DNA of 64,000 nucleotides, taken from the NCBI RefSeq assembly GCF_000522985.1, contig NZ_CP007128.1:2898220-2962219 (forward strand), given 5' to 3'. Shown piece by piece: positions 1-64,000 of this stretch (position 1 is the stretch's first letter; each line of letters opens with the position of its first letter). The DNA is from Gemmatirosa kalamazoonensis (lineage in GTDB: Bacteria > Gemmatimonadota > Gemmatimonadetes > Gemmatimonadales > Gemmatimonadaceae). Made by a program: the position numbers and the translations under genes. The notes beneath the pieces are model-generated. The model saw nothing but the letters and a program-made list of their open reading frames with translations, was not told where the DNA came from and searched no databases.

Positions 1-1
1 G

Positions 2-196
2 TTCGTGCCGCTGCTGACGTACGCGTTCCGTGTCGCGCAGGTGCGCCGACTCGTGAACCTTCCGGTTGCCCTGCTCCTCGTCGAGCTGTTCTACGCCGCC
101 CGCTTCGCCGCGATGGTCGACGCGCTACGGACGATGCGGCGGAATCGCCGCGTGACGGGGCCGAAAGGCCGGTCGGCCGCGACCCAGGACGCGTGA
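2..196 (+). CDS. C-terminal fragment of a probable membrane protein, possibly a glycosyltransferase (partial)
   Basis: This reading frame is open from the left edge and ends with TGA at 194-196. About 64 residues are visible. They hold a hydrophobic stretch (residues 17-37, rich in L, V, A and F), followed by a basic tail with several arginines. Codon third positions are strongly GC, as in a real gene. The pattern resembles the last membrane helix and basic tail of a GT2-type glycosyltransferase or a similar envelope enzyme, which would suit the polysaccharide locus that follows, but the family cannot be proven from this fragment. It converges on the O-antigen-ligase-like gene and the two ends overlap by about 72 bp, so one of the two C-termini may be overextended. 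Confidence 0.5.
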   Translation, partial: FVPLLTYAFRVAQVRRLVNLPVALLLVELFYAARFAAMVDALRTMRRNRRVTGPKGRSAATQDA

Positions 197-1528
197 CGGC
201 GCCTGGGCGACGGGGCGCGGCAGCGCGCTCGTCGCGCCGGCCATCTCCGCCGCGCGGACGCGACGAGCCAGCGCGCACAGCCCGACCGCATAGAACAGCA
301 GGTACGAGTAGGCGTGCGACAGGAAGAACGCCGCCGTGGCGAAGGAGATGAGCGCTGCGAGGATCTCCGGCCGGTGCAGCTTCGTCGGCCCCCGGCTGCG
401 CGGTCGGTACAGCGGCAGCGCGTCTCGCGCCGCGCGATAGAGCATGTACAGCAGGCCGCCGATGCCGAAGATCCCTACCTCCACCATCGCCTGGACGTAG
501 GTGTTGTGCGCGGTCAGCCAGCTCCCGGGAATGCCCATCTGCGTGAGCGCGGCGCCGTCGCGGACCGGGAAGTTGTTCGGCCCGACGCCGAGGATCGGGC
601 TTTCGGCGAAGTAGCCGAGGCCGCGCTTCCAGATCTCGATGCGTCCCTGGTGCGAGGTGTAGGTGTAATCCTGCTCGATCGTGAACAGGGACATCGTTCG
701 GACGCGGAACGTGCGCGGCCCGAACGTCCACGCGGCCGGAAGCGCGATGCCGAGAGCGAGCACGAGCACGACGAACCGACGGATGTTCTGACCGAGGAGC
801 AGCACCGACGTCGCCAGCGCGAAAGCCACGACGCCGCCGCGCGATCCGGTCTTCACGAAGACCACGAACATGATCGTGAGGCAGCCCAGGGCAGCGAGCC
901 GCCACCGGCCTCGCGTCCGCATCGCCATGCCGATGGCGAGCAGCATGAGCATGCTCATCATCGATGCGAGGTCGTTCGAGTCGTAGCTGCCGTACGTGCT
1001 GAGCCGCGCGCCGCCGACGACGTCGAAGCGCGTGCGCGCGATCAAGGCGGTGTACGCGGCGAACACGCCGCCGAAGATCACGGTCCAGTTCATGAGCCGA
1101 TCGAGATCCTGTCGCTTCGGCTGCACGAGCAACATCACGACGGTGAGCGCGATCAGGTACGGCAGCGCGTTGACCGTCGGCATCGAGCCGCCGCGCCACA
1201 GCCCGAACGGCACGTTCAGGCAGATGATGACGCAGTAGAAGAGCGTCGCGCGCAGCTGCCGGTCCCGCAGGGCCGTGTTCCACGCCTTCCCGGGTGTGCG
1301 CACCAGCAGCACGCTGACCGACGCGAACACGCCGAGCACCGCGGGATGCAGCGCCGCGAGCGGCGCATACACCTCGAGCAGTCGAATGACGAGGATGACC
1401 GTGAGCGCGGTCGCGGCCATCCACGCCTTCTCCCAGTACAGCTTCACGTCGGCGGCGGCCGCGGCGGATGCGATCGCCACGGGTGGCGGCCGGAGAGCTT
1501 GGCGCGGCTGGGCGTTCGCAGGAAGCAT
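125..1528 (-). CDS. O-antigen ligase / Wzy-type polymerase family membrane protein
   Basis: This is a 467-residue polytopic inner-membrane protein with about ten hydrophobic helices, starting near residue 35. It carries hallmarks of the O-antigen ligase (Wzy_C/WaaL) family: a TGSRGG segment at residues 227-232, then a large periplasmic loop with GRIEIWKRG (about 295), ILGVGPNNF (about 312) and the conserved HNTY (341) near its end. Members polymerise or ligate undecaprenyl-linked glycans at the periplasmic face. The ATG at 1528 was chosen because the frame upstream of it looks like shadow sequence. The gene is the last of a minus-strand run of glycan genes and lies 35 bp after the glycosyltransferase at 1564. 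Whether it is a polymerase or a ligase cannot be told from sequence. Confidence 0.85.
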   Translation of the reverse strand: MLPANAQPRQALRPPPVAIASAAAAADVKLYWEKAWMAATALTVILVIRLLEVYAPLAALHPAVLGVFASVSVLLVRTPGKAWNTALRDRQLRATLFYCVIICLNVPFGLWRGGSMPTVNALPYLIALTVVMLLVQPKRQDLDRLMNWTVIFGGVFAAYTALIARTRFDVVGGARLSTYGSYDSNDLASMMSMLMLLAIGMAMRTRGRWRLAALGCLTIMFVVFVKTGSRGGVVAFALATSVLLLGQNIRRFVVLVLALGIALPAAWTFGPRTFRVRTMSLFTIEQDYTYTSHQGRIEIWKRGLGYFAESPILGVGPNNFPVRDGAALTQMGIPGSWLTAHNTYVQAMVEVGIFGIGGLLYMLYRAARDALPLYRPRSRGPTKLHRPEILAALISFATAAFFLSHAYSYLLFYAVGLCALARRVRAAEMAGATSALPRPVAQAPSRVLGRGRPAFRPRHAAIPPHRP

Positions 1529-1563
1529 CGATTCGGTGAAGAGAGGTGAAGGCGAACGCGAGG

Positions 1564-2781
1564 TCAACGCGATCCGGGTGCGGTCGACGGGCGACCGGCA
1601 CCGCGCCGAGCGACCTCGTCGTACACCGCCTCGTGCGCTTCGGTCATCGCCTGCAGGCTGAAGTCGGCGAGCGCGCGTGTCCGACCGGCGGCGCCCACGC
1701 TGGCGCGCAGATCGCGATCGCCGAGGAGCCGGCGCACCGCTGCGGCCAGGGCAGACACGTCGCCCGGCGGCACGAGCAGCCCGTCGACGCCGTCCGTCAC
1801 GACCTCGGGAATGCCGCCGACCTGCGACGCGATGACCGGCGTCCCACTCATCATGGCTTCGAGGAGCGACATCGGTAAAGCCTCGCGTAGCGACGGCATC
1901 GCGTACACGTCGGCGGCCGCCAGCAGATCCGTCACGTCCCGCCGGCTGCCGAGCAGGTGCGCGCGCCGCTCCCACCCCTGGGCGGCGATGAACGCGCGGA
2001 GGTCGTCCGTCGCTTCCTCCTCGCGACCCGCGATGGCGACCCGCCACGGCAGCTCGGGAGGAAGCTGAGCGAGCGCCTTCAGCAGGTTGAGGTGCGCCTT
2101 GTTGTGAAACAGGTTCCCGACGGCAACCACGAGCAGCTCGTGCGGCGCCAACGCGAGTTCCCGCCGAATCGCGGTCCCGTCGCCGCGCACGTCGGGAACA
2201 CCGTTGTACAGGATGCGCATGCGATCCGCCGCGGAGCGACCGAGCAGGCCGCGCAGCTCCTCGCGCAGCCCACGCGAGACGGCGATCACCACATCGCTCT
2301 GTCGGAACGCCCAGCGGAGCGCGATCCGCCGCCGTCGCTCGGCCGTCTCGTGCCCCGTGCCGTGCATCGAGATGACGTGCGGCACCCTCGTGAGACGCGT
2401 GGCCGCGGTGCCGTAGACCGCCATGCCGAACATGTGGCTGTGCACCACGTCGGCATCCACACGCCGCACGATCGTCCGGAGCTGCCGCACTGCGGCCGGA
2501 TCGAGCGCCCGGCGGAACTCGACGGAGTGCGTCGCCGTGCCGAGCTCGCGCAGCCGCTCGCCGAGCCAGTCGCGCTTGTGGAGCGGCGACACGAAATGCA
2601 CCTCGTGCCCGCGCGCCTGCAGCGTGCGCGTGAGGTGGAGGAGCATCATCTCGGCGCCGCCGATCACCTCCGTCTCCGATGCGAGCACGATCCGCAGCGG
2701 TCGGCCGCCCGCCAGGCGGCGGACCTCGCGGGCGGGCGCGCCGCGCGATTCGGCTGGCCCCGTGACGGTGCCCGACGTCAC
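1564..2781 (-). CDS. GT4 family glycosyltransferase
   Basis: This is a 405-residue GT-B fold glycosyltransferase of family 4, probably cytoplasmic or membrane-peripheral, transferring a sugar from a nucleotide donor to a lipid-linked glycan. The N-terminal domain has the acceptor-side glycine pair in ETEVIGGAEMM (about residues 36-45). The C-terminal domain has the donor-binding EX7E signature, with Glu at about 300 and 308 in SLREALPMSLLEAM, followed by GTPVIAS and GLLVPPGD. The start is GTG at 2781, which overlaps the TGA of the upstream methyltransferase as GTGA and implies translational coupling. A longer frame to 3045 exists but only re-reads the methyltransferase in another phase. Donor and acceptor are unknown. 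Confidence 0.88.
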   Translation of the reverse strand: MTSGTVTGPAESRGAPAREVRRLAGGRPLRIVLASETEVIGGAEMMLLHLTRTLQARGHEVHFVSPLHKRDWLGERLRELGTATHSVEFRRALDPAAVRQLRTIVRRVDADVVHSHMFGMAVYGTAATRLTRVPHVISMHGTGHETAERRRRIALRWAFRQSDVVIAVSRGLREELRGLLGRSAADRMRILYNGVPDVRGDGTAIRRELALAPHELLVVAVGNLFHNKAHLNLLKALAQLPPELPWRVAIAGREEEATDDLRAFIAAQGWERRAHLLGSRRDVTDLLAAADVYAMPSLREALPMSLLEAMMSGTPVIASQVGGIPEVVTDGVDGLLVPPGDVSALAAAVRRLLGDRDLRASVGAAGRTRALADFSLQAMTEAHEAVYDEVARRGAGRPSTAPGSR

Positions 2782-3647
2782 GAGACGCCGGCCGGCACGA
2801 GGGCGATCCTCTCGATCTCCGAGCCGTCGCCGATCCGTCGCACCGGATGCAGGCCGTCGTCGACCAGGCGGAAAAGCGTCGCGTGGTTCCGGCGGGTGTC
2901 GTCGTGCGTCCGCGCCACGACGAGGATGCCGCCGGGCCGGAGGGCGCGGCGCAGATACCCGACCATGCGGGCGAGCGTCGCCTCGTCGAAGTAGTCGAGG
3001 TTCAGGATGTTCGCCGCGCGGACCACGTCGAACTGCCCGTCCCATGCCGCGTTGGCGCGCGTCAGGTCGTGCTCCACGACGGTCACGTCGCTGCGCTCGC
3101 GCAGGCGCGGGGAGATGAGCTGTACGAGGCGCCCCACGCGCGCCCGGTTCGGGCCACCCACCCAGCGCTCGGCGAGCTCGAACGCCGACTGCAGCGCGCG
3201 CCGAGGGAACGAGCCGCGGGGATCGTGCGGGCGTCCCTTCGCGGCGAACGGCAGCGCGATCTGCAGCACCTGGCCGCTCGGATCGCAGAGCAGGTCCGCG
3301 ACGCCGAACGCGCGGTGGAGGTACGCGTTGACGGTGAGGTCCACCGCGACGACCTGGCGCGGAATGCCGCGCGCCTCCATCGCCTGCACGAGCTCCAGCG
3401 TCGTCATCCCCGACGAGACACCGACGTCGAGCACGCGCACGGGCGTCGTCGCCGAGGCCGCGCCGTCGGCCTCGAGCAAGTCACACAGCGCTGCGTCGAC
3501 GTCCGGGAGCCGGTTGGCGTACGTGGTCTTGTACGTCCCGTTGGGAAGTCGCAGGGCCCGGAAGAAGCGCGTCTCGACGTCGACCTGCTCGGCCGGCGAG
3601 AGGGGGCGCGACGGGAAGAAGAACTCGCGGGCGGTTGGGACCTTCAT
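2778..3647 (-). CDS. SAM-dependent class I methyltransferase
   Basis: This is a 289-residue methyltransferase. The SAM-binding motif I reads VRVLDVGVSSGMTTLEL (about residues 70-86), an acidic residue follows strand 2 (VVAVDLT), and a later segment FDVVRAANILNLDYF matches motif IV. It then has RRALRPGGILVVART, the usual post-catalytic loop of small-molecule methyltransferases. The ATG at 3647 overlaps the TGA of the upstream epimerase (ATGA), and its own stop overlaps the next glycosyltransferase start, so the three genes are coupled. The context suggests methylation of a sugar or lipid intermediate of the exopolysaccharide. The substrate cannot be read from sequence. The Gly-rich loop is slightly unusual, with VSSG where GCGxG is common. 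Confidence 0.8.
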   Translation of the reverse strand: MKVPTAREFFFPSRPLSPAEQVDVETRFFRALRLPNGTYKTTYANRLPDVDAALCDLLEADGAASATTPVRVLDVGVSSGMTTLELVQAMEARGIPRQVVAVDLTVNAYLHRAFGVADLLCDPSGQVLQIALPFAAKGRPHDPRGSFPRRALQSAFELAERWVGGPNRARVGRLVQLISPRLRERSDVTVVEHDLTRANAAWDGQFDVVRAANILNLDYFDEATLARMVGYLRRALRPGGILVVARTHDDTRRNHATLFRLVDDGLHPVRRIGDGSEIERIALVPAGVS

Positions 3648-4735
3648 GTCAGTGGGGCGGGGGACCGGACGTCGATCGGGCCGTCGGCCCGCGAGCCGCC
3701 GGGGTGCACGGCGAACGCGGGCGGCACGGCCGGCGGCACGCGCCACACCGGGCGCCGGCTCCGCCCTTCCGCCACGAACCAGCGCACCATCGCCTCGATG
3801 CCCTCGCGGAGCGTGTGGCGCGGCACGAAGCCCGCCGCGCGTGCCTTGTCCGACTCGAACTTCGTCTGCTCGCTCGCGAGCTTCCGGATGCGCATCGACG
3901 ACACCGGCAGGTTGCGCCCGGTCAGCTTGATGACGAGATCGAACGGCGTCGCGAGCGCGAGCGCGAGCGGCAGCGGCACCGACCACGCGGGCGCGGTGCG
4001 GCCGAGCGACGCGTAGATCGCGTCCGCGATCTGGCGGCTCGACATGTCCGGCTTCTCCACCCAGTTGTACGCCTCGAACGCGCCGCGGTCGCGCCTGTCC
4101 CAGAGGAACAGCGTCGCGTCGACGAGGTTCTCGACGTAGGAGAGGCTCTTCACGTTCTCCATCGCGCCGACGGGGAGGAACGTGCCGCCCGCGATCTGGC
4201 GGATGAGCGAGTACATGTTGGCGTAGTTCCGCCGCCCGAACGTGATCGTCGGCCGGATGACGAGCGCGCGCCGCCCGTCGCCGCGCTCCGTCCAGCGGCG
4301 CACCACGCGCTCGCCGGCGAGCTTCGACGCGCCGTAGTTGTTGTTCGGCGCCGTCGGCGAGTCCTCGTGATGCGGCTCCGGGGCGTCGCCGTAGATCGCG
4401 ACGCTCGAGTAGAAGCAGAGCTCCGGCAGCCCCACGTCGTCCATCGCGTCGCACAGCAGCGCGGTCCCGCGCTCGTTGACGTCGAAGTACGTGTCGCGGG
4501 CGATGCCGAAGTCGTGGTGCGCCGCGGCGAGGTGGAAGACGGCGTCGCACCCCTCGAGCGCGGCGCGCACCGCCCGCTCGTCGCGCACGTCGCCCTGCAC
4601 GAAGCGCGCGGCCGCGGGCGCGTCGGCGTCCGGCGGCACGAGGTCGAGTATGGTGAACCGGTCGCCGCGGGCTGCGAGGCGCTCGCACACGTAGCGCCCG
4701 ATGAAGCCCGAGCCACCGGTGACGAGATAGTGCAT
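3644..4735 (-). CDS. NAD(P)-dependent epimerase/dehydratase (extended SDR)
   Basis: This is a 363-residue extended short-chain dehydrogenase/reductase acting on nucleotide sugars in the cytoplasm. The Rossmann motif TGGSGFIG is at residues 6-13, the acidic segment with a DVRD-type motif follows strand 3, and the catalytic YGASK tetrad motif lies near residue 127 after a conserved SSVAIYGD. The start was set at the ATG at 4735 because the dinucleotide-binding strand begins immediately after it. The longer frame to 4816 adds only low-complexity residues. The stop overlaps the downstream methyltransferase start. It could be an epimerase, dehydratase or reductase of a UDP- or dTDP-sugar. Confidence 0.85.
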   Translation of the reverse strand: MHYLVTGGSGFIGRYVCERLAARGDRFTILDLVPPDADAPAAARFVQGDVRDERAVRAALEGCDAVFHLAAAHHDFGIARDTYFDVNERGTALLCDAMDDVGLPELCFYSSVAIYGDAPEPHHEDSPTAPNNNYGASKLAGERVVRRWTERGDGRRALVIRPTITFGRRNYANMYSLIRQIAGGTFLPVGAMENVKSLSYVENLVDATLFLWDRRDRGAFEAYNWVEKPDMSSRQIADAIYASLGRTAPAWSVPLPLALALATPFDLVIKLTGRNLPVSSMRIRKLASEQTKFESDKARAAGFVPRHTLREGIEAMVRWFVAEGRSRRPVWRVPPAVPPAFAVHPGGSRADGPIDVRSPAPLT

Positions 4736-4792
4736 GTCCAGAGGCGGATGAGGTCCCGGCGTCGACTGGCCGAGCCGGGGAAAGGTAACTGT

Positions 4793-4822
4793 GGGATGCG
4801 CCGGCGATCGGCGCACCCCCGC
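4793..4822 (-). terminator. Hairpin between glycosyltransferase and epimerase genes
   Basis: The arms TGCGCCG (4797-4803) and CGGCGCA (4809-4815) form a GC-rich stem with a 5-nt loop, extended by G/C pairs on each side. It lies downstream of the minus-strand glycosyltransferase that ends at 4851. There is no clear U tract, so it could instead be an attenuating or mRNA-stabilising hairpin. Confidence 0.4.
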
Positions 4823-4850
4823 ATGTCACGCGGCGGCGCTCACGCGGCCC

Positions 4851-6071
4851 TCACGCGGCGCTCACGCCGACCGCGTGCTCGCCGCGCACCACCGCCTCGA
4901 ACGCCCGGCTGGAGCGCTCGACGAGCCGCGCGATCGTGTACTCGGTGGCGATCCGCTCGCGGGCCCGCGCCCCGAGCGCGCGACGCTCCTCCGGCCGCAT
5001 GGCGAGCAGCGTCCGCCACCCCGTGGCGAGGGCCGGTGGATCGCGCGGCGGCACGGCGACGCCCGTGTCGCCGATGACCGCCGCCGCGTCGCCGCTCGTC
5101 GCCGCCACGCACGGCGTGCCGCACGCCATCGCCTCGCCGAGCACGTTCGGGAACCCCTCGCCGAACGCCGACGCGCTGGTGACGAGATCGACCCCGTTGT
5201 AGAGCCCCGTCACCTCGCGGACGGCGGGCATCCACCGGACGCGCTCCGCGACGCCGAGCCGGCGGGCCTCCGCCTCGAGCTCCGCACGGAACGCAGGCTC
5301 GCCGTTGCCGGCGCACACGAAGAGAGGCGTGCGCGCGCCCAGGTCAGCCGAGAGCCGCGCGACGGCGGCGAGGAACGAGTGGTGGTCCTTCATCGGGTCG
5401 AGCCGCGCGGGGAGGCCGATGACCGTCTCCGCCGCGTCGATGCCATTCGCGGCGCGCCACCGCGCCCCAGCCTCCGCGTCCGGCCGGAACGCCTCGACGT
5501 CGATCCCGTTCGGGATCACGATGAAGTTCTCCGCCGGATAGCCCTCGGCGATGTGCGACGCGCGGCCGGCGTGCGAGTTCGCGATGAGCAGGTCGGGGAA
5601 GCGCGACAGGCGCGTTCCTGTCCGGTGCACCACGCGGCGGAACGTCGTGTAGCGTGAGAAATCCTGGTCGGAGATGCGGATCCCCCACGCGACCTTGGCT
5701 CCCACCGCACGCCCGGCGAGCAGCGACAGCTCGTTCGCCGGGATCATGTAGCCGTGCACGAGGTGCGGGCGGATCTCGCGCGCGAGCCCGATCAGTCGGC
5801 GCGCGAACGCGAGCGTGTCCCAGCGGCCTCCCTTGTCGAGCGACACCAGGCGGACGTTCTCGCTGCGCGCGAGGTCCTCCCACATGCCGCCGCCCGCGTA
5901 CATGGCCGCGACGGTCACGTCGAAGCGAGCCTTGTCGAGCCCCCGCGCGAGCGCCGCGAGCTGGCGCTCCGCACCGCCGACGGACAGCTCCCGGATCAGG
6001 AACAGGAGGCGCACCCGGTCGCGTACGGCGTGGGGTGCGGCGGCGGTGGGGCGGCGGTGATTCTGCGACAA
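4851..6071 (-). CDS. GT4 family glycosyltransferase
   Basis: This is a 406-residue GT-B glycosyltransferase of family 4. The N-terminal domain begins with [17 protein letters not shown], including the GGAE motif (about 32-35) that contacts the acceptor or phosphate. The C-terminal domain has [17 protein letters not shown] and the EX7E donor site in [18 protein letters not shown]. It is the first gene of the minus-strand run 6071-125 and is divergent from the epimerase gene at 6251. A candidate promoter (TATATT within an inverted repeat at 6101-6121) lies 30 bp upstream. Three imperfect 11-bp repeats of the form CGGCGCTCACG run across its 3' end and stop codon (about 4836-4868). Sugar specificity is unknown. 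Confidence 0.88.
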
Positions 6072-6100
6072 CGGTGGCGGGAAGGTCGGAAGAGGAGTGC

Positions 6101-6121
6101 GGCGGAGAATATACCTCCGCC
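6101..6121 (-). promoter_or_regulatory. Inverted repeat carrying a candidate -10 element
   Basis: The 7-bp arms GGCGGAG and CTCCGCC flank an AT-rich centre. On the minus strand this reads TATATTCTCCGCC, matching the TAnnTT...CGCC element seen before several other genes here. It lies about 30 bp upstream of the glycosyltransferase start at 6071. Function is inferred from position and recurrence only. Confidence 0.35.
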
Positions 6122-6250
6122 AGGCGAATCTCGGGCCCTGTGGCGTACGTGCCGCACGAAGCGCGCTTGGCTCGACCCAGGGCCGCGTGTAGGCTTAGGC
6201 GGCGGTGCGCCAGTCGCCCCGCATCCTGCACGCGTCCCCTTCACGCGCCC

Positions 6251-7282
6251 ATGCCCAGCACGGTCCTCGTTACCGGCGCCGCTGGCTTCATCGGTTACCA
6301 CGTCGCGCAGCGGCTGCTCGCGCGTGGGGACCGGGTCATCGGTCTCGACAACCTGAACGACTACTACGACCCGACGCTGAAGGAGACGCGCCTCGCCCAC
6401 CTCCGCGAGCGCGACAGCTTCGAGTTCGTGCTGCTCGACATCGCGGACCGTGCGGGGATGGAGGCGTTGTTCGCGCGCCGCGACTTCACGCGCGTCGTGC
6501 ATCTCGCGGCGCAGGCGGGCGTGCGCTACTCGCTCGTGAACCCGCACGCGTACGTGGACGCGAACGTCACGGGATTCGTGAACGTGCTCGAGGGATGCCG
6601 CCATGGCGGCATCGAGCATCTCGTCTACGCGTCCACGTCGTCCGTGTACGGGGCGAACACCCACATGCCGTTCAGCGAGCACGATGGGGTGGGGCACCCG
6701 GTGAGCCTGTACGCGGCCACCAAGCGCGCGAACGAGCTGATGGCGCACACGTACAGCCATCTCTTCCGCCTCCCGACCACGGGGCTGCGGTTCTTCACCG
6801 TGTACGGGCCGTGGGGTCGCCCGGACATGGCGCTGTTCACGTTCGCGAAGTCGATCCTCGCCGGGGAGCCGATCCAGGTCTTCAACCACGGCCAGATGCG
6901 GCGCGACTTCACGTACGTCGACGACATCGCCGAGGGGGTCGTGCGTGCGCTCGACCGCACGGCGGCGCCGAACCCCGACTGGCGCAGCGATGCGCCCGAC
7001 CCGGCGACGAGCGACGCGCCGTTCCGCGTCTACAACATCGGCAATCACGACTCGGTGCCGCTCCTGCGCTTCATCGAGGTGCTCGAGGAGTGCCTCGGCC
7101 GGCCGGCGATCAAGCAGATGCTGCCGATGCAGCCCGGCGACGTGCCGGCGACGTACGCCGACGTGGACGACCTCGCGCGCGACGTCGGCTTCGCGCCGCA
7201 CACGCCGATCGAGGTGGGCGTGCGCCGCTTCGCCGAGTGGTACCTGTCGTACTACGGCGCCGCGGTGCCCACCGCGACCTGA
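6251..7282 (+). CDS. NAD-dependent nucleotide-sugar epimerase, UDP-glucuronate 4-epimerase-like
   Basis: This is a 343-residue extended SDR enzyme. TGAAGFIG (8-15) binds [16 protein letters not shown] follows strand 2 and is typical of UDP-glucuronate 4-epimerases, and YASTSSVYG and [11 protein letters not shown] carry the catalytic Ser/Thr, Tyr and Lys. [17 protein letters not shown] is also characteristic of the GAE/LpsL branch. The likely reaction interconverts UDP-glucuronate and UDP-galacturonate. It lies 30 bp upstream of UDP-glucose 6-dehydrogenase, which would supply UDP-glucuronate, so the pair forms a short uronic-acid pathway. The start ATG at 6251 is directly followed by the Rossmann strand. 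Confidence 0.88.
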
Positions 7283-7312
7283 CGCCGGCACTCACTCCCC
7301 TCGGAGGTTTCG

Positions 7313-8629
7313 TTGCGAATCACGATGGTCGGCACCGGCTACGTCGGCCTGGTGTCCGGCGCCTGCTTCGCGGAGTTCGGGCACGACGTCGTCTGCGTGG
7401 ACAAGGACGAGTCGAAGACCGCCCGGCTGCTGCGCGGTGAGATCCCGATCTACGAGCCGGGGCTCGACCAGCTCGTCGCCGACAACGTGCGCGCCGGTCG
7501 CCTCTCGTTCACCACCGTGCTCGCCGACGCGGTTCCCGGCTCCGCCGCCGTGTTCATCGCCGTCGGCACGCCGAGTCGCCGCGGCGACGGGTTCGCCGAT
7601 CTCACGTACGTGTACGCCGCGGCGGAGGAGATCGCCCGCACGCTCGACGGCTACGCGGTGATCGTCGACAAGTCGACGGTGCCGGTCGGCACGGGGCGGC
7701 AGGTGCAGCGCATCATCCGTGAGACGCGGCCCGACGCCGACTTCGACGTGGCGTCGAACCCGGAGTTCCTGCGCGAGGGCTCGGCGATCGAGGACTTCAT
7801 GCGTCCCGACCGCGTCGTGATCGGCACGACGAGCGATCGTGCCCGCGAGGTGATGCGCGCGCTCTATCGACCGCTCTTTCTGCTCGAGACGCCGATCGTG
7901 ATGACGACGCTCGAGACGGCGGAGCTGATCAAGTACGCCGCGAACGCGTTCCTCGCCACGAAGATCACGTTCATCAACGAGATCGCCGACGTGTGCGAGC
8001 GCGTGGGCGCCGACGTGCAGGACGTGGCGAAGGGGATGGGGCTCGACGGCCGCATCGGGAAGAAGTTCCTGCACGCGGGTCCCGGCTACGGCGGCTCGTG
8101 CTTCCCGAAGGACACGCGCGCCATCGCGCAGTCGGCGCGTCAGGCCGGCGCGCCGCTGCGGCTCGTCGAGACGGTGATCGCGGTGAACGAGGAGCGGAAG
8201 CGCGCGATGGCCGAGCGCGTGGTCGCTGCCGCCGGCGGCTCCGTCGACGGCGCGACGATCGGGGTGCTCGGCGTGAGCTTCAAGCCGAACACCGACGACA
8301 TGCGCGAGGCGCCGAGCCTCGACATCATCCCCGCGCTGCAGCAGGCCGGGGCCACGGTGCAGGCGTTCGATCCGGCCGCGGTGCACGAGGCGACGAAGCT
8401 GCTCCCCGACGTGCGCTGGTGCAGCGATGCGTACGAGGCGGCGGCCGGCGCCGACGTGCTCGTGCTGCTCACCGAGTGGAACGAGTTCCGTGCGCTCGAC
8501 CTGGAGCGCGTGCGGTCGCTGCTCGCGCGTCCCATCGTCGTCGACATGCGCAACGTCTACCGGCAGGCGGAGATGACGGCGGCGGGACTGACGTACCACA
8601 GCATCGGCCGCGCGAGCATCGCCGACTGA
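7313..8629 (+). CDS. ugd: UDP-glucose 6-dehydrogenase
   Basis: This 438-residue enzyme oxidises UDP-glucose to UDP-glucuronate with two NAD. The N-terminal Rossmann motif is MVGTGYVGLVSG (about 5-16), the central domain contains VASNPEFLREGSAIEDF and the lysine/asparagine-bearing IKYAANAFLATKI, and the catalytic cysteine is residue 263 in GGSCFPKDT. The length is normal for the family. The start is a TTG at 7313, supported by a GGAGG ribosome-binding site at 7303-7307, five bases upstream; no better ATG precedes the first beta strand. It follows the epimerase gene by 30 bp and is presumably cotranscribed with it. It supplies uronic acid precursor for an acidic exopolysaccharide. Confidence 0.95.
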   Translation: MRITMVGTGYVGLVSGACFAEFGHDVVCVDKDESKTARLLRGEIPIYEPGLDQLVADNVRAGRLSFTTVLADAVPGSAAVFIAVGTPSRRGDGFADLTYVYAAAEEIARTLDGYAVIVDKSTVPVGTGRQVQRIIRETRPDADFDVASNPEFLREGSAIEDFMRPDRVVIGTTSDRAREVMRALYRPLFLLETPIVMTTLETAELIKYAANAFLATKITFINEIADVCERVGADVQDVAKGMGLDGRIGKKFLHAGPGYGGSCFPKDTRAIAQSARQAGAPLRLVETVIAVNEERKRAMAERVVAAAGGSVDGATIGVLGVSFKPNTDDMREAPSLDIIPALQQAGATVQAFDPAAVHEATKLLPDVRWCSDAYEAAAGADVLVLLTEWNEFRALDLERVRSLLARPIVVDMRNVYRQAEMTAAGLTYHSIGRASIAD

Positions 8630-8654
8630 GCGTCGGTCGGGATCGCGAGAGCGA

Positions 8655-8691
8655 GAAGGGGCGGCCCGCGAAATTCGCGGGCCGCCCCTTC
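8655..8691. terminator. Bidirectional terminator between convergent genes
   Basis: This is an almost perfect 18-bp inverted repeat, starting GAAGGGGCGG and ending CCGCCCCTTC, between the convergent ugd and sugar-transferase genes. It is long, GC-rich and isolated, so a two-way transcription terminator is the simplest reading. Confidence 0.8.
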
Positions 8692-8713
8692 GTCGTCGTC
8701 GGCGTGGCTGCCG

Positions 8714-9589
8714 TCAGTGCGCGCCCTTGCGGAACAGCATCACGGGCAGGGTGAGCACCATGATCTTGAAATCGAACCACAGGCTCTGGTTCGCGATGTA
8801 CTCGAGATCGAAGTGCACCTTCTTGCGCACGTCCTCGAGGCACGAGTCGTAGCTGTGGTTGATCTGCGCCCACCCCGTGATCCCCGGCTTCACGCGGTGG
8901 CGGAACGGGTACTCCGGAATGTCGTTGCGCAGACGCACGACGATGCTCGGCCGCTCCGGGCGCGGGCCGACGATGTTCATCTCGCCGCGCAGCACGTTGA
9001 TGAGCTGCGGCAGCTCGTCGAGCCGCGTCTTGCGGAGCACGCGACCGACCGGCGTCACCCGCGCGTCGTGCTTCGTCGCCCACACCGCCTGACCGTTCGC
9101 CTCCGCGTCCGTGCGCATGGAGCGGAACTTCAGGATGGTGAACGGTTGCCCGCCGAGGTCCTCGATGCGGCGCTCGTTCAGCGCGGTCGTGCGGTTCCAC
9201 CGCCGATCGGCGCCGACACGCGTCTGCGTGTAGAACACCGGCCCCGGAGAGGTGAGCTTGACCACGATCGCCACCAGCACGCAGATCGGCGCGAGGACCA
9301 GCAGCGCGATGCCGGCGATGACGACGTTCACGACGCGGGTGAGCACCTCCCAGCGCTCGGCCGGGATCACTGCGGACGGCTGCTCCGGGACGCCGAAGTG
9401 GGGGAGCTCGGAGACCGCGGTCAGCTCCACCGGCGTGTCGAACGCAATGCTGGGCGAACCCGTCGCCACCGAGCCAAGGGCGCGCAGCCGCTGGCTCGAT
9501 GATGTACTCGCATCCTTGACGCGCCCGCCGAGGGCAGGCGCCGCGTCACCCGATGTGAGGTGCAACGAGGATTCTTCCATGTCGGTCAC
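8714..9589 (-). CDS. Undecaprenyl-phosphate sugar phosphotransferase (bacterial sugar transferase)
   Basis: This 291-residue membrane enzyme starts glycan assembly by moving a sugar-1-phosphate from a nucleotide sugar to undecaprenyl phosphate. A hydrophobic helix at about residues 85-113 (VNVVIAGIALLVLAPICVLVAIVVKLTS) is followed by the cytoplasmic catalytic domain with PGPVFYTQTRVG, FTILKFRSMRTDAE, RKTRLDELPQLINVLRGEM and VGPRPERP, all hallmark motifs of the WcaJ/EpsL-like catalytic core. Only one membrane segment is visible, so it is the short monotopic-type rather than a full WbaP. A GTG start at 9589 overlaps the TGA of the upstream export gene; ATG at 9580 is an alternative. It ends at the shared terminator at 8655-8691. 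Confidence 0.92.
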   Translation of the reverse strand: MTDMEESSLHLTSGDAAPALGGRVKDASTSSSQRLRALGSVATGSPSIAFDTPVELTAVSELPHFGVPEQPSAVIPAERWEVLTRVVNVVIAGIALLVLAPICVLVAIVVKLTSPGPVFYTQTRVGADRRWNRTTALNERRIEDLGGQPFTILKFRSMRTDAEANGQAVWATKHDARVTPVGRVLRKTRLDELPQLINVLRGEMNIVGPRPERPSIVVRLRNDIPEYPFRHRVKPGITGWAQINHSYDSCLEDVRKKVHFDLEYIANQSLWFDFKIMVLTLPVMLFRKGAH

Positions 9590-10425
9590 TGACCGGCGTA
9601 GGAGGCGCGGACGAAGGCCAGGACGGCCGTGACGATCGAGACGGAGAAGAGGATCGTCTGCAGTCGGCCGCGGCCGAACGAGTTGACCTGCCGTGGACGC
9701 GGCACCTCGATCTGATCGCCCGACTCGAGCCCGAGATCCTGCACGGTCGCGCCCTCGGCGATCGCCTGCTCGACGCTCTTCTGGCTCATGATCTCGTCGT
9801 CGCCACGATGGATCGTGACCTTGTCCGGCTTGGAGCTGTTCTGCGTTCCGCCGGCGACCATGAGCGCGTCACTGAGCGGACGCGTCGGATCGACCGCGTA
9901 CACGCCCGGCCGCCCGAACCCGCCGACGAACTGCAGGCGCGTGAGCGGATAGACGCGGATGCGCGGCTCGCGCACGAACGCCGCGACGTACTTCTCGACG
10001 GCGCCCTGTAGCTCCGAGCGCAGCACGCCGTGCAGCGACGTCGCCGGCCAGTTCACCATCGCGATCTTCACGCTGTCGAGGACGATGACCGTGTCCGGTC
10101 GCTGCCCCGGGGCACCGAAGTCCACGAGGAAGCGATCGCCCGTCTGGAAGTCGCCGTCAGTCAGCCGGCTGCGGAGCCGCGCGATCTCCGCGGCGCGCGC
10201 CTTCTTGTCCTTCGGCTTTCCGAGTCCCTGCTGGTCGACCTGAACGAGCGAGTCGAGACGATGGGTGATCTGCGCGCGCGTGGCGTAGGCGAGCGACATG
10301 GGGCCCGACTGGCGGCCGGTCTGCGCACCCGCGGCCACGGCGGCCACGGTGCCAAGCAGCACGGCGACATGCACGGCGGACACAAACGAGCGGCCCGCGC
10401 GGGAGGTAAGCGAGTGAGACGTCAC
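9586..10425 (-). CDS. Polysaccharide export protein with SLBB domain (Wza-like)
   Basis: This is a 279-residue exported protein. It has a signal peptide (hydrophobic residues about 14-33, ending near AGAQT), a polysaccharide-export domain (TGDRFLVDF and REPRIRVYPLTRLQFVGGFGRPGVYAVDPTRPLSDALMVAGG), then an SLBB-like region and a hydrophobic C-terminal segment (about 258-276). The order fits the Wza/EpsA export family, but no lipobox cysteine is visible, unlike classical Wza. The C-terminal helix could span the outer membrane as in Wza. It is translationally coupled to the sugar transferase (GTGA) and sits close to the Wzc-like gene. A palindromic promoter region lies upstream at 10560-10595. 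Confidence 0.85.
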   Translation of the reverse strand: MTSHSLTSRAGRSFVSAVHVAVLLGTVAAVAAGAQTGRQSGPMSLAYATRAQITHRLDSLVQVDQQGLGKPKDKKARAAEIARLRSRLTDGDFQTGDRFLVDFGAPGQRPDTVIVLDSVKIAMVNWPATSLHGVLRSELQGAVEKYVAAFVREPRIRVYPLTRLQFVGGFGRPGVYAVDPTRPLSDALMVAGGTQNSSKPDKVTIHRGDDEIMSQKSVEQAIAEGATVQDLGLESGDQIEVPRPRQVNSFGRGRLQTILFSVSIVTAVLAFVRASYAGQ

Positions 10426-10559
10426 GATGATGAGATACGCAGCGAGCGTGCTACTCGGCGACGAAGTGGCCGCGCGAGAGGGAACTGCCGATCGATCAAC
10501 AGCTTAGACGCCACCACGCGTCCCCTTGCGGAGGATGGGGGCTCTCATCTGTTCGACCT

Positions 10560-10588
10560 ATACTACAATTCGTGATGCGGCGCATCAA
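10560..10588 (-). promoter_or_regulatory. Candidate sigma-70 promoter of the export/sugar-transferase operon
   Basis: On the minus strand a TTGATG (-35, 10588-10583) and TAGTAT (-10, 10565-10560) are separated by 17 bp. Both are close to the sigma-70 consensus and stand out in this GC-rich sequence. The element is about 135 bp upstream of the export gene start and overlaps the palindrome at 10565-10595. Confidence 0.45.
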
Positions 10589-10595
10589 CAATTGT
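10565..10595. promoter_or_regulatory. 31-bp compound palindrome, probable operator
   Basis: There are two nested inverted repeats with one centre: outer arms ACAATT and AATTGT, inner arms GATGCG and CGCATC, with 3-nt spacers on each side and a single central base. It covers the -35 and the spacer of the candidate promoter, the placement expected of a repressor operator. The regulator is unknown. Confidence 0.5.
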
Positions 10596-10763
10596 CGGCT
10601 CCGGCTGGCGGTTACTGAAGCGCGAGGGATCCTATACGCGACCGAAATGGTTACGCGGTAAGGAGATAGTTCGTGCGCAGCGGGGTGGGCACGATACGAC
10701 GGTGCGTGCGGTGAAACTTGCAAGACGCGCGCGGCGCATCTCGTAACCCGACTCCGCGCCTTC

Positions 10764-11630
10764 GTGCCATCGCAGACCAGAGAATCTCGGGACGGAACGT
10801 CCCAACCGACGGTGCTCCTCGTCACGCCGTGCCGCTGGACGGCACGCACGCTCGAGGTGACGCTCGGCGCGGCAGGGCTCCAAACGGTTCACGTCCCGGA
10901 CGTCCAGGCGGCGATGGGCCCGTGCGCCAGCGGCGCCGTGGACGCGCTCCTGATCGACGAGCGCGCGGCCGGCGACCCGCGAACCCGTGGCGCCGACGCC
11001 TGCGGGCGCCTCGTGAACGCCGGTGCCGTGCCGCTGCCCGCGATGGTGCTCGCGCGTGAGATCGTGGACCCGCGGCAGCTTGACGCGCTGTTCGACGCCG
11101 GCGCATGGGGGCTGGCGACGTATCCGTTCGGCGGCGGGAGCTGGGTGTCGCAGCTCGCGGCGTGGGTCCGGCGGAGCAGCGTGCCGCGCGCGGAGGGGCT
11201 CGTCGATCCGACGACGCGCCTGTACAACGAGCGTGGGCTGCTCCGGCGCGCGCGCGAGGTCGAGGCGGCGGCGCGGCGAGACGGCAGCGCGGTCGCGTGT
11301 GCGGTGTTCACCGTGGCGCCGCGAGTCGACGGCGACGCCACGGGGCCGGCGGAGCGGGGCGGCCTCGCCCAGCGCGTGGCCGACGCGTGCCGCAGCGCGG
11401 GGCGCGGCTCCGACGTGTTCGCGCGCCTCACCCCGCACGAGTTCGGGGTGATCGCGCCGGGCGCCGACGCCACCGGCGTGCGTCGGCTCGTCGATCGCAT
11501 CGGACGGGCGATCGCGGGCACCATGGCGGCCGAGGCGGCGCTCCGGGTGGGCGTGTTCGCGGTGCCTAACGTGCGGCTGGCGACGGTCTCCGTCGCCGAC
11601 ATGCTGACGCTCGCCGCGACCGACTGTTAA
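10764..11630 (+). CDS. Degenerate GGDEF-domain regulator, probably lacking diguanylate cyclase activity
   Basis: This 288-residue cytoplasmic protein has two domains. The first (about 16-140) has alternating strands and helices like a response-regulator receiver (TVLLVTPCRWTARTLEVTLGAAG, then AVDALLIDE) but lacks the paired N-terminal acidic residues. The second begins with GLVDPTTRLYNERGLLRRARE, matching the entry motif DPLTGLYNRRG of GGDEF domains, and has ARLTPHEFGVIAPG where active enzymes have RxGGDEF. The catalytic GGDEF is therefore replaced by TPHEF and the protein should not make c-di-GMP. It may instead bind a nucleotide or partner. The start is GTG at 10764. It lies between the export and Wzc-like genes, suggesting control of polysaccharide assembly. 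Confidence 0.7.
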   Translation: MPSQTRESRDGTSQPTVLLVTPCRWTARTLEVTLGAAGLQTVHVPDVQAAMGPCASGAVDALLIDERAAGDPRTRGADACGRLVNAGAVPLPAMVLAREIVDPRQLDALFDAGAWGLATYPFGGGSWVSQLAAWVRRSSVPRAEGLVDPTTRLYNERGLLRRAREVEAAARRDGSAVACAVFTVAPRVDGDATGPAERGGLAQRVADACRSAGRGSDVFARLTPHEFGVIAPGADATGVRRLVDRIGRAIAGTMAAEAALRVGVFAVPNVRLATVSVADMLTLAATDC

Positions 11631-11647
11631 CGGGCCAGCCCGAAAGC

Positions 11648-11689
11648 AGAGCGGCCGCCGTGATCCCATCGGATCGCGGCGGCCGCTCT
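11648..11689. terminator. Bidirectional terminator
   Basis: The arms AGAGCGGCCGCCG and CGGCGGCCGCTCT form a 13-bp perfect stem, extended by TGATC/GATCG. It sits between the convergent degenerate-GGDEF gene and the Wzc-like gene and should terminate both. Confidence 0.8.
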
Positions 11690-11693
11690 CGCT

Positions 11694-14165
11694 TCAGCCC
11701 TCGCGGACGGCGACGCTGGTGCCGCCGCCGCCGCCGGCGGACAGCGCCGGCGTCTCCTCGGGCAGCACGTAGTCCGGATCGTACGAGTAGTACTGGTACA
11801 TCCCGCTGTCCGTGCGCACCTCGTTCAGGACGGCGCCGAGCAGCGTGACCGGCAGCTGCGCGAGCACGGCGAGCTTCGCCTTCGCCATCTTGAGGTTCGT
11901 GCGGTTGCTGCGCAGCACGACCGCGAGCTGGCCGCACGCCGTGCCGATCGCGTAGGCGTCGGTGCCCGCGCCGAGCGGCGGCGTGTCGATGATGACGACG
12001 TCGAACTCCGCGGCGAGCGACGCCACCAGCTGCTGCATGCGTGGCGTGGCGAGCAGCTCGGGCGCGCGGCGGTGCCGCGTTCCGGAGGGGATGATCGTCA
12101 GGTTGTCGTGCCGCGTCGGGTAGCACACCTCGCCGAACAGGCTCGTGCCCTCGAGGTACTCGACGAGCCCCGGCACGGCCGGCGTGTCGAACGTCGCGTT
12201 GAGCTGCCCGCGGCGCGTGTCGGCGTCGATGAGCACCGTGCGCCAGCCGCCCTCGGCGAACGACAGCGCGAGGTTGCTCGCGACCAGCGACTTGCCGTCG
12301 CCCGGGCCCGGGCTGGTGATCCCGAACACGACGCTGCGCTGGCTGCCCGCGCCGGCCGCGTAGCGGACGTTCATGCGCAGCGAGCGGAACGCCTCCACGA
12401 TCTGCGCGATCTGCTCGGGCGACTGGCGTCCCGACTGGTCCACGACGGGCACGACGCCGAGTACCTCGAGCCCGAGGTCGACGCGCGCCTGCTCCGGGTA
12501 GCGGAAGCGGTTGTCGAGGAGGTCGAGGAGGAACGCGAGGCCGATGCCGATCACCAGACCGGCGAACAGACCGCCGCCGATGAACGTCGGCGCCGTGTTC
12601 GACGACGGCGCGAGCGGCGTGATGGCGGTGTCGAGGATCTTCACGTCCGGCACCGCCGACTGCTGCGCGAGCTGCGCCTGCGCCGACGCGGTGCGCAGCT
12701 TCGTGTAGATCTCGGCCCGCACGTCGCGCTCGCGCGCGAGCACGCCCGTCTGGATCGTCCGCTCCGGGATCCCCTGCAGCTCGTGCGTTGCCGTCTGCAG
12801 CTCCTGGCCGTACTGCGACTCGCGCGTGCGGAGCGTGGCGATGTAGTCGGTGAGCCGCTGCGGCAGCACCCGATCGTGCAGCTCGGCGATGTTGCGCCGC
12901 GCGTCGACGACGAGCGGGTTGGAATCGGTGAGCGTCTGCAGCTTCACGCGCAGGTCGACCGTCGCGTGCGTGAGCTCGTCGACCGTCTGCTTCACGCCGG
13001 CCGCGCCGGGATCGTTCGCGAGCGTGGGCACCGTGAGCAGGATCTCGGGCGCCAGCGTGGAACCGGGCGCCTTGATCTGCCCGAGGAGCCGCTCGAGCGA
13101 CTCGCGATCGCGCTTCAGCTGATCGACCTCCGTCTTGCGCGTGAAGAACGCGTTGAAGATCGGCTGGCCGACGGCCATGTTCTGCGACTTCGGGTCGGAG
13201 GAGATCACCGTCGGCGTCTCGGACGGCTCGGCGATCGTCTTCACGCGGTAGTCCTCGAACGCCTGCTCCGCGGCCTGGAGACCCTTCGAGGCCTCGTCGA
13301 GCTGCGTGTTCAGCGTCGTCGTCGAGGCGACCATCTCGCGCTTCTTCAGCTCCGTCGCGACGTCGACGAACTGCGTCAGCATCGCGTTCATCGTGGCGGC
13401 GGGCTTCTGCTGCGCCGTACCCGTGAGCGTGAGCCCGATGACCGGGCTGGCCTGCTTGATGGTGATCGCCAGCCGCTTCTGCACGTCGCGCGACGCCTCA
13501 CGCGGCGTGAGCACGGTGAACTCCACCTCACGCGACCGGGTGCCGAGCAGGCGAGCGGGGGGAACCCACGCGAAGCCCGCGCTGCGGCCGACGGAGTCGC
13601 CGACCGTTCCCACCTCGTGCGTGAACCCCACCTTGTCGGTGAGGGAGAATCGTCCGCGCTCGGTCTTCAGCGTGTAGGTGCCGGGCCGGAACTGCTTCTT
13701 GACCGGGTCGATCTGGAACGTCGCGAAGAGCAGCGAGTCGGACGCCTTCGCCGGCTGGATGTAGAGCGAGAGCTTCTGCACCACCGGGTCGATGATGGCG
13801 AAGCTCTGGAACAGATCGCGCCATCCCGCGTTCCCGGTGAGCTGCGCCGGGTTGATCATGCTCGGCTTCTCGTTCCCGGAACCGCTGCTGAAGATCGTCG
13901 CGTTGACCTCGTACTCCGGATCGATGAACCGCGTCGCGACGAAGCCGCCACCCAGCCCGAGGACGACGAGGGCCGCCACGAGCCACTTGTAGCGCGACAT
14001 TGCCGCCATGAAGCGGCCGACGCTCAGAGCACCGCCCGCTTCATCGGCCGGCGCCGCGGGCGGCGCGTAGGCGGCGGGGTCGTACGGCTGAAGCGCGTGT
14101 TCGGCGGCCGGCACAGGCAGCGGCGCGTCCGATCCGGCGGGGAGCGGGGGCAGGTTCGCGGACAT
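11694..14165 (-). CDS. Polysaccharide co-polymerase with C-terminal tyrosine autokinase (Wzc-like)
   Basis: This 823-residue inner-membrane protein controls chain length and export of capsule or exopolysaccharide. A Pro/Ala-rich N-terminus precedes transmembrane helix 1 (about 58-80), a long periplasmic coiled-coil domain, and helix 2 (about 520-540, in FIGGGLFAGLVIGIGLAFLLDLLD). The cytoplasmic BY-kinase domain has Walker A SPGPGDGKS (about 617-626), Walker A' with VLIDADTRRGQLN, and Walker B VVIIDTPPLG. A tyrosine cluster YQYYSYDPDY lies near residue 790, the expected autophosphorylation tail, though a roughly 25-residue Gly/Ser-rich extension follows it. Kinase and Wzz domains are fused, as in proteobacterial Wzc. 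It is transcribed away from the NtrC-type regulator. Confidence 0.93.
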   Translation of the reverse strand: MSANLPPLPAGSDAPLPVPAAEHALQPYDPAAYAPPAAPADEAGGALSVGRFMAAMSRYKWLVAALVVLGLGGGFVATRFIDPEYEVNATIFSSGSGNEKPSMINPAQLTGNAGWRDLFQSFAIIDPVVQKLSLYIQPAKASDSLLFATFQIDPVKKQFRPGTYTLKTERGRFSLTDKVGFTHEVGTVGDSVGRSAGFAWVPPARLLGTRSREVEFTVLTPREASRDVQKRLAITIKQASPVIGLTLTGTAQQKPAATMNAMLTQFVDVATELKKREMVASTTTLNTQLDEASKGLQAAEQAFEDYRVKTIAEPSETPTVISSDPKSQNMAVGQPIFNAFFTRKTEVDQLKRDRESLERLLGQIKAPGSTLAPEILLTVPTLANDPGAAGVKQTVDELTHATVDLRVKLQTLTDSNPLVVDARRNIAELHDRVLPQRLTDYIATLRTRESQYGQELQTATHELQGIPERTIQTGVLARERDVRAEIYTKLRTASAQAQLAQQSAVPDVKILDTAITPLAPSSNTAPTFIGGGLFAGLVIGIGLAFLLDLLDNRFRYPEQARVDLGLEVLGVVPVVDQSGRQSPEQIAQIVEAFRSLRMNVRYAAGAGSQRSVVFGITSPGPGDGKSLVASNLALSFAEGGWRTVLIDADTRRGQLNATFDTPAVPGLVEYLEGTSLFGEVCYPTRHDNLTIIPSGTRHRRAPELLATPRMQQLVASLAAEFDVVIIDTPPLGAGTDAYAIGTACGQLAVVLRSNRTNLKMAKAKLAVLAQLPVTLLGAVLNEVRTDSGMYQYYSYDPDYVLPEETPALSAGGGGGTSVAVREG

Positions 14166-14601
14166 CAGAGCTGGGACAGCCTTCGTGGAGGTTGCCCGCG
14201 CGGGAGCGAACGGGCGGCGCGTGGGCGAGCAGAGCCGGGGACGGGCACCCGGTGCCCGTCGGAGGCGGCACGCGCGGTACGCCGAGAGACGCAGGTATCG
14301 CCTGAAGCGTCACGGTGCGTGCCAGCGGACTCGTCCACCAGCCCGCGACGCCCCAGCAGCTCGCGACGCGCTACGGTACCCACGACGGGCGCTCAAGATC
14401 CGCCCCCAGGCGACCGACACCAGAGGTGGGGCGCCCATGCCACAGAACGTGGCTGGCAACCCACACCGCTCTGTGCGGTGCCCGGACCACCCTAAGTAAG
14501 CGCCGCTCGCGAGTTGTGTCGAGAGCGAATTGCGCCGCTGGGGGCGTGGCTCACGGGCCGCCGCAGATCGGACTCCCTCTCACCGATCCACGTCGGTCGC
14601 C
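14166..14601. other. 436-bp divergent intergenic region
   Basis: This gap lies between the wzc-like gene and the NtrC-type regulator. It contains a small inverted repeat CACCGC/GCGGTG (14464-14480) and a short AT-richer tract near 14490. I see no clear sigma-54 -24/-12 site, no RNA gene and no convincing small ORF. Promoters for both flanking genes are expected here. Confidence 0.5.
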
Positions 14602-16101
14602 ATGGCCATGCCGTCCTCGCTGGTTACCCCGCCGCAGGCGCCCGACGAGGCGCGTCGCCTTCGCATCCTCATCGTCGACGACGACCGCACGCTCCGGGAA
14701 GGATGCGCCAACATCCTGCGCCTGGACGGGCACGACGTCGCGGCGTTCGCCCGCGGCGACGAGGCGATCGAGGCGGCGACGCGCCGGCACTTCGACGTCG
14801 CCCTCGTCGACCTGTACATGACGCCGGTCGGCGGGCTCGACGTGCTGCGCGCCATCACGGCCGCCGACCCGAGCACGCTCGTCGTCGTCATGACCGGCAA
14901 CCCGACGGTCGCCTCGAGCCTCGACGCGCTGCGGGCGGGAGCGTGGGACTACCTCCCGAAGCCGTTCGCGGCGTCGCACCTCCAGGTGCTGATCGGGCGG
15001 GCCGCGCACGCCGCCCGCCAAGGACCGCGCCCGGCCCGCGAGCTGCGCGTCGATACCGGGGACGGCGAGGAGTCGGAGGATGCCGACGCCGCGCTGCTCG
15101 GCGACTCGCCGGCGTTCCGTCAGGCGGTGATGATGGCCCGCCGTGTCGCGCCGACCGACGCGTCGGTGATGATCTTCGGCGAGAGCGGCACCGGTAAGGA
15201 GCTCATCGCCCAGTTCATCCATCGCCACAGCCGGCGCGCGAGCCGGAAGATGGTGGAGATCAACTGCGCCGCGCTCCCCGAGGGGCTCCTGGAGAGCGAG
15301 CTGTTCGGCCACCGGAAGGGTGCCTTCACCGGCGCCGACCGCGACAAGCCCGGCCTGTTCGAGGTCGCGAACGGCGGCACGCTGTTCCTCGACGAGCTCG
15401 GGGAGATGCCGATGTCGCTGCAGGCGAAGCTCCTGCGCGTCCTGCAGGACGGCGTGGTGCGCCGCGTCGGCAGCGAGAAGTCGGACACGGTGGTGAACGT
15501 CCGCATCCTGGCGGCGACGAACCGCGATCCGCAGGAGGCGGTGCGCGACGGTCTGCTGCGCGAGGACCTGTTCTACCGCCTGTGCGTCGTGCCGGTGAAG
15601 CTCCCGCCGCTCCGCCAGCGGCCGGAGGACGTCGCGCTCCTCGCCGAGCACTTCCTCGCGCGGTTCTGGAAGCAGCACCGCGGTTCCGCGCCGTCGCCGC
15701 GCTTCGGCGCCGAGTGCATGGCGTTCCTGAAGTCGCGCACGTGGCCGGGGAACGTGCGCCAGCTGCAGAACGTCGTGGAGCACGTCTCGGTGGTGGCCGA
15801 GCCGGGCGCGATGCTGTCGCCCGACGACGTGTCGCTGTACGACGAGGCGGTCGGCACGAGCGGGGGCAACTCGGTCCTGCCGAACGTCCTGAACGAGAGC
15901 TTCCACAACGCGAAGGAGCAGGTCATCGCGCACTTCGAGCGCGAGTACCTGCTGCGCCTCACGGCGCGCACGGGGGGCAACATGTCGCGCGCGGCGCGCC
16001 TCGCCGGAATCGACCGCACGACGCTGTACCGACTCATGGAGAAGCACGGCCTCCGACGCGACGACGTCACCGCGACGCTGCTGACCAACACCGGGGAGTG
16101 A
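14602..16101 (+). CDS. Sigma-54-dependent response regulator (NtrC family)
   Basis: This is a 499-residue transcription activator. The receiver domain (about 20-135) has LIVDDD at its N-terminus, the phosphorylatable Asp about residue 70 in ALVDLYMTP, and the conserved MTGNP and KPF. The AAA+ domain has Walker A GESGTGKE (about 193-200), the sigma-54-contacting GAFTGA loop (about 240-245) and GGTLFLDELGEMP. The C-terminus has a Fis-type helix-turn-helix (NMSRAARLAGIDRTTLYRLMEKHGL). An intact GAFTGA implies true sigma-54 activation. The start is ATG 14602 (ATG 14608 is possible). A histidine kinase follows after 6 bp, so the two form a two-component system beside the exopolysaccharide genes. 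Confidence 0.93.
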   Translation: MAMPSSLVTPPQAPDEARRLRILIVDDDRTLREGCANILRLDGHDVAAFARGDEAIEAATRRHFDVALVDLYMTPVGGLDVLRAITAADPSTLVVVMTGNPTVASSLDALRAGAWDYLPKPFAASHLQVLIGRAAHAARQGPRPARELRVDTGDGEESEDADAALLGDSPAFRQAVMMARRVAPTDASVMIFGESGTGKELIAQFIHRHSRRASRKMVEINCAALPEGLLESELFGHRKGAFTGADRDKPGLFEVANGGTLFLDELGEMPMSLQAKLLRVLQDGVVRRVGSEKSDTVVNVRILAATNRDPQEAVRDGLLREDLFYRLCVVPVKLPPLRQRPEDVALLAEHFLARFWKQHRGSAPSPRFGAECMAFLKSRTWPGNVRQLQNVVEHVSVVAEPGAMLSPDDVSLYDEAVGTSGGNSVLPNVLNESFHNAKEQVIAHFEREYLLRLTARTGGNMSRAARLAGIDRTTLYRLMEKHGLRRDDVTATLLTNTGE

Positions 16102-16107
16102 GGGGCG

Positions 16108-17331
16108 ATGTCCCGTCCACCGCTGCGGCTCGTGTCCGAGCCGGTGCTCGACGCGCATCCGCTCACGACCTCCGATGCCCCGCTCCTGCCGTCCCGCGAG
16201 GCAGCCGGCGCCGGGGCTGACATCTGGGAGGAGCTCGACCGAGCCGCGGCGTGGGTGCAGGATGAGATGACCGACGGCCGCCTCGCGGTGGTGCCCGGGC
16301 CCGCGCTCGACGGCGCGGCGCGCGAGCGGGCGCGCCGGGCGCTGCGGCTGCTGTGCGTCGCGGCCCGCGCCACCTGGGCGACGCTCGACGTGCCGGGGTC
16401 GCCGGCGCCGCTCCGGCGCGAGGACCTGCCGGCGACCGTGCCGGCCACGGCGCTCGTGCGCGCCATGCGGCAGCGGCTTACGACGCAGACGGTGGAGGCG
16501 CGGAGCCGTGGCCTGCCGGCCGCCGATCCGGCGGACGTGCTGCGCGCCCTGCTCGCGCTCGAGCGCGTGGAGACGGCGCTCGAGGAGGACGGCGTGCGGA
16601 CTGCGATGGGTCAGCTCACCGGCGCGACGGCGATGGAGCTGCTCGTCGAGGTCGCGCACGACATGCGCTCGCCGCTCGGCTCGATCCTGTTCCTCGTGGA
16701 GCGGCTGCGCCGCCCGGCGCTCGGCGTCGATCCGCGACCGCCGGCGGAGGACCGCACCCTCGCTCTCGTCTACGGCGCCGCGTTCGGGCTGAGCGCGATG
16801 GTGAGCGACGTGATGGAGCTCGCGCGCGGCGGCGACCGCCTGGCGGCCGGCGAGCCGGCGCCGCTGGTCCTCACCGACGTCGTCGAGGCGGTGGCGTCGA
16901 TCGCCGCGCCGCTGGCCGAGGAGAAGGGGATCCTGCTCGAGATGCCGGAGCTGCCGCGCGAGGTGCGGATCGGGCACGGTGCGGCGCTGCACCGGGTGCT
17001 CGTGAACCTCGTGACGAACGCGCTGAAGTTCACCCCGGCCGGCCGCGTGTCGCTCCGGGTCGAGGCGCGATCGCGCACCCGGGTGGCGTTCTCGGTCGAG
17101 GACACGGGGCGTGGGATCCCACGGTCGGTGCTCGCGCAGCTGTTCCAGACGTTCCGCCGCCGCGCGGCGCGCGACGACTACGCGTTCTCGAGCGCGGGGC
17201 TCGGTCTCGCGATCTGCCAGAAGCTCCTGTCGGCGATGGACTCGGAGCTCCAGGTGGAGTCGGAGGAGGGCGTGGGGACGACGTTCCGCTTCGAGCTGGA
17301 GCTGCCCCCGGCCGGACCGGCCGCCGCCTGA
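16108..17331 (+). CDS. Cytoplasmic sensor histidine kinase, partner of the NtrC-type regulator
   Basis: This is a 407-residue kinase with no transmembrane segment. The N-terminal 170 residues have no recognisable sensor fold and are helical and Ala/Arg-rich. The H box VEVAHDMRSPLGSI puts the phosphorylated His at about residue 184. The ATPase domain has the N box LVNLVTNALKF, the G1 box DTGRGIP and the G2 box GLGLAI. The phosphorylation site has HDMRSP rather than the commoner HELRTP, a variant seen in functional kinases. It starts 6 bp after the regulator and should phosphorylate it. A soluble kinase implies an internal or partner-borne signal rather than an external one. Confidence 0.9.
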   Translation: MSRPPLRLVSEPVLDAHPLTTSDAPLLPSREAAGAGADIWEELDRAAAWVQDEMTDGRLAVVPGPALDGAARERARRALRLLCVAARATWATLDVPGSPAPLRREDLPATVPATALVRAMRQRLTTQTVEARSRGLPAADPADVLRALLALERVETALEEDGVRTAMGQLTGATAMELLVEVAHDMRSPLGSILFLVERLRRPALGVDPRPPAEDRTLALVYGAAFGLSAMVSDVMELARGGDRLAAGEPAPLVLTDVVEAVASIAAPLAEEKGILLEMPELPREVRIGHGAALHRVLVNLVTNALKFTPAGRVSLRVEARSRTRVAFSVEDTGRGIPRSVLAQLFQTFRRRAARDDYAFSSAGLGLAICQKLLSAMDSELQVESEEGVGTTFRFELELPPAGPAAA

Positions 17332-17353
17332 CGCGGTCGAGCCGCGATCGGCG

Positions 17354-17884
17354 TCAGAAGCCCCGCGAGCGGCCGGAGTGCTGGCCGTTCGTGGGGTGCG
17401 GCGGTTGGGGCTTGTCCGGGTGCCCCTTCCGGCGCGACGTGCGCCGCTCGAGCACGACCTCGTCGGCGAGGATCATGTAGCGGATGATCTGCCGACGCAC
17501 CGACGCGAACTGGCGGCTGCGGTCGCGGAAGCGGTCGTTCGAGACGAGCGCGGCGTCGAGCTCCTTCGCGAACGACAGCAGGAAGTAGTCGGCGTCGGTG
17601 CCGGCGGGCGCCTGATGCACGGTGCCGTCGGCGACGAGCCGCTCGTACTCGTCGTGCTCGTCGATCTGGTGGCGCAGCGCGGCGTCGGCCACGATGATCG
17701 GCTCGAAGCCCTGCTCCACGAGCTTCTCGCGCACGAGGAGGATGTTCGCCAGGCGCGCCGTGTCGCCCTCCGTCGCGTGGGCGACGTTCGATCCGTCGAT
17801 CAGCGCGCGGGGCCGGTGGTCGCCCGCATCGCTGCCGTGCGGTGGCGACTCGTGCGAGTGCGGGGAATGCACGTCGGAAGCCAT
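17354..17884 (-). CDS. NYN-domain (PIN-like) ribonuclease
   Basis: This is a 176-residue cytoplasmic protein with a PIN-like NYN fold: RALIDGSNVAHATEGD at the N-terminus supplies the first acidic residue, a second group is in ADYFLLSFAKELDAALVSNDRFRD, and the middle helix region reads LLVREKLVEQGFEPIIVADA. The pattern resembles the Zc3h12a/Regnase-like NYN nucleases, which cut RNA using metal ions held by clustered aspartates. The basic tail (residues 150-176) may bind nucleic acid. The start was put at the ATG at 17884, since upstream residues belong to another phase. It converges on the histidine kinase gene. The RNA target is unknown, and no antitoxin-like neighbour suggests a toxin role. 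Confidence 0.75.
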   Translation of the reverse strand: MASDVHSPHSHESPPHGSDAGDHRPRALIDGSNVAHATEGDTARLANILLVREKLVEQGFEPIIVADAALRHQIDEHDEYERLVADGTVHQAPAGTDADYFLLSFAKELDAALVSNDRFRDRSRQFASVRRQIIRYMILADEVVLERRTSRRKGHPDKPQPPHPTNGQHSGRSRGF

Positions 17885-18015
17885 GCCTCGGCCTCGGGCA
17901 AGTCGCGTGCGCGCATCGGTCGACGGCCGATCGGCCGGAGTGGACGCACCCCAGCCATACGGGCATCTTTCGCCGCCGACGGGGAGTCCCGCCCCGAATC
18001 CCGCCATTCCGCGTC

Positions 18016-18774
18016 ATGCCGAGCCTTCGCGCCACCGTCAAACACTCGAACCACTGGGCCGCGCGGCTGCTGCGCGGGGCCGTGTACGGTGCGCGAAACT
18101 TCACGCTGCCCGTGCCTCGGCCCGTCGTGGTGCCGCTGGTGAAGGGGTTCATCGCGCTGCGCGCCGTGTACTACTGGCTGGTGCGCGTGTTCGTGTGCGA
18201 GCCGTTCTTCAAGGCGCAGTGCGCGCGCTACGGCGACGGCGTCCGCACGGGCACGTTCCTCCACTGGATCATGGGCGCGGGCGACATCGTGGTCGGCGAC
18301 CGCGTGCACGTCGAGGGCAAGGTCAGCTTCATCTTCGCGTCGATCCTTCCCGAGCGGCCGCGCATCGAGCTCGGCGACGACACGTACGTCAGTCACCTCT
18401 GCACGTTCATCGCGGCGCGGCGGATCACCGTCGGGCGACACGTGCACATCGCGAACGGCGTGACGATCTTCGACTCGCCCGGCCACCCGCTGGACGCCGA
18501 GCGGCGCACGGCGGGGATGGCGCCGGATCCCGAGGACATCCGCGCCGTATGCATCGGGGACAAGGTCTGGATCGGCACCGGCGCCAGGATATTTCCAGGC
18601 GTGACGGTCGGCGAGGGGAGCGTGATCGGGATGGGCGCGATCGTCACGCGGGACGTGCCGCCGTACTCGCTCGCCGCGGGCAATCCCGCCCGCGTCATCC
18701 GCTCGCTGCGCCCCGCGCGAGACGGGCACGATGCGCCGACCCTGCCCGCGACGACCATCGCGACCCATCCCTAG
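18016..18774 (+). CDS. Hexapeptide-repeat acyltransferase (left-handed beta-helix)
   Basis: This is a 252-residue protein with a long N-terminal region (about 1-85) of basic and aromatic residues, including the hydrophobic stretch VPLVKGFIALRAVYYWLVRVFV, which could lie on the membrane. Hexapeptide repeats follow: ELGDDTYVSH, ITVGRHVHIANGVTI, VCIGDKVWIGTGARIFPGVTVGEGSVIGMGAIVTRDVPP and the closing AGNPARVIR. This is the LbH acetyltransferase family (WcaF, VatD, Maa type), which usually acetylates sugars using acetyl-CoA. A catalytic His is probably that in FDSPGHPLD. It stops 1 bp before the EVE-domain gene. In this locus it most likely acetylates the exopolysaccharide or a precursor. Confidence 0.85.
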   Translation: MPSLRATVKHSNHWAARLLRGAVYGARNFTLPVPRPVVVPLVKGFIALRAVYYWLVRVFVCEPFFKAQCARYGDGVRTGTFLHWIMGAGDIVVGDRVHVEGKVSFIFASILPERPRIELGDDTYVSHLCTFIAARRITVGRHVHIANGVTIFDSPGHPLDAERRTAGMAPDPEDIRAVCIGDKVWIGTGARIFPGVTVGEGSVIGMGAIVTRDVPPYSLAAGNPARVIRSLRPARDGHDAPTLPATTIATHP

Positions 18775-18775
18775 C

Positions 18776-19261
<486 letters not shown>

Positions 19262-19276
19262 GGATTGGACGCCCCT

Positions 19277-19287
19277 TAGATTTCCGC
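19277..19287 (+). promoter_or_regulatory. Candidate start-proximal promoter element of gltA
   Basis: The sequence TAGATTTCCGC, 25 bp upstream of the citrate synthase ATG, matches the TAnnTT...CGC element found before several genes in this window. It directly follows the EVE gene stop, so citrate synthase probably has its own promoter. A GGAGAG ribosome-binding site follows at about 19303-19308. Confidence 0.35.
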
Positions 19288-19311
19288 GGGCACATCATAA
19301 CGGGAGAGACG

Positions 19312-20703
19312 ATGAGCCAGACAGAGACCGCGACCACGCCGTCGAACGACGCCACGCAGGGCGGTCGCAACGCGCTCGAGGTCCGCGATGGACGGACCGG
19401 CAAGAGCTACGACATCCAGATCCTCGAGCCGGGCACCGAGGGCGACACGGCGGTGCGCGGCGCCGACCTCCGGCAGATGAAGGTGAACCCCGGCGACTTC
19501 GGTCTGCTGAGCTACGACCCCGCGTTCATGAACACGGCGTCGTGCAAGAGCGCCATCACGTACATCGACGGCGACAACGGGATCCTGCGCTATCGCGGCT
19601 ATCCGATCGAGCAGCTCGCCGAGGGCGCGACGTTCCTCGAGGTCGCGTACCTGCTGCGCAACGGCGAGCTGCCGTCGCAGGGCGAGTACGAGCAGTGGGT
19701 GCACGACATCACGTACCACACGTACGTGCACGAGAACATCAAGCGGTTCCTCGAAGGGTTCCGCTACGACGCGCACCCGATGTCGATGCTGTGCAGCGCG
19801 GTCGCGGCGATGTCGTCGTTCTACCCGAAGGCGAAGAACATCTTCGATCCCGCGGAGCGCAGCATCTCGATCATCCGCCTGCTGGCGAAGATGCCGACGC
19901 TCGCCGCGATGATCTACCGCCACGTGAAGGGGCTGCCGTTCGTCTACCCCGACAACGACCTGAATTACGTCGAGAACTTCCTCTCGATGGTCGCGCGCAT
20001 GTCGGAGCCGAAGTACGAGGCGAACCCGGTGTTCACGAAGGCGCTCGACGTGCTGTTCATCCTGCATGCGGACCACGAGCAGAACTGCTCGACGAGCGCG
20101 GTGCGCGCGGTGGGCTCGTCGCACGTCGATCCGTTCTCGGCGGTCGCGGCGGGGATCGCGGCGCTCTACGGGCCGCTGCACGGCGGCGCGAACGAGCAGG
20201 TGCTCCGCATGATCGAGGAGATCGAGCACCCGAAGAACGTCCCCGCGTTCATCGACGAGGTGAAGAGCGGGAAGGGCGGGCGCCTGATGGGCTTCGGGCA
20301 CCGCGTCTACAAGAGCTACGATCCGCGCGCGCGCATCGTGAAGAAGCTCGCCGACGAGGTGTTCCAGCAGGTCGGCATGGACAAGGACCTCGAGATCGCG
20401 CTGAAGCTCGAGGAAGCCGCGCTGAGCGACGACTACTTCGTGTCGCGCAAGCTGTACCCGAACGTCGATTTCTACACGGGGCTGATCTACCGCTCCATGG
20501 CGTTCCCGACGGACTTCTTCACGGTGCTGTTCGCCGTGGCGCGGACCGCGGGCTGGCTCGCCCAGTGGGAGGAGATGCTGCTCGACAAGGAGCAGAAGAT
20601 CGCGCGCCCGCGGCAGATCTACATCGGGCCGGCCGAGCGGCAGTACCAGAGCACGCTCGCCGACAAGGCGCCGCGTACCCGGAAGGACTCGATCCGCCGG
20701 TAA
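19312..20703 (+). CDS. gltA: Citrate synthase (type II-like)
   Basis: This 463-residue enzyme condenses acetyl-CoA and oxaloacetate to citrate, the entry step of the TCA cycle. It shows the conserved SAITYIDGDNGILRYRGYPIEQLAE segment in the N-terminal half, the active-site histidines in HADHEQNCSTSAVR and GFGHRVYKSYDPRA, the substrate loop LYGPLHGGANEQVL, and FPTDFFTVLFAVARTAGWLAQW near the C-terminus with the catalytic Asp. The ATG at 19312 has a good GGAGAG Shine-Dalgarno and gives an N-terminus of about 25 extra polar residues, common in Gram-negative citrate synthases. A strong terminator follows. This is a housekeeping gene embedded in the glycan region. Confidence 0.97.
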   Translation: MSQTETATTPSNDATQGGRNALEVRDGRTGKSYDIQILEPGTEGDTAVRGADLRQMKVNPGDFGLLSYDPAFMNTASCKSAITYIDGDNGILRYRGYPIEQLAEGATFLEVAYLLRNGELPSQGEYEQWVHDITYHTYVHENIKRFLEGFRYDAHPMSMLCSAVAAMSSFYPKAKNIFDPAERSISIIRLLAKMPTLAAMIYRHVKGLPFVYPDNDLNYVENFLSMVARMSEPKYEANPVFTKALDVLFILHADHEQNCSTSAVRAVGSSHVDPFSAVAAGIAALYGPLHGGANEQVLRMIEEIEHPKNVPAFIDEVKSGKGGRLMGFGHRVYKSYDPRARIVKKLADEVFQQVGMDKDLEIALKLEEAALSDDYFVSRKLYPNVDFYTGLIYRSMAFPTDFFTVLFAVARTAGWLAQWEEMLLDKEQKIARPRQIYIGPAERQYQSTLADKAPRTRKDSIRR

Positions 20704-20726
20704 GCCGCGCCTGTGCGGCAGGTCAC

Positions 20727-20772
20727 GGACGGCGCAGGGCGGGTCCTCGTGGAGGCTCGCCCTGCGCCGTCC
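20727..20772 (+). terminator. Rho-independent-type hairpin after gltA
   Basis: The arms GGACGGCGCAGGGCG and CGCCCTGCGCCGTCC form a perfect 15-bp stem 24 bp past the gltA stop. The run of T expected of a classic terminator is weak. Confidence 0.75.
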
Positions 20773-20832
20773 GGTACTTCCGGCCCGCGCGACCGAGCTA
20801 CATGATGTGCGCGGACCCCTCACTCCGCTTAC

Positions 20833-21621
20833 ATGTCGCTCGGCAGCCGCGGGTGGAGCATCACCTCCGCCATGCAACGTCGTCTGGTGCCGGACCTGCG
20901 CTACTCCCAGACGCACTTCGAGGAGTTCCTCACGGGCCAAGCGCTCCGCGCCTCGGCGTGGCTGGACCTCGGCTGCGGACACCAACTGCTTCCGGAGTGG
21001 CGTGCGGAGGCGGAGCGGATGCTGCTGAAGCGGGTCCCGCTCGTCGTCGGCGTGGACTACGACTTGGAGTCGCTCCTGAAGCACCGCACAATCCACGAGC
21101 TGGCGCGGGCCGACGCGCGCCAGCTTCCGTTCGCCGACGACACGTTCGACCTCGTCACCGCGAACATGGTCGTCGAGCATCTCGACGACCCGGCCGCGCA
21201 GTTCGCCGAGGTGCGTCGCGTGCTGCGGCCCGGCGGGGCGTTCCTGTTCCACACGCCTAACGCTCGGTCGTACTTCGTCGCCACCGCTCGTCTCCTGCCC
21301 GACGGGTTGAAGCGGCGGGTCGCCAAGTTCCTCGACGGGCGCGACGAGTCGGACGTCTTCCCGACGCTCTACCGGGCGAACCGCCCGGAGGACGTCGCTG
21401 AGGTGGCAGCGAGCGCCGGCCTCGAAGTCGCGGACGTCACGCTCGTCTCGTCGGCGCCGGTGTTGGGCGCCATCCCGCCGGTCGCGGCGGTGGAGCTGGT
21501 CGTGCTCCGAGCGCTGCAACGCCCGTCGCTCGCGCGCTACCGCTCCAACATGATCTGCACCCTCCGGAAGCCCGCGGCCGTGTCGGCGCCGCGCCGCGTT
21601 CCGGTCGCCGCCGCGAGCTGA
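20833..21621 (+). CDS. SAM-dependent class I methyltransferase
   Basis: This is a 262-residue methyltransferase of the UbiE/Methyltransf_11 type. Motif I is ASAWLDLGCGHQLLPEW (about 41-57), the acidic residue after strand 2 is in VVGVDYD, motif II/III is ADARQLPFADDTFDLVTANMVVEHLDDP, and the post-I loop VLRPGGAFLFHTPN follows. The C-terminus is hydrophobic and basic (residues 205-245), which might favour membrane association. It is a single gene between the gltA terminator and a convergent acyltransferase. The context suggests a sugar, lipid or undecaprenyl-linked substrate, but quinone or other small-molecule methylation is equally possible. Confidence 0.8.
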   Translation: MSLGSRGWSITSAMQRRLVPDLRYSQTHFEEFLTGQALRASAWLDLGCGHQLLPEWRAEAERMLLKRVPLVVGVDYDLESLLKHRTIHELARADARQLPFADDTFDLVTANMVVEHLDDPAAQFAEVRRVLRPGGAFLFHTPNARSYFVATARLLPDGLKRRVAKFLDGRDESDVFPTLYRANRPEDVAEVAASAGLEVADVTLVSSAPVLGAIPPVAAVELVVLRALQRPSLARYRSNMICTLRKPAAVSAPRRVPVAAAS

Positions 21622-21628
21622 CGGCGCG

Positions 21629-22237
21629 TCACTCGTCGGGCATGCCGTCCGTGCCCGGCACGCGCTTCACCACGCGCGCCGGGTTGCCGACGATGATGGA
21701 GTGGGCCGGGTACGTCCCCGCGCACACGGCGCCGTACCCCACGACGCAGTTCCGGCCGATGCGCGTGCCGGGCAGGATGCCGACCGAGCCTGCGATCCAC
21801 ACGTTGTCGCCGATCGTCACGGGGCGCACGCGCACGGGCGCGGTCGGCGAGTGTCGGTCGACGTGGGTGCTGTGCTGGTCGGTGTCGGCGATGGACGCGT
21901 CGCTGATGATCGCGCGCTCGCCGATGACGATCGACTGCTGGCACCCGAAGCGCGTGCCGTTCAGATAGCTCCGGCTGCCGACCTCGATGACCGCGTCGGG
22001 CGCGTGCGTCCACGGCGTGACGACGCGATCGACGACGACGTCGTCGCCGAACACGACGCGACCCGGGCCACGAAACACGATCCGTCCGACGACGCGGAAG
22101 TTGCGTCCGACGGTGAAGTCGATGCCGCGCACGCGGCACCACACGCGGACCCAGTGGCCGCGCAGGAGCGACGTGGCCCAGAGCCACGCCGCGCCGGGCT
22201 CGCGGACCGCGCGCCGCACCTTCTGGCCGAGCGACAT
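21629..22237 (-). CDS. Hexapeptide-repeat acyltransferase (left-handed beta-helix)
   Basis: This is a 202-residue LbH-type acyltransferase. The N-terminal third holds RRAVREPGAAWLWATSLLRGHWVRVW, a probable amphipathic helix; the rest is hexapeptide turns (VVGRIVFRGPGRVVFGDDVVVD, IGERAIISDASI, VTIGDNVWIAGSVGILPGTRIGRNCVVGYGAVC) closing with the canonical VGNPARVVKR. A histidine-rich loop DTDQHSTHVDRHSPT likely includes the catalytic His. It resembles the colanic-acid WcaF/WcaB acetyltransferases. The start ATG at 22237 is preceded by TAGCTTCGC at 22249-22241, a candidate promoter element only 4-12 bp before the codon. It adds to the set of probable exopolysaccharide modifiers. Confidence 0.85.
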   Translation of the reverse strand: MSLGQKVRRAVREPGAAWLWATSLLRGHWVRVWCRVRGIDFTVGRNFRVVGRIVFRGPGRVVFGDDVVVDRVVTPWTHAPDAVIEVGSRSYLNGTRFGCQQSIVIGERAIISDASIADTDQHSTHVDRHSPTAPVRVRPVTIGDNVWIAGSVGILPGTRIGRNCVVGYGAVCAGTYPAHSIIVGNPARVVKRVPGTDGMPDE

Positions 22238-22246
22238 GACGCGAAG

Positions 22247-22993
22247 CTAGCTGCTGCGGTGTCGGGCGGGGAGCGGCACCTCGGCCGCGAACGTCGCGCA
22301 GTGCGCGCGCACCGGACAGCGCGTGCAGTGTCGCGCGCGCGCGGTGCACACCAGCGCGCCGAGCTCCATGAGCGCCTGATTGTGCGTCCATGCCGCGCGG
22401 CCGGACCGCGGCAGGATCGACTCGGCGATCGCCCACAGCGCGCGCTGCCCGGCGCCGGTCTTCGGATCGAGCGCAGGCGCGAACGCGCGGCGCAGCACGC
22501 GCGCGACGTTCGTGTCGACGAGCGCCGCGCGACGCTCGAACGCGAACGACGCCACCGCGCCCGCGGTGTACGGCCCGATGCCGGGGAGCGCGCGCAGCGC
22601 CGCCGGCTCGGCGGGCAGCGCGCCGCCGGCAGCGGCCACCTCGCGCGCGAGCGCGTGCAGGTTACGAGCACGCGCATAGTAGCCGAGCCCCGCCCACGCC
22701 TCCGTCACCGCGCTCGGGGGCGCCTCGGCGACGTGCCTCAGCGTCGGGAATCGCGTCACGAACGCGTGGTAGTAGTCCACCACGCGCGCGACCTGCGTCT
22801 GCTGCAGCATCAGCTCCGAGACGAGGACGCGATACGGGTCGCGCGTGAGGCGCCATGGCAGGTCGCGCCCGTGTCGACGGAACCACGCACGCAGTCGGCG
22901 CCCGAAGTCGCGCGCCGTCGCCGCGTCGACCGTCGCGGTGGGTCGCCCGCGACCGCGCCGCGAGGCGCCGTCGTCAGCGGTCGGCGAGGACAC
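22247..22993 (-). CDS. mutY: A/G-specific adenine glycosylase, short form lacking the C-terminal NUDIX-like domain
   Basis: This 248-residue base-excision repair glycosylase removes adenine mispaired with 8-oxoguanine. Motifs include the catalytic Glu in VSELMLQQTQVARVV, the helix-hairpin-helix LPGIGPYTAGAVASFAF, the catalytic Asp in ALVDTNVARVL, and the 4Fe-4S ligands in C-X6-C-X2-C-X5-C (CTARARHCTRCPVRAHC). Typical MutY is about 350 residues and carries a NUDIX-like domain that recognises 8-oxoG; that domain is absent here, as in some archaeal and actinobacterial MutY/MIG-like enzymes. The GTG start at 22993 overlaps the end of the deacetylase gene by 20 bp. Specificity could therefore be MutY-like or a T/G-type activity. 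Confidence 0.85.
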   Translation of the reverse strand: MSSPTADDGASRRGRGRPTATVDAATARDFGRRLRAWFRRHGRDLPWRLTRDPYRVLVSELMLQQTQVARVVDYYHAFVTRFPTLRHVAEAPPSAVTEAWAGLGYYARARNLHALAREVAAAGGALPAEPAALRALPGIGPYTAGAVASFAFERRAALVDTNVARVLRRAFAPALDPKTGAGQRALWAIAESILPRSGRAAWTHNQALMELGALVCTARARHCTRCPVRAHCATFAAEVPLPARHRSS

Positions 22994-23765
22994 GTCGCCG
23001 GAACGCGAGCCAGCGCTCGCCGCCGATGGCCTTCACCGCCTTCTTCGCCTTCCACAGTGCGGCCTGGCGCGCTTGTGGAAGCCAGCTGTCGCGCGCCAGC
23101 GCCTGCGGCACGTCGGCGTCGTCGTCGCGCATGATCGCGTAGCGGCCGAGGATCGTGCAGCGGCCACGTCGCGCGACGGCGGCCGTCGGCTCGGACGTGA
23201 AGAGGACCTCGATGCCGGCGTCGGCCGCCGCGTCGGCGACGCGGTCGGAGTAGAAGCCGGCCGGCACGGAGCCCGTGCGGATCCGGTCGCCGACGAGATC
23301 CGCGAGCCGCCTAACGCTGTCGAGCCACTCGGCCCGGATCTGCGGCTCGGGAAGGTGCGAGATGCGCGGCGGATGCGTGCGGGTATGGCTGCCGATCGCG
23401 TGGCCGCGCGCGGCCAGCTCACGGACGTCCGCCTCGGTCACGAAGCCCGGCTGGCCGATGCGGTCGGTGGTGACGAAGAAGTGACCGCGCCAACCGTGCG
23501 CCTCCAGCGCCGGCGCGGCGTGACGCAGCGCGCCGACGCCGCCGTCGTCGAACGTGAGCACCACGCAGGGCGTGCCGTCGGCCGGGCGCGCCAGCACATC
23601 GGTGACGAGGCCCGGGAACGGGGCCGTCGCGCTCAGCGCCGCCATGTGTCGGTCGAAGCGCTCGCGCGTCAGCTTGTAGATGTGCGCGTCGCCGCCCGCG
23701 AACCCGCTCGACTCGAACCCCTCGGGGCCGACGACGTCGTGATACATCAACGAGATCAGCTTCAT
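22974..23765 (-). CDS. Polysaccharide deacetylase family protein (NodB-like)
   Basis: This is a 263-residue member of carbohydrate esterase family 4. The catalytic segment VLTFDDGGVGAL supplies the metal-binding Asp pair, and AIGSHTRTHPPRISHL supplies the two histidines of the SHTxxHP motif. Later AGFYSDRVADAAADAGIEV corresponds to motif 3/4. No signal peptide is seen: the protein begins MKLISLMYHDVVGPEG, suggesting a cytoplasmic or unconventionally exported enzyme, as in several glycan-locus deacetylases that act on lipid-linked intermediates. Its 3' end overlaps the mutY start. It is divergent from the GNAT-like gene at 23873. Confidence 0.85.
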   Translation of the reverse strand: MKLISLMYHDVVGPEGFESSGFAGGDAHIYKLTRERFDRHMAALSATAPFPGLVTDVLARPADGTPCVVLTFDDGGVGALRHAAPALEAHGWRGHFFVTTDRIGQPGFVTEADVRELAARGHAIGSHTRTHPPRISHLPEPQIRAEWLDSVRRLADLVGDRIRTGSVPAGFYSDRVADAAADAGIEVLFTSEPTAAVARRGRCTILGRYAIMRDDDADVPQALARDSWLPQARQAALWKAKKAVKAIGGERWLAFRRRVLADR

Positions 23766-23860
23766 CGACCGGAACCTCGCCGACCGCGTGCGCGCCCACA
23801 AGAGGAGTGCGCGGTGGGACGTTCGCCGCACGTCCGTGGCTCGCGGTGCCGGTGACCGCT

Positions 23861-23871
23861 TACCTTCCGCC
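23861..23871 (+). promoter_or_regulatory. Candidate start-proximal promoter element
   Basis: TACCTTCCGCC ends one base before the ATG at 23873. It matches the TAnnTT(C)CGCC element seen elsewhere in the window. If it is a -10 element, the transcript would be leaderless. Confidence 0.35.
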
Positions 23872-23872
23872 G

Positions 23873-25015
23873 ATGACGACGCCTTCCGCGCGCCGGACGT
23901 CCAAGACCTTCGAGCTGGTGCCGTACGACCCGGCACTCGGCGACGCGATCACCGCGTTCAATGCGCGGCTCGACGCCGGCGGGGCGCCGCCGGAGTATCG
24001 GCTCCACGCGGGGCCGGGGCCGATCTACATCCGCAACCAGCAGCACGGCATCGTCGAGGAGCGGCTGTTCGTCGTCGACGAGGGACAGGTGCGTGGCGGC
24101 GTGCATCTGCAGGTGCAGCCGTTCTGGGTCGACGGCGCCGTGCAGACGGTGGCGAACATCCAGCTGCCGCTGTCCGAGGGGATCGTGGACCGCCAGTTCG
24201 CGTTCCTCGGCATGTGGATCATCAAGCAGGTCGTCCGCCGCTACCCGCGCTGCTTCGCCCTCGGCATGGGCGGTACCGACCGGCCGCTGCCGCAGCTGCT
24301 GCACGCCATGCAGTGGGCGGTGTGGCCGGTGCCATTCCAGTTCCGGCTGGCGAACGTGGGGCGCTGCGTCCGCGAGCTGCGCGCGCTCGGGCCGGCGTGG
24401 CGCCGCCGGCTCGCGGGCGGCGCGCTGACGGCGACCGGCGGGTCGCTCGTCGGACGCGCGGCGTGGGCTGCGCTCGCGGCCGCGCGCACGCGCGGCGTCG
24501 CCCGCCTAACGACGCGCCCGGTGACCGCCTGGGAGCCGTGGGCGGACGCGATCTGGGAAAGCGCTCGCGGTGCGTACGCGGTGATCGGCGTGCGCGATGC
24601 GACCACCCTGCGCGCGCTGTACCCGACCGACGAGACGCGTGTCCGCGCGCACGCCCTGCTCGACGGCGGACGCCACGTCGGCTGGGTGGCGCTCTCCGTG
24701 CGGCAGATGTCGGGCAACGTACACTTCGGGAACCTGCGGGTCGGCGCGGTGATCGATGCGCTCACGCCGCCGGGGTACGAGACGGCGGCCGCCCTCGCCG
24801 CCACGCGGCTCCTGCTCGACGAGGACGTGGACCTCGTCGTGACGAACCAGTCGCATCCCGCGTGGCGCGCCGCGTTCCACCGGGCCGCGTACCGCAGCGC
24901 GCGGTCCAACTACATCCTCGCGCCGTCGCCGCAGCTCGTGCCGAGAACGGCGGACTTCGAGCGGCGCATGCTGCAGTTCACGCGCGGCGACGGCGACGGC
25001 CGGATTCACCTGTGA
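23873..25015 (+). CDS. Unknown protein with possible GNAT-like fold, in exopolysaccharide context
   Basis: This is a 380-residue cytoplasmic-looking protein that I do not recognise with confidence. It contains two stretches suggestive of acetyl-CoA-dependent N-acyltransferase folds: RLFVVDEGQVRGGVHLQVQPFWVDG followed by IVDRQFAFLGMWIIKQVVRRYPR in the first half, and RHVGWVALSVRQMSGNVHFGNLRVGAVIDALTP with YETAAALAATRLLLDEDVDLVVTNQSHPAWRAAFHRAAY in the second. The internal arrangement resembles two half-domains, as in tandem GNAT or FemAB-like acyltransferases. It converges on the ACP/FkbH pair and could use an acyl-ACP donor, but that is speculative. The ATG at 23873 was chosen; an upstream GTG-type extension to 23807 is possible. 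Confidence 0.5.
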   Translation: MTTPSARRTSKTFELVPYDPALGDAITAFNARLDAGGAPPEYRLHAGPGPIYIRNQQHGIVEERLFVVDEGQVRGGVHLQVQPFWVDGAVQTVANIQLPLSEGIVDRQFAFLGMWIIKQVVRRYPRCFALGMGGTDRPLPQLLHAMQWAVWPVPFQFRLANVGRCVRELRALGPAWRRRLAGGALTATGGSLVGRAAWAALAAARTRGVARLTTRPVTAWEPWADAIWESARGAYAVIGVRDATTLRALYPTDETRVRAHALLDGGRHVGWVALSVRQMSGNVHFGNLRVGAVIDALTPPGYETAAALAATRLLLDEDVDLVVTNQSHPAWRAAFHRAAYRSARSNYILAPSPQLVPRTADFERRMLQFTRGDGDGRIHL

Positions 25016-25020
25016 GCGTT

Positions 25021-25041
25021 AGGCGCGGCCACGCCGCGCCT
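25021..25041. terminator. Small bidirectional terminator
   Basis: The perfect 8-bp arms AGGCGCGG and CCGCGCCT with a 5-nt loop lie exactly between the convergent stops of the unknown acyltransferase-like gene (25015) and the ACP gene (25041). The left arm overlaps a GTTAGGC heptamer (25018-25024). Confidence 0.6.
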
Positions 25042-25283
25042 CAGCGGACGTTCGGCTCGCTCTGAAGATGATCGAGCAGCAGCGAGAACGACGCGAGCTC
25101 CGCGAGCTCCTCCATCGGCAGCTCGACGCCGAACTCCTCCTCGATCACGGAGACGAGCGTCGCGTTCGCGAGCGAGTCCCACGCCTCCACCGTGGCGGGG
25201 CTCGCGTCCGGGATCTCGGCGGGCGTCAGATCGGGAAAGACGGCGAGAAAGCACTGCTCGAGCCGAGCACGAACGTCATCCAT
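25041..25283 (-). CDS. Acyl carrier protein
   Basis: This is an 80-residue acidic carrier protein. The phosphopantetheine attachment site is the serine in EAWDSLANATLV, matching the DSL consensus, followed by the helix III-type VSVIEEEFGVELPMEELAELASFSLL. It overlaps the FkbH-like gene at 25276-25283, so the two are cotranslated. The pairing implies that it carries a three-carbon unit made by FkbH rather than a fatty acid: FkbH proteins dephosphorylate 1,3-bisphosphoglycerate and load D-glycerate on a dedicated ACP. No ketosynthase or acyltransferase of a polyketide system is nearby. A transferase that uses glyceryl-ACP is not identified. Confidence 0.88.
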   Translation of the reverse strand: MDDVRARLEQCFLAVFPDLTPAEIPDASPATVEAWDSLANATLVSVIEEEFGVELPMEELAELASFSLLLDHLQSEPNVR

Positions 25284-27030
25284 TGGCGGTCTCCTGGAGC
25301 GCCGAGCGCTCGACGCGATGATAGAGCGGCGGGCACGCGGCCTCGAACCGGGCGCGCGAGATCACGACGTCGCCAGGGCCGTCCGGCAGCTCGACGAGCG
25401 ACGCGAGGAACTCGCGCGCCGGCGTGTTGCGCGCGGTGGGCGCATAGTCGACCACGACCTCGTTCACGTCGTACGTGTCGAACAGCGTGCGCAGCGTGGC
25501 GTGCTCGATGCGCCGCGCGAAGGCCCGGCAGCTCATCACCCACCGCTCGACGCGCACGCGGTTCGACTCGAGCGTGCCGGTGAGCACGGCGATCTTGCCG
25601 AGCGACCCGAACTTGTCGCCGTAGCTCACGGTCATCACCAGCGAGTCGGCGCGCGCGCGGAGCGCCGCCCAATCCGCCTCGAGATACCGTCCGCCGTTCG
25701 TGTTGAACTGGTTCGTCTTGTTGATCAACTCGAAGGCGCGCGTGTCGGCCGCGCCGTCGCCGACCGCGAACGACACAGTCGCCCCGAGGCTCGCCGCGAA
25801 CGCCTCGTCGTCCTGTTCGCCGGCGGACTGCTCGAACGCCTGCGCGTTGCGCAGGCTCTCGCGGCGCAGCGCGTCCTCGGCCTGCAGCGCGGGCCGGCCG
25901 AACAGATCGCGCAGCTCGTGCAGCAGGGCGAGCACCGCGTCCGGATCGTCCTTCGGGAACAGCCGGCACTCCACGTCGGGATGCCGGCTCTGCACCTCGG
26001 CGATCTCGAGCGGGCTGTCGTCGACGAACACCAGGCTGTCGGCGCCCACGTTCCACGCGCGCAGCACCGCGTCGATCGACTTCGACTTCGAGCCCCAGTT
26101 GGCGAGCAACGGGAACACCCGGTCGCGCGGCAGCGCGATGTCGGCGCGCCGGAACGCCTCCTCGACGATCGATTCGTCGTTCTTCGTCGCCACCGCGACG
26201 AGCACCCCGCTGTCGGCGAGCGACGCGACGAACTGCTGATAGAGGCCGTGCACCTGCGCGTGATGCTCGAGGTCCCACGCGACGCCGGCGACGCCCACGT
26301 CGCCGAGGATCCCGAGCCACACCGTGTCGTCGAGATCCGTGACGAGCCCCTTCTTCGGCGCGCGCGGAAGCAGCAGCGTCGCGAGGCTCGCCGCGACGGC
26401 GTCGGCGTGCGGCTGCGCGTACGGCAGGCCCGTGGCGAGCTCCGACTTCACGCTGAGGCGGTCGCCCATCGGCGACGTGGTGGCCAGCGCGCGCTCGCTC
26501 ACCACGCGGATGGCGGGGCTCGACGACAGCGCGGCGGCGAACTGCGCGAGCGCCGCCCGCAGCTGCAGCTCGAACGCGCTGGCCTGCTGCCCGACGGTGA
26601 ACGCGATCGGCGGCAGCGGCAGCGTGGGGAGGCACACCGCGACCGGCGTGCGCTCGCTCGCCGCGGCGAGCTCCGTGCCGAGCCGACCGAATGCGGCGCG
26701 GGCCGTCTGGAGCACGTCGTCGAGCACCGCCGGGGCCCAGCCGCCGCTCTCGCGCAGCCCGAGGCGGCGGTCGAGATCCTGCCACTCGATCACCACCGCG
26801 AGGCCCGCGCTCCGCGCGCCGCCGTCCGCGGCTCGGCGCACGTTGCCCAGCAGGTCGCCGTAGCGCCCGACCTCCAGCTCCACACGCGCGGTGGAGAGCC
26901 GCTGCTGGAGGTGCGCCGTGAGGAACGTCGCGAGATGGAGCGGCGTGAACCCAGTGGCCAGGCCGAACGGGCGAGCGTCCGGGAGCTCCCGGCGGGATCG
27001 GATGACTTGGAGTGCCTCGATCAGCTTCAT
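25276..27030 (-). CDS. FkbH-like HAD-superfamily protein (glyceryl-ACP loading)
   Basis: This 584-residue multidomain protein has an N-terminal region of about 220 residues resembling the SGNH-like part of FkbH proteins. A HAD phosphatase domain starts at GLVTDLDDTVWLGILGD (about 227-243), carrying the nucleophile Asp pair, with GVLVAVATKNDESIVEEAF and SLVFVDDSPLEIAEV supplying motifs II-IV. The C-terminal region has a GNAT-like domain (INKTNQFNTNGGRY, TVSYGDKFGSLGKIAVL, WVMSCRAFARRIEHA). The whole order matches FkbH of macrolide clusters, which forms D-glyceryl-S-ACP from 1,3-bisphosphoglycerate. The gene is followed by its ACP with an 8-bp overlap. The setting within a glycan locus suggests glyceryl decoration of a polysaccharide or lipid. 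Confidence 0.88.
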   Translation of the reverse strand: MKLIEALQVIRSRRELPDARPFGLATGFTPLHLATFLTAHLQQRLSTARVELEVGRYGDLLGNVRRAADGGARSAGLAVVIEWQDLDRRLGLRESGGWAPAVLDDVLQTARAAFGRLGTELAAASERTPVAVCLPTLPLPPIAFTVGQQASAFELQLRAALAQFAAALSSSPAIRVVSERALATTSPMGDRLSVKSELATGLPYAQPHADAVAASLATLLLPRAPKKGLVTDLDDTVWLGILGDVGVAGVAWDLEHHAQVHGLYQQFVASLADSGVLVAVATKNDESIVEEAFRRADIALPRDRVFPLLANWGSKSKSIDAVLRAWNVGADSLVFVDDSPLEIAEVQSRHPDVECRLFPKDDPDAVLALLHELRDLFGRPALQAEDALRRESLRNAQAFEQSAGEQDDEAFAASLGATVSFAVGDGAADTRAFELINKTNQFNTNGGRYLEADWAALRARADSLVMTVSYGDKFGSLGKIAVLTGTLESNRVRVERWVMSCRAFARRIEHATLRTLFDTYDVNEVVVDYAPTARNTPAREFLASLVELPDGPGDVVISRARFEAACPPLYHRVERSALQETANG

Positions 27031-27174
27031 GGCGCGCGCTGGGGGGCGTCTCCCCGACGGACGGCACGTGCGCCAGCGCGGGGGTGACAGGAGGGACGTC
27101 GAGCGGCCTCGCTGGAATGTACTCGACCGCCGGAACTCCCGAAAATCGCCGAGCCGGCCGCCGTCTCCCGACCG

Positions 27175-28977
27175 TCAGCCCCCGAGCACCACGCTCTCGT
27201 TCACCGGTCGGAAGCGATACGCCTCGCCGGCCTGGTTGAAGAACCCCTCGTTGGACGCCGGCGGCAGGTCCGCGCCGAAGTAGTGGCGCAACACGTTGCG
27301 GAAGATGTTGACGTGCGTGGTCGAATCCTCGAACATGGCCGCGCCACCGTCCGGCATGTAGAACGCCGCGAATGCGCCGAGCCGCTCGGCGGCGATGCTG
27401 TCGGTGGGCAGCTTGGCGTCCACTGCCCACCCGCGGCTCAGCGTGCCGTGGTCGCCGATCACGATGACGATCGGCGCCACGGGAGAGCGGCGGAAGAGCG
27501 CCTCGACGAGCGCGAGCACCTGCGCGTTGCTGCACTGCAGCACGCCGAGGAAACCGGCCCGCGGCCCGGGCATCCCCATACGCTCGCCGATCACCACGCC
27601 GCCGGGGTTGACCGGTCGGCATGCGCTGTCCAGCACGATCGGCTGATGCGGCAGCATGAAGTGCGCGAAGGTGAACGTCGGCGCGCTGTCCCCCGGCACG
27701 TCGCGCAGTCGGCGGAACTCGTCCAGCACGAAGCGCCCACCGTAGCCGCCGTGCAGCGCGCGGAACTTCGAGAGCAGCGTGGACTCGAACATCACGCGCC
27801 GCAGCTCGCTGCGTTGGAACTCGGCCCGCACGTCGATGCGGGGCGGTCCCGGGTACACGTAGTCGGCGAGCGGGCTGTCGCGCGTGAACTCCACCCATTC
27901 CGTGGGGAAGAGCAGAAAGCGGTAGCCGCGCTCCTTCAGAAAGCGCGCGACGCGATTCTCCCGGGTCAGCGCCGTCACGATGGTGTTGTCGACGCTGTTC
28001 GGCGGGACGTCGCGCGCGAGCAACGTATCGTGCTCGAAGTTCAGCACCGACGACAGCGACAGCAGGGTCGAGACGTAGTTGGAGCGGACGTGCTTCGGGA
28101 TGGTGAAGCCGAGCGCCCGTAGGCTGTCGACGAAGCGCGAGTTGTCGTAGCCGAACTTCGTGCGCAGCACCGCGGCGTTCGGGTAGCCGTCGAGGACGAT
28201 GAGATAGATGTCGCGCTTCGGCCCCACGGCGGTGCGCGCGGGGTCGGTCCGCACCGGCGTCTGCAAAGCGCGCCAGATGGCGCTGCGCTCGACCCGCGCG
28301 CGACTGCCGACGTTCGCCCGCGCCACCCGCATCGCGGCGCTCACGACGAGCAGCACCCCGGCGAGAAAGAGCACGTGCGCGACGCCGTCGAGCGTCCACC
28401 GCCGCCGCCGCACGGCGAGCCACAGCGGCGCCACCGAGCCGATGAGCCACATCGGACCCAACACCGCGCTGCGCGCGAGGGGGCCCGCGATCGGCGCGAG
28501 CGCGTTCTGGAACGGAATGAAGTAGAAGGTCCACGCGACCGCCACCGCGGTGAGCAGCGCGCCGCGTGCGAGCGGCGCGTCGCGGCCGAGCGCTCGGGCG
28601 ACGGCCGCCCCGAGCGCGAGCACGGCGAGCGTGAGCCCCAGCACCACCGCGACGATGAGCGCCAGGTCGCCCATGCTGTACGTGCCCACCGTGCGTGTCA
28701 CGACGTGGAGGGTGGGGAAGACCGCGAGGAGCGCCGGGTACAGCGCTGCGACGCGGACGCCCGAAGCCGGCTCCGTGCGGCGCTCGGCGGGGCGCTCGTG
28801 CCGTTCCGGGGGCGCGTCGACGGTCGGCGACAGTCGCCCGACGGCCGTCGGGGAGGCGGCGGTCAGCGCCGCCGGGTCGGAGCCGCGCCCAGTGCGCTCG
28901 AGACGCATTGGTCTGCCCGCATCGGGGAGGTCGTGACGAGTCCGTGGCGTTCGGGGCGACGGTAATGTCGCTGTCAC
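27175..28977 (-). CDS. Membrane-bound alkaline-phosphatase-superfamily protein (sulfatase/phosphoglycerol-transferase-like)
   Basis: This 600-residue protein has a polar N-terminus, about six hydrophobic helices between residues 75 and 220, then a periplasmic catalytic domain. The domain opens with [18 protein letters not shown] and has [19 protein letters not shown] where the nucleophilic Ser/Thr should sit, [19 protein letters not shown], and [13 protein letters not shown], the metal-binding DHG of sulfatase and LtaS-like enzymes. The first motif has DGYPN where many relatives have ExSxxG or DxLR, so substrate class is uncertain. It may transfer or remove phosphoglycerol or phosphoethanolamine on an envelope glycan. 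The GTG at 28977 gives the full frame; the ATG at 28908 is also possible. Confidence 0.7.
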
Positions 28978-29028
28978 GAGTCTGTCAACGAGCGGGGCGT
29001 GCCCCGCATCACATTCCCCGAGGGGTCG

Positions 29029-30315
29029 TCAGCTCACCTTGCGCGTCTTCCGCCGCAGGAAGTCCATGAGGATGAACTGCCCGAGCGTCATCGTGTTCGT
29101 GAAGTACGCCTTGCCGCGGCTGATCTCCGAGACGCGCTTGACGAACTCCACGAGTGCGCGGTCGCGGGCGAGCATGAACGTGTTGATGACGATCCCCGCG
29201 CGCCGGCAGTCGGCGACCTCGCGCAGCGTCTGCGCGATGACCTGCGCGTCGAGCCCCATCGAGTTCTTGTACACCATGCCGTTGGGCATGGTGAGCGCGC
29301 TCGGCTTGCCGTCGGTGATCATCACGATCTGCCGCATGTCCTTCTTCTGCGCGAGCAGGATGCGGCGCGCGAGCTTGAGGCCCTCGGCGGTGTTCGTGTG
29401 GTACGGGCCGACCTGCGCGTGTGCGAGACGGGCCAGCGGGATCTCCTCGGCCGAGTCGTGGAAGAGCACCACGCGGATGGAGTCACCGGGAAACTGCGTG
29501 CGGATGAGGTGCGTGAGCGCGAGCGCGACCTTCTTCGCCGGCGTGAAGCGGTCCTCGCCGTAGAGGATCATCGAGTGCGACGTATCGAGCATCAGCACCG
29601 TCGCACAGCTCGATCGATACTCTGCCTGCCGCACCATGAGATCCGGGTAGTCGAGGTCCATCGGCACCTCGATCTTGCCCGTGCGGGCGAGGGAGTTCAT
29701 GAGCGTCGCGTTCACGTCGAGGTTCAGCACGTCGCCGAACTCGTACGCCTTCGACACGCCGTCGGCCTCGATGCCGGTGGCGAGGTACGGCGTGTCGTGG
29801 CTGCCGACGCTCGACTTGCCCACCGCGCCGAGGATGTGGCGCAGCGTCTTGTAGCCGAGGAAGTCGATTCCCTTGTCGGTGAGCTGGAACTGCACGTCCT
29901 TGCTCGCCTTGTGACTCAGGCTGCCGCGCCCGGTGACCGGCTGCTGCGTGCTCGGCATCTGCGGCGGCGCCTGCACGTTGAGGTAGCCTTCGGCGGTGAG
30001 CCGCTGCACGATCTGGTCGAGGAGCTGCGCGAGGCTCGCCTCCGCGTCGCTCCCCTCCTGCGCGTCGCCGCGCAGTGCCTCGAGCATCTCGGGCGTGAAC
30101 TGCCCGCTCTCCATGAGCGCCTCGAGGATCGCCTGACGCAGCGCGTCGAGCGAGCGGTCGGCCTCGTCGCCCGTCTCCCCCCAGTACGGGTGGTAGTGCG
30201 GGCCACCCGCGAATCCCGAGTCGAGCAGGAAGTCGGCGAGCTTGTCGAGCAGCGACTGCAGGTCGACCGCGTCGGCGAGCTCCGGGCTGTACTTCGTGTA
30301 CGTGTGAAATCGCAT
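29029..30315 (-). CDS. VWA-domain protein (MoxR-associated type)
   Basis: This is a 428-residue cytoplasmic protein. The C-terminal von Willebrand A domain has an intact MIDAS: DTSHSM (the DxSxS motif), a conserved Thr in the middle loop ([13 protein letters not shown]) and ITDGKPS, giving Mg-dependent ligand binding. The N-terminal 200 residues are acidic and helical and resemble the CoxE/YeaD-type extension. Such proteins work with MoxR AAA+ ATPases in metal-insertion or protein-assembly chaperone systems; the matching MoxR gene is at 36033-37520, about 6 kb away on the same strand. The start is ATG 30315, as upstream frame sequence is not conserved-looking. Substrate is unknown. Confidence 0.85.
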
Positions 30316-30400
30316 GGCCGGAAGTTGGCAGCGATGGGGGCGCCGTGCAGGCGATACTGCATGGTGGGCTGATACACTTCGGGGGGCAAGGTCCCGGCCC

Positions 30401-30433
30401 CGGCATCCCGAGCGCAGCGAAGGACGCGACCTC
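30401..30433. repeat. Copy of a short dispersed repeat encoding HPERSEGR in one frame
   Basis: The sequence CATCCCGAGCGCAGCGAAGG inside this segment, read in one frame, gives HPERSEGR. From memory, the same motif recurs between genes in many unrelated GC-rich bacteria. It lies between the VWA gene and the MFS start, inside the spurious upstream extension of the MFS frame, which supports a start at or after 30449. Confidence 0.5.
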
Positions 30434-30448
30434 CATTTCTCGATCGCC

Positions 30449-31663
30449 TTGAACCCGTTCGCGCCGCTCGTACGCCACCGCAACTTCCGCATCTTCTGGT
30501 CCGGGCAGACGCTGTCGCTCGTCGGCACGTGGATGCAGGTGATGGCCGAAGGATGGCTCGCGCTGGAGCTGACGAACAACGCGTTCCTCGTCGGCGTCGT
30601 CGCCTCCGCCGCGTCGCTCCCCGTGCTGCTGCTCTCGTTCATCGCCGGCGTGGTGATCGATCGCGTGAACCGCCTGCGGGTGGTGCAGGCGATGCAGGCG
30701 CTCATGCTCTGCCAGGCGACGGCGCTGTGGGTGCTCACGCTCACCGGGCACCTTACGATCGGCTGGCTCATCGGGCTCGCGTTCGCGAACGGCGTGTTCA
30801 GCGCGTTCGAGATCCCGTCGCGGCAGTCGCTCGTCGTGGAGCTCGTCGGCCGCGAGGATCTCGGCTCGGCGATCGCGCTGAACTCGAGTGGGTTCAACCT
30901 CGCCCGCGTGGTGGGGCCGGCGTTGGGCGCGGCCGTCATCGCGGCGTTAGGCATCGCGTGGTGCTTCGCGGTGAATGCGGCGAGCTACCTGGCGGTGCTC
31001 GTCGGGCTCTTCATGGTGCGGCTGCCGGAGCGCGAGCGCGCCGCTCCGAAGGGCTCACCGCTGGCCGGGCTGCAGGAGGGGTTCGCCTACATCTGGCACA
31101 CGCCGGACGTGCGCGCCCTCATGACGATGGTGCTCGTCTTCTCGGTGTTCGGCGTGCCATACCTCACGCTCATGCCCGTGGTTGCACGCGATCTGCTCGG
31201 CCTCGGCGCGAGCGGGTACGGGGTGCTGCTCGCGGCGGTCGGCGTCGGTGGGTTCGCGGGGGCACTCTTCATCGCCGGCGCGGGCACGCGGTTGCCGCGC
31301 ACACGGACGCTGGTGGCGGCGTCGGCCCTGTACGCGATCCTGCTCGCCGTGTTCTCGTTCGTGCGGTGGGTGCCGGCGGCGCGCGCGCTGCTGCTGGCGA
31401 TCGGATTCGCGATGATCTGCAACGGCGCGTTGGCGAACGGGCTGCTCCAGTCGCGCGTGCCCGACGTGCTTCGAGGCCGGCTGATGGCCGCGTACTCGTT
31501 CGCCGTCGTCGGTATGGCGCAGGTGGCAGGCTCCCTCATGGCCGGTGCCGTCGCTCGCGCCGCCGGGGCGGCGTGGGCGATTCGTGGCGGCAGCGCCGTC
31601 ATGCTCGGCTACGGCTTGTGGGAGTACGCGCATCGTGCGCGGCGGTGGTCCATCGACCAGTGA
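30449..31663 (+). CDS. MFS transporter (DHA3/enterobactin-exporter-like)
   Basis: This is a 404-residue inner-membrane protein with about 12 hydrophobic helices. The N-terminus (NPFAPLVRHRNFRIFWSGQTLSLVGTWMQ) is the classic entry of the DHA3 group of major facilitator proteins, and motif A-like residues follow (GVVIDRVNRLRVVQ). EIPSRQSLVVELVGREDLGSAIALNSSGFNLARVVGPALGAAV is also typical of this branch, which exports siderophores or drugs. The start is taken as TTG at 30449. A frame extension to 30314 would translate through a dispersed repeat and overlap the VWA start. A hairpin follows the stop. The substrate cannot be inferred. Confidence 0.88.
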   Translation: MNPFAPLVRHRNFRIFWSGQTLSLVGTWMQVMAEGWLALELTNNAFLVGVVASAASLPVLLLSFIAGVVIDRVNRLRVVQAMQALMLCQATALWVLTLTGHLTIGWLIGLAFANGVFSAFEIPSRQSLVVELVGREDLGSAIALNSSGFNLARVVGPALGAAVIAALGIAWCFAVNAASYLAVLVGLFMVRLPERERAAPKGSPLAGLQEGFAYIWHTPDVRALMTMVLVFSVFGVPYLTLMPVVARDLLGLGASGYGVLLAAVGVGGFAGALFIAGAGTRLPRTRTLVAASALYAILLAVFSFVRWVPAARALLLAIGFAMICNGALANGLLQSRVPDVLRGRLMAAYSFAVVGMAQVAGSLMAGAVARAAGAAWAIRGGSAVMLGYGLWEYAHRARRWSIDQ

Positions 31664-31694
31664 CCTGTCGCGAGGACGTTGCGCGCCGTCGGGC

Positions 31695-31725
31695 GCCCGC
31701 GCCTTGGCCAATCGGCGGCGCGGGC
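31695..31725 (+). terminator. Hairpin after the MFS gene
   Basis: The arms GCCCGCGCC and GGCGCGGGC form a 9-bp stem with a 13-nt loop, followed by CTAATCTAGG. It is probably a terminator for the MFS gene, 40 bp before the next start. Confidence 0.55.
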
Positions 31726-31767
31726 CTAATCTAGGAGGCGTCGCTCGCTTTCCCCCTCGCTCCCGTA

Positions 31768-33051
31768 ATGGCAGAACGCAGCACCGCAAACGCCCCCGGC
31801 TCGGACGAGGCAGTGATGACGCGTGATTTGCCCTCGTCTGGCCTGACTCCCGCGGTCGGAGCGGAGGTCGACGTGCCGTTGCGGGCCACTGGGGCCGAGG
31901 GCGTCATGCCGGCCCCGGTGGCCGTGGCGCTGCCGGCCGCCTGGCGGCGTTTCTTCACGGTCCCGATCGACGACGTGAAGGGGATTCCCGCGCTGGAAGC
32001 GGTGCGCGGAATCGCCGCGAGCCTCGTCTTCCTGGTGCACTTCCAGGCGGCGTTCGGCCGCCTACTGCTGCCGCGCGGCTCGTCGCCGATGCGCGTCGGA
32101 GCGTACCTGGCGCAGGTCGGCTACCACGGCGTCGACGTGTTCTTCGTCCTCAGCGGCTTCCTGATCTATGGGTCGCTCATGGGACGCCCGACCCGGCTGC
32201 TGACGTTCTTCCGCCGGCGCGTGCGGCGCATCTACCCCACGTTTCTCGCGGTGCTGGGGATCTACCTGCTGCTCGGGTTCGTGTTCCCCGCGCGCAGCAA
32301 GCTGCCGCCCGACGGGACGCTGCTGTACGTGTTGAAGAACGCGCTGCTGCTGCCGGGCGTGTTCAAGGTGAAGCCGATCATCACCGTCGCGTGGTCGCTG
32401 AGCTACGAGATCTTCTTCTACATCGGGCTCGGATGCATCGTCGCCGGCCTGCGCTTGCGCAGCTGGCCGCGGCCCGTGCGCATCGCGTTCGTTCTCGGGT
32501 GGCTGCTGGTGTGGGTGCTGGCCGGCACCTACGTGCAGCACCTGGCGAAGAGCTTCGTGCTCTTCCTGCCGGGAATCCTCGTCTGGGAGATCAGCAGCAT
32601 CGAGCGCGTGCATCGGTGGCTCGGCCGGATTCCGAGTGCGCTCGTTTGGGGCGTGTTCCTGTTCGCCGTGTGCAGCGTGCCGCTGCTCCGCCGACAGCCG
32701 GCGCTCGCGGGCGTGCTCACCGCGTCGCTCACGCCGGCGACGTTGGTGTTCTGCGTGCTCGCCTTCGGCATCGGCGTGTTCGTGCTGTGCGCGAGCAACC
32801 GCACGAGTCCCGTCTCGCGCTCGCTCTCCTCACGACCGCTGCGCGCGATCGGCATCGCGAGCTACTCGTTCTACCTGATTCACGGACTCGTCACGAACAC
32901 CGTGGCGATGGTCTTCTGGGGCCTCGCCGGCCAGCGGCTGTTCGCGAACGGTCCGCTGATCTATGCCGCGCTGATGCCGGTGGTGTATCTCGCGTGCGTG
33001 GCGGGCGCCGTGGCGCTGTTCCAGCTCGTGGAGCGGCCGGCGTCGCTCTGA
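31768..33051 (+). CDS. Acyltransferase-3 family membrane protein (OafA-like)
   Basis: This is a 427-residue inner-membrane acyltransferase. After a roughly 70-residue cytoplasmic N-terminus, the family signature appears as ALEAVRGIAASLVFLVHFQAAFG with the catalytic His of the VFLVHF motif, followed by GVDVFFVLSGFLI. RRRVRRIYPTFLAVLG provides the RxxR-type motif after helix 2. About ten helices are predicted by eye. Members acetylate or succinylate sugars at the outer face of the inner membrane using cytoplasmic acyl-CoA. It is the fourth candidate acyltransferase in the window, although it lies outside the main glycan run. It converges on the hybrid kinase with 15 bp between stops. Confidence 0.88.
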   Translation: MAERSTANAPGSDEAVMTRDLPSSGLTPAVGAEVDVPLRATGAEGVMPAPVAVALPAAWRRFFTVPIDDVKGIPALEAVRGIAASLVFLVHFQAAFGRLLLPRGSSPMRVGAYLAQVGYHGVDVFFVLSGFLIYGSLMGRPTRLLTFFRRRVRRIYPTFLAVLGIYLLLGFVFPARSKLPPDGTLLYVLKNALLLPGVFKVKPIITVAWSLSYEIFFYIGLGCIVAGLRLRSWPRPVRIAFVLGWLLVWVLAGTYVQHLAKSFVLFLPGILVWEISSIERVHRWLGRIPSALVWGVFLFAVCSVPLLRRQPALAGVLTASLTPATLVFCVLAFGIGVFVLCASNRTSPVSRSLSSRPLRAIGIASYSFYLIHGLVTNTVAMVFWGLAGQRLFANGPLIYAALMPVVYLACVAGAVALFQLVERPASL

Positions 33052-33066
33052 CCGGGCAGCGCAACG

Positions 33067-35325
33067 TCAGACCGCGCTGGGCTGCTCCGCGTCGAGCACC
33101 GCGCGCACCTCGGCGCACAGCGTGTCGGGCGTGAACGGCTTCGCGAGCAGCGCCACGTCGTCGCTCGACACCCCGCGGTGCAGCACCTCGTCCTCGGTGT
33201 AGCCGGTCATGAACAGCACCTTCAGCGCATGCCGGTCGCGCGCGAGCAGCTCCGCCAGCTCGCGGCCGCTCATCCCCGGCATCACGACGTCGGTGAGCAG
33301 CAGGTCGATCTCCGGATGGCGCCGCGCGACCTCGATCGCGGACGGCCCGTCGGCGGCGGTGATCACGCGGTAGCCGCGGCGGATGAGCGTCTCGCGCGCG
33401 ATCGCGCGCACGGCCTCCTCGTCCTCCACGAGCAGGATCGTCTCGTCGCCGCCGACGGCGAGCTGCGGTGCCGGCGGCGTGCGGCGCTCCTCGGCCGGCT
33501 CGTCGACGCGCGGCAGGTAGACGGCGAACCGGCTGCCCGCGCCCGGCGCGCTCCACACGCGCACCGCGCCACCCCCCTGCTGCACGATCGCGTACACCGT
33601 CGCGAGACCGAGCCCCGTGCCGCGCGCGCGGTCCTTCGTCGTGAAGAACGGCTCGAAGATGTGTGTCTGCGTCTCGGCGTCCATGCCGACGCCGGTGTCG
33701 CGCACCTCGAGCACGGTCCAGCGGCCCGGCGGCACGTCGGGATGGTGCGCGTCGTCGTGCTCCACGTGCACGTCCGACGTCGAGATCGACAGCACGCCGC
33801 CGTCGGGCATCGCGTCGCGCGCGTTCAGCGCGAGGTTCAGCACCACCTGCTCGACCTGACCGGAGTCGGCGAGCACCGTGCCGGCCGACGGCGAGAGGTC
33901 GCTCTCCAGTCGGATGTGCTCACCGATCATGCGGCCGAGCATCGGCTGCAGTCCTTCCACCACGTCGTTCACGTCGAGCGCGACCGGCTGCATCACGCGG
34001 CCGCGACTGAACGCGAGGATGCGCCCCGTGAGGCCCGCCGCCCGCTGCGCGGCGTCGCGGATGGCGGAGAAGTCCTCGCGCGTCTCGCTCGGCAGCCCCT
34101 CGTCGGAGAGCGCGAGGTCGCAGTAGCCGAGGATCCCCGTGAGCAGATTGTTGAAGTCGTGCGCGATGCCGCCGGCGAACCGGCCTAACGCTTCCATCTT
34201 CTGCGCGCGGCGGAGCTGGTCCTGCGACTCCTGCAGCGCGCGCTCTGCGCGACGTCGCGCCGTCACGTCGAGCGACACCGAGAGGCGCACGGGCTGCCCC
34301 TCGAACTCCGTGATCACCGTGAACACCTCCACCTCGGCGATGGAGCCGTCCTTGTGCCGGTGGCGCCACACGCCGGTGGAGCTGCGCTCGCGGAACCCCT
34401 GCGCCTCCGTGAGCGCGCGCGACACGGCGAGGAACCGCAGCCGCTCCTCCGCCGGCCGCAGGTCGAGCAGCGTGAGATGCGTGAACTCCTCGCGCGTGTA
34501 GCCGTACTCCGCGCACGCCGCGTCGTTCACGGCGAGGATGCGGTGCGTCGCGAACTCGGAGAGGAACAGCGGCAGTGGACACGCCTCGAACAGCAGCTGA
34601 TAGCGCTGCTCGATGCGGCGGAGCGCGGCGGTGCGTGCGTCGATCGTGGCCGCCATCTCGTCGAACGTCGAATCGAGCGAGCCGACGACCCTCCGCCCGA
34701 CGACCGCGGCGAGGCCTAACGCGAGCGCCAGCGCGGCGGCCGTGAGCAGCACGTCCCGCGCGACCTCTCCTCGCACCGCGGCGTCCGCGGCGCGGCGCGG
34801 GACCGCGACCCGCACACGCCATCCCGTGGCCGGTGCCGTCGCGAACGCGGCGAGCCACGGCGCCCCGTCCGATCCCACGACCTCGATGGCCTCGCGCCGG
34901 CCCGCGTCGGGCAATGCCGCGAGATTCGGCATGCGCCGCCCGACCAGCTCCTCGCCGCGCGGGCCGTGGCCGAGCACCACGCCCTGCGCGTCGAGGATCG
35001 TGATGGTGGCTCCGTCGGGCAGGCGCGCGCCGCGGAATGCGTCGGCGATCACGGTGCCCGCGTCCCGTGCGCGGTCGTCGAGCCGCGCGGCCACGAGCCC
35101 CGCGACGTCGAGCGCGCGCCGCCCCGCCTCCACTCGCGCGGCCGTGACCCGCTCGCGGACCCGCAACGCGGTGCCGAGCACGAACGGCGCGGCGACCGCA
35201 CACACCAGCGCGATGAGCAGTCCGCGGACGCCGAGCCGCGGGCGTCGCGAAAACGGTCCGCCCCGAGCCGCCGACGGCGGCCTTCCGGGAGCATGTGATG
35301 TCGCGGCTGACGGCGACTGGGGCAT
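33067..35325 (-). CDS. Hybrid sensor histidine kinase with PAS and receiver domains
   Basis: This is a 752-residue membrane sensor. Transmembrane helix 1 is at about 34-52 and helix 2 at about 188-210, bounding a roughly 135-residue periplasmic sensor with a Cache-like look (TITILDAQGVVLGHGPRGEELVG). A PAS domain follows (YQLLFEACPLPLFLSEF to LSVSLDVTARRRAERAL), then the H box GIAHDFNNLLTG with the phosphorylated His about 388, and ATPase boxes NLALNARDAMP, DTGVGMD and GTGLGLATV. The C-terminal receiver has TILLVEDEEAVR, the phospho-acceptor Asp about 676 in LLLTDVVMPG, and a KPF lysine. No output gene is adjacent, so signal probably passes by phosphorelay or to an unlinked regulator. Confidence 0.92.
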   Translation of the reverse strand: MPQSPSAATSHAPGRPPSAARGGPFSRRPRLGVRGLLIALVCAVAAPFVLGTALRVRERVTAARVEAGRRALDVAGLVAARLDDRARDAGTVIADAFRGARLPDGATITILDAQGVVLGHGPRGEELVGRRMPNLAALPDAGRREAIEVVGSDGAPWLAAFATAPATGWRVRVAVPRRAADAAVRGEVARDVLLTAAALALALGLAAVVGRRVVGSLDSTFDEMAATIDARTAALRRIEQRYQLLFEACPLPLFLSEFATHRILAVNDAACAEYGYTREEFTHLTLLDLRPAEERLRFLAVSRALTEAQGFRERSSTGVWRHRHKDGSIAEVEVFTVITEFEGQPVRLSVSLDVTARRRAERALQESQDQLRRAQKMEALGRFAGGIAHDFNNLLTGILGYCDLALSDEGLPSETREDFSAIRDAAQRAAGLTGRILAFSRGRVMQPVALDVNDVVEGLQPMLGRMIGEHIRLESDLSPSAGTVLADSGQVEQVVLNLALNARDAMPDGGVLSISTSDVHVEHDDAHHPDVPPGRWTVLEVRDTGVGMDAETQTHIFEPFFTTKDRARGTGLGLATVYAIVQQGGGAVRVWSAPGAGSRFAVYLPRVDEPAEERRTPPAPQLAVGGDETILLVEDEEAVRAIARETLIRRGYRVITAADGPSAIEVARRHPEIDLLLTDVVMPGMSGRELAELLARDRHALKVLFMTGYTEDEVLHRGVSSDDVALLAKPFTPDTLCAEVRAVLDAEQPSAV

Positions 35326-35467
35326 CGTCGAGCGAAGGGTCGAGCGGCGGCCGGCGACGGGCGTGGGCGCCGCAAACCCTCTTGACGCATGACCACTGCC
35401 GCAGGCAACGCCGGCGTGTGCGTTACGTCACACGACGACGCGCTCGAGCCCGCCCGGAAGCTCGCCG

Positions 35468-36040
35468 TCAGCGGGAGCGCGGGACGGCGCGGGTTCGCAG
35501 ATGCTCCACCACGGTGAAGCCGAGGGCGTCCCAGGCCGCGTTGCCCACGTCGTTGTCGGCGGCCGAGTGGAGGCGCATCTCGTCCAGGTCGCGGGTGGTG
35601 CACCACTGCGCCGCGGCGTCCAGCAGGGCGTGCAGCACGCCGCGCCGCCGCTCGGCGGGGACCACGTAGACCGACGCCACGTAGCCGTAGCGCGAGGGGT
35701 CGAGCAGCGGCGAGCCGCGGCTCTCCATGCACCGCAGCACGCCCACCGCACATCGTCCGCGCTCGGCGAGGAACGTCACCTCGTCGGGCGCCACGAGCTG
35801 CGCCGCGAACAGCCGGCGTGCGCGCTCGGGCGCGTCGGCGCGCAGCCGGCCGTAGACCGGGTTCCCGGCGTGCTCGCGCAGCAGCGCGAGACGGAACGCG
35901 AGCACCGTCTCGAGATCGTCGGCGGCCGCGGCCCGGATGGACAGCCGGGACTCGGGACTCGGGACTCGAGACTCGTGCCCCCCGAGTCCCGAGTCCCGAG
36001 TCCCGAGTCCCGAGTCCCGGCGCCTCGGCGTACTACGCAC
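35468..36040 (-). CDS. GNAT family N-acetyltransferase; N-terminus encoded by a repeat array
   Basis: This is a GNAT acetyltransferase of up to 190 residues. The conserved fold starts at LSIRAAAADDLETVLAFRLALLREHAG and includes the acetyl-CoA loop in VASVYVVPAERRRGVLHALLDAAAQW, with RRRG in the place of the Q/RxxGxG/A motif, then NDVGNAAWDALGFTVVEHL. The only conventional start is GTG at 36040, which overlaps the MoxR stop by 8 bp. From there residues of about 8-32 are encoded by heptamer repeats (RDSGLGTRDSGL and SRVPSPESR), which are not part of a GNAT. Either the array has been captured as an N-terminal extension or translation starts at a non-ATG codon near 35944. Substrate is unknown. 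Confidence 0.75.
   Translation of the reverse strand: MRSTPRRRDSGLGTRDSGLGGHESRVPSPESRLSIRAAAADDLETVLAFRLALLREHAGNPVYGRLRADAPERARRLFAAQLVAPDEVTFLAERGRCAVGVLRCMESRGSPLLDPSRYGYVASVYVVPAERRRGVLHALLDAAAQWCTTRDLDEMRLHSAADNDVGNAAWDALGFTVVEHLRTRAVPRSR
35945..36020. repeat. Inverted heptamer array (array A)
   Basis: The left arm has three CGGGACT units and one CGAGACT (about 35947-35974). After a short C-rich spacer the right arm has five CGAGTCC units (35983-36017). The units of the two arms are reverse complements, so the whole segment can fold into one long hairpin. It lies at the MoxR/GNAT junction. Confidence 0.9.
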
Positions 36041-37520
36041 TCAGCCCGCCCCCGAACATGTCCTGCCCACCCGACGATCGGCGGCGCTGCTCCGGCTGCG
36101 CGCGGCCGTACTGCCCCGCGTCGGAGCGGGAGATCTTGCGGCGCGCGACGAGTGCCTCGAGCGCGAGCTCGCAGGCGGCGACGGTGAACGCATCGTCGTC
36201 GGGCGTCGCGAGGCCGACGTGGTGCACGACCTCGGTGAGTGCCGGCACCGTGCGGAACGCCTGCGCCGCGACCTTGGGCGGCAGGTCGTCGCTCACCTGC
36301 AGCGCGCCACCCTCGTCGAACCACATGATGACGTCGTCCACGTTCACGCCGCCGGCGCGCGCGCGGAACGTCGCATCGGCGGCGCGGCGAATGAGCTCGC
36401 GCGCGATCGCGTGGCCGCCGACGAGCTCTCCCTCGTATTCGAGCTCGATCTTGCCGGTGATCGCGGACTGTGCGGCATAGATGTCCGAGATGCGCGGCAC
36501 GACCTCCTGCTCGCCCGACAGCACGGCGCGCCGCTCGGCGTTCGAGACGACGTTCTCGAGCACCGTGATCGGCATGCGCTGCGACACGCCGGAGCGCTTG
36601 TCGATGCGCTTGTCGGTGCGCGCCTCGAACGCCACACGCTCGATCACCTCGAGCACGAAGTCGGGCACGCGCACCTTCCGGCCGTCCAGCGACGGGCGGT
36701 CGGTCCACGCTTCCTGCCGCGTGATCGCCATCCCGAGCTCCACCTCGTCGGGATAGTGCGTGAGCACCTCGGACCCGATGCGGTCCTTCAGCGGCGTGAT
36801 GATCTTGCCGCGCGCCGTGTAGTCCTCGGGGTTCGCCGTGAAGCAGAGCAGCACGTCGAGCGAGAGCCTAACGGGATAGCCTTTGATCTGGACGTCGCCT
36901 TCCTGCATGATGTTGAACAGCCCGACCTGCACCTTGCCCGCGAGGTCGGGGAGCTCGTTCAGCGCGAAGATGCCCCGGTTCGCGCGCGGCAGCATGCCGT
37001 AGTGGATCGTCAGCTCGTCGGAGAGCAGGTGTCCGCCGCGCGCGGCCTTGATCGGATCGACGTCGCCGATGATGTCGGCCACCGTGACGTCGGGCGTGGC
37101 GAGCTTCTCGACGTAGCGCGCGTCGCGCGACACCCACGCGACCGGCGCGTCGTCGCCGGCGTCGTCGATGAGGGTGCGCGCGTACTTCGAGATCGGCGCG
37201 AACGGGTTGTCGTTCACCTCACTGCCGGCGACGATCGGCATCTCGGGGTCGAGCAGCGTGACGAGCGCGCGCAGGATGCGCGACTTCGCCTGCCCGCGCA
37301 GTCCGAGCAGGATGAAGTTGTGTCGCGAGAGCAGGGCATTGACGATCTGCGGCATCACCGTGTCCTCGTACCCGAGCACGCCGGTGAACAGCGGACCGCC
37401 CGACGCGAGGCGCGCCAGGAGGTTCTGCCGTACTTCGTCCTTCACCGAGCGCGTCGCGCGTTCGGGCGCGCCGAACGGCGAGCGCTTCAGGGCGCCGAGG
37501 GTCTGCGGGAGTGATGCCAA
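36033..37520 (-). CDS. MoxR-like AAA+ ATPase (magnesium-chelatase-like)
   Basis: This is a 495-residue AAA+ ATPase. The P-loop is GLRGQAKS (about 74-81), an atypical but recognisable GxxxxxKS. RGIFALNELPDLAGKVQVGLFNIMQEGDVQIKGYPVRLSLDVLLCFTANPEDY gives Walker B and sensor 1, and DRIGSEVLTHYP the sensor/arginine-finger region. The C-terminal lid and a 120-residue extension are longer than in minimal MoxR proteins (about 330 residues). MoxR ATPases act with VWA proteins to mature or insert cofactors in target complexes; the VWA partner is probably the gene at 29029-30315, separated by unrelated genes, which is unusual because such pairs are normally adjacent. It carries one GTTAGGC heptamer (36866-36872). 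Confidence 0.9.
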   Translation of the reverse strand: MASLPQTLGALKRSPFGAPERATRSVKDEVRQNLLARLASGGPLFTGVLGYEDTVMPQIVNALLSRHNFILLGLRGQAKSRILRALVTLLDPEMPIVAGSEVNDNPFAPISKYARTLIDDAGDDAPVAWVSRDARYVEKLATPDVTVADIIGDVDPIKAARGGHLLSDELTIHYGMLPRANRGIFALNELPDLAGKVQVGLFNIMQEGDVQIKGYPVRLSLDVLLCFTANPEDYTARGKIITPLKDRIGSEVLTHYPDEVELGMAITRQEAWTDRPSLDGRKVRVPDFVLEVIERVAFEARTDKRIDKRSGVSQRMPITVLENVVSNAERRAVLSGEQEVVPRISDIYAAQSAITGKIELEYEGELVGGHAIARELIRRAADATFRARAGGVNVDDVIMWFDEGGALQVSDDLPPKVAAQAFRTVPALTEVVHHVGLATPDDDAFTVAACELALEALVARRKISRSDAGQYGRAQPEQRRRSSGGQDMFGGGLSA

Positions 37521-37663
37521 GGGGGCTCCTGTCCGTGATTGAGATGCGACCTGCTGTAACGTTCGACGCGGTCACGACGCGCGCAACTCTCGCGCGAGCG
37601 ACGCGCGACGCATGCGCGAGAATGCGAACGCGTTGCCGCTGCACGACTTAATCCGCGGCGGTC

Positions 37664-37697
37664 TTGACACCTCCGGAGGCGCGGCTAGTTTTCCGCC
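37664..37697 (+). promoter_or_regulatory. Promoter of the small lipoprotein gene
   Basis: TTGACA (37664-37669) is followed 16 bp later by TAGTTT (37686-37691), a near-consensus sigma-70 promoter that stands out in this GC-rich genome. The -10 extends as TAGTTTTCCGCC, matching the start-proximal element seen elsewhere. The gene starts at 37766. Confidence 0.6.
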
Positions 37698-37765
37698 GAA
37701 TCCGGGCCCAACCGTCGGGCGCGGGTCTCCAATGCAGTTCATACCGCCCTCCTAGGAGATCGTCG

Positions 37766-37987
37766 ATGAAGCGCCTTGCCCTGGTCGCCGCCGTGTTCGC
37801 TCTCGCCGCTTGCTCCACGAAGGAGCAGGCCCCTGCCGCCGACACCGCCGCCCCGGCGATGACCCCGGCCCCGTCGACGACGCCTGCGCCCGCCGCGACG
37901 GACAGCAGCGCGATGAAGATGGACAGCGCCGCGATGAAGTCGGACACCGGTGCGATGAAGCACGACACGGCGACCAAGAAGCCGTAA
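37766..37987 (+). CDS. Small secreted lipoprotein with Met-Lys-Asp repeats
   Basis: This is a 73-residue exported lipoprotein. The signal peptide MKRLALVAAVFALAAC ends in an LAAC lipobox, so Cys16 should be lipidated. The mature part is Ala/Pro/Thr-rich and then has four imperfect repeats of the type (S/T)AMKxD (SSAMKMD, SAAMKSD, TGAMKHD, TATKKP). A TAGGAG ribosome-binding site lies at 37753-37758. A good promoter is upstream and a strong terminator downstream, so it is a single-gene unit that could be highly expressed, comparable in style to other small abundant lipoproteins. No known domain is recognised. The repeated Met residues might bind metal or be oxidation-sensitive, which is speculation. 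Confidence 0.82.
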   Translation: MKRLALVAAVFALAACSTKEQAPAADTAAPAMTPAPSTTPAPAATDSSAMKMDSAAMKSDTGAMKHDTATKKP

Positions 37988-38011
37988 GCGATCTCGCTCG
38001 CATGGGCCCTC

Positions 38012-38044
38012 GGCGGGGCGCGGCACTCGGTGCTGCGCCCCGCC
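38012..38044. terminator. Bidirectional terminator
   Basis: The perfect 10-bp arms GGCGGGGCGC and GCGCCCCGCC with a 13-nt loop lie 25 bp after the lipoprotein stop and 60 bp after the convergent ygfZ stop. This is the expected position of a shared terminator. Confidence 0.75.
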
Positions 38045-38103
38045 GTCGCGTTCATGGCCGTCGCGCGATCCAGCGCGCGTTTGCAACGCCGCGACGACGT
38101 TCG

Positions 38104-39348
38104 TTACAACGGGAAGGGCAGTGGGCCGACGGTGACGAACCGATCGCCGCTCGCGCCGTCGCTCGACGCGTCGGCCGTGCGCACGACGAGCGTCGCGCCG
38201 AGCGCCACCTCGCGCCGCACCATGCCGAGCGCGATGCCGCCGATGCGCGGCGAGACGGCGACGCTCCGCACGTCGCCGACGTCCCGCCCGTCCGCGTCGA
38301 GCAGGCGCGCGCCGGTCGGCAGCAGCCCGTCGTCGGGCGGATACGCGAGCCCGCGCAGATGCCGGTTCACGTGTCCGCGGAAGTGCACGCGCGCGACGAC
38401 CTCCTGTCCGGTGTAGCACCCCTTCGTGTACGAGATCGCGTGCAGCTCGTCGAGGTTCGCCTCCTGCGGGATCGTCGTGTCGTCGACGTCGACTCCCCAT
38501 GCCGGGCGCCCCGCCTCGATGCGCGCGACGTCGTAGGCGCGCAGCCCACCGGGCACGACGCTCGACGCGCGCGCGACGCGCGCCCACGCCGCGTCGAACG
38601 CCGCCGTCGGTGCGTACACGCCGAAGCCGTCGAGTCCCAGGTCGGGGAGTCGCACGACGATCAACGGTCCATCTCCGGTCTCCACCGTCGCGTGCCCGTA
38701 CGGCGCGAGCGTGGCGAGCGCCGACGGCGGCAGCGCGAACGCTTCGGCGACCGCGTCGCGCGCGCGCACGCCGTACACGGCGAACAGGCGCACGTGCTCG
38801 GTGACGCGGCGGTACGCGGCGAGACGCGGGTTCACGAACTTCCGCACGACGCCGTCCCATCCCTCGGCCGCGCTGCCCGGCACGTCGACGAGCACCGCCG
38901 CGGCGGTCGGCCACGTCGGCTCGACGGTCGTACCGTCGCCGGCGCTCGGCGCTGTCGCGGCGCGTGCACGGACCGACGGTGCGGGACCCGGTGCGATGGT
39001 CGCGTCGGCGAGCGCGAGGAGGCGCAGGTCGGCGACGATGCGTCCCTTCGGGGTCAGCGCGGCCGCGTACGCGCCGTGTCCCGGCGTGAGCGCGACGACG
39101 TCGTTCGTGACGAGTCCCGCGAGCGTCTCGCGCGCCTGCGCGCCCTGGAAGATCCACAGGTCGCGGTCGCCGTGGTCCACGAGCAGTGCGCCCGTGCGGA
39201 GCGCGGCGTACTCCGTGGCGGGATCGCCGTAGTCGAGGACGACCGGCCGACGCGGCGCCTGCTGCGGCGCGTTCGGCTGCGCGCTCTGTTGCGCGCCCGG
39301 CGCGGCGGTCGCCGGCGGCGCGTCAGCGGGAGACGACGGAGAGGTCAT
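38104..39348 (-). CDS. ygfZ: YgfZ/GcvT-like folate-binding protein
   Basis: This is a 414-residue aminomethyltransferase-like protein of the YgfZ family, which helps make or repair certain iron-sulfur enzymes using tetrahydrofolate. The signature YTKGCYTGQEVVARVHFRGHVNRHLRGL contains the conserved KGCYxGQE with its Cys. The N-terminal domain includes LVDHGDRDLWIFQGAQARETLAGLVTNDV, typical of the family. About 35 N-terminal residues are Ala/Pro/Gln-rich and probably disordered, and a middle Ala-rich linker is longer than usual. The ATG at 39348 overlaps the stop of the upstream HAD gene (ATGA), so they are coupled. It converges on the lipoprotein gene. Confidence 0.9.
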   Translation of the reverse strand: MTSPSSPADAPPATAAPGAQQSAQPNAPQQAPRRPVVLDYGDPATEYAALRTGALLVDHGDRDLWIFQGAQARETLAGLVTNDVVALTPGHGAYAAALTPKGRIVADLRLLALADATIAPGPAPSVRARAATAPSAGDGTTVEPTWPTAAAVLVDVPGSAAEGWDGVVRKFVNPRLAAYRRVTEHVRLFAVYGVRARDAVAEAFALPPSALATLAPYGHATVETGDGPLIVVRLPDLGLDGFGVYAPTAAFDAAWARVARASSVVPGGLRAYDVARIEAGRPAWGVDVDDTTIPQEANLDELHAISYTKGCYTGQEVVARVHFRGHVNRHLRGLAYPPDDGLLPTGARLLDADGRDVGDVRSVAVSPRIGGIALGMVRREVALGATLVVRTADASSDGASGDRFVTVGPLPFPL

Positions 39349-40064
39349 GTGCCTCGCACTCCGCGAGTGACGACGAGTTCCACGAGCGCATCGTAAGTCA
39401 GGGCCTCGGCGCTCGCCACCCAAACGCCGCGTTCCCTCGCATCGGGCGCGCCGCGGCACACGCCGAGCGCGAGCACGCCGGCCGCGGCTGCGGCGGCGAT
39501 GCCGTCGGGCCCGTCCTCGATCGCGACGACCCGCTCCGGGGCGAGCGGTCCGATGCGTGCGAGCCGAGCGAGCGCGCGCAGATGCGCGGCGGGCGACGGC
39601 TTGGGGGCGGCGACGTGCTCCGCCGCGACGACGACCCGCACGATCCCGTCGAGCTTCGCGAGCGCGAGCACGTCGTCCGCGAGCCGGGCCGGCGCACGCG
39701 TGACGATGGCGAGCGTCACGACGTCCGCAAGCGCATCGATCGCGTCTCGCGCGCCGGGCACGAGCGACACGCCGTGCGCTGCACGGTCGGCGAAGGAACG
39801 CGTCGCGGCGAGCGCCACGAGGTCCACGTCGACCGCGTCGAGCCCCGGCGCGCCGGGCTCGCGCGCGAGGAGCTCGGCCGCGCGGGCCGCGGCGACGGCG
39901 GGCGCGCGGCCGTCCGCCGCGCGCGCGAGCAGGTCGTCGGGGAGGGCGAGGCCGCGCCCGGCCAGCGCGTCGGCCAGTGCCGCGCGGCGCGCGGCGACGG
40001 TGTCCGCGAGGACGCCCTCCAGCTCGAGCAGCAGCGCTGCGGGGCCCGGGCGGTCGGCGCGCAC
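39345..40064 (-). CDS. HAD-like hydrolase with altered nucleophile motif
   Basis: This is a 239-residue protein with the beta-phosphoglucomutase/phosphoglycolate-phosphatase-like HAD layout: a motif I region at residues 11-22, a helical cap (about 25-90), LAIVTRAPARLADDVLA as motif II, KPSPAAHL as motif III with its Lys, and VVAIEDGPDGIAAAAAAGV as motif IV. Motif I, normally DxDGTLxDS, reads ELEGVLADT: both catalytic aspartates are replaced by glutamates, so normal phosphotransfer is unlikely. The fold may have been kept for binding. It starts with GTG at 40064, and its stop overlaps the ygfZ start. Its position next to ygfZ suggests a housekeeping or folate-related role, which is inference. 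Confidence 0.75.
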   Translation of the reverse strand: MRADRPGPAALLLELEGVLADTVAARRAALADALAGRGLALPDDLLARAADGRAPAVAAARAAELLAREPGAPGLDAVDVDLVALAATRSFADRAAHGVSLVPGARDAIDALADVVTLAIVTRAPARLADDVLALAKLDGIVRVVVAAEHVAAPKPSPAAHLRALARLARIGPLAPERVVAIEDGPDGIAAAAAAGVLALGVCRGAPDARERGVWVASAEALTYDALVELVVTRGVRGT

Positions 40065-40089
40065 GTCAGGAGCTCGAGGGCACCAACGG

Positions 40090-40139
40090 CCGACGCTCCA
40101 CGTCCGCGCGGGCCGGGGCCGGCGAACGTGGAGCGTCGG
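40090..40139 (-). terminator. Terminator downstream of the OmpA-like gene
   Basis: The arms CGACGCTCCACG and CGTGGAGCGTCG form a perfect stem of at least 12 bp with a GC-rich loop, just past the OmpA-like gene stop (40163) on the minus strand. Its arm sequence (CTCCACG/CGTGGAG) is the same as the unit of repeat array E at 58.7 kb. Confidence 0.7.
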
Positions 40140-40162
40140 GTGCGACGACTGACGCGGGTGCG

Positions 40163-41236
40163 TCAGGGCGCGCCGTTCTGCAGCTCGATGAGCACGCGGC
40201 GGTTCGTCGCGCGCCCTTCCGGGTTCGTGTTGTTCGCGACCGGGTTCGTCTCGCCGGCGGAGCGCTGCGTGATGCGCGACTGCGAGACGCCCTTGCTCAC
40301 GAGATAGTCCGCGACGGCCTTCGCGCGGTTCTCGCCGAGTCGGGAGTTGTAGCTCTCGCCGCCGATCGCGTCGGTGTTACCGGTGACGACGAGGTTGAGG
40401 TTGGACGCCTCGGGACGGGCGAGGGACGACGCGACGTCGTCGAGGATGCGGCGTGCGTCGCTGCTCAGGTCGTACTTGTCGAAGTCGAAGTTCACGACGC
40501 CGATGACGACCGTGGCGCCGCGGGCGAGACCCCCACCACCACCAGCGCCGGCGCTCGGCGACGGCGTGGTCGCCTCGGCGATGCGGTCGCGGAAGATCGT
40601 GTCGACGCGCGTCTGCGTGACGCGCACGGTGTCGTAGCGCGTGACGATCGTCGGCACCGACGCGGCGTTGCGGAACAGGCCACTCAGGCCGACCTGGAAG
40701 TTCGGCGTGAACGTCGCCTTGCGCGGGTACGGGTTCGCGCTGTCGTCGGCGAACACATAGTAGCCGTTCGCCTCGAACCGGGCGCTGATCCGGTTCGTGA
40801 GATACCAGCGCAGGCCGACAAGGCCGCTGATGCCCTGGCCGCGCGGCGCGACGAGGCGAATGCGGCCGAAGCCGTCGTACGCGTAGCCGGCGCCGATCAT
40901 GAAGCTCGTGCGCGCGGCCCGCGGCGTGTTGTAGAGGAGCCGGGCCTGCCAGAGCGTGTGCGACACGTCCTGCAGCGAGTCCGGCACCGTCGCCGTGTTG
41001 CGCTTCTGATTCGAGACGCCGAATGAGGCCTCACCCTCGACCGACAGGCCTGGAAAGATGTAATACCCGAGGCGGCCGCCTCCGGCGAAGACGTTCTCGA
41101 CGTTGAGCGTGTCGGGCTGGATCGTGTAGCGCCCAAACCCGCCGACCTCGATGGCGCTGCGCCGCTGCGCGGACGCAGCGGCAGGCAGCAGGACGGACAC
41201 CGTAGCCAACGTGGCGACGACAGAGCGAGTTCTCAT
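40163..41236 (-). CDS. OmpA-family outer-membrane protein
   Basis: This is a 357-residue outer-membrane protein. The signal peptide (MRTRSVVATLATVSVLLPAAASA) is followed by a beta-barrel-like domain of about 190 residues with alternating hydrophobic strands, then a Gly/Ala-rich linker (TPSPSAGAGGGGGLARG) and a C-terminal OmpA peptidoglycan-binding domain: VVNFDFDKYDLSSDARRILDDVA, LVVTGNTDAIGGESYNSRLGENRAKAVADYLVSKGV and NRRVLIEL. The usual GHTD is GNTD, a change in the loop that contacts diaminopimelate. A GGAAG ribosome-binding site precedes the ATG at 41236. A terminator follows. It anchors the outer membrane to the cell wall. Confidence 0.92.
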   Translation of the reverse strand: MRTRSVVATLATVSVLLPAAASAQRRSAIEVGGFGRYTIQPDTLNVENVFAGGGRLGYYIFPGLSVEGEASFGVSNQKRNTATVPDSLQDVSHTLWQARLLYNTPRAARTSFMIGAGYAYDGFGRIRLVAPRGQGISGLVGLRWYLTNRISARFEANGYYVFADDSANPYPRKATFTPNFQVGLSGLFRNAASVPTIVTRYDTVRVTQTRVDTIFRDRIAEATTPSPSAGAGGGGGLARGATVVIGVVNFDFDKYDLSSDARRILDDVASSLARPEASNLNLVVTGNTDAIGGESYNSRLGENRAKAVADYLVSKGVSQSRITQRSAGETNPVANNTNPEGRATNRRVLIELQNGAP

Positions 41237-41443
41237 GTTGCCTTCCGTAGTATGGTCCAACCGCGGGAGTGAGGACGCCTGCGGACGATGCAACAGTCGT
41301 GCGCGACGGCTGAGCGCGTTCGTCGCGCCGCACCACGCCCTCGACGGCGTGCGGCCGCCGGAAATTGCGCCTGAAAGCTCGCCAATCCGGTTCGCGACGC
41401 AAGCGGGCGACGGCGACGTTTTCTCTCGGCGAAACGTGTGTTT

Positions 41444-42775
41444 CTAGGCCGGCGCCGCGCGCTCGCCGCTCGCGTACGCGGCGTCGAGCAGGTCCACGGG
41501 ATGCAGCACGCGTGCATGCGCGCCGGCGCGACGCAGCCCCGCGCCGAGCTGCATGAGACACCCGGGATTGCCCGTCGCGACGAGGGCCGCGCCGGTCGCG
41601 GCGATGTGCGCGAGCTTCGGTGCGAGCACCGCGTCGGACGTGTCGGGCTCGACGAGATTGTAGATCCCTGCGCTGCCGCAACACTGATCGCTGTCGGTGA
41701 GCGCGACGAGGTCGACGCCACGCACCGCGCCGAGCACCTGCAGCGGCGGCAGCGACACGCGCTGCGCGTGCAGCAGGTGACACGGCGCGTCGTACGTCAC
41801 GCGCAGCGGCGCGCTCGTACCACCGCCGTTCGACCGCAGCAGGACGGGTCCGCCGGTCGGCCGCGGTCCCGCGGCGACGAGCAGCTCGCTCACGTCGCGC
41901 ACGCGCTCCGCGACCGCGCGCGCGCGCGCTGACCACGCGGGATCGTCGGCGAGCAGCTCGCCGTACTCCTTCATCATCGCTCCACATCCCGCGGAGTTCA
42001 CAACGATCCACTCCGCGCTCGAGCGCTCGAACGCGGCGACGTTCGCGCGCGCGAGTGCGCGCGCCGCGTCGAGGTCGCCCGCGTGCGCGTGCAGCGCGCC
42101 GCAGCACGCCTGCCCGCGCGTGTCGGCGAGCGCGTAGTCGTTCTCGCGCAGCACGCGCTTCGTCGCCGCGTTCGTGTGGCGGAACAGCCCGCGCATCACG
42201 CATCCCTCGAGCAGCGTCGCGGTGCCGCGCGCGCCCGTGCCGCGCGGCGTCCACCGGCGCCCGCGCAGCGGCGCCTCGGTCGACGCGAGCATCGCGAACG
42301 CGAAGCCCATCCGACCCGGAAGACGCGACAGGAGCCGGGGCAGCCGCGTGGCGCGAAGCACGCGCGCGCCGAGGAGCGCGAGCGACAGAAGCGCGCGTCG
42401 CGCGAACACGGCGAGGATGACGCGCGCGACGAGCGGCGGCGGCTGACGCGTGTACAGCGTGGCGCGCATCGCCTCGAGCATGTGGCCGTACGGCACGCCC
42501 GACGGGCACGCGGTCTCGCACGCGCGGCAGCCGAGGCACCGGTCGATGTGCGTGCGGACGTCGGCGTCGTCGGCCGGCAGCGTGCCTTCGAGCACGCTGC
42601 GCATGAGCAGGATGCGGCCGCGCGGGCTGTCGTTCTCGTCCTCGAGATTGACGTACGTGGGACAGGCCTGGAGGCAGAACCCGCAGTGCACGCACGCGTC
42701 GATCCCCGGCTTGGCGGCGGCGAGCGGCGAGTCGGGCAGCGCGCAGGGCGCGGTGGAATTGGGAAGCAGCACCAT
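41444..42775 (-). CDS. glcF: Glycolate oxidase, iron-sulfur subunit
   Basis: This 443-residue subunit carries two 4Fe-4S clusters: CVHCGFCLQACPTYV (about 32-46) and CLGCRACETACPSGVPYG (about 94-111). The C-terminal half has the two CCG-type cysteine-rich domains of the GlcF/HdrB family, with VNSAGCGAMMKEYGELL and DQCCGSAGIYN. It passes electrons from the flavin subunits to the quinone pool during oxidation of glycolate to glyoxylate. It starts 4 bp after glcE and is the last gene of the operon. The length and motif order are normal. Confidence 0.95.
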   Translation of the reverse strand: MVLLPNSTAPCALPDSPLAAAKPGIDACVHCGFCLQACPTYVNLEDENDSPRGRILLMRSVLEGTLPADDADVRTHIDRCLGCRACETACPSGVPYGHMLEAMRATLYTRQPPPLVARVILAVFARRALLSLALLGARVLRATRLPRLLSRLPGRMGFAFAMLASTEAPLRGRRWTPRGTGARGTATLLEGCVMRGLFRHTNAATKRVLRENDYALADTRGQACCGALHAHAGDLDAARALARANVAAFERSSAEWIVVNSAGCGAMMKEYGELLADDPAWSARARAVAERVRDVSELLVAAGPRPTGGPVLLRSNGGGTSAPLRVTYDAPCHLLHAQRVSLPPLQVLGAVRGVDLVALTDSDQCCGSAGIYNLVEPDTSDAVLAPKLAHIAATGAALVATGNPGCLMQLGAGLRRAGAHARVLHPVDLLDAAYASGERAAPA

Positions 42776-42779
42776 GCGG

Positions 42780-43952
42780 CTACAGGATGCCGGGATTGAG
42801 TATCCCGTGCGGGTCGAACGCGCGCCTAACGCCGAGCGTCAGGCGGTCGGGCTCGCGCGGCGGCGCGAGGTGGGCGCCGTGCTCCGCCCACAGCGATGCG
42901 GGCAGGCGCTCGACGACGACCGCCGGCGCCGCGTCGCCGACGTCGAAGCGTGGGAGCCCGAAGCCGGCGTCGCCCGGCAGGATGAGGCGCGCGATGCCGC
43001 GCTCCACGCTCGCGTGCGCGAGCACGCCGAACGCGCCCGCGGCGGGAGAGAACAGCTGCGCGCACAGCGCCGCGAGGCGCGACGGTCGCGCCGACACGCG
43101 CACGACCGTCGCGACCGCAGGCTCCACGGCGCGCAACCGGCGCCACACGTCGCTTCCCACGTCGGCGACGTCGCCCACGCCCGCGAGGTCGGCGAGCGTC
43201 GCGCGCTGCGCGCGCACGAGCGCCTCGTTGCCCGCGAGGCGCGCGAGGAGCAGCGGTCTTTTCACGAGCCCGAGGTGCTCGGCGAGCGGCGCGTTCGCGA
43301 GCTCCAGCGCCCACGCGGACAGCGGTGCGGCGCGCAGCCGGGCGAGGAAGGGCTGCAGCGCGTGCGTCGACGGCAGCGGCGCGGCGACCGTGACGTCGAG
43401 CTCCGGCATCGGACGCAGCCGCACGGTGATCTCGGTGAGCGCGCCGAGCGTGCCCCACGCGCCGGTGAGCAGGCGCACGAGGTCGAAGCCGGCGACGTTC
43501 TTCACGACGCGGCCGCCGGCGCGCACGATCTCGCCGGAGCCGTCGACGAACGTGAGCCCCAGCACGTTGTCGCGCGGCGTCCCGAACGCGTGGGCGAGCG
43601 GTCCCGCCGACGCCGTGGCGACCGTGGCGCCGAGCGTGCCCTCGCCGAACGGGTCGAGCGCGAGCAGCTGCCGCTCGGCCGCCGTGACGCGCGCGATCTC
43701 GGCGAGCGGCGTCGCCGCGCGCGCGGTGAGCGTCAGGTCGCCGGGCACGTAGTCGACGACGCCGCTGAGCCGGTCCAGCGGCAGCGACGCGTCGGCCGTC
43801 ACGGGCCGCCCCGCGTCGAGCCACGTGCCGGCGCCGACGAGGCGGAGCCGCGTGCCGCGCGCCGCGGCGTCGCGCACGAGCGATGCGACGTCGGCGGTGT
43901 CGTTAGGCGCGCCGACAGGCGGCGGCGCGACGGACTCGGTCGCCGCGCTCAC
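42780..43952 (-). CDS. glcE: Glycolate oxidase, FAD-binding subunit
   Basis: This 390-residue subunit of glycolate oxidase has the FAD_binding_4 fold. It starts around TRLRLVGAGTWLDAGRP, and GTPRDNVLGLTFVDGSGEIVRAGGRVVKNVAGFDLVRLLTGAWGTLGALTEITVRLRP is highly characteristic of GlcE. The C-terminus ends RRAFDPHGILNPGIL, the usual closing motif of the FAD-linked oxidase family. The GTG start at 43952 overlaps the glcD TGA (GTGA). The subunit lacks the larger catalytic cap of GlcD and is the second flavin-type subunit. Two GTTAGGC heptamers lie within it, at 42824 and 43902. Confidence 0.93.
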   Translation of the reverse strand: MSAATESVAPPPVGAPNDTADVASLVRDAAARGTRLRLVGAGTWLDAGRPVTADASLPLDRLSGVVDYVPGDLTLTARAATPLAEIARVTAAERQLLALDPFGEGTLGATVATASAGPLAHAFGTPRDNVLGLTFVDGSGEIVRAGGRVVKNVAGFDLVRLLTGAWGTLGALTEITVRLRPMPELDVTVAAPLPSTHALQPFLARLRAAPLSAWALELANAPLAEHLGLVKRPLLLARLAGNEALVRAQRATLADLAGVGDVADVGSDVWRRLRAVEPAVATVVRVSARPSRLAALCAQLFSPAAGAFGVLAHASVERGIARLILPGDAGFGLPRFDVGDAAPAVVVERLPASLWAEHGAHLAPPREPDRLTLGVRRAFDPHGILNPGIL

Positions 43953-45415
43953 CGACGGAGCTGCGGCGCGGCCAGCCACTCGCGGCACGAGCGCGCGGGG
44001 ACGACCTTGCCCGGGTTCGCGCGCCGCTCGGGATCGAAGACGTCGCGCAGTCGACACATCGCGGCGAGCGTCGCGTCGTCGAACACGAGGTCCATGTAGC
44101 CCTGCTTGTCGAGCCCCACGCCGTGCTCGCCCGTGATGGTGCCGCCGGCGTCGACGCAGACGTGCATGATCTCCGACATCGCCGCATGCACGCGCGCCGC
44201 CTGGTCCGCGTCGAGCGCGTCGTACGGGATGGTCGGGTGCAGGTTGCCGTCGCCGGCGTGGAAGAAGTTCGCGACGGCCACGCGGTGCGCGGTGCCGATC
44301 GCCTCGATGCGCGCGAGCACGTCGGCGAGCCGCGTGCGCGGCACCACCGCGTCCTGCAGCACGAGGTGCGGCGCGAGGCGTCCCATCGCGCCGAACGCCT
44401 TCTTGCGTCCCTGCCAGAGCCGCGCGCGGTCGGCCGGGTCGCTCGCCGCGCGCACGCTCCGCGCGCCAGCCTCGCGGCACAGTGCCGTCACGCGCGCCGC
44501 ATCGTCGTCGATGCCGTCGGCGAGGCCGTCCAACTCGCACAGCAGCACCGCGGCCGCGTCCTGCGGGTAGCCGGCGGCGAAGATCGACGCCTCGACCGCG
44601 CGGATCGCGGGGCCGTCCATCACCTCGAGCGCCGCCGGCGTGATGCCGGCCGCGATGATCGCCGACGTGGCGTGTGCAGCCGCCTCGAGCGACGTGAAGT
44701 CGGCGAGCATCGTGCGCACCGCCTGGGGGTCGCGCGACAGCCGCACCGTCACGTCGAGCGCCACGCCGAAGCAGCCCTCGCTGCCGACGAACGCGCCGAG
44801 CAGGTCGTAGCCCGCGCGCTCGCCGTCGGCGCTGCCCAACGTCACGATCTCGCCGTCGGGGAGCACGACGGTGCAGGCGAGCACGTGGTTCAGCGTGACC
44901 CCGTGCTTCAGGCAGTGCGGGCCACCGGCGTTCTCTGCGACGTTGCCGCCGACGGTGCACGCCGTCTGGCTCGACGGATCGGGCGCGTAGTGCAGGCCGT
45001 GCGGCGCGGTGGCCCGCGTCAGTGTGGTGTTCACGACGCCCGGCTCCACGACCGCGAGACGATCCTCGGGCTCGACGGCGAGGATTCGCGTCAGCCGGTT
45101 CAGGCCGACGATCACGCACCCGTCGGCGAGCGAGCCGCCGGAGAGCCCCGTGCCCGCGCCACGCGGCACGAACGGCACGCGCTCCGCCGCGAGCGCGCGG
45201 ACCACGGCGACGGTCTCGTCGCGCGTGCCGGGGAGCACGGCGAGCGACGGCTGCCGGTGGTAGCCGGGGAGCCCGTCGGAGTCGTACACGCGCAGCTCGC
45301 TCGTGCGGCGCAGCACGAAGCGCTCGCCGACGATGTCCGCGAGCCGACGCGCGAGGCCGTCGGGCAGGGAAGGCCTAACGGCGTTGGGCAGCGTGGCCGT
45401 CGTCCCGTCGCTCAT
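43949..45415 (-). CDS. glcD: Glycolate oxidase, FAD-linked catalytic subunit
   Basis: This is the 488-residue catalytic flavoprotein that oxidises glycolate (or D-lactate) to glyoxylate. The FAD-binding domain has VPFVPRGAGTGLSGGSLADGCVIVGLNRL and CTVGGNVAENAGGPHCLKHG, the C-terminal catalytic domain has VANFFHAGDGNLHPTIPYD with the histidines, and the closing segment is GGTITGEHGVGLDKQGYM and FDPERRANPGKVVP. The ATG at 45415 overlaps the stop of the upstream Lon-domain gene by 4 bp. With glcE and glcF it forms the standard three-subunit enzyme. One GTTAGGC heptamer is near the N-terminal end (45373-45379). Confidence 0.95.
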   Translation of the reverse strand: MSDGTTATLPNAVRPSLPDGLARRLADIVGERFVLRRTSELRVYDSDGLPGYHRQPSLAVLPGTRDETVAVVRALAAERVPFVPRGAGTGLSGGSLADGCVIVGLNRLTRILAVEPEDRLAVVEPGVVNTTLTRATAPHGLHYAPDPSSQTACTVGGNVAENAGGPHCLKHGVTLNHVLACTVVLPDGEIVTLGSADGERAGYDLLGAFVGSEGCFGVALDVTVRLSRDPQAVRTMLADFTSLEAAAHATSAIIAAGITPAALEVMDGPAIRAVEASIFAAGYPQDAAAVLLCELDGLADGIDDDAARVTALCREAGARSVRAASDPADRARLWQGRKKAFGAMGRLAPHLVLQDAVVPRTRLADVLARIEAIGTAHRVAVANFFHAGDGNLHPTIPYDALDADQAARVHAAMSEIMHVCVDAGGTITGEHGVGLDKQGYMDLVFDDATLAAMCRLRDVFDPERRANPGKVVPARSCREWLAAPQLRR

Positions 45416-46086
45416 GCGGCGCCGAACGCGTCGGCCGGTCCGTGCCCGTTGCCGCGCGCGCGCCGGTGCGTCGCCGCGCGGTCCTCGACGCCGGGAACGG
45501 CGCGCTCGAGCAGCGATGCCACGGTGACCAGCCGCGCGAGCGGGGAGCGCGACACGAGCAGCGCCTGCCGATCGGCACGGTCGAAGTCGACGAGCGACGC
45601 GACGCGGAACGCGACGAGCGCGGGGTCGTCGGGGAGGTCGGGGAGCGGGGCGTCGTCGTCGGCGATGGCGCGCGCGGCGCGGGCCACGCGCGCGAACGCC
45701 GAGCGCACGCGCTGCGCTCCGTCGTCGAGCGCGGCCCGGTCGTCACCCGGCTCGTCGTCGTAGTCGGCGACGAGCGCGACGTGATAGGCGTGCGGCGCGT
45801 CGACCAGTCGCTCGAGCGCGAAGCGCCGCGTGCCCTCGACGAGCACGTTCGCGCGGCCGTCGGCGAGCATCTGCACCTCGCGCAGCTCCGCGACGCAGCC
45901 GACGTGGCCTGCGGGGAGCGCGCGCTCGGGCTCACCGCCCGTGAGGATGATGCCGAAGCGGCCGTCGCCGTCGCGGCAGTCGGCGAGCATCTCGCGGTAG
46001 CGCGGCTCGAAGATGTGGAGCGGCATCACCGTGCCGGGGAACAGCACGAGGGGCAGCGGGAACAGCGGGAGACGCCGCGCGATCAC
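45412..46086 (-). CDS. Lon N-terminal (LON substrate-binding) domain protein
   Basis: This is a 224-residue cytoplasmic protein consisting of a stand-alone LON domain: LPLFPLPLVLFPGTVMPLHIFEPRYREMLADC at the N-terminus and VGCVAELREVQMLADGRANVLVEGTRRFALERL in the middle. It has no ATPase or protease domain. Such proteins are common but poorly understood and are thought to bind proteins or peptides, possibly as adaptors. The start is GTG at 46086. Its stop overlaps the glcD ATG by 4 bp, and it begins one base after the stop of the receiver gene, so it is embedded in the glycolate oxidase operon. That placement is unusual and suggests a role in assembly or turnover of the oxidase. Confidence 0.88.
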   Translation of the reverse strand: MIARRLPLFPLPLVLFPGTVMPLHIFEPRYREMLADCRDGDGRFGIILTGGEPERALPAGHVGCVAELREVQMLADGRANVLVEGTRRFALERLVDAPHAYHVALVADYDDEPGDDRAALDDGAQRVRSAFARVARAARAIADDDAPLPDLPDDPALVAFRVASLVDFDRADRQALLVSRSPLARLVTVASLLERAVPGVEDRAATHRRARGNGHGPADAFGAA

Positions 46087-46087
46087 G

Positions 46088-46510
46088 TCACTGCGCGCAC
46101 ACGCGCTCCACGATCGCGCGGAGCTCGGCGAGCTCGAACGGCTTGCTGAGCACCGGGCACGCCGCGCGTCGCAGGAACGCCGCCGCCTCCGGCGACACGG
46201 CGTCGCCCGTGGAGAGGATCAGCTTGCGCAGCAGCTCCGGGCGCTCGCGCTCGATGCGCGCATGGAGCTCGATGCCCGACAGGCCCGGCATGCGCAGATC
46301 CGTGATGACGACGTCGTACGTCTCGGCGGAGACATCGTCGTCGAGCAGCAGCGCGAGCGCGGCGTAGCCATCCTCGGCCTCGTCCACCGCCCAACCCTGG
46401 CGCTGGAAGAATCGGCGCAGCGCGAAGCGGATGACCGGCTCATCGTCCACGAGCAGCGCGCGGCGGCGCGGCGGCGTGGGTTCGGGCGATGGATGCGACG
46501 ACTCGGACAT
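46088..46510 (-). CDS. Single-domain response regulator
   Basis: This 140-residue protein is a lone receiver domain without an output. It has RRALLVDDEPVIRFAL with the acidic pair, the phospho-acceptor Asp about 71 in VVITDLRMPG, LSTGDAVSPEA around the conserved Thr, and CPVLSKPFEL with the Lys. Its sequence is close to the receiver at the C-terminus of the hybrid kinase just upstream (both share QGW/RGWxVDEAxDG, DLRMPGxSG, TGDxVSPEAA and SCPVL/ACPVLxKPF), so the pair probably arose by local duplication. It could act as a phosphate sink or phosphorelay partner. It lies 43 bp after the kinase gene and 1 bp before the Lon-domain gene. Confidence 0.9.
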   Translation of the reverse strand: MSESSHPSPEPTPPRRRALLVDDEPVIRFALRRFFQRQGWAVDEAEDGYAALALLLDDDVSAETYDVVITDLRMPGLSGIELHARIERERPELLRKLILSTGDAVSPEAAAFLRRAACPVLSKPFELAELRAIVERVCAQ

Positions 46511-46553
46511 GTGCCCCGGATGATGACTGCACCATCCGAGGGCGGCAAGTGCG

Positions 46554-49500
46554 TCAGGACGCGATGGCGCGGGTGGTGGCGCGCTCGACGAGCCCGTCCA
46601 GCGTCGCGAAGCGGAACGGCTTCTCGAGCACCGGACAGCTCGTGCGCTCCACGAACTCCGCGGCCTCAGGCGAGACGAGGTCGCCGGTCGCGAAGATCAG
46701 GCGATCGAGCAGGTCGGGGTACCGCTCCGCGACGCGGTCGTGCAGCGCGGCGCCCGAGACGCCGGGCATCCGCAGGTCGGAGATGACGAGATCGTAGCTC
46801 GGGGCGCGCCCCTCGGCACCGTCGACGAGGCGGTCGAACGCGGGGCCACCGTCGGCCGCCTCGTCCACCTCCCAGCCGCGTCGGACGAAGAACCGGGCGA
46901 GCGCGCGACGGATCGCCTCCTCGTCGTCGACGACGAGCACGCGACGCGGGCCCGCCACCGCCGACTCGACGGCGGCCGGCGCGGCGACGCCGGTGTGCGC
47001 GACGGCGGGCCCGTCGACGAGCGGGAGCGCGAGGACGAGACGCGCACCGCGGTCGTGCGGGGCCTCGCGGTTCTCCGCGCGCAGCGTCCCCCCGTGCCGC
47101 TCCGCGATGCCGAGCGACACCGACAGGCCGAGCCCCGTGCCCATGCCCACGGGCTTCGTGGTGAAGAACGGCTCGAATACCCGCGGCAGCACGTCGCGCG
47201 GAATCCCCGGCCCCTCGTCCTCGACCGCCACGCGCAGCTCGGTCGGCGTGGCCGACGCGACGACGCGCACCGTGCCGCCGGGCGCGGCCTGCAGCGCGTT
47301 CACCACGAGGTTCGTGAGCACCTGCTCGATGGCGACGCGGTCCACGCGCACCCACCCGAGATCGCCCGCGCTCACGTAGTCGACGCGCGACCCGGCGGAG
47401 AGCGCCTGCCGCTCGAGCGCGCGCACGGCATGCGCGAGCACCTCGGCCGCGGGGAGCGTCGTGGGGTCGCCGTCGGAGCCGCGCACGAACGAGAGCAGGT
47501 CCCGCACGATCGCGCGGGCGCGCGACGCCTGCTCCTGCAGCAGCACGAGCGTCTCGCGCTCGCGATCCGTCGCGCACTCCTCGAGCAGTCCCTCCGAGAA
47601 CAGCAGCACCGCGGCGAGCGGGTTGTTCAGCTCGTGCGCGACGCCGCTCACGAACTGGCCGACGGCGGCGAGCTTCTCGGCCTGGCGCAGCGCGTTCTCC
47701 GCGGTGCGCAGCGGCGCGAGGTTCTCCACGTAGCAGAGGAAGTGCAGACTGGCACCGCGCGCGTCGCGCACGCGCTGCGACGTGACCCGCACCGGCATGG
47801 TGCCGCCGTCGAGGCGACGCCAGATCGCCTCGCCACACACCGAGTCCTCGCCCGCCTCGTGGCGACGCACGAGCGCGGCACGCGCGCCCGGCTCCGCGAA
47901 CAGCGCGCCGACGTCGGTGCGGAGGAGCGACTCCTCGGACGGGTGGCCGAGCATGTCGACGAGCGCGGGGTTCGCGGTCATCACGCGCCCGTCGAGCGTG
48001 ACGCGGCAGATGCCGTACGGCGAGCGCTCGACGAACGCGCGTGCGCTCGCCTCGGAGCGGCGGAGCGCGTTCGCGGCGAGCTCGCGCGCTGTGACGTCGC
48101 GGAAGCTCCACACCCTGCCGACGACACGGTCGCCGACGCGCTGCGGGCGCGACACGCGCTCGACCTTGCGGCCGTCGACGAGATCGAGGACGTCGTAGCC
48201 CTCGAGGCTCGGATCGGCGTAGAGCGCGCGCACGCGATCGGCGAACTCCTTCGGCTCGCGGATCTGGCGGCGCGCCGCGGCGACCATCGCTTCGTCGTCG
48301 CCGCCGCGCACGAGCTCCTCGGAGATGCCCCAGATGTCGAGGAACTTGCGGTTGTACGCGGTGACGCGCTCGTCGAGATCGACGACGAGCAGCCCGTCGG
48401 CGGTGGACTCCAGCGTCGCGCGCAGCAGCGACAGCGTCGCCTCGCGCTCCGCCTGGTGCCTAACGCGCTCGGTGACGTCGCGCACGATGAACGTGTAGAT
48501 GCGCTGGTCGCCGGCGCCGGCGCGCGTGATGACGCCCTCGACGGGGAACCATGTGCCGTCGGCGCGCATGGCGAACGAGGTCTCGCGGCCCCCGAAATCG
48601 AGCGACGGCGTGGCGCTCGCCATCCACGCGCGCAGATTCGCGAGGTGCGTCTCGCGCAGCGCGGGCGGGATGAACGTCACGAGCGGCTTGCCGATCGCCT
48701 CGTGCGCGGGGCAGCCGTAGGTGCGCTCGGCGGCACCGTTGAAGAACGTGATCTGCAGCGCGTCGTCGACGGCGATGACGGGGTCGAGCGACGAGCGCAG
48801 CGTGTCGACGAGGCGTGCCTCGCTCGCCGCGACCTCCCGCAGGCGGCGCGTGCGCTCCGCGCGCGAGACGAGCGCCGCACCGCATCCGACCGCGAGCAGC
48901 ACGGCGGCGAGCAGCAGCGCCTCGCCGCGGAGCTGGCTCGCGAGCACGGAGTCGATCTCGCTGCGGTCGACCTGACGGACGACGGCCCACTCGGTGCCGG
49001 CGACGTGGCGCGCGCCGGCGATGACCACGCGGCCGTCGGGGCGGGGGACGAGCCCGTGCGCGACCTGGCCGCTCACGGCGCGCACGAACACGGCCGGCGC
49101 CGTCGCCCACGGCTCCTGCTCGAGGGCAGCGCGGGCGTGCGGGCGATCGGAGCCGCCGATGACGACGAGCGAATCGCCGACGCGCGCGACGAGGCGTCCG
49201 CGCTCGGTGCCACCGCCCGCCGCCGACGACTTCAGCAGCGGGACGAGCGACCCGTACGGCGTGGAGCGGAGCACGACGACGAACGGGCTCGCCGCGCCGA
49301 CGGTGATCCCCGCGCTCGCGCCGCCCGCGGCGTCGGCGCTCGCGACGTAGCAGAGCGTGAGACGGCCATCGTCGCCGCGGAACGGGTCGCAGAGATGCGC
49401 GCGGCCGTCGGCCAGGCTGGCTCTCGCGGCGCGGTACTCGGCCGGATGTGGCGCGCCGGCTCCGGCGGAGCCGATCAGATGCCCGGCGGAGTCGATGACC

Positions 49501-49802
49501 CAGACGTCGACGTAGCCGTGGCCGTCGCGGACGCGGTGCACGATCGGGTCGAGCAGCGCGAGGTTCGGGCGTCCACCGCGCGGGAGCGCCGGAGCGACCT
49601 CACCGGCGACGGTGGCGGCGTCGTAGCGCCGCTCCTCGATCCACCGTTCCACGGCGGCCTCGGTCGACGCCGCGTTTCCCTCGAGCCGCCGCTCCACGCG
49701 CTCGTACAGCCCTGCGCGCACGACGCTCGCGCGCCAGACGCCGGCACCGCCGAGCGCGAGCGCGCCGGCGGCGGCGAGGGCGGCGGTGGGCCATCGGCGC
49801 AT
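46554..49802 (-). CDS. Large hybrid sensor histidine kinase with multiple PAS domains and a receiver
   Basis: This is a 1082-residue membrane kinase. Helix 1 is at about 5-25 and helix 2 at about 302-320, bounding a roughly 275-residue periplasmic sensor of double-Cache appearance. Three PAS-type modules follow (the first around VDTLRSSLDPVIAVDDALQITFFNGAAERTYG, the second around TLESTADGLLVVDLDERVTAYNRKFLDIWG, the third around FVERSPYGICRVTLDGRVMTANPALVDMLG). The H box GVAHELNNPLAAV has His about 721, and the ATPase boxes are VNALQAAPGG, DEGPGIPRD and GTGLGLSVS. The C-terminal receiver has Asp about 1007 in LVISDLRMPG. The ATG at 49802 was preferred over a GTG 48 bp upstream because helix 1 follows it directly. 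Confidence 0.9.
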   Translation of the reverse strand: MRRWPTAALAAAGALALGGAGVWRASVVRAGLYERVERRLEGNAASTEAAVERWIEERRYDAATVAGEVAPALPRGGRPNLALLDPIVHRVRDGHGYVDVWVIDSAGHLIGSAGAGAPHPAEYRAARASLADGRAHLCDPFRGDDGRLTLCYVASADAAGGASAGITVGAASPFVVVLRSTPYGSLVPLLKSSAAGGGTERGRLVARVGDSLVVIGGSDRPHARAALEQEPWATAPAVFVRAVSGQVAHGLVPRPDGRVVIAGARHVAGTEWAVVRQVDRSEIDSVLASQLRGEALLLAAVLLAVGCGAALVSRAERTRRLREVAASEARLVDTLRSSLDPVIAVDDALQITFFNGAAERTYGCPAHEAIGKPLVTFIPPALRETHLANLRAWMASATPSLDFGGRETSFAMRADGTWFPVEGVITRAGAGDQRIYTFIVRDVTERVRHQAEREATLSLLRATLESTADGLLVVDLDERVTAYNRKFLDIWGISEELVRGGDDEAMVAAARRQIREPKEFADRVRALYADPSLEGYDVLDLVDGRKVERVSRPQRVGDRVVGRVWSFRDVTARELAANALRRSEASARAFVERSPYGICRVTLDGRVMTANPALVDMLGHPSEESLLRTDVGALFAEPGARAALVRRHEAGEDSVCGEAIWRRLDGGTMPVRVTSQRVRDARGASLHFLCYVENLAPLRTAENALRQAEKLAAVGQFVSGVAHELNNPLAAVLLFSEGLLEECATDRERETLVLLQEQASRARAIVRDLLSFVRGSDGDPTTLPAAEVLAHAVRALERQALSAGSRVDYVSAGDLGWVRVDRVAIEQVLTNLVVNALQAAPGGTVRVVASATPTELRVAVEDEGPGIPRDVLPRVFEPFFTTKPVGMGTGLGLSVSLGIAERHGGTLRAENREAPHDRGARLVLALPLVDGPAVAHTGVAAPAAVESAVAGPRRVLVVDDEEAIRRALARFFVRRGWEVDEAADGGPAFDRLVDGAEGRAPSYDLVISDLRMPGVSGAALHDRVAERYPDLLDRLIFATGDLVSPEAAEFVERTSCPVLEKPFRFATLDGLVERATTRAIAS

Positions 49803-49857
49803 ACGGACCGGGAGGGGAGCGGAGGGAGCGGGGCGACGTGTAGCCCGCACAGCAGAC

Positions 49858-49890
49858 GAGGGGACGCGGTGGTGGTCACCGCGCCCCCTC
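49858..49890 (-). terminator. Terminator after the sigma factor gene
   Basis: The arms GAGGGGaCGCGGTG and CACCGCGcCCCCTC form a long hairpin with one internal mismatch, just past the sigma factor stop (49913) on the minus strand. It separates the sigma factor from the hybrid kinase transcription unit. Confidence 0.7.
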
Positions 49891-49912
49891 GTTCAACGAT
49901 CATACGTTTTCG

Positions 49913-50803
49913 TCAGGCGACGTTCCAGAACCCGGCGAGCGCGTTGCCTTCGGGAGACTCGCGCAGCTTCTCGAACGCGCGCTCGCGGATCTGGCGGATC
50001 CGCTCGCGGGTGACGCCGAGCAGCTCGCCGATGCGCTCCAGGGTCATCGCCTCGCTGGTCTCGTCGAGGCCGTAGTACAGGTACAGGATCTTGCGCTCGC
50101 GCGGCGTGAGATGGTTCCGGAGCGCGCGGTCGATGTGCTCCCGCATCAGCTTCGAGTCGGTCGTCTCCTCGATGTCGTCGTCGGTGGCGACGAAGCGCTC
50201 GCCGAACGTGCTCGCGTCGCGATCGGAGCGGTCGACGGGGGCGTCGAGCGAGACCTCGGAGGTGGTGAGCTGCCGGGCGGCCCGGACCTCGTCGGGGCTC
50301 TCCTCGAGGAGCTTCGCGAGCTCGGCGTCGGTGGGGTCGCGCTTCAGAACCTGGGAGAGGATCGTCTCCGCGCGGCCCATGCGGATAAGCGCCGAGTTCT
50401 GATTGAGCGGGATGCGCACGGAGCGCGTCTGCTCGGCGAGGGCCTTGAGGACGGCCTGGCGGACCCACCACACGGCGTAGGAGATGAACTTCACCCCCTG
50501 ATCGGGATCGAACTTCTTCACGGCCTTCAGGAGGCCCTCGTTCCCGATGGCGACGAGCTCGGAGAGGTCGAGCCCGTGGCCCTGGTACTTCTTCACGTAC
50601 GAGATCACGAACCGGAGGTTCGCCGTGACGAGCCGCTCGGCGGCGGTCTGGTCACCCTGCTGTGCCCGGCGAGCGAGGCGACGCTCCTCTTCGGGGTCGT
50701 TGATGAGGGGAAGGCGTTGGATGTCCTGGAGGTATTGGTCGAAGGCGGTGGAAGGAGACGAGCGGAAGTAGTTCCGGGTCCGACCTTCGGTCGCTTGCTG
50801 CAT
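49913..50803 (-). CDS. RNA polymerase sigma factor, sigma-70 family (group 2-like, short)
   Basis: This is a 296-residue sigma factor. It has region 1.2/2.1 (FDQYLQDIQRLPLINDPEEERRLARR), region 2.3-2.4 (LDLSELVAIGNEGLLKAVKKFDPDQGVKFISYAVWWVRQAVLKALAEQTRSVRIP), region 3 and a region 4 helix-turn-helix (MTLERIGELLGVTRERIRQIRERAFEKLRESPEGNAL). The acidic region 1.1 and the large non-conserved insert of a primary RpoD are absent, so it is closer in size to group 2 or SigA-like short factors. Promoter recognition residues look housekeeping-like. It is preceded by repeat array B. It may be an alternative or stationary-phase-type factor; I cannot exclude that it is the principal one. Confidence 0.93.
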   Translation of the reverse strand: MQQATEGRTRNYFRSSPSTAFDQYLQDIQRLPLINDPEEERRLARRAQQGDQTAAERLVTANLRFVISYVKKYQGHGLDLSELVAIGNEGLLKAVKKFDPDQGVKFISYAVWWVRQAVLKALAEQTRSVRIPLNQNSALIRMGRAETILSQVLKRDPTDAELAKLLEESPDEVRAARQLTTSEVSLDAPVDRSDRDASTFGERFVATDDDIEETTDSKLMREHIDRALRNHLTPRERKILYLYYGLDETSEAMTLERIGELLGVTRERIRQIRERAFEKLRESPEGNALAGFWNVA

Positions 50804-51232
50804 GGACGCTCCTCACCGTGGCGGAGACGTTGAGCGCGCAGCCCCTCCGTTGCGCGCGGGGCCCAGCGGGGTGCCACGATAAGGCCGAGTACGGGGGCCG
50901 TCAACGAAAAAAACGCCGTCGGTGGTTAGCGCCGGCAAACGAGGGCAGGAGGGCAGGAGGGCACGAAGCGAGGGCAGGAGACCCTATCGCTCTCCTGCCC
51001 TCCTGCCCTCCTGCCCTCCTGCCCTCCTGCCCTCCTGCCCTCCTGCCCTCCTGCCCTCCTGCCCTCCTGCCCTCCTGCCCTCCTGCCCTCCTGCCCTCCT
51101 GCCCTCCTGCCCTCCTGCCCTCCTGCCCTCCTGCCCTCCTGCCCTCCTGCCCTCCTGCCCTCCTGCCCTCCTGCCCTCCTGCCCTCCTGCCCTCCTGCCC
51201 TCCTGCCCTCCTGCCCTCCTGCCCTCCTGCCC
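50804..51232. other. Intergenic region filled by a repeat array
   Basis: This gap between the sigma factor start and the small membrane protein stop is mostly array B (50941-51234). The remaining 137 bp next to the sigma factor gene has a small AT-richer segment near 50900 (AACGAAAAAAACG) and presumably holds its promoter. No gene is supported: open frames here only translate the repeat as PALLPSC-type low-complexity peptide. Confidence 0.7.
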
Positions 51233-51234
51233 TC
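50941..51234. repeat. Inverted octamer array (array B), about 30 copies
   Basis: The right arm (50992-51234) is about 30 perfect head-to-tail copies of the 8-bp unit CTCCTGCC. The left arm (50941-50980) has about four copies of the reverse-complement form GAGGGCAG, one imperfect, and a spacer of about 11 bp separates the arms. There are no spacers between units, so it is not a CRISPR. Confidence 0.97.
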
Positions 51235-51415
51235 AGGTCGTGGGCGGCGGATCCTTCGGGCGGGTGCGCGTGGTCGCGGTCAGGATGCCGAGGCCGATCA
51301 GCACGACGACGCCGACGCCGATCCAGGTCGTCGGGACGTTCAGCAGGTACGCGCCGATCGCGAGCCCGACGATGACGAGCAGATATCCGATGAGATAGGT
51401 CCCGAACGATGACAT
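51233..51415 (-). CDS. Small two-helix membrane protein
   Basis: This is a 60-residue protein with two hydrophobic helices (about 7-27 and 30-48, MSSFGTYLIGYLLVIVGLAIGAYLLNV and TWIGVGVVVLIGLGIL) and a short Thr/Pro/Lys tail (TRTRPKDPPPTT). It has no known domain that I recognise. Codon use is typical of the genome and the start has ATG at 51415. Its stop codon sits exactly at the edge of repeat array B. It is codirectional with the 3D-domain gene upstream and the sigma factor downstream. Confidence 0.7.
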   Translation of the reverse strand: MSSFGTYLIGYLLVIVGLAIGAYLLNVPTTWIGVGVVVLIGLGILTATTRTRPKDPPPTT

Positions 51416-51493
51416 GGCGTACGCTCCGTCGACGGGTGACGCCCGCGTACGAGGCAAGTGCGGGGCCAGGCTCGGCCGCCGTGCCGCCCGCGA

Positions 51494-52150
51494 TCAGTCG
51501 GCGGCGACGAGCGTCGCGACGCCGGAGCGGGAGCCGAAGCGACGGGCGTCGTCGCAGTCCGGCGTCCAGATGTCGATGCGCGTGCCGCGGATCCGCTTGC
51601 CCGTGTCGTCGACGAGGAACCGGCCGATGAACCGGCCGCCGGCGAACAGCTCGACGTGGCGGGCGAGCGGGAAGACGCGCGGATCGGCCGCGATGATCCC
51701 CGGCCGCACGGGACGGCCGCGCCGCGTGCGGCCCTGGAGGCAGTACGCGGTGAGCGTGACCGCCACGGGCTCGCCGGGGCGCGCCCGGGCGAGGAGGCTC
51801 CGCAGCCCGATGAGCTTCGGCACGAGCGCGCGCGACAGGTGCAGCCGCGGCGTGAGGAGCGGCGACGCGAACTCGCGCACCGTCTCGAACGGCTTCGGGA
51901 GCGCGCGTTTCTTCTTCGGCGTAGTAACCGGCTCGGCCGCGGAAGCCGGTGGCGCAGCGACGACGAGGACCGGCGCGTGCTCGGGCTCCGCCACGACGGT
52001 CGCCGGGGAGACGGCTACCTCTTCCTGCTCGTCATCGGCATCGTCGTCGAGGAAGCGGCCCACGGCGACGACGCCGGCGAGCAGCACCCATCCGACGAAC
52101 ACGAACAGCCCCGGACGACGCGCCAGCGGACGACGGCGGCGGCGGTCCAT
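51494..52150 (-). CDS. Membrane-anchored 3D-domain protein (possible peptidoglycan-active)
   Basis: This is a 218-residue protein with a basic N-terminus and one membrane helix (about 14-32, GLFVFVGWVLLAGVVAVGRFL), an acidic/Pro-rich linker, and a C-terminal 3D domain: VTLTAYCLQGRTRRGRPVRPGIIAADPRVFPLARHVEL, FLVDDTGKRIRGTRIDIWTPDCDDARRFG. The aspartates of the last two motifs are the three-Asp signature of the MltA/Rpf/YabE double-psi barrel fold, usually found in lytic transglycosylase-like cell-wall enzymes. It likely acts in the periplasm. It starts 14 bp downstream of the aroB stop and is presumably cotranscribed. Confidence 0.8.
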   Translation of the reverse strand: MDRRRRRPLARRPGLFVFVGWVLLAGVVAVGRFLDDDADDEQEEVAVSPATVVAEPEHAPVLVVAAPPASAAEPVTTPKKKRALPKPFETVREFASPLLTPRLHLSRALVPKLIGLRSLLARARPGEPVAVTLTAYCLQGRTRRGRPVRPGIIAADPRVFPLARHVELFAGGRFIGRFLVDDTGKRIRGTRIDIWTPDCDDARRFGSRSGVATLVAAD

Positions 52151-52164
52151 GGTGCGCCCGCCGG

Positions 52165-53253
52165 TCAAGCGAGCACCTCCAGCAGGAGGGCGTCGTCGAG
52201 CGGCATCGACCAGCGGCCGCCGGCGCTCGCCATCGCGCCGATGCGCTCGGGGAGCGCGTACTCGACGCGGCCGGCGCGCGCCTTCTTGTCGCCGCGCGTG
52301 GCCTCCAGGATCGCATCGGGGGCCATGCCGGCGGGACGGCGCCGCGGGAGGCCGGCGGCGTCGAGGGTCGCGCGGATGGCGTCGGCGGTGCCGGCGACAG
52401 CGATGCCCGCACGTTCGGCGGCCTCGGCCTCCATGGCCATGCCGATCGCGACGCACTCGCCGTGGAGCAGCGAGTAACCGCTCAACGTCTCCACGGCGTG
52501 TCCGATCGTATGTCCGAAGTTCAGGATCTTGCGCATGCCTCCCTCCCGCTCGTCGGCCGCGACGATCGCGGCCTTCGTGGCGACGCTGCCGGCGACGACG
52601 TGCGCGAGGAGCGTCGTCGCGTTGTGACCGTCGGGCGCCGTGAGGAGCGGCAGCGCCGCCCGCACCGCGTCGAAGTACGCCGCGTCCGCGATCACGCCGT
52701 GCTTGACCACTTCCGCGAGCCCGGCGACGAGCTCGCGCCGCGGCAGCGTCGCGAGCACCAGCGGGTCGATGACGACGGCGGCCGGCGGATGGAACGCGCC
52801 CACGAGGTTCTTCCCGTGCGGCGTGTCCACGGCCGTCTTGCCGCCGACCGACGCATCGACCATGGCGAGCAGCGTCGTCGGAACCTGCACCACCGGCACG
52901 CCCCGCATGAACGTCGCGGCGACGAACCCGGCGAGATCACCCACCACCCCACCCCCCACGGCGACGACCGTGGTGTCCCGCCCGCAACCGGCCGAGAGCA
53001 TCGCGTCCGTCAGCCGCGCCCAACTGTCGCGAGTCTTCTGCGACTCCCCCGGCGGGACGTCGAGGCGGAGGGCGTCGGGCAGCATGCCAGCCACAGCATT
53101 GCCGTGGAGCGGCCCGACCGCTGTGTCGGTGATCACAACGTACCGGTGGGCCGGCGCGACCCGGGCGACGAGCGCGCCGATGTCCGCGAGCAGCCCGGGG
53201 GCGACCCAGACGGGGTAGGGCAGGACGCCGCCGGCGGCGTCCTCGCGAGTCAC
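52165..53253 (-). CDS. aroB: 3-dehydroquinate synthase
   Basis: This 362-residue enzyme makes 3-dehydroquinate from DAHP, step two of the shikimate pathway, with NAD and a divalent metal. Motifs include VVAVGGGVVGDLAGFVAATFMRGVPVVQVPTTLLAMVDASVGGKTAVDTPHGKNLVGAFHPP, the GLAEVVKHG metal-ligand segment and KILNFGHTIGHAVETLSGYSLLHGECVAIGM with two histidine ligands. The GTG start at 53253 overlaps the adenosyltransferase TGA. It belongs to a minus-strand run with the adenosyltransferase and the 3D-domain gene, and it is functionally related to tyrA, which is transcribed away from it. Confidence 0.96.
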   Translation of the reverse strand: MTREDAAGGVLPYPVWVAPGLLADIGALVARVAPAHRYVVITDTAVGPLHGNAVAGMLPDALRLDVPPGESQKTRDSWARLTDAMLSAGCGRDTTVVAVGGGVVGDLAGFVAATFMRGVPVVQVPTTLLAMVDASVGGKTAVDTPHGKNLVGAFHPPAAVVIDPLVLATLPRRELVAGLAEVVKHGVIADAAYFDAVRAALPLLTAPDGHNATTLLAHVVAGSVATKAAIVAADEREGGMRKILNFGHTIGHAVETLSGYSLLHGECVAIGMAMEAEAAERAGIAVAGTADAIRATLDAAGLPRRRPAGMAPDAILEATRGDKKARAGRVEYALPERIGAMASAGGRWSMPLDDALLLEVLA

Positions 53254-53801
53254 CACGTCACCTCGCCGGCCCCGGCCCGCCGGTTCGCGACGCGCGCGAG
53301 CACGAACAGCAGGTCCGACAGCCGGTTCAGGTACTGCACCGCGAGGGCGGGGATCTCGATATCGCGCGCGAGCGCGACGACGCGACGCTCGGCGCGGCGG
53401 CACACGGTGCGGGCGACGTGCAGCGCGGCGGCCTTCGGCGTGCCACCGGGGACGATGAACGACTTCAGCGGCTCGAGCTCGGCCTCGCCGTCGTCGATCG
53501 CGCGCTCGAGCTGCGCGATGCGCCCCTCGTCGATGCGCGCCTTCTCGAGCTGCTGCTGCATCTTGTCGCGGTCGGGCGTGGCGAGCAGCGCGCCGATGGC
53601 GAAGAGGTCGCGCTGCACGGGCACGAGCACCTCGTCGATGCGCGGCATCATCTCGATGGAGCGCGCGAGGCCGAGGGCGGCGTTCAGCTCGTCGACGTCG
53701 CCGTACGCCTCGACGCGCGGATGGTGCTTGTCCACGCGGCCGCCGCCGAACAGCCCCGTCGTCCCCTGGTCGCCCGTCCGTGTGTAGATCCGAAGACTCA
53801 T
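53250..53801 (-). CDS. Cob(I)yrinic acid a,c-diamide adenosyltransferase, PduO type
   Basis: This 183-residue enzyme transfers the adenosyl group of ATP to cob(I)alamin. The PduO signature is intact at the N-terminus (YTRTGDQGTTGLFGGGRV, residues about 6-23) and the second ATP segment is ARTVCRRAERRVVALARD. The C-terminal YLNRLSDLLFVLARVAN is also diagnostic. It starts at ATG 53801. TAGATTCGCC lies just upstream (53815-53806), probably a promoter element with a very short leader. Its divergent partner is tyrA, and the intergenic space between them is almost entirely repeat array C. Confidence 0.93.
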   Translation of the reverse strand: MSLRIYTRTGDQGTTGLFGGGRVDKHHPRVEAYGDVDELNAALGLARSIEMMPRIDEVLVPVQRDLFAIGALLATPDRDKMQQQLEKARIDEGRIAQLERAIDDGEAELEPLKSFIVPGGTPKAAALHVARTVCRRAERRVVALARDIEIPALAVQYLNRLSDLLFVLARVANRRAGAGEVTW

Positions 53802-53805
53802 GGAG

Positions 53806-53815
53806 GGCGAATCTA
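53806..53815 (-). promoter_or_regulatory. Candidate start-proximal promoter element of the adenosyltransferase operon
   Basis: On the minus strand TAGATTCGCC ends four bases before the ATG region at 53801. The mirror-image element TAAATTCGCC precedes tyrA on the other strand, so both divergent genes share the same start-proximal sequence TA(A/G)ATTCGCC(C/G)TCCATG. Confidence 0.4.
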
Positions 53816-53822
53816 ATCCCCG

Positions 53823-53948
53823 GTGTGGCGGCGCTGGTACGGCGGCGCTGGAACCTCGGCGCTGATGCTACGGCGCTGAACGCGCGCGGCAGCAGCGCCG
53901 CCGTTCCAGCGCCGAGCCATCAGCGCCGCCGTTTCAGCGCCGCCGTAG
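53823..53948. repeat. Inverted 14-bp-periodic array (array C)
   Basis: This is nine consecutive 14-bp units. The first four are NNNNNN-CGGCGCTG, the fifth is a central AACGCGCGCGGCAG, and the last four are CAGCGCCG-NNNNNN, the reverse orientation. The 8-bp core is invariant and the 6 variable bases differ, partly complementing across the centre. It fills 126 of the 163 bp between divergent genes. Confidence 0.9.
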
Positions 53949-53950
53949 AG

Positions 53951-53960
53951 TAAATTCGCC
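53951..53960 (+). promoter_or_regulatory. Candidate start-proximal promoter element of tyrA
   Basis: TAAATTCGCC lies four bases before the tyrA ATG (53965), matching the element on the opposite strand before the adenosyltransferase. If it is a -10 element, the -35 would be inside array C. Confidence 0.4.
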
Positions 53961-53964
53961 GTCC

Positions 53965-55113
53965 ATGAGCTCCGAGTCCTCCCCCCGTCCGCTCCCGCTG
54001 CTGCGCGCGATGATCGACGCGCTCGATCGGGAGCTGCTGCAGATCATGGCGCGCCGCATGTCGCTGGTCGCCGAGGTGGCGGCGTACAAGCGCGCGCACG
54101 GGCTGCACATCCGCGACGTCACGCGCGAGCGCGAGGTGCTCGCCGATCGGGCGCGCCACGCCGAAGCGTTAGGCCTGCCCCCCGGCGAGATCGAATCGAT
54201 CTTCCGCCTGCTGCTGCGCGCGAGCCGCGACCAGCAGGCCGCGTTGCGCGCCGAGGTCGCGCCCGACGTGGCGCCGCTCACGGTGGCGATCGTCGGCGGG
54301 AGCGGCGGCATGGGGCGCGTGATGGCGCGCGTGTTCGGCGATCTCGGACATCGCGTGCTCGTGGTGGACCTCAACACCGAGCTGCGCGCCGAGGAGGCGG
54401 CATCGCTCGCCGACGTGACGATCGTGAGCGTGCCGATCGACGCGACGGACGCGGTGATCCGCGCCGTCGGGCCGCACGTGCGCGAGGACGCGCTGCTCGC
54501 CGACGTGACGAGCATCAAGGAGGCGCCGGTCTCGGCGATGCTCGCGTCGACGCGCGGGAGCGTCGTCGGCACGCATCCGATGTTCGGCCCGAGCGTGCAC
54601 ACGCTGCAGGGGCAGCGCGTGGTGCTCTGTCGCGCGCGCGGCGACGCGTGGGCGGAGTGGCTCACGCAGGCGTTCGTGGCGCGCGGCCTGGTGGTCACGG
54701 AGACGACGCCGGCGGCGCACGACCGCGCGATGTCGGTGGTGCAGGTGCTGACGCACTTCCAGACGCAGGTGCTCGGCCTCACGCTGGCGCGGTTAGGCAC
54801 CCCGCTGCCGGAGACGCTGCGCTTCACGTCGCCGGCGTATCTGCTGGAGCTCTACGTCGCGGCGCGCCACTTCGCGCAGTCGCCCGGCCTCTACGGCCCG
54901 ATCGAGATGCGCAACCCGCGCTCGGCCGACGTCACGGCGGCGTTCGAGCAGGCGGCCGCGGAGCTGTCGGAGATCGTGACGTCGGGCGATCAGGCGCGGT
55001 TCGGCGCGATGTTCGAGGAGGTGCGCGCGTTCTTCGGCGGCTTCACGGCGGAGGCGCTCGAGCAGTCGTCGTTCCTGATCGACCGGATCGTGGAGCGGAC
55101 GGAGACGGCGTGA
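53965..55113 (+). CDS. tyrA: Bifunctional chorismate mutase / prephenate dehydrogenase (TyrA, T-protein)
   Basis: This 382-residue enzyme fuses an N-terminal AroQ-type chorismate mutase (about 1-90: LLRAMIDALDRELLQIMARRMSLVAEVAAYKRAHGLHIRDVTREREVL) with a prephenate dehydrogenase (about 100-380). The dehydrogenase has TVAIVGGSGGMGRVMARVFGDLGHRVLVVD as its NAD motif, then LADVTSIKEAP and GTHPMFGPSVHTLQGQ, both diagnostic of TyrA. It makes 4-hydroxyphenylpyruvate for tyrosine. It is divergent from the adenosyltransferase-aroB operon. Two GTTAGGC heptamers occur in it (54168 and 54792). Confidence 0.95.
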   Translation: MSSESSPRPLPLLRAMIDALDRELLQIMARRMSLVAEVAAYKRAHGLHIRDVTREREVLADRARHAEALGLPPGEIESIFRLLLRASRDQQAALRAEVAPDVAPLTVAIVGGSGGMGRVMARVFGDLGHRVLVVDLNTELRAEEAASLADVTIVSVPIDATDAVIRAVGPHVREDALLADVTSIKEAPVSAMLASTRGSVVGTHPMFGPSVHTLQGQRVVLCRARGDAWAEWLTQAFVARGLVVTETTPAAHDRAMSVVQVLTHFQTQVLGLTLARLGTPLPETLRFTSPAYLLELYVAARHFAQSPGLYGPIEMRNPRSADVTAAFEQAAAELSEIVTSGDQARFGAMFEEVRAFFGGFTAEALEQSSFLIDRIVERTETA

Positions 55114-55120
55114 CGGGGGG

Positions 55121-55210
55121 ACGGCGGGACGGCTAACGGCGGGACGCCCGAGTGCGGGACGATCAACGGCGGGACGATCAACGGCGGGACGATCGAACGC
55201 GGGATGGCTC
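55121..55210 (+). repeat. Left arm of inverted 15-bp array (array D)
   Basis: There are six 15-bp units built on ACGGCGGGACGATCA, with variant units such as ACGGCGGGACGCCCG and AGTGCGGGACGATCA. The core GCGGGACGATC is the reverse complement of the unit core in the right arm (GATCGTCCCGC), so the two arms can pair across about 270 bp. Confidence 0.92.
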
Positions 55211-55287
55211 TGGGGCGGGCGGAGGCGAGAGGCGCGTTCGGTGCGCGGGGGCGTGGCTCCTCGAAGAGACCATCCTCCCAGTGGTTT

Positions 55288-55331
55288 GGAACGCGGATCA
55301 GCGGATTCGCGAATCCGTCGATCCGCGTTCC
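55288..55331. repeat. 44-bp hyphenated palindrome
   Basis: The outer arms GGAACGCGGATC and GATCCGCGTTCC flank an inner perfect palindrome CGGATTCGCGAATCCG, with one dinucleotide break (AG/TC) on each side. It lies between the arms of array D and resembles, from memory, short dispersed palindromes found in intergenic regions of several GC-rich phyla. Confidence 0.85.
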
Positions 55332-55476
55332 GAACACGAGGAGTCTTCCTGGGCTCGGCGGCGTGGGACGGCGCCGCGATGGTCGGATCCGGTCCGCGTC
55401 GGAGTGGTACGGCAGCGGCTTCCGCGCATAGCACCTTGGGCGAAGGGGGGGGAGCCCCCCTGGCACCTAGGTACGC

Positions 55477-55611
55477 GCCGTTCAATCCCGCCCTCGACCA
55501 TCCCGCAGTGGATCGTCCCGCAGTGGATCGTCCCGCAGTGGATCGTCCCGCGGTGGATCGTCCCGCAGTGGATCGTCCCGCAGTGGATCGTCCCGCAGTG
55601 GATCGTCGCGC
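55477..55611 (-). repeat. Right arm of inverted 15-bp array (array D)
   Basis: There are nine 15-bp units, mostly AGTGGATCGTCCCGC, with the first two degenerate (CCTCGACCATCCCGC type) and the last carrying TCGCGC instead of TCCCGC. They are the reverse orientation of the left arm units at 55121-55210. The array ends beside a GTTAGGC heptamer at 55613 and the ADOP stop codon. Confidence 0.92.
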
Positions 55612-55625
55612 CGTTAGGCGTGCCC

Positions 55626-58274
55626 TCAGTCCGCCCGAATCGCCTCGAGCGGATCCACGCGCGTGGCCCGCGCGGCGGGGATCCACGCGGCGGCGAGCGC
55701 CACGGCGCCTAACAGAACGGCCACGGCCGTGAACACGGCGGGGTCGGTGGCGCTCACGCCGTAGAGCATGCCGCGCAGCACGCGGCTCAGCGCGAGCGCG
55801 CCCGCGACGCCGATCAGGATGCCGGGGACCACGGCCGCCATCGCGTCGCGCAGCACCATGCCGCGCACCGCGCCACGTGCCGCGCCGAGCGCCATGCGCA
55901 CGCCGATCTCGCGGTGCCGCTGCGCGACCAGGTACGCGAGCACGCCGTGGATGCCGACGGCAGCGAGCAGCAGCGCGAGCGCGGCGAACGTGGTGAGCAC
56001 CGTCGTCGTGAAGCGGCGCGACTCCACCGTGCCGCCGACGACACCGGCGAGCGTACCGAGGCGCACGGGCACGTTCGGATCGAGCGCGCGCACGCGCTCG
56101 CGCACGGTGGTCCCGAGCGCCGGCGTGAGCGACGACGTGCGGACGACGACGGTCGACTCCCAGCCGAGCCGCTCGGGGCGCTGGCCGTAGTACACGTACG
56201 CCGTGGGCACCGGCGGCTCGTCGAGCGACTCGCTGCGCACGTCGCCCACCACGCCGACGATGGTGAGCCAGAGATTCGGGTGGCGGTCCATGCCGGGGAA
56301 GCGGATGCGGTGGCCGAGCGGCGACGCGCCGGGCCAGTACTTCCGAGCCATCGCCTGGTTCACGAGGGCGACGTGCTCGGCGCCCGGTCGGTCGCCCGGC
56401 TGGAACCCGCGCCCGCGGACGAGCGGGATGCCCAACGTGCGGAAGTAGGTGCTGTCGGTCACGCGATAGTCGGTGCTGCCCGCGAACTCGGTGGCGCCGT
56501 CGATGGCGAACGCGGAGTTGCCGCCGCCGTCGCCCATCGGGATCGCGTTGATCACGCCGACCGACGTCACGCCCGGCACGGCGCGCAGCGTCGGGAGCAG
56601 TCGGTCGAAGAACGACGCGACGCGCGCCGTGTCGGCGTAGAGCGCGCTCGGGAGCGCGATGTCGGCGGTGAGCACGCCCTCGGTGTGGAAGCCGGGGTCC
56701 TCGGAGAGCAGCGCGCGGAGGCTCTTCGCGAGCAATCCGGCGCCCACGAGCAGCGCGACGGCCATCGCGACCTCGGCGCCGATGAGCAGCCCGCGCGCGC
56801 GGAGCCGCGCGCCCTGGATGCCCGCGCGCCCGCCCGCGCCGATCGCGCCGCGCAGATCGCCGGTGATGCGCAGCGCCGGGGCGAGGCTCACGAGGATGCC
56901 GGTGACGACCGACGCCGCGGCGGCGAACGCGAGCACGCGTCCATCGACCGCGACGATGGCGAAGCGTGGGAGCGCCGCGCCGGCGAGGGCGACGAGCGCG
57001 CGCGTGAGCCCCCACGCGAGCGCGCAGCCGAGCGCGCCGCCCGCCGCGGCGAGGAGGATGTTCTCGGTGAGCACCTGTCGCACGATGCGCCCCGGGCGCG
57101 CGCCCATCGCCGTGCGCACCGCGTACTCGCGCTGGCGCGTCTCGCCGCGGGCGAGGTTCGCGCTGGCGAGGTTCACGCACGCGACGAGCAGCACGAGGCC
57201 CACCGCGCCGAGCAGGATGAGCAGCGTGCGACGCACGTCGTGCGCGAGATCCTCGTGCAGCCCGACGACGCGCGCGCGCTCGGCGTCCATCTCCTTCCCG
57301 AGCTGCGCCTTCAGCCGGCCGAGTATCGCGCTGACCTCGCGCTGCGCGTCGCCGGCCGAGGCGCCCGGCGCGAGCCGCGCGACCATCGCCCAGTTGTGCG
57401 CGGTGCGCGACGGCGTGTCGTCGGCCGTCGTGTACCACACGTCGGTGCGCGCGGGGAAGTTGAACGACGGCGGCATCACGCCGACGACGGGGATGAGCTC
57501 TCCCTCGATGCGCAGCGCGCGGCGCGAGAACGCGACGTCGCCGCCTAACGACTCGCGCCAGAAGCGGTCGCTCACGATGGCCACCTGCGGGCCATGGAGC
57601 ACGCCCTCGCCGGCGCCGACGAGGCGGCCGCGCGCGGCGGGTACGCGGAACACGTCGAAGAACTCGCGCGACACGGCGGCGACGCGCACGCGCAGCGGCT
57701 CGTCGGCACCGAGCACCGTCGACTCGAAGCCGGCGACGTAGGCCGCCTGCTGGAGCGTGCGCGCCTCGCGCTGCACGTCGAGCGCGTTCGCGCCGGCGAA
57801 CGCGACGTGGTCGCTGCCGCGCGTGTGCTCGTAGAGCCGCACGAGCCGATCGGGCGCGGGATACGGCAGCGGCCGCAGGAGCACGCCGTCGACCGCGGAG
57901 TAGACGGCGGTCGTGACGCCGATGCCGAGCGCGATGGTGAGGACGGCGACGACGCTGAACGCGGGCGCGCGGAGGAGCGCGCGCGCGGACTGGCGCACGT
58001 CGCGCACGAGCGACTCGAGCGCCGCGGTGCGCGGCGGCGCGTCGTCATTCGTTGCGCTCCCCGGCGCGCGGCCGCGCCACTCGCCGTGCGCGCCGAGCTC
58101 GCGAAGCGCCTTCGCGCGCGCGGCCTCGGGCGAGAGCCCGGAGCGGACGTTGTGATCGATCTCCATCTCGAGATGAAATTTCAGCTCGTCGTTCAGCTCC
58201 TCGGCGTGCGCCTGCGGAGTGACGACGCGATGCAGGCGACGGCGCAGCCGGTACGACCAGGACGCGAGGGACAT
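55626..58274 (-). CDS. ADOP-type ABC transporter permease (MacB_PCD/FtsX duplicated permease)
   Basis: This is an 882-residue permease. It has a cytoplasmic N-terminus with a PadR-associated segment (EELNDELKFHLEMEIDHNVRSGLSPEAARAKALRELG), then two tandem MacB_PCD/FtsX modules: helix and periplasmic core about 95-400, a middle helix bundle (about 340-440), then a second core ending with three helices near the C-terminus (VLTTFAALALLLAAVGIHGVLAYLV and ARVTG-type loops). This duplicated arrangement without an ATPase is the ADOP family described in Acidobacteria and Gemmatimonadota. No ATPase gene is nearby. A PadR regulator starts 11 bp upstream, the typical pairing. The protein contains GTTAGGC heptamers at 55707 and 57543. 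Confidence 0.93.
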   Translation of the reverse strand: MSLASWSYRLRRRLHRVVTPQAHAEELNDELKFHLEMEIDHNVRSGLSPEAARAKALRELGAHGEWRGRAPGSATNDDAPPRTAALESLVRDVRQSARALLRAPAFSVVAVLTIALGIGVTTAVYSAVDGVLLRPLPYPAPDRLVRLYEHTRGSDHVAFAGANALDVQREARTLQQAAYVAGFESTVLGADEPLRVRVAAVSREFFDVFRVPAARGRLVGAGEGVLHGPQVAIVSDRFWRESLGGDVAFSRRALRIEGELIPVVGVMPPSFNFPARTDVWYTTADDTPSRTAHNWAMVARLAPGASAGDAQREVSAILGRLKAQLGKEMDAERARVVGLHEDLAHDVRRTLLILLGAVGLVLLVACVNLASANLARGETRQREYAVRTAMGARPGRIVRQVLTENILLAAAGGALGCALAWGLTRALVALAGAALPRFAIVAVDGRVLAFAAAASVVTGILVSLAPALRITGDLRGAIGAGGRAGIQGARLRARGLLIGAEVAMAVALLVGAGLLAKSLRALLSEDPGFHTEGVLTADIALPSALYADTARVASFFDRLLPTLRAVPGVTSVGVINAIPMGDGGGNSAFAIDGATEFAGSTDYRVTDSTYFRTLGIPLVRGRGFQPGDRPGAEHVALVNQAMARKYWPGASPLGHRIRFPGMDRHPNLWLTIVGVVGDVRSESLDEPPVPTAYVYYGQRPERLGWESTVVVRTSSLTPALGTTVRERVRALDPNVPVRLGTLAGVVGGTVESRRFTTTVLTTFAALALLLAAVGIHGVLAYLVAQRHREIGVRMALGAARGAVRGMVLRDAMAAVVPGILIGVAGALALSRVLRGMLYGVSATDPAVFTAVAVLLGAVALAAAWIPAARATRVDPLEAIRAD

Positions 58275-58284
58275 GGCGCGGGCC

Positions 58285-58623
58285 TCAGGCGGGAGCGAAC
58301 TGCATGACGGCGTGGACGGCGCGCACGAAGTCGAGCCAGCCCTCGCTCTCGCGGGCGAGCTGGCGTCGCCCGGCGGCGGTGAGGGCGTAGAAGCGCGCGC
58401 GTCGGTTGTTCTCGGAGACCCCCCACTCGGCGGCGACCCAGCCGCGCTCCTCGAGGCGGTGCAGGGCGGGGTAGAGCGCGCCCTGGTTCACGCGCAGCAC
58501 GTCGCCCGAGGTCTGTCGGATGTGGAACGAGATCCCCCACCCGTGCAGGCGGCCGAGGGACAGCGTCTTCAGGATCAGCATGTCGAGGGTGCCGGGGAGC
58601 CGGTCGAGCGGGGGAGCGGGCAT
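58285..58623 (-). CDS. PadR-family transcriptional regulator
   Basis: This is a 112-residue winged-helix regulator. It has PLDRLPGTLDMLILKTLSLGRLHGWGISFHIRQTSGDVLRVNQGALYPALHRLEERGWVAAEWG, the standard PadR helix-turn-helix with GALYPALHRLEERGW, then the wing with RRARFYALTAAGRRQLARE. It lies directly upstream of the ADOP permease gene and is presumably its repressor or a partner. The ATG at 58623 was preferred to an upstream GTG at 58683, since the latter would put the operator palindrome inside the coding region. Confidence 0.93.
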   Translation of the reverse strand: MPAPPLDRLPGTLDMLILKTLSLGRLHGWGISFHIRQTSGDVLRVNQGALYPALHRLEERGWVAAEWGVSENNRRARFYALTAAGRRQLARESEGWLDFVRAVHAVMQFAPA

Positions 58624-58646
58624 GGCGCGGGAGCTCGGGTCGGGGT

Positions 58647-58667
58647 TCCTGTCAGTCGCTGACAGGA
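58647..58667. promoter_or_regulatory. Perfect 9-bp inverted repeat, probable PadR operator
   Basis: TCCTGTCAG-TCG-CTGACAGGA lies 24 bp upstream of the padR-like start. A short, perfectly symmetric palindrome in that position is the expected autoregulatory PadR binding site. Confidence 0.55.
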
Positions 58668-58701
58668 GTGAGACGGTACGCACGCGCGAAAGGTTTCTCT
58701 A

Positions 58702-58800
58702 CGCTCCGCGCTCCGCGCTCCACGCTCCACGCTCGCTCGGTGCCGCGAACTGGCCGAGCGTGGAGCGTGGAGCGTGGAGCGTGGAGCGTGGAGCGTGGAG
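58702..58800. repeat. Inverted heptamer array (array E)
   Basis: The left arm has four heptamers (CGCTCCG twice, CGCTCCA twice, 58702-58729). The right arm has six CGTGGAG heptamers (58759-58800). The arms are inverted around a spacer whose ends CTCGG and CCGAG also pair. The array fills the divergent region between the PadR and ferredoxin reductase genes and ends 17 bp before the latter's ATG. Confidence 0.92.
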
Positions 58801-58817
58801 GGGTTTAGGTTGTTCGG

Positions 58818-59858
58818 ATGACGACGCATCCCATCACCGACATCACCATCATCGGCGGCGGCCCGACGGGCCTCTTCGGCGCGTTCTACGCCGGCATGCG
58901 CGGCGCGACGGCGCAGATCGTCGACGCCCTGCCGCAGCTCGGCGGACAGCTCACCGCGCTCTATCCCGAGAAGTACATCTTCGACGTCGCCGGCTTTCCG
59001 CAGGTGCTCGCGAAGGACCTCGTGAAGGCGCTCGCCGAGCAGACCGCGCGCTGGAACTTCCCCACGCACCTGAACCAGCGCGTCACCGGGCTCGAGGACG
59101 GCACCGGCGCCGACGGCAAGCGCGAGTTCGTGCTCGTCACCGAGACCGACCGCTTCCCCACGCGCTCGATCGTGGTCGCCGCCGGCATCGGCGCGTTCTC
59201 GCCGCGCCGGCTTCCGCAGTCGTGCGCCGAAGGGTGGTACGGCCGCGGGATCTACGACGTCGTCACGGACCCGGATGAGTACCGCGGGCGGCGCGTCGTC
59301 ATCATCGGCGGCGGCGACTCGGCGTTCGACTGGGGCACGCAGCTCGTCGAGCGCGCGCGCCACGTCACGCTGGTGCACCGCTCCGACCGATTCCGCGCCC
59401 ACGGCGCGACCGTTGCCGAGTTCCAGGCCGCGGTGAGCGCGGGGCGCGCGACGCTGCACACGTTCCACGAGCTCGCGGACATCCGCCCCGCGGACGACGG
59501 CGAGCGGTTCAGCCACATCGTGCTGAAGGACATCAAGGCCAAGAGCACGCGCGAGGTGGAGGCGGACGTCGTGCTCCCGATGCTCGGCTTCGTGAGCGAT
59601 CTCGGCCCGCTCGGCGACTGGGGGCTCACGCTCGACAAGGACGAGATCGTGGTGAACTCGCAGATGGAGACCGGGCGCGAGGGGCTGTGGGCGGCGGGCG
59701 ACATCACGACGTACCCGGGGAAGCTCAAGCTCATCGCCGCGGGGTTCTCCGAGGCGGCGATCGCGGTGAACCAGGCGGTGCACTGGATCTACCCGGAGAA
59801 GAAGGTCGCGCCGGGGCACTCCTCGAACCTCGCGATCTTCGGGCAGAAGGACGACTAG
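58818..59858 (+). CDS. Ferredoxin--NADP(+) reductase, thioredoxin-reductase-like
   Basis: This 346-residue flavoprotein uses NADPH to reduce ferredoxin. The FAD site is IIGGGPTGLFGAFYAGMRG (about 11-29), with LPQLGGQLTALYPEKYIFDVAGFP as the second FAD segment, GRRVVIIGGGDSAFDWGTQLVERA as the NADPH motif and AAGDITTYPGKLKLIAAGFSEAAIAVNQAV closing the fold. The CxxC redox pair of thioredoxin reductase is absent, which together with the C-terminal YPEKKVAPGHSSNLAIFG tail is typical of YumC/TrxR-like FNR. It is divergent from padR. Confidence 0.95.
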   Translation: MTTHPITDITIIGGGPTGLFGAFYAGMRGATAQIVDALPQLGGQLTALYPEKYIFDVAGFPQVLAKDLVKALAEQTARWNFPTHLNQRVTGLEDGTGADGKREFVLVTETDRFPTRSIVVAAGIGAFSPRRLPQSCAEGWYGRGIYDVVTDPDEYRGRRVVIIGGGDSAFDWGTQLVERARHVTLVHRSDRFRAHGATVAEFQAAVSAGRATLHTFHELADIRPADDGERFSHIVLKDIKAKSTREVEADVVLPMLGFVSDLGPLGDWGLTLDKDEIVVNSQMETGREGLWAAGDITTYPGKLKLIAAGFSEAAIAVNQAVHWIYPEKKVAPGHSSNLAIFGQKDD

Positions 59859-59869
59859 CGGAGCGGACG

Positions 59870-60673
59870 ATGCGGCGAGCGACGATGTGGGCGGTGGCAG
59901 CAGCAGCGGTGTTAGGCACGGAGCGGGTCGGCGCGCAGGACGCGGCCGACGATGCGGGGCGGCTGTTCCCGCTGCTCGACATCGGCGTCGCGCGCGCATT
60001 CGGCGCGACGCTCGCCGACCGCAGCGTCACCGGCACGAGCGGGGGCCAGGCGTACCACGAGTCGATGCGGCTGCGCCTCGACGGCCAGTGGGGGATCATC
60101 GCCGAGGGACGCGTGCCGTTAGGCCGCGCGAAGGTGTGGGGGATCGAGGCGTACGGGGCGCGGTTCCGTGGGCGCGGCCGGCTCGATGCGGCGCGGCAGG
60201 TGGCGAGTCCCGTCACGACCGCGGTGCTCGACACGCTGAACGCCCCGCTGCGCGGCGTGACGAGCTGGCGCGGCACCCTCGGCGTGGTGCGCGCGGTGCC
60301 GCTGCCCGCGCGGCTCACCGGCGCGCTGCTCGTCGGCGGGACCTACGGCACCGTACGCAGCGGCGGCCAGGCGTGTCAGAGCGTCGTCGTCGCGCCGGCG
60401 CTGGTGTTCCCGCCGCCGGGGCAGCCGTGCGCGCCCGCGCTCGACCTCACGACGCCGGGGGCGACGTTAGGCGCCGACGTGTTCACGCCGGAGTGGCGCG
60501 GGCTGCGGCTGCGCGCGGCGCTGAAGGGCGACGTGCTGCGGGTCGACGAGGCGGAGGTGCGCCGATCGATGCACTGGGGCGCGTTCGCCGCGTCGCCGTT
60601 GGGCGAGGGGGCGGCGCGGTGGCACGTGCTCCCGTCGTTCACCGTCGGCGTGGAGTTCCGGATCCCGCTGTGA
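59870..60673 (+). CDS. Secreted protein of unknown function, probably an outer-membrane beta-barrel
   Basis: This is a 267-residue exported protein. A signal peptide covers about residues 1-22 (MRRATMWAVAAAAVLGTERVGA, ending before QDAADD). The mature protein alternates short hydrophobic strands, Gly/Arg turns and aromatic ends, and it finishes FTVGVEFRIPL, a C-terminal strand with an aromatic residue three from hydrophobic end residues, as in outer-membrane proteins. Two cysteines lie within QACQSVVVAPALVFPPPGQPCAP. It starts 11 bp after the ferredoxin reductase stop. I do not recognise a family. It carries three GTTAGGC heptamers (59911, 60118, 60466). Confidence 0.65.
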   Translation: MRRATMWAVAAAAVLGTERVGAQDAADDAGRLFPLLDIGVARAFGATLADRSVTGTSGGQAYHESMRLRLDGQWGIIAEGRVPLGRAKVWGIEAYGARFRGRGRLDAARQVASPVTTAVLDTLNAPLRGVTSWRGTLGVVRAVPLPARLTGALLVGGTYGTVRSGGQACQSVVVAPALVFPPPGQPCAPALDLTTPGATLGADVFTPEWRGLRLRAALKGDVLRVDEAEVRRSMHWGAFAASPLGEGAARWHVLPSFTVGVEFRIPL

Positions 60674-60695
60674 GCGGGGCGTCTCAGGTCGCGCG

Positions 60696-61892
60696 TCAGT
60701 TCGCGCGCGCCGGGCGCTCGGGGAGCTTGCGGACGGTGAGCCGCTTCTGCTTGTACGGCTCGAGCCAGTCGTCGACCGGCGTGCAGTTGTACCCCGACGG
60801 CTCGCTCGCCTTGAACTCGTACACGTTGCCGCCGGACACGAGCACGATGTGTCCACCCGACCACATCAGATAGTCGTCGGGCGCGGTGCCGGCGAAGAAC
60901 TCCTTCACGTACTTCGGCTCCGCCTGCTCGAGCTGCACCGTGGTCGTGACGTCCTTCCCCTTCTTGTCCTTCTCGGTGTGCTGGACGCTCACCGTCGTCG
61001 CGTTGAGGGACGCCGCGAGGTCCGCCGACTCCGCCATGTGGAAGTTCGACGCGCCGCACGTGGTGCCGACGTAGGTGATGCAGTCGAAGCCGCGGTTCTC
61101 GTTCCGCGTCTCGAACTGGCCGGCCCACACGAACAGGTTCTTCGAGAAGCCGGGCACCTGCACGAACATGCGGCCGTGGAAGTCCGCCGCCGCCGGGTCG
61201 CCCTGGTAGGTGAGCTTCGGCCCGTTGTTCTCCTCGTCGAGCGGCAGCATGCGGCCGTTGTGCGGCAGCAGCGGTGTGGTGAGGAGCTGCGGATCCGACG
61301 TCGTGACGACGTCCGGCCCGTAGCGGAGCTGGATGCGGATCTGCACCGGGACGCCCCCCCAAACCCCCAGCCGATCGAAGATGCCGAGCAGCTCGGCGAG
61401 ATTCGCGAGGTTCATCACGTCGTACGCCGGACGGCCGCCGACGTCGATCGCGTTCGCGTCGGTCATCACGGTGAGCACCGGCGAGTAGCCGCTCGCCGCC
61501 GGCGGAAGCGGTCCGCCGTCGCACGTCCCGTACGCGATGCGGTAGCCGCCGCCGTCGCTCACGAGCTTCCCCTTGTCGTACGCCTCGAGCACGCGGGCGA
61601 GCGTGATCGGCTTCAGCGTGAGCGGGTTCGCGAGGCGATCGATGCGCTTCAGCGTCTGCCCGTGCGGGTCGACGGTGCCGTCGGGGGTGCCGCCCCACGC
61701 GCTCTGGAAGCGGGTGATCGCCTCCTTCACCGCGTCGTCGTAGACGCCGTCCTTGAAGGCGGGCGCCCGGGAGCCGAAGACCTTGCGGAACAGCGTCTGG
61801 AGCTTGCGGACGTCATCCGCCTTGTTGGGCGCCGGCTTGCCGAGATACTTCTCGCCGACGGCGCCGGTGAGCAGGGTGCGCGCGTACGCCAA
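60696..61892 (-). CDS. Peptidoglycan-binding-domain protein with a cysteine-hydrolase-like (NlpC/P60-like) C-terminus
   Basis: This 398-residue protein has no signal peptide. The N-terminal part (about 1-90) looks like a peptidoglycan-binding type 1 domain: DVRKLQTLFRKVFGSRAPAFKDGVYDDAVKEAITRFQSAWGGTPDGTVDPHGQTLKRID. The rest has NRGFDCITYVGTTCGAS (Cys about 270), in the position of the DCSG nucleophile of NlpC/P60 enzymes, then DDYLMWSGGHIVLVSGGNVYEFKAS, resembling the catalytic His segment. A catalytic third residue is not obvious. Cytoplasmic muramidase- or amidase-like proteins of this layout include contractile-injection effectors, but no injection genes are in this window. TAACTTCGCG at 61960-61951 is a candidate promoter element upstream. 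Confidence 0.6.
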   Translation of the reverse strand: MAYARTLLTGAVGEKYLGKPAPNKADDVRKLQTLFRKVFGSRAPAFKDGVYDDAVKEAITRFQSAWGGTPDGTVDPHGQTLKRIDRLANPLTLKPITLARVLEAYDKGKLVSDGGGYRIAYGTCDGGPLPPAASGYSPVLTVMTDANAIDVGGRPAYDVMNLANLAELLGIFDRLGVWGGVPVQIRIQLRYGPDVVTTSDPQLLTTPLLPHNGRMLPLDEENNGPKLTYQGDPAAADFHGRMFVQVPGFSKNLFVWAGQFETRNENRGFDCITYVGTTCGASNFHMAESADLAASLNATTVSVQHTEKDKKGKDVTTTVQLEQAEPKYVKEFFAGTAPDDYLMWSGGHIVLVSGGNVYEFKASEPSGYNCTPVDDWLEPYKQKRLTVRKLPERPARAN

Positions 61893-61991
61893 GACGGTGG
61901 CCTCGCTCTCGTTCGGTTCACGGGTGTCGCCGCCGCGGCGGCGTGCTCTCCGCGAAGTTAGGAACGGTGCGCGAACGGCGCGAGAGTGGGC

Positions 61992-62912
61992 TCAGTCATA
62001 CCGCACGCGTGGGTCGGCCTTCGCGTACGCGACGTCGGTGAGCAGGTTGACGAGCACGAACACGGCGCTCAGGAACAGCACCGACCCCTGGATGGCGGGC
62101 AGATCGCGGCGGCTGATGGCGTTCACCACGTAGCGTCCGAGCCCCGGCCACGAGAAGATGGTCTCCGTCAGGATGCTGCCCGTGAGGTAGTACCCGAAGT
62201 CGAGGCCGAGCACCGTGATGACGGGGATCAGCGCGTTGCGCAGGCCGTGGCGCATGACGACGGTGCGCTCCGCCAGGCCCTTCGCGCGCGCGGTGCGCAC
62301 GAAGTCGCCGCCGAGCACTTCGAGCATCGCGGAGCGCGTGACGCGGGCGAGGAACGCGACCGACCGCATGCCCAACGCGAGCGCGGGGAGCACGAGGTAC
62401 TTCACGCCGCCGTAGCCGCTCGGCGGCAGCCAGCGCAGCGTGACGGCGAACAGCAGCACGAACAGCAGCCCGACCCAGTAGACGGGGAACGAGATCCCGA
62501 GGTACGCGCCGCCGAGCGCGAGCCGATCGACCCAGCCGCCGGGGCGGCGCGCGCTCAGCACGCCCAACGCGATGCCACTGATCGCGGCGAGCGTCATCGC
62601 GGCGCCGGCGAGGAGCAGCGTCTTCGGGAACCGCTCCAGGACGTCGGCGGCGATGGGGCGGTTCGTGATGAACGACCGACCGAGGTCCCCGCGCACGACG
62701 CCGCCGGCGTAGTGCGCGAACTGCTTCGGCAGCGGCTCGTCGAGATGCAGCTCGTGGCGCAGGCGCGCGATGGTCGCCGCGTCGGCGCGCTCGCCGACCA
62801 TCTCCTGCACCGGGTCGCCGGGTGCGACGTAGAGCAGGAGGAAGACGACGATCAGGACGCCGATCAACGTCGGGATGGCGAGCAGCAGGCGCCGGAGCAG
62901 GACGCCGAGCAT
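61992..62912 (-). CDS. Peptide/nickel ABC transporter permease (DppB/OppB family)
   Basis: This is a 306-residue inner-membrane permease. MLGVLLRRLLLAIPTLIGVLIVVFLLLYVAPGDPVQEMVG is the canonical DppB/OppB first helix, the conserved ARVTRSAMLEVLGGDFVRTARAKGLAERTVVMRHGLRNALIPVITVLGLDFGYYLTGSILTETIFSWPGLGRYVVNAI spans the EAA ATPase-contact loop, and the C-terminus ends with AYAKADPRVRYD. It works with a DppC-type partner and an ATPase, neither in this window, to import peptides captured by the substrate-binding protein encoded just upstream on this strand (3-bp gap). Confidence 0.95.
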   Translation of the reverse strand: MLGVLLRRLLLAIPTLIGVLIVVFLLLYVAPGDPVQEMVGERADAATIARLRHELHLDEPLPKQFAHYAGGVVRGDLGRSFITNRPIAADVLERFPKTLLLAGAAMTLAAISGIALGVLSARRPGGWVDRLALGGAYLGISFPVYWVGLLFVLLFAVTLRWLPPSGYGGVKYLVLPALALGMRSVAFLARVTRSAMLEVLGGDFVRTARAKGLAERTVVMRHGLRNALIPVITVLGLDFGYYLTGSILTETIFSWPGLGRYVVNAISRRDLPAIQGSVLFLSAVFVLVNLLTDVAYAKADPRVRYD

Positions 62913-62915
62913 CGG

Positions 62916-64000
62916 TCAGCGCGTACCCGCCGTCTCGATCCGCACGGCGTTGAGGGGCTGTCCGTTGAAGATCTGCGGCACCTGGAAGCCGCGGATCCAC
63001 GGCTGGATGGCGTACAGCTCGTTGTAGAAGAACAGGTACGCCATCGGCGCGTCGGCGAACGCGACGGAGTCGGCCTGGCGCGCGAGCCGCATGCGGAACG
63101 TCTCGTCCTGCGTGTGGCGCGCCGTCGTGACGAGCGAGTCGAACGTCGCGTTTCCATAGAACGAGACGTTGCCGCCGACGCCCTTGCTGGCCGAGTGCAG
63201 CAGCGGATAGAGGAAGGCGTCCGGGTCCGGGTAGTCGGCCCACCAGTCCTTCATGTACAGGTCGACCTGTCCGTTGCGCGCCGCCTCGCGCACGCTCGAC
63301 GCGTCGCGCTGCACGATCTTCGCGCGGATGCCGACCTTCGCGAGATAGCCCTGGATCGTCTGCGCGAGCCGCGCGAACGTGGCGTCCTGCGACGACCACA
63401 GCTCGACGTCGATCCCGTTCGCGTGGCCGGCGGCGGCGAGCAGCTGCTTCGCCTTCACCGTGTCGTACGGGTACGGGTCGCGCTGCGGGCCGCCGGAGTC
63501 GAGCGCCGGCGGGATGACGCCCGCGGCGAGGCGGCCGCGCCCCGCGATGAGGCGGTCGAGGATCGTCTTGCGGTCGATCGCGAGGTTGATCGCCTGCCTA
63601 ACGCGCGCGTCGGCGAGCGGGCCGCGCGTGGTGTTGATGGCGAGATAGTACAGGCGCAGCGCCGGCGCGCTCTGGAGCCGCGCGGCCTTGTCGTCGGTCT
63701 GCTCCCAGTTGCGCGTCTCCCCCTCGGCCACGGCGAGGATGTCGACGTTGCCGCTCTCGAACTCGGCCTGCGCCGTGCTCGGCTCGGGGATGATGCGCGC
63801 GATGAGCGTGTCGATGCCCGGCGCGCCGCCGAAGTAGCTCGCATTCTTCGCGAACTTCAGGTAGTCGTCGTGCTTCCACTCCACGAACTTCCACGGCCCC
63901 GTGCCGATCGGGTGCTGGCCGAAGTCGGCGCCCGCGTTCTCCGGCACGATCGACGCGACGGGCATGGCGAGGAACTTCGGGAAGATCGACAGCGGCTCGT
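62916..64000 (-). CDS. Peptide ABC transporter substrate-binding protein, family 5 (partial, N-terminus beyond the window)
   Basis: This is the C-terminal 360 residues of a periplasmic family 5 substrate-binding protein (DppA/OppA type). The visible part has PIGTGPWKFVEWKHDDYLKFAKNASYFGGAPGIDTLIARIIPEPSTAQAEFESGNVDILAV, a signature region of the fold, and RVRQAINLAIDRKTILDRLIAGRGRLAAGVIPPALDSG. The frame is open through the right edge of the window, so the signal peptide and first lobe are outside. It precedes the DppB-type permease and is probably cotranscribed with it. One GTTAGGC heptamer is at 63596. Confidence 0.93.
   Translation of the reverse strand, partial: EPLSIFPKFLAMPVASIVPENAGADFGQHPIGTGPWKFVEWKHDDYLKFAKNASYFGGAPGIDTLIARIIPEPSTAQAEFESGNVDILAVAEGETRNWEQTDDKAARLQSAPALRLYYLAINTTRGPLADARVRQAINLAIDRKTILDRLIAGRGRLAAGVIPPALDSGGPQRDPYPYDTVKAKQLLAAAGHANGIDVELWSSQDATFARLAQTIQGYLAKVGIRAKIVQRDASSVREAARNGQVDLYMKDWWADYPDPDAFLYPLLHSASKGVGGNVSFYGNATFDSLVTTARHTQDETFRMRLARQADSVAFADAPMAYLFFYNELYAIQPWIRGFQVPQIFNGQPLNAVRIETAGTR

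Follow-up and report, generated by a model that had tools for sequence, protein, structure and literature searches.

What is the long inverted array that fills the gap between two divergent genes of Gemmatirosa kalamazoonensis, and does it belong to these genes? It occupies positions 53823-53948 of a 64,000-nucleotide stretch of the genome (hereafter the window), between a cobalamin adenosyltransferase gene and tyrA. The original prediction was an array of protein-binding half-sites serving this promoter pair. The features of the locus, in window coordinates, are as follows.

53250..53801, minus strand: cobalamin adenosyltransferase gene (PF01923), 5' end towards the array
53810..53815, minus strand: putative -10 box TAGATT, beyond the array and 8 nt upstream of the adenosyltransferase ATG
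53820..53951, minus strand (orientation best matching the family centre ATACCrCGCGTTAT, a weak assignment for this copy): whole element in its aligned extent, comprising a 3-bp edge, N6, four cores, centre, four cores, N6 and a 3-bp edge
53823..53878, no strand: left arm, four N6-CGGCGCTG units, 14-bp period
53879..53892, no strand: centre AACGCGCGCGGCAG, 14 bp, an imperfect palindrome; the family consensus reads on the other strand
53893..53948, no strand: right arm, four CAGCGCCG-N6 units, 14-bp period
53951..53956, plus strand: putative -10 box TAAATT, beyond the array and 8 nt upstream of the tyrA ATG
53965..55113, plus strand: tyrA, chorismate mutase / prephenate dehydrogenase (PF01817, PF02153, PF20463), 5' end towards the array

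A renewed reading of the array confirmed four N6-CGGCGCTG units, a 14-bp centre and four CAGCGCCG-N6 units. The predicted exact 14-bp register of 4+4 inverted units was borne out, as the step is exactly 14 bp and 8/8 cores are perfect. The N6 words are, in order, GTGTGG, GTACGG, GAACCT and ATGCTA in the left arm, each followed by its core, and CCGTTC, AGCCAT, CCGTTT and CCGTAG in the right arm, each preceded by it. Within the 64-kb window an exact pair of cores spaced 14 bp was found in this array only.

A search of the entire genome, whose 7.48 Mb are divided into four contigs (5.31, 1.11, 1.04 Mb and 20,952 bp), has shown the array to be a copy of a dispersed, species-specific element with a fixed build of four units, a conserved asymmetric centre and four inverted units, about 132 bp in all. 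BLASTN against the window's own genome placed at least about 40 loci among the matches listed, and a sequence-only profile made from 26 copies raised the count to about 60-70 loci, that is, about 60 copies on the chromosome and both megaplasmids. With some 60 further copies of the same layout across the genome, this layout is far beyond chance. Thirty-eight full-length 4+14+4 copies could be aligned without gaps; others have 3-9 units per arm or have lost pieces. The element begins with CTG-N6 on one side and ends with N6-CAG on the other, and the flanks beyond are unrelated among copies. The asymmetric centre (consensus given above) occurs in both orientations, with no significant bias relative to gene direction or chromosome position in the few cases available.

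The genes around 58 copies, called by a purpose-written codon-usage gene caller, place 21 copies in convergent, 34 in codirectional and three in divergent gaps, the window's copy being one of the three. The general position of the element was shown to be the gap directly behind stop codons: all 76 of the 76 gene 3' ends facing a copy lie within -79..+14 bp of it, most of them at -7, -4 or 0..+3, while the facing 5' ends are spread widely (-7 to +296). The element often fills the entire gap from a stop codon to the stop or the -10 of the next gene; its own edge CTGATGA supplies the TGA stop for many genes, and the 14-bp step puts TGA in all frames. Divergent gaps are depleted (5% seen vs 35% predicted by random intergenic placement, with the window's own intergenic gaps as the background; p = 6e-8), also when calculated by junction count (p = 0.007). 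The neighbouring genes are ordinary and functionally unrelated, including transporters, kinases, nadB/nadA and cytochrome oxidase genes. The position behind stop codons could also reflect tolerance of insertions there combined with deletion of surplus DNA.

These data bear directly on the role first proposed. It is very improbable that the array acts as an operator or activator dedicated to the promoters of tyrA and the adenosyltransferase gene, even though it takes up the space between their divergent starts, with a putative -10 box immediately beyond each end. It is one of about 60 copies situated beside functionally unrelated genes, and several copies close to a 5' end likewise show a putative -10, at a variable distance of 5-13 bp from the last core. 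Furthermore, in the four relatives whose tyrA orthologue is clear, other genes lie upstream and no such array is present. Taken literally, the claim of too little room for a -35 beyond the array is correct, as -10-like boxes stand just outside, but it is uninformative, since leaderless-type promoters sampled elsewhere in the genome do without a TTGACA-like -35 as well: the match to TTGACA was 2-4 of 6 at array-bearing promoters and 2.5 on average at controls (p = 0.64). The array as a substitute for a missing -35 was rejected, because the control promoters lack one too. Promoters of this type (TAnnnT 6-8 nt before the ATG, without a -35 consensus) seem to be usual in G. kalamazoonensis. Of the original prediction, therefore, the protein-binding sites stand in so far as the cores behave like recognition sites (see below), but a regulatory array of this gene pair does not, given dispersed copies that normally sit at gene 3' ends, an arrangement not kept in those four relatives and putative -10 boxes outside the array.

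To see which positions are conserved, we compared the 38 aligned copies. Mean pairwise identity amounts to 91% for cores, 70% for the centre, 49% for N6 and 28-30% for flanks; kinship between copies in N6 does not exceed that of shuffled units, and the copies form no subfamilies. The cores thus look maintained and the rest drifted. The oriented core consensus is CGGC[G/t]C[T/c]G. N6 is nevertheless non-random and has a restricted vocabulary: neighbouring positions are strongly coupled (3-4, z = 14; 5-6, z = 11.6), a handful of words prevail (GTGAGG was observed 26 times vs 4 expected), and the innermost slot has words of its own, GAACGG, ATACGG and AAACGG. Such a coupled, limited vocabulary resembles that of an extended binding site.

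It had been predicted that several N6 words are complementary across the centre, and some, but only some, pair in register in the window's copy, but over all copies in-register pairing is no better than in shuffled arrangements, and no covariation of N6 across the centre was observed. An RNA hairpin selected through N6 pairing was accordingly rejected. Nor are changes in a core matched by changes in its partner across the centre (80 in-register core mismatches vs 79.7 in shuffled data); the fold is no weaker when copies exchange right arms, and the most frequent core variant, G5 to T (31/304), breaks its pair. These three observations fit recognition of the duplex sequence better than a tuned hairpin, and the conservation of the cores in about 60 copies with uncompensated changes supports their behaving like sequence-specific recognition sites. 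Since the arm-swap test is also negative in the CGGGACT heptamers described below and borderline in the GGCAGGAG octamers, whose arms pair almost perfectly, it leaves room for a hairpin formed by the cores alone.

The genome contains other inverted array families. The GGCAGGAG octamers form a dispersed family, and nearly all of the 29 copies examined stand right behind stop codons; 41 facing 3' ends lie within -46..+15 bp, with 14, 13 and 2 copies in convergent, codirectional and divergent gaps, respectively. In the window's octamer array (50941-51234) the right arm is expanded to 30 perfect units. The CGGGACT heptamers, with hundreds of 3-unit matches genome-wide and none in 23 relatives, also have the inverted layout (19 copies), their placement being less clear, as several lie inside predicted genes. 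The window's example at 35946-36019, (CGGGACT)4-centre-(AGTCCCG)5, i.e. GGGACTC, matches the GGGANTN formula of Xanthomonas. Both families often have about four units per arm, and their loop sequences recur in both orientations; among the 14-bp, octamer and heptamer families, the 14-bp one alone has a compound unit. Further inverted arrays are seen in the window: 15-bp-unit arrays (CGGGACGATCAACGG / TCCCGCAGTGGATCG) at 55121-55624, which start beside the tyrA stop and end about 14 bp from the stop of the convergent gene, and a CGTGGAG heptamer array at 58697-58800, which lies in a divergent gap near a start codon, like the array at 53823-53948.

Conservation of the 14-bp phase in relatives had been set as a test of the original prediction. 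The phase is kept within the genome, but between species the outcome goes against the prediction: no copies of the family were found in 39 related genomes, where six weak matches that we examined appear fortuitous, and a search with a 28-base pattern had 0 matches in genome_contigs and viral_contigs, from which the G. kalamazoonensis genome itself is possibly excluded. A comparison of the nadB-nadA gap shows what relatives have instead. In G. kalamazoonensis nadB keeps its natural C-terminus (..EW-stop) and the 14-bp element follows directly. At this place relative G015 (L121; nadA 88% identical) has an inverted GAGCGTC heptamer array and relative G002 an inverted ATTGCGG heptamer array; in most other relatives the gap is short and without an obvious array. 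G015 carries dispersed GAGCGTC arrays, of which the G. kalamazoonensis genome has none. One of the dispersed inverted arrays of G015 thus lies exactly in the slot that holds the 14-bp element here.

The inverted layout common to the sequence-unrelated 7-, 8- and 14-bp families, the position that the octamers share as well, and the filling of the nadB-nadA slot by different inverted arrays in relatives would all be expected of a pure RNA device, in which inverted cores of any sequence form a long hairpin right behind a gene's stop codon, terminating transcription or shielding the 3' ends of mRNAs. The predicted RNA fold of the adenosyltransferase-tyrA gap is also strong (-115 kcal/mol, z = -10.7). 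We consider this explanation unlikely, because N6 does not covary, core changes are uncompensated, some 60 loci retain one and the same 8-mer where any would pair, and no U-tract follows the element (T fraction 0.21). With intrinsic terminators the element shares a stem-loop directly after stops that is common to convergent genes; it differs from them in the missing U-tract, in interrupted arms of about 55 bp that are far longer than needed, and in a sequence kept among copies. Rfam gave nothing above the gathering score; the matches below it were to hairpin families, for example microRNAs.

Dispersal in a single species, unrelated flanks and an asymmetric centre present in both orientations, the last being seen also for the loops of the octamer and heptamer families, could indicate a mobile palindrome, selfish or non-autonomous and REP- or MITE-like; a transposase or recombinase recognizing cores and centre would have distributed its copies, and these would survive behind stop codons because they are harmless there. 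This is possible, yet several observations make it somewhat unlikely. Y1 transposases (PF01797) had 0 matches in the genome, while the control search was positive in 5/14 genomes, and target duplication was not above that of shuffled elements (k = 4). The N6 parts have no parent-daughter similarity, although selection at copying alone would leave recent lineages, and the cores are far better kept than N6. Finally, random intergenic insertion would give about 35% divergent placements. REP/BIME sequences with RAYT transposases are dispersed extragenic palindromes with tens to hundreds of copies (PMC2817692, PMC3733652). The 14-bp element, too, is a dispersed extragenic palindrome, but it has eight phased sites instead of a 20-40 bp hairpin and no GTAG or CGTC tag at the aligned edges. 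Membership in the REP/RAYT class was rejected, as the genome has 0 RAYT-type (PF01797) genes and the tag is missing. The target-site duplication of a MITE was likewise not found, pairing of the edges being no higher than in the shuffled elements mentioned above.

Tandem arrays of short units are known from other bacteria. The STRR heptamers of heterocystous cyanobacteria are intergenic tandem short units that form species-specific sets. The TAACTGA heptamers of Beggiatoaceae are almost all direct repeats, mostly just upstream of start codons (PMC4679880). The 14-bp family resembles both in being intergenic, tandem and species-specific, and differs from TAACTGA in that its arrays are inverted and stand after stop codons. 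The GGGAATC / GGGANTN heptamers of Xanthomonas (and GGGGAYT of Nostoc) form dispersed arrays, mostly of four units; in Xanthomonas many are inverted pairs (70-75 cases per genome), they lie near or overlap stop codons, are rare between divergent ORFs, differ between species and are not tied to mobile elements (PMC4692102). Transcript starts and stops are commoner at the G4-forming stop-adjacent arrays than at control arrays (PMC4692102). Like these heptamers, the 14-bp family is inverted, prefers four units, lies close to stops and is depleted from divergent gaps (3/58). Unlike them, it has a 14-bp unit made of the core CGGCGCTG and a variable, limited N6, a number mostly fixed at 4+4 and a conserved centre, and with 0.5 GGG per copy it lacks the G-tracts of a quadruplex. 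Among the kinds described so far the Xanthomonas GGGAATC class comes nearest to the element, by position and layout, but the unit without a G-tract makes the element a variant of that class and not one of its members. The core as a methylation target was rejected, since the published motifs RGATCY, ATGCAC and CCAGN7TCA (PMC3974934) do not match it.

Taken together, we favor, with a probability of about 0.4, the reading that the element is a gene boundary read through its cores, probably by a putative DNA-binding protein, as a two-way roadblock or insulator. Such a protein would recognize the oriented 8-bp core in duplex DNA and fill the 4+4 sites; a polymerase arriving from either side would meet four sites of the same orientation, and transcription would be stopped or insulated, with or without the help of an RNA hairpin formed by the cores. 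The window's copy, now between two divergent starts, may only insulate or be neutral. We count in favor of the boundary the presence of about 60 copies on three replicons, the placement at 3' ends and the divergent depletion, the kept cores with drifted N6 and its limited vocabulary, the uncompensated core changes, the nadB C-terminus intact up to the element, the two relatives with other inverted arrays at that place, and the precedent of transcript starts and stops at the Xanthomonas arrays (PMC4692102). Against it count the three copies in divergent gaps, where a terminator is unneeded, and the ability of the cores alone to form the strong hairpin predicted for the window's gap.

The stop-hugging inverted arrays of Xanthomonas have been described without a mechanism, and here at least three unrelated inverted families occur in one genome. 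The fixed 4+4 design with its clean separation of conserved and free positions makes the DNA-sequence and RNA-hairpin readings testable, as core and N6 can be mutated separately. More speculatively, and in our opinion improbably, Gemmatimonadaceae may follow a general, sequence-independent boundary plan, in which each species places inverted arrays of its own unit behind stop codons, often with about four units per arm; in the 14-bp family the units would be phased docking sites for a putative DNA-binding two-way polymerase roadblock.
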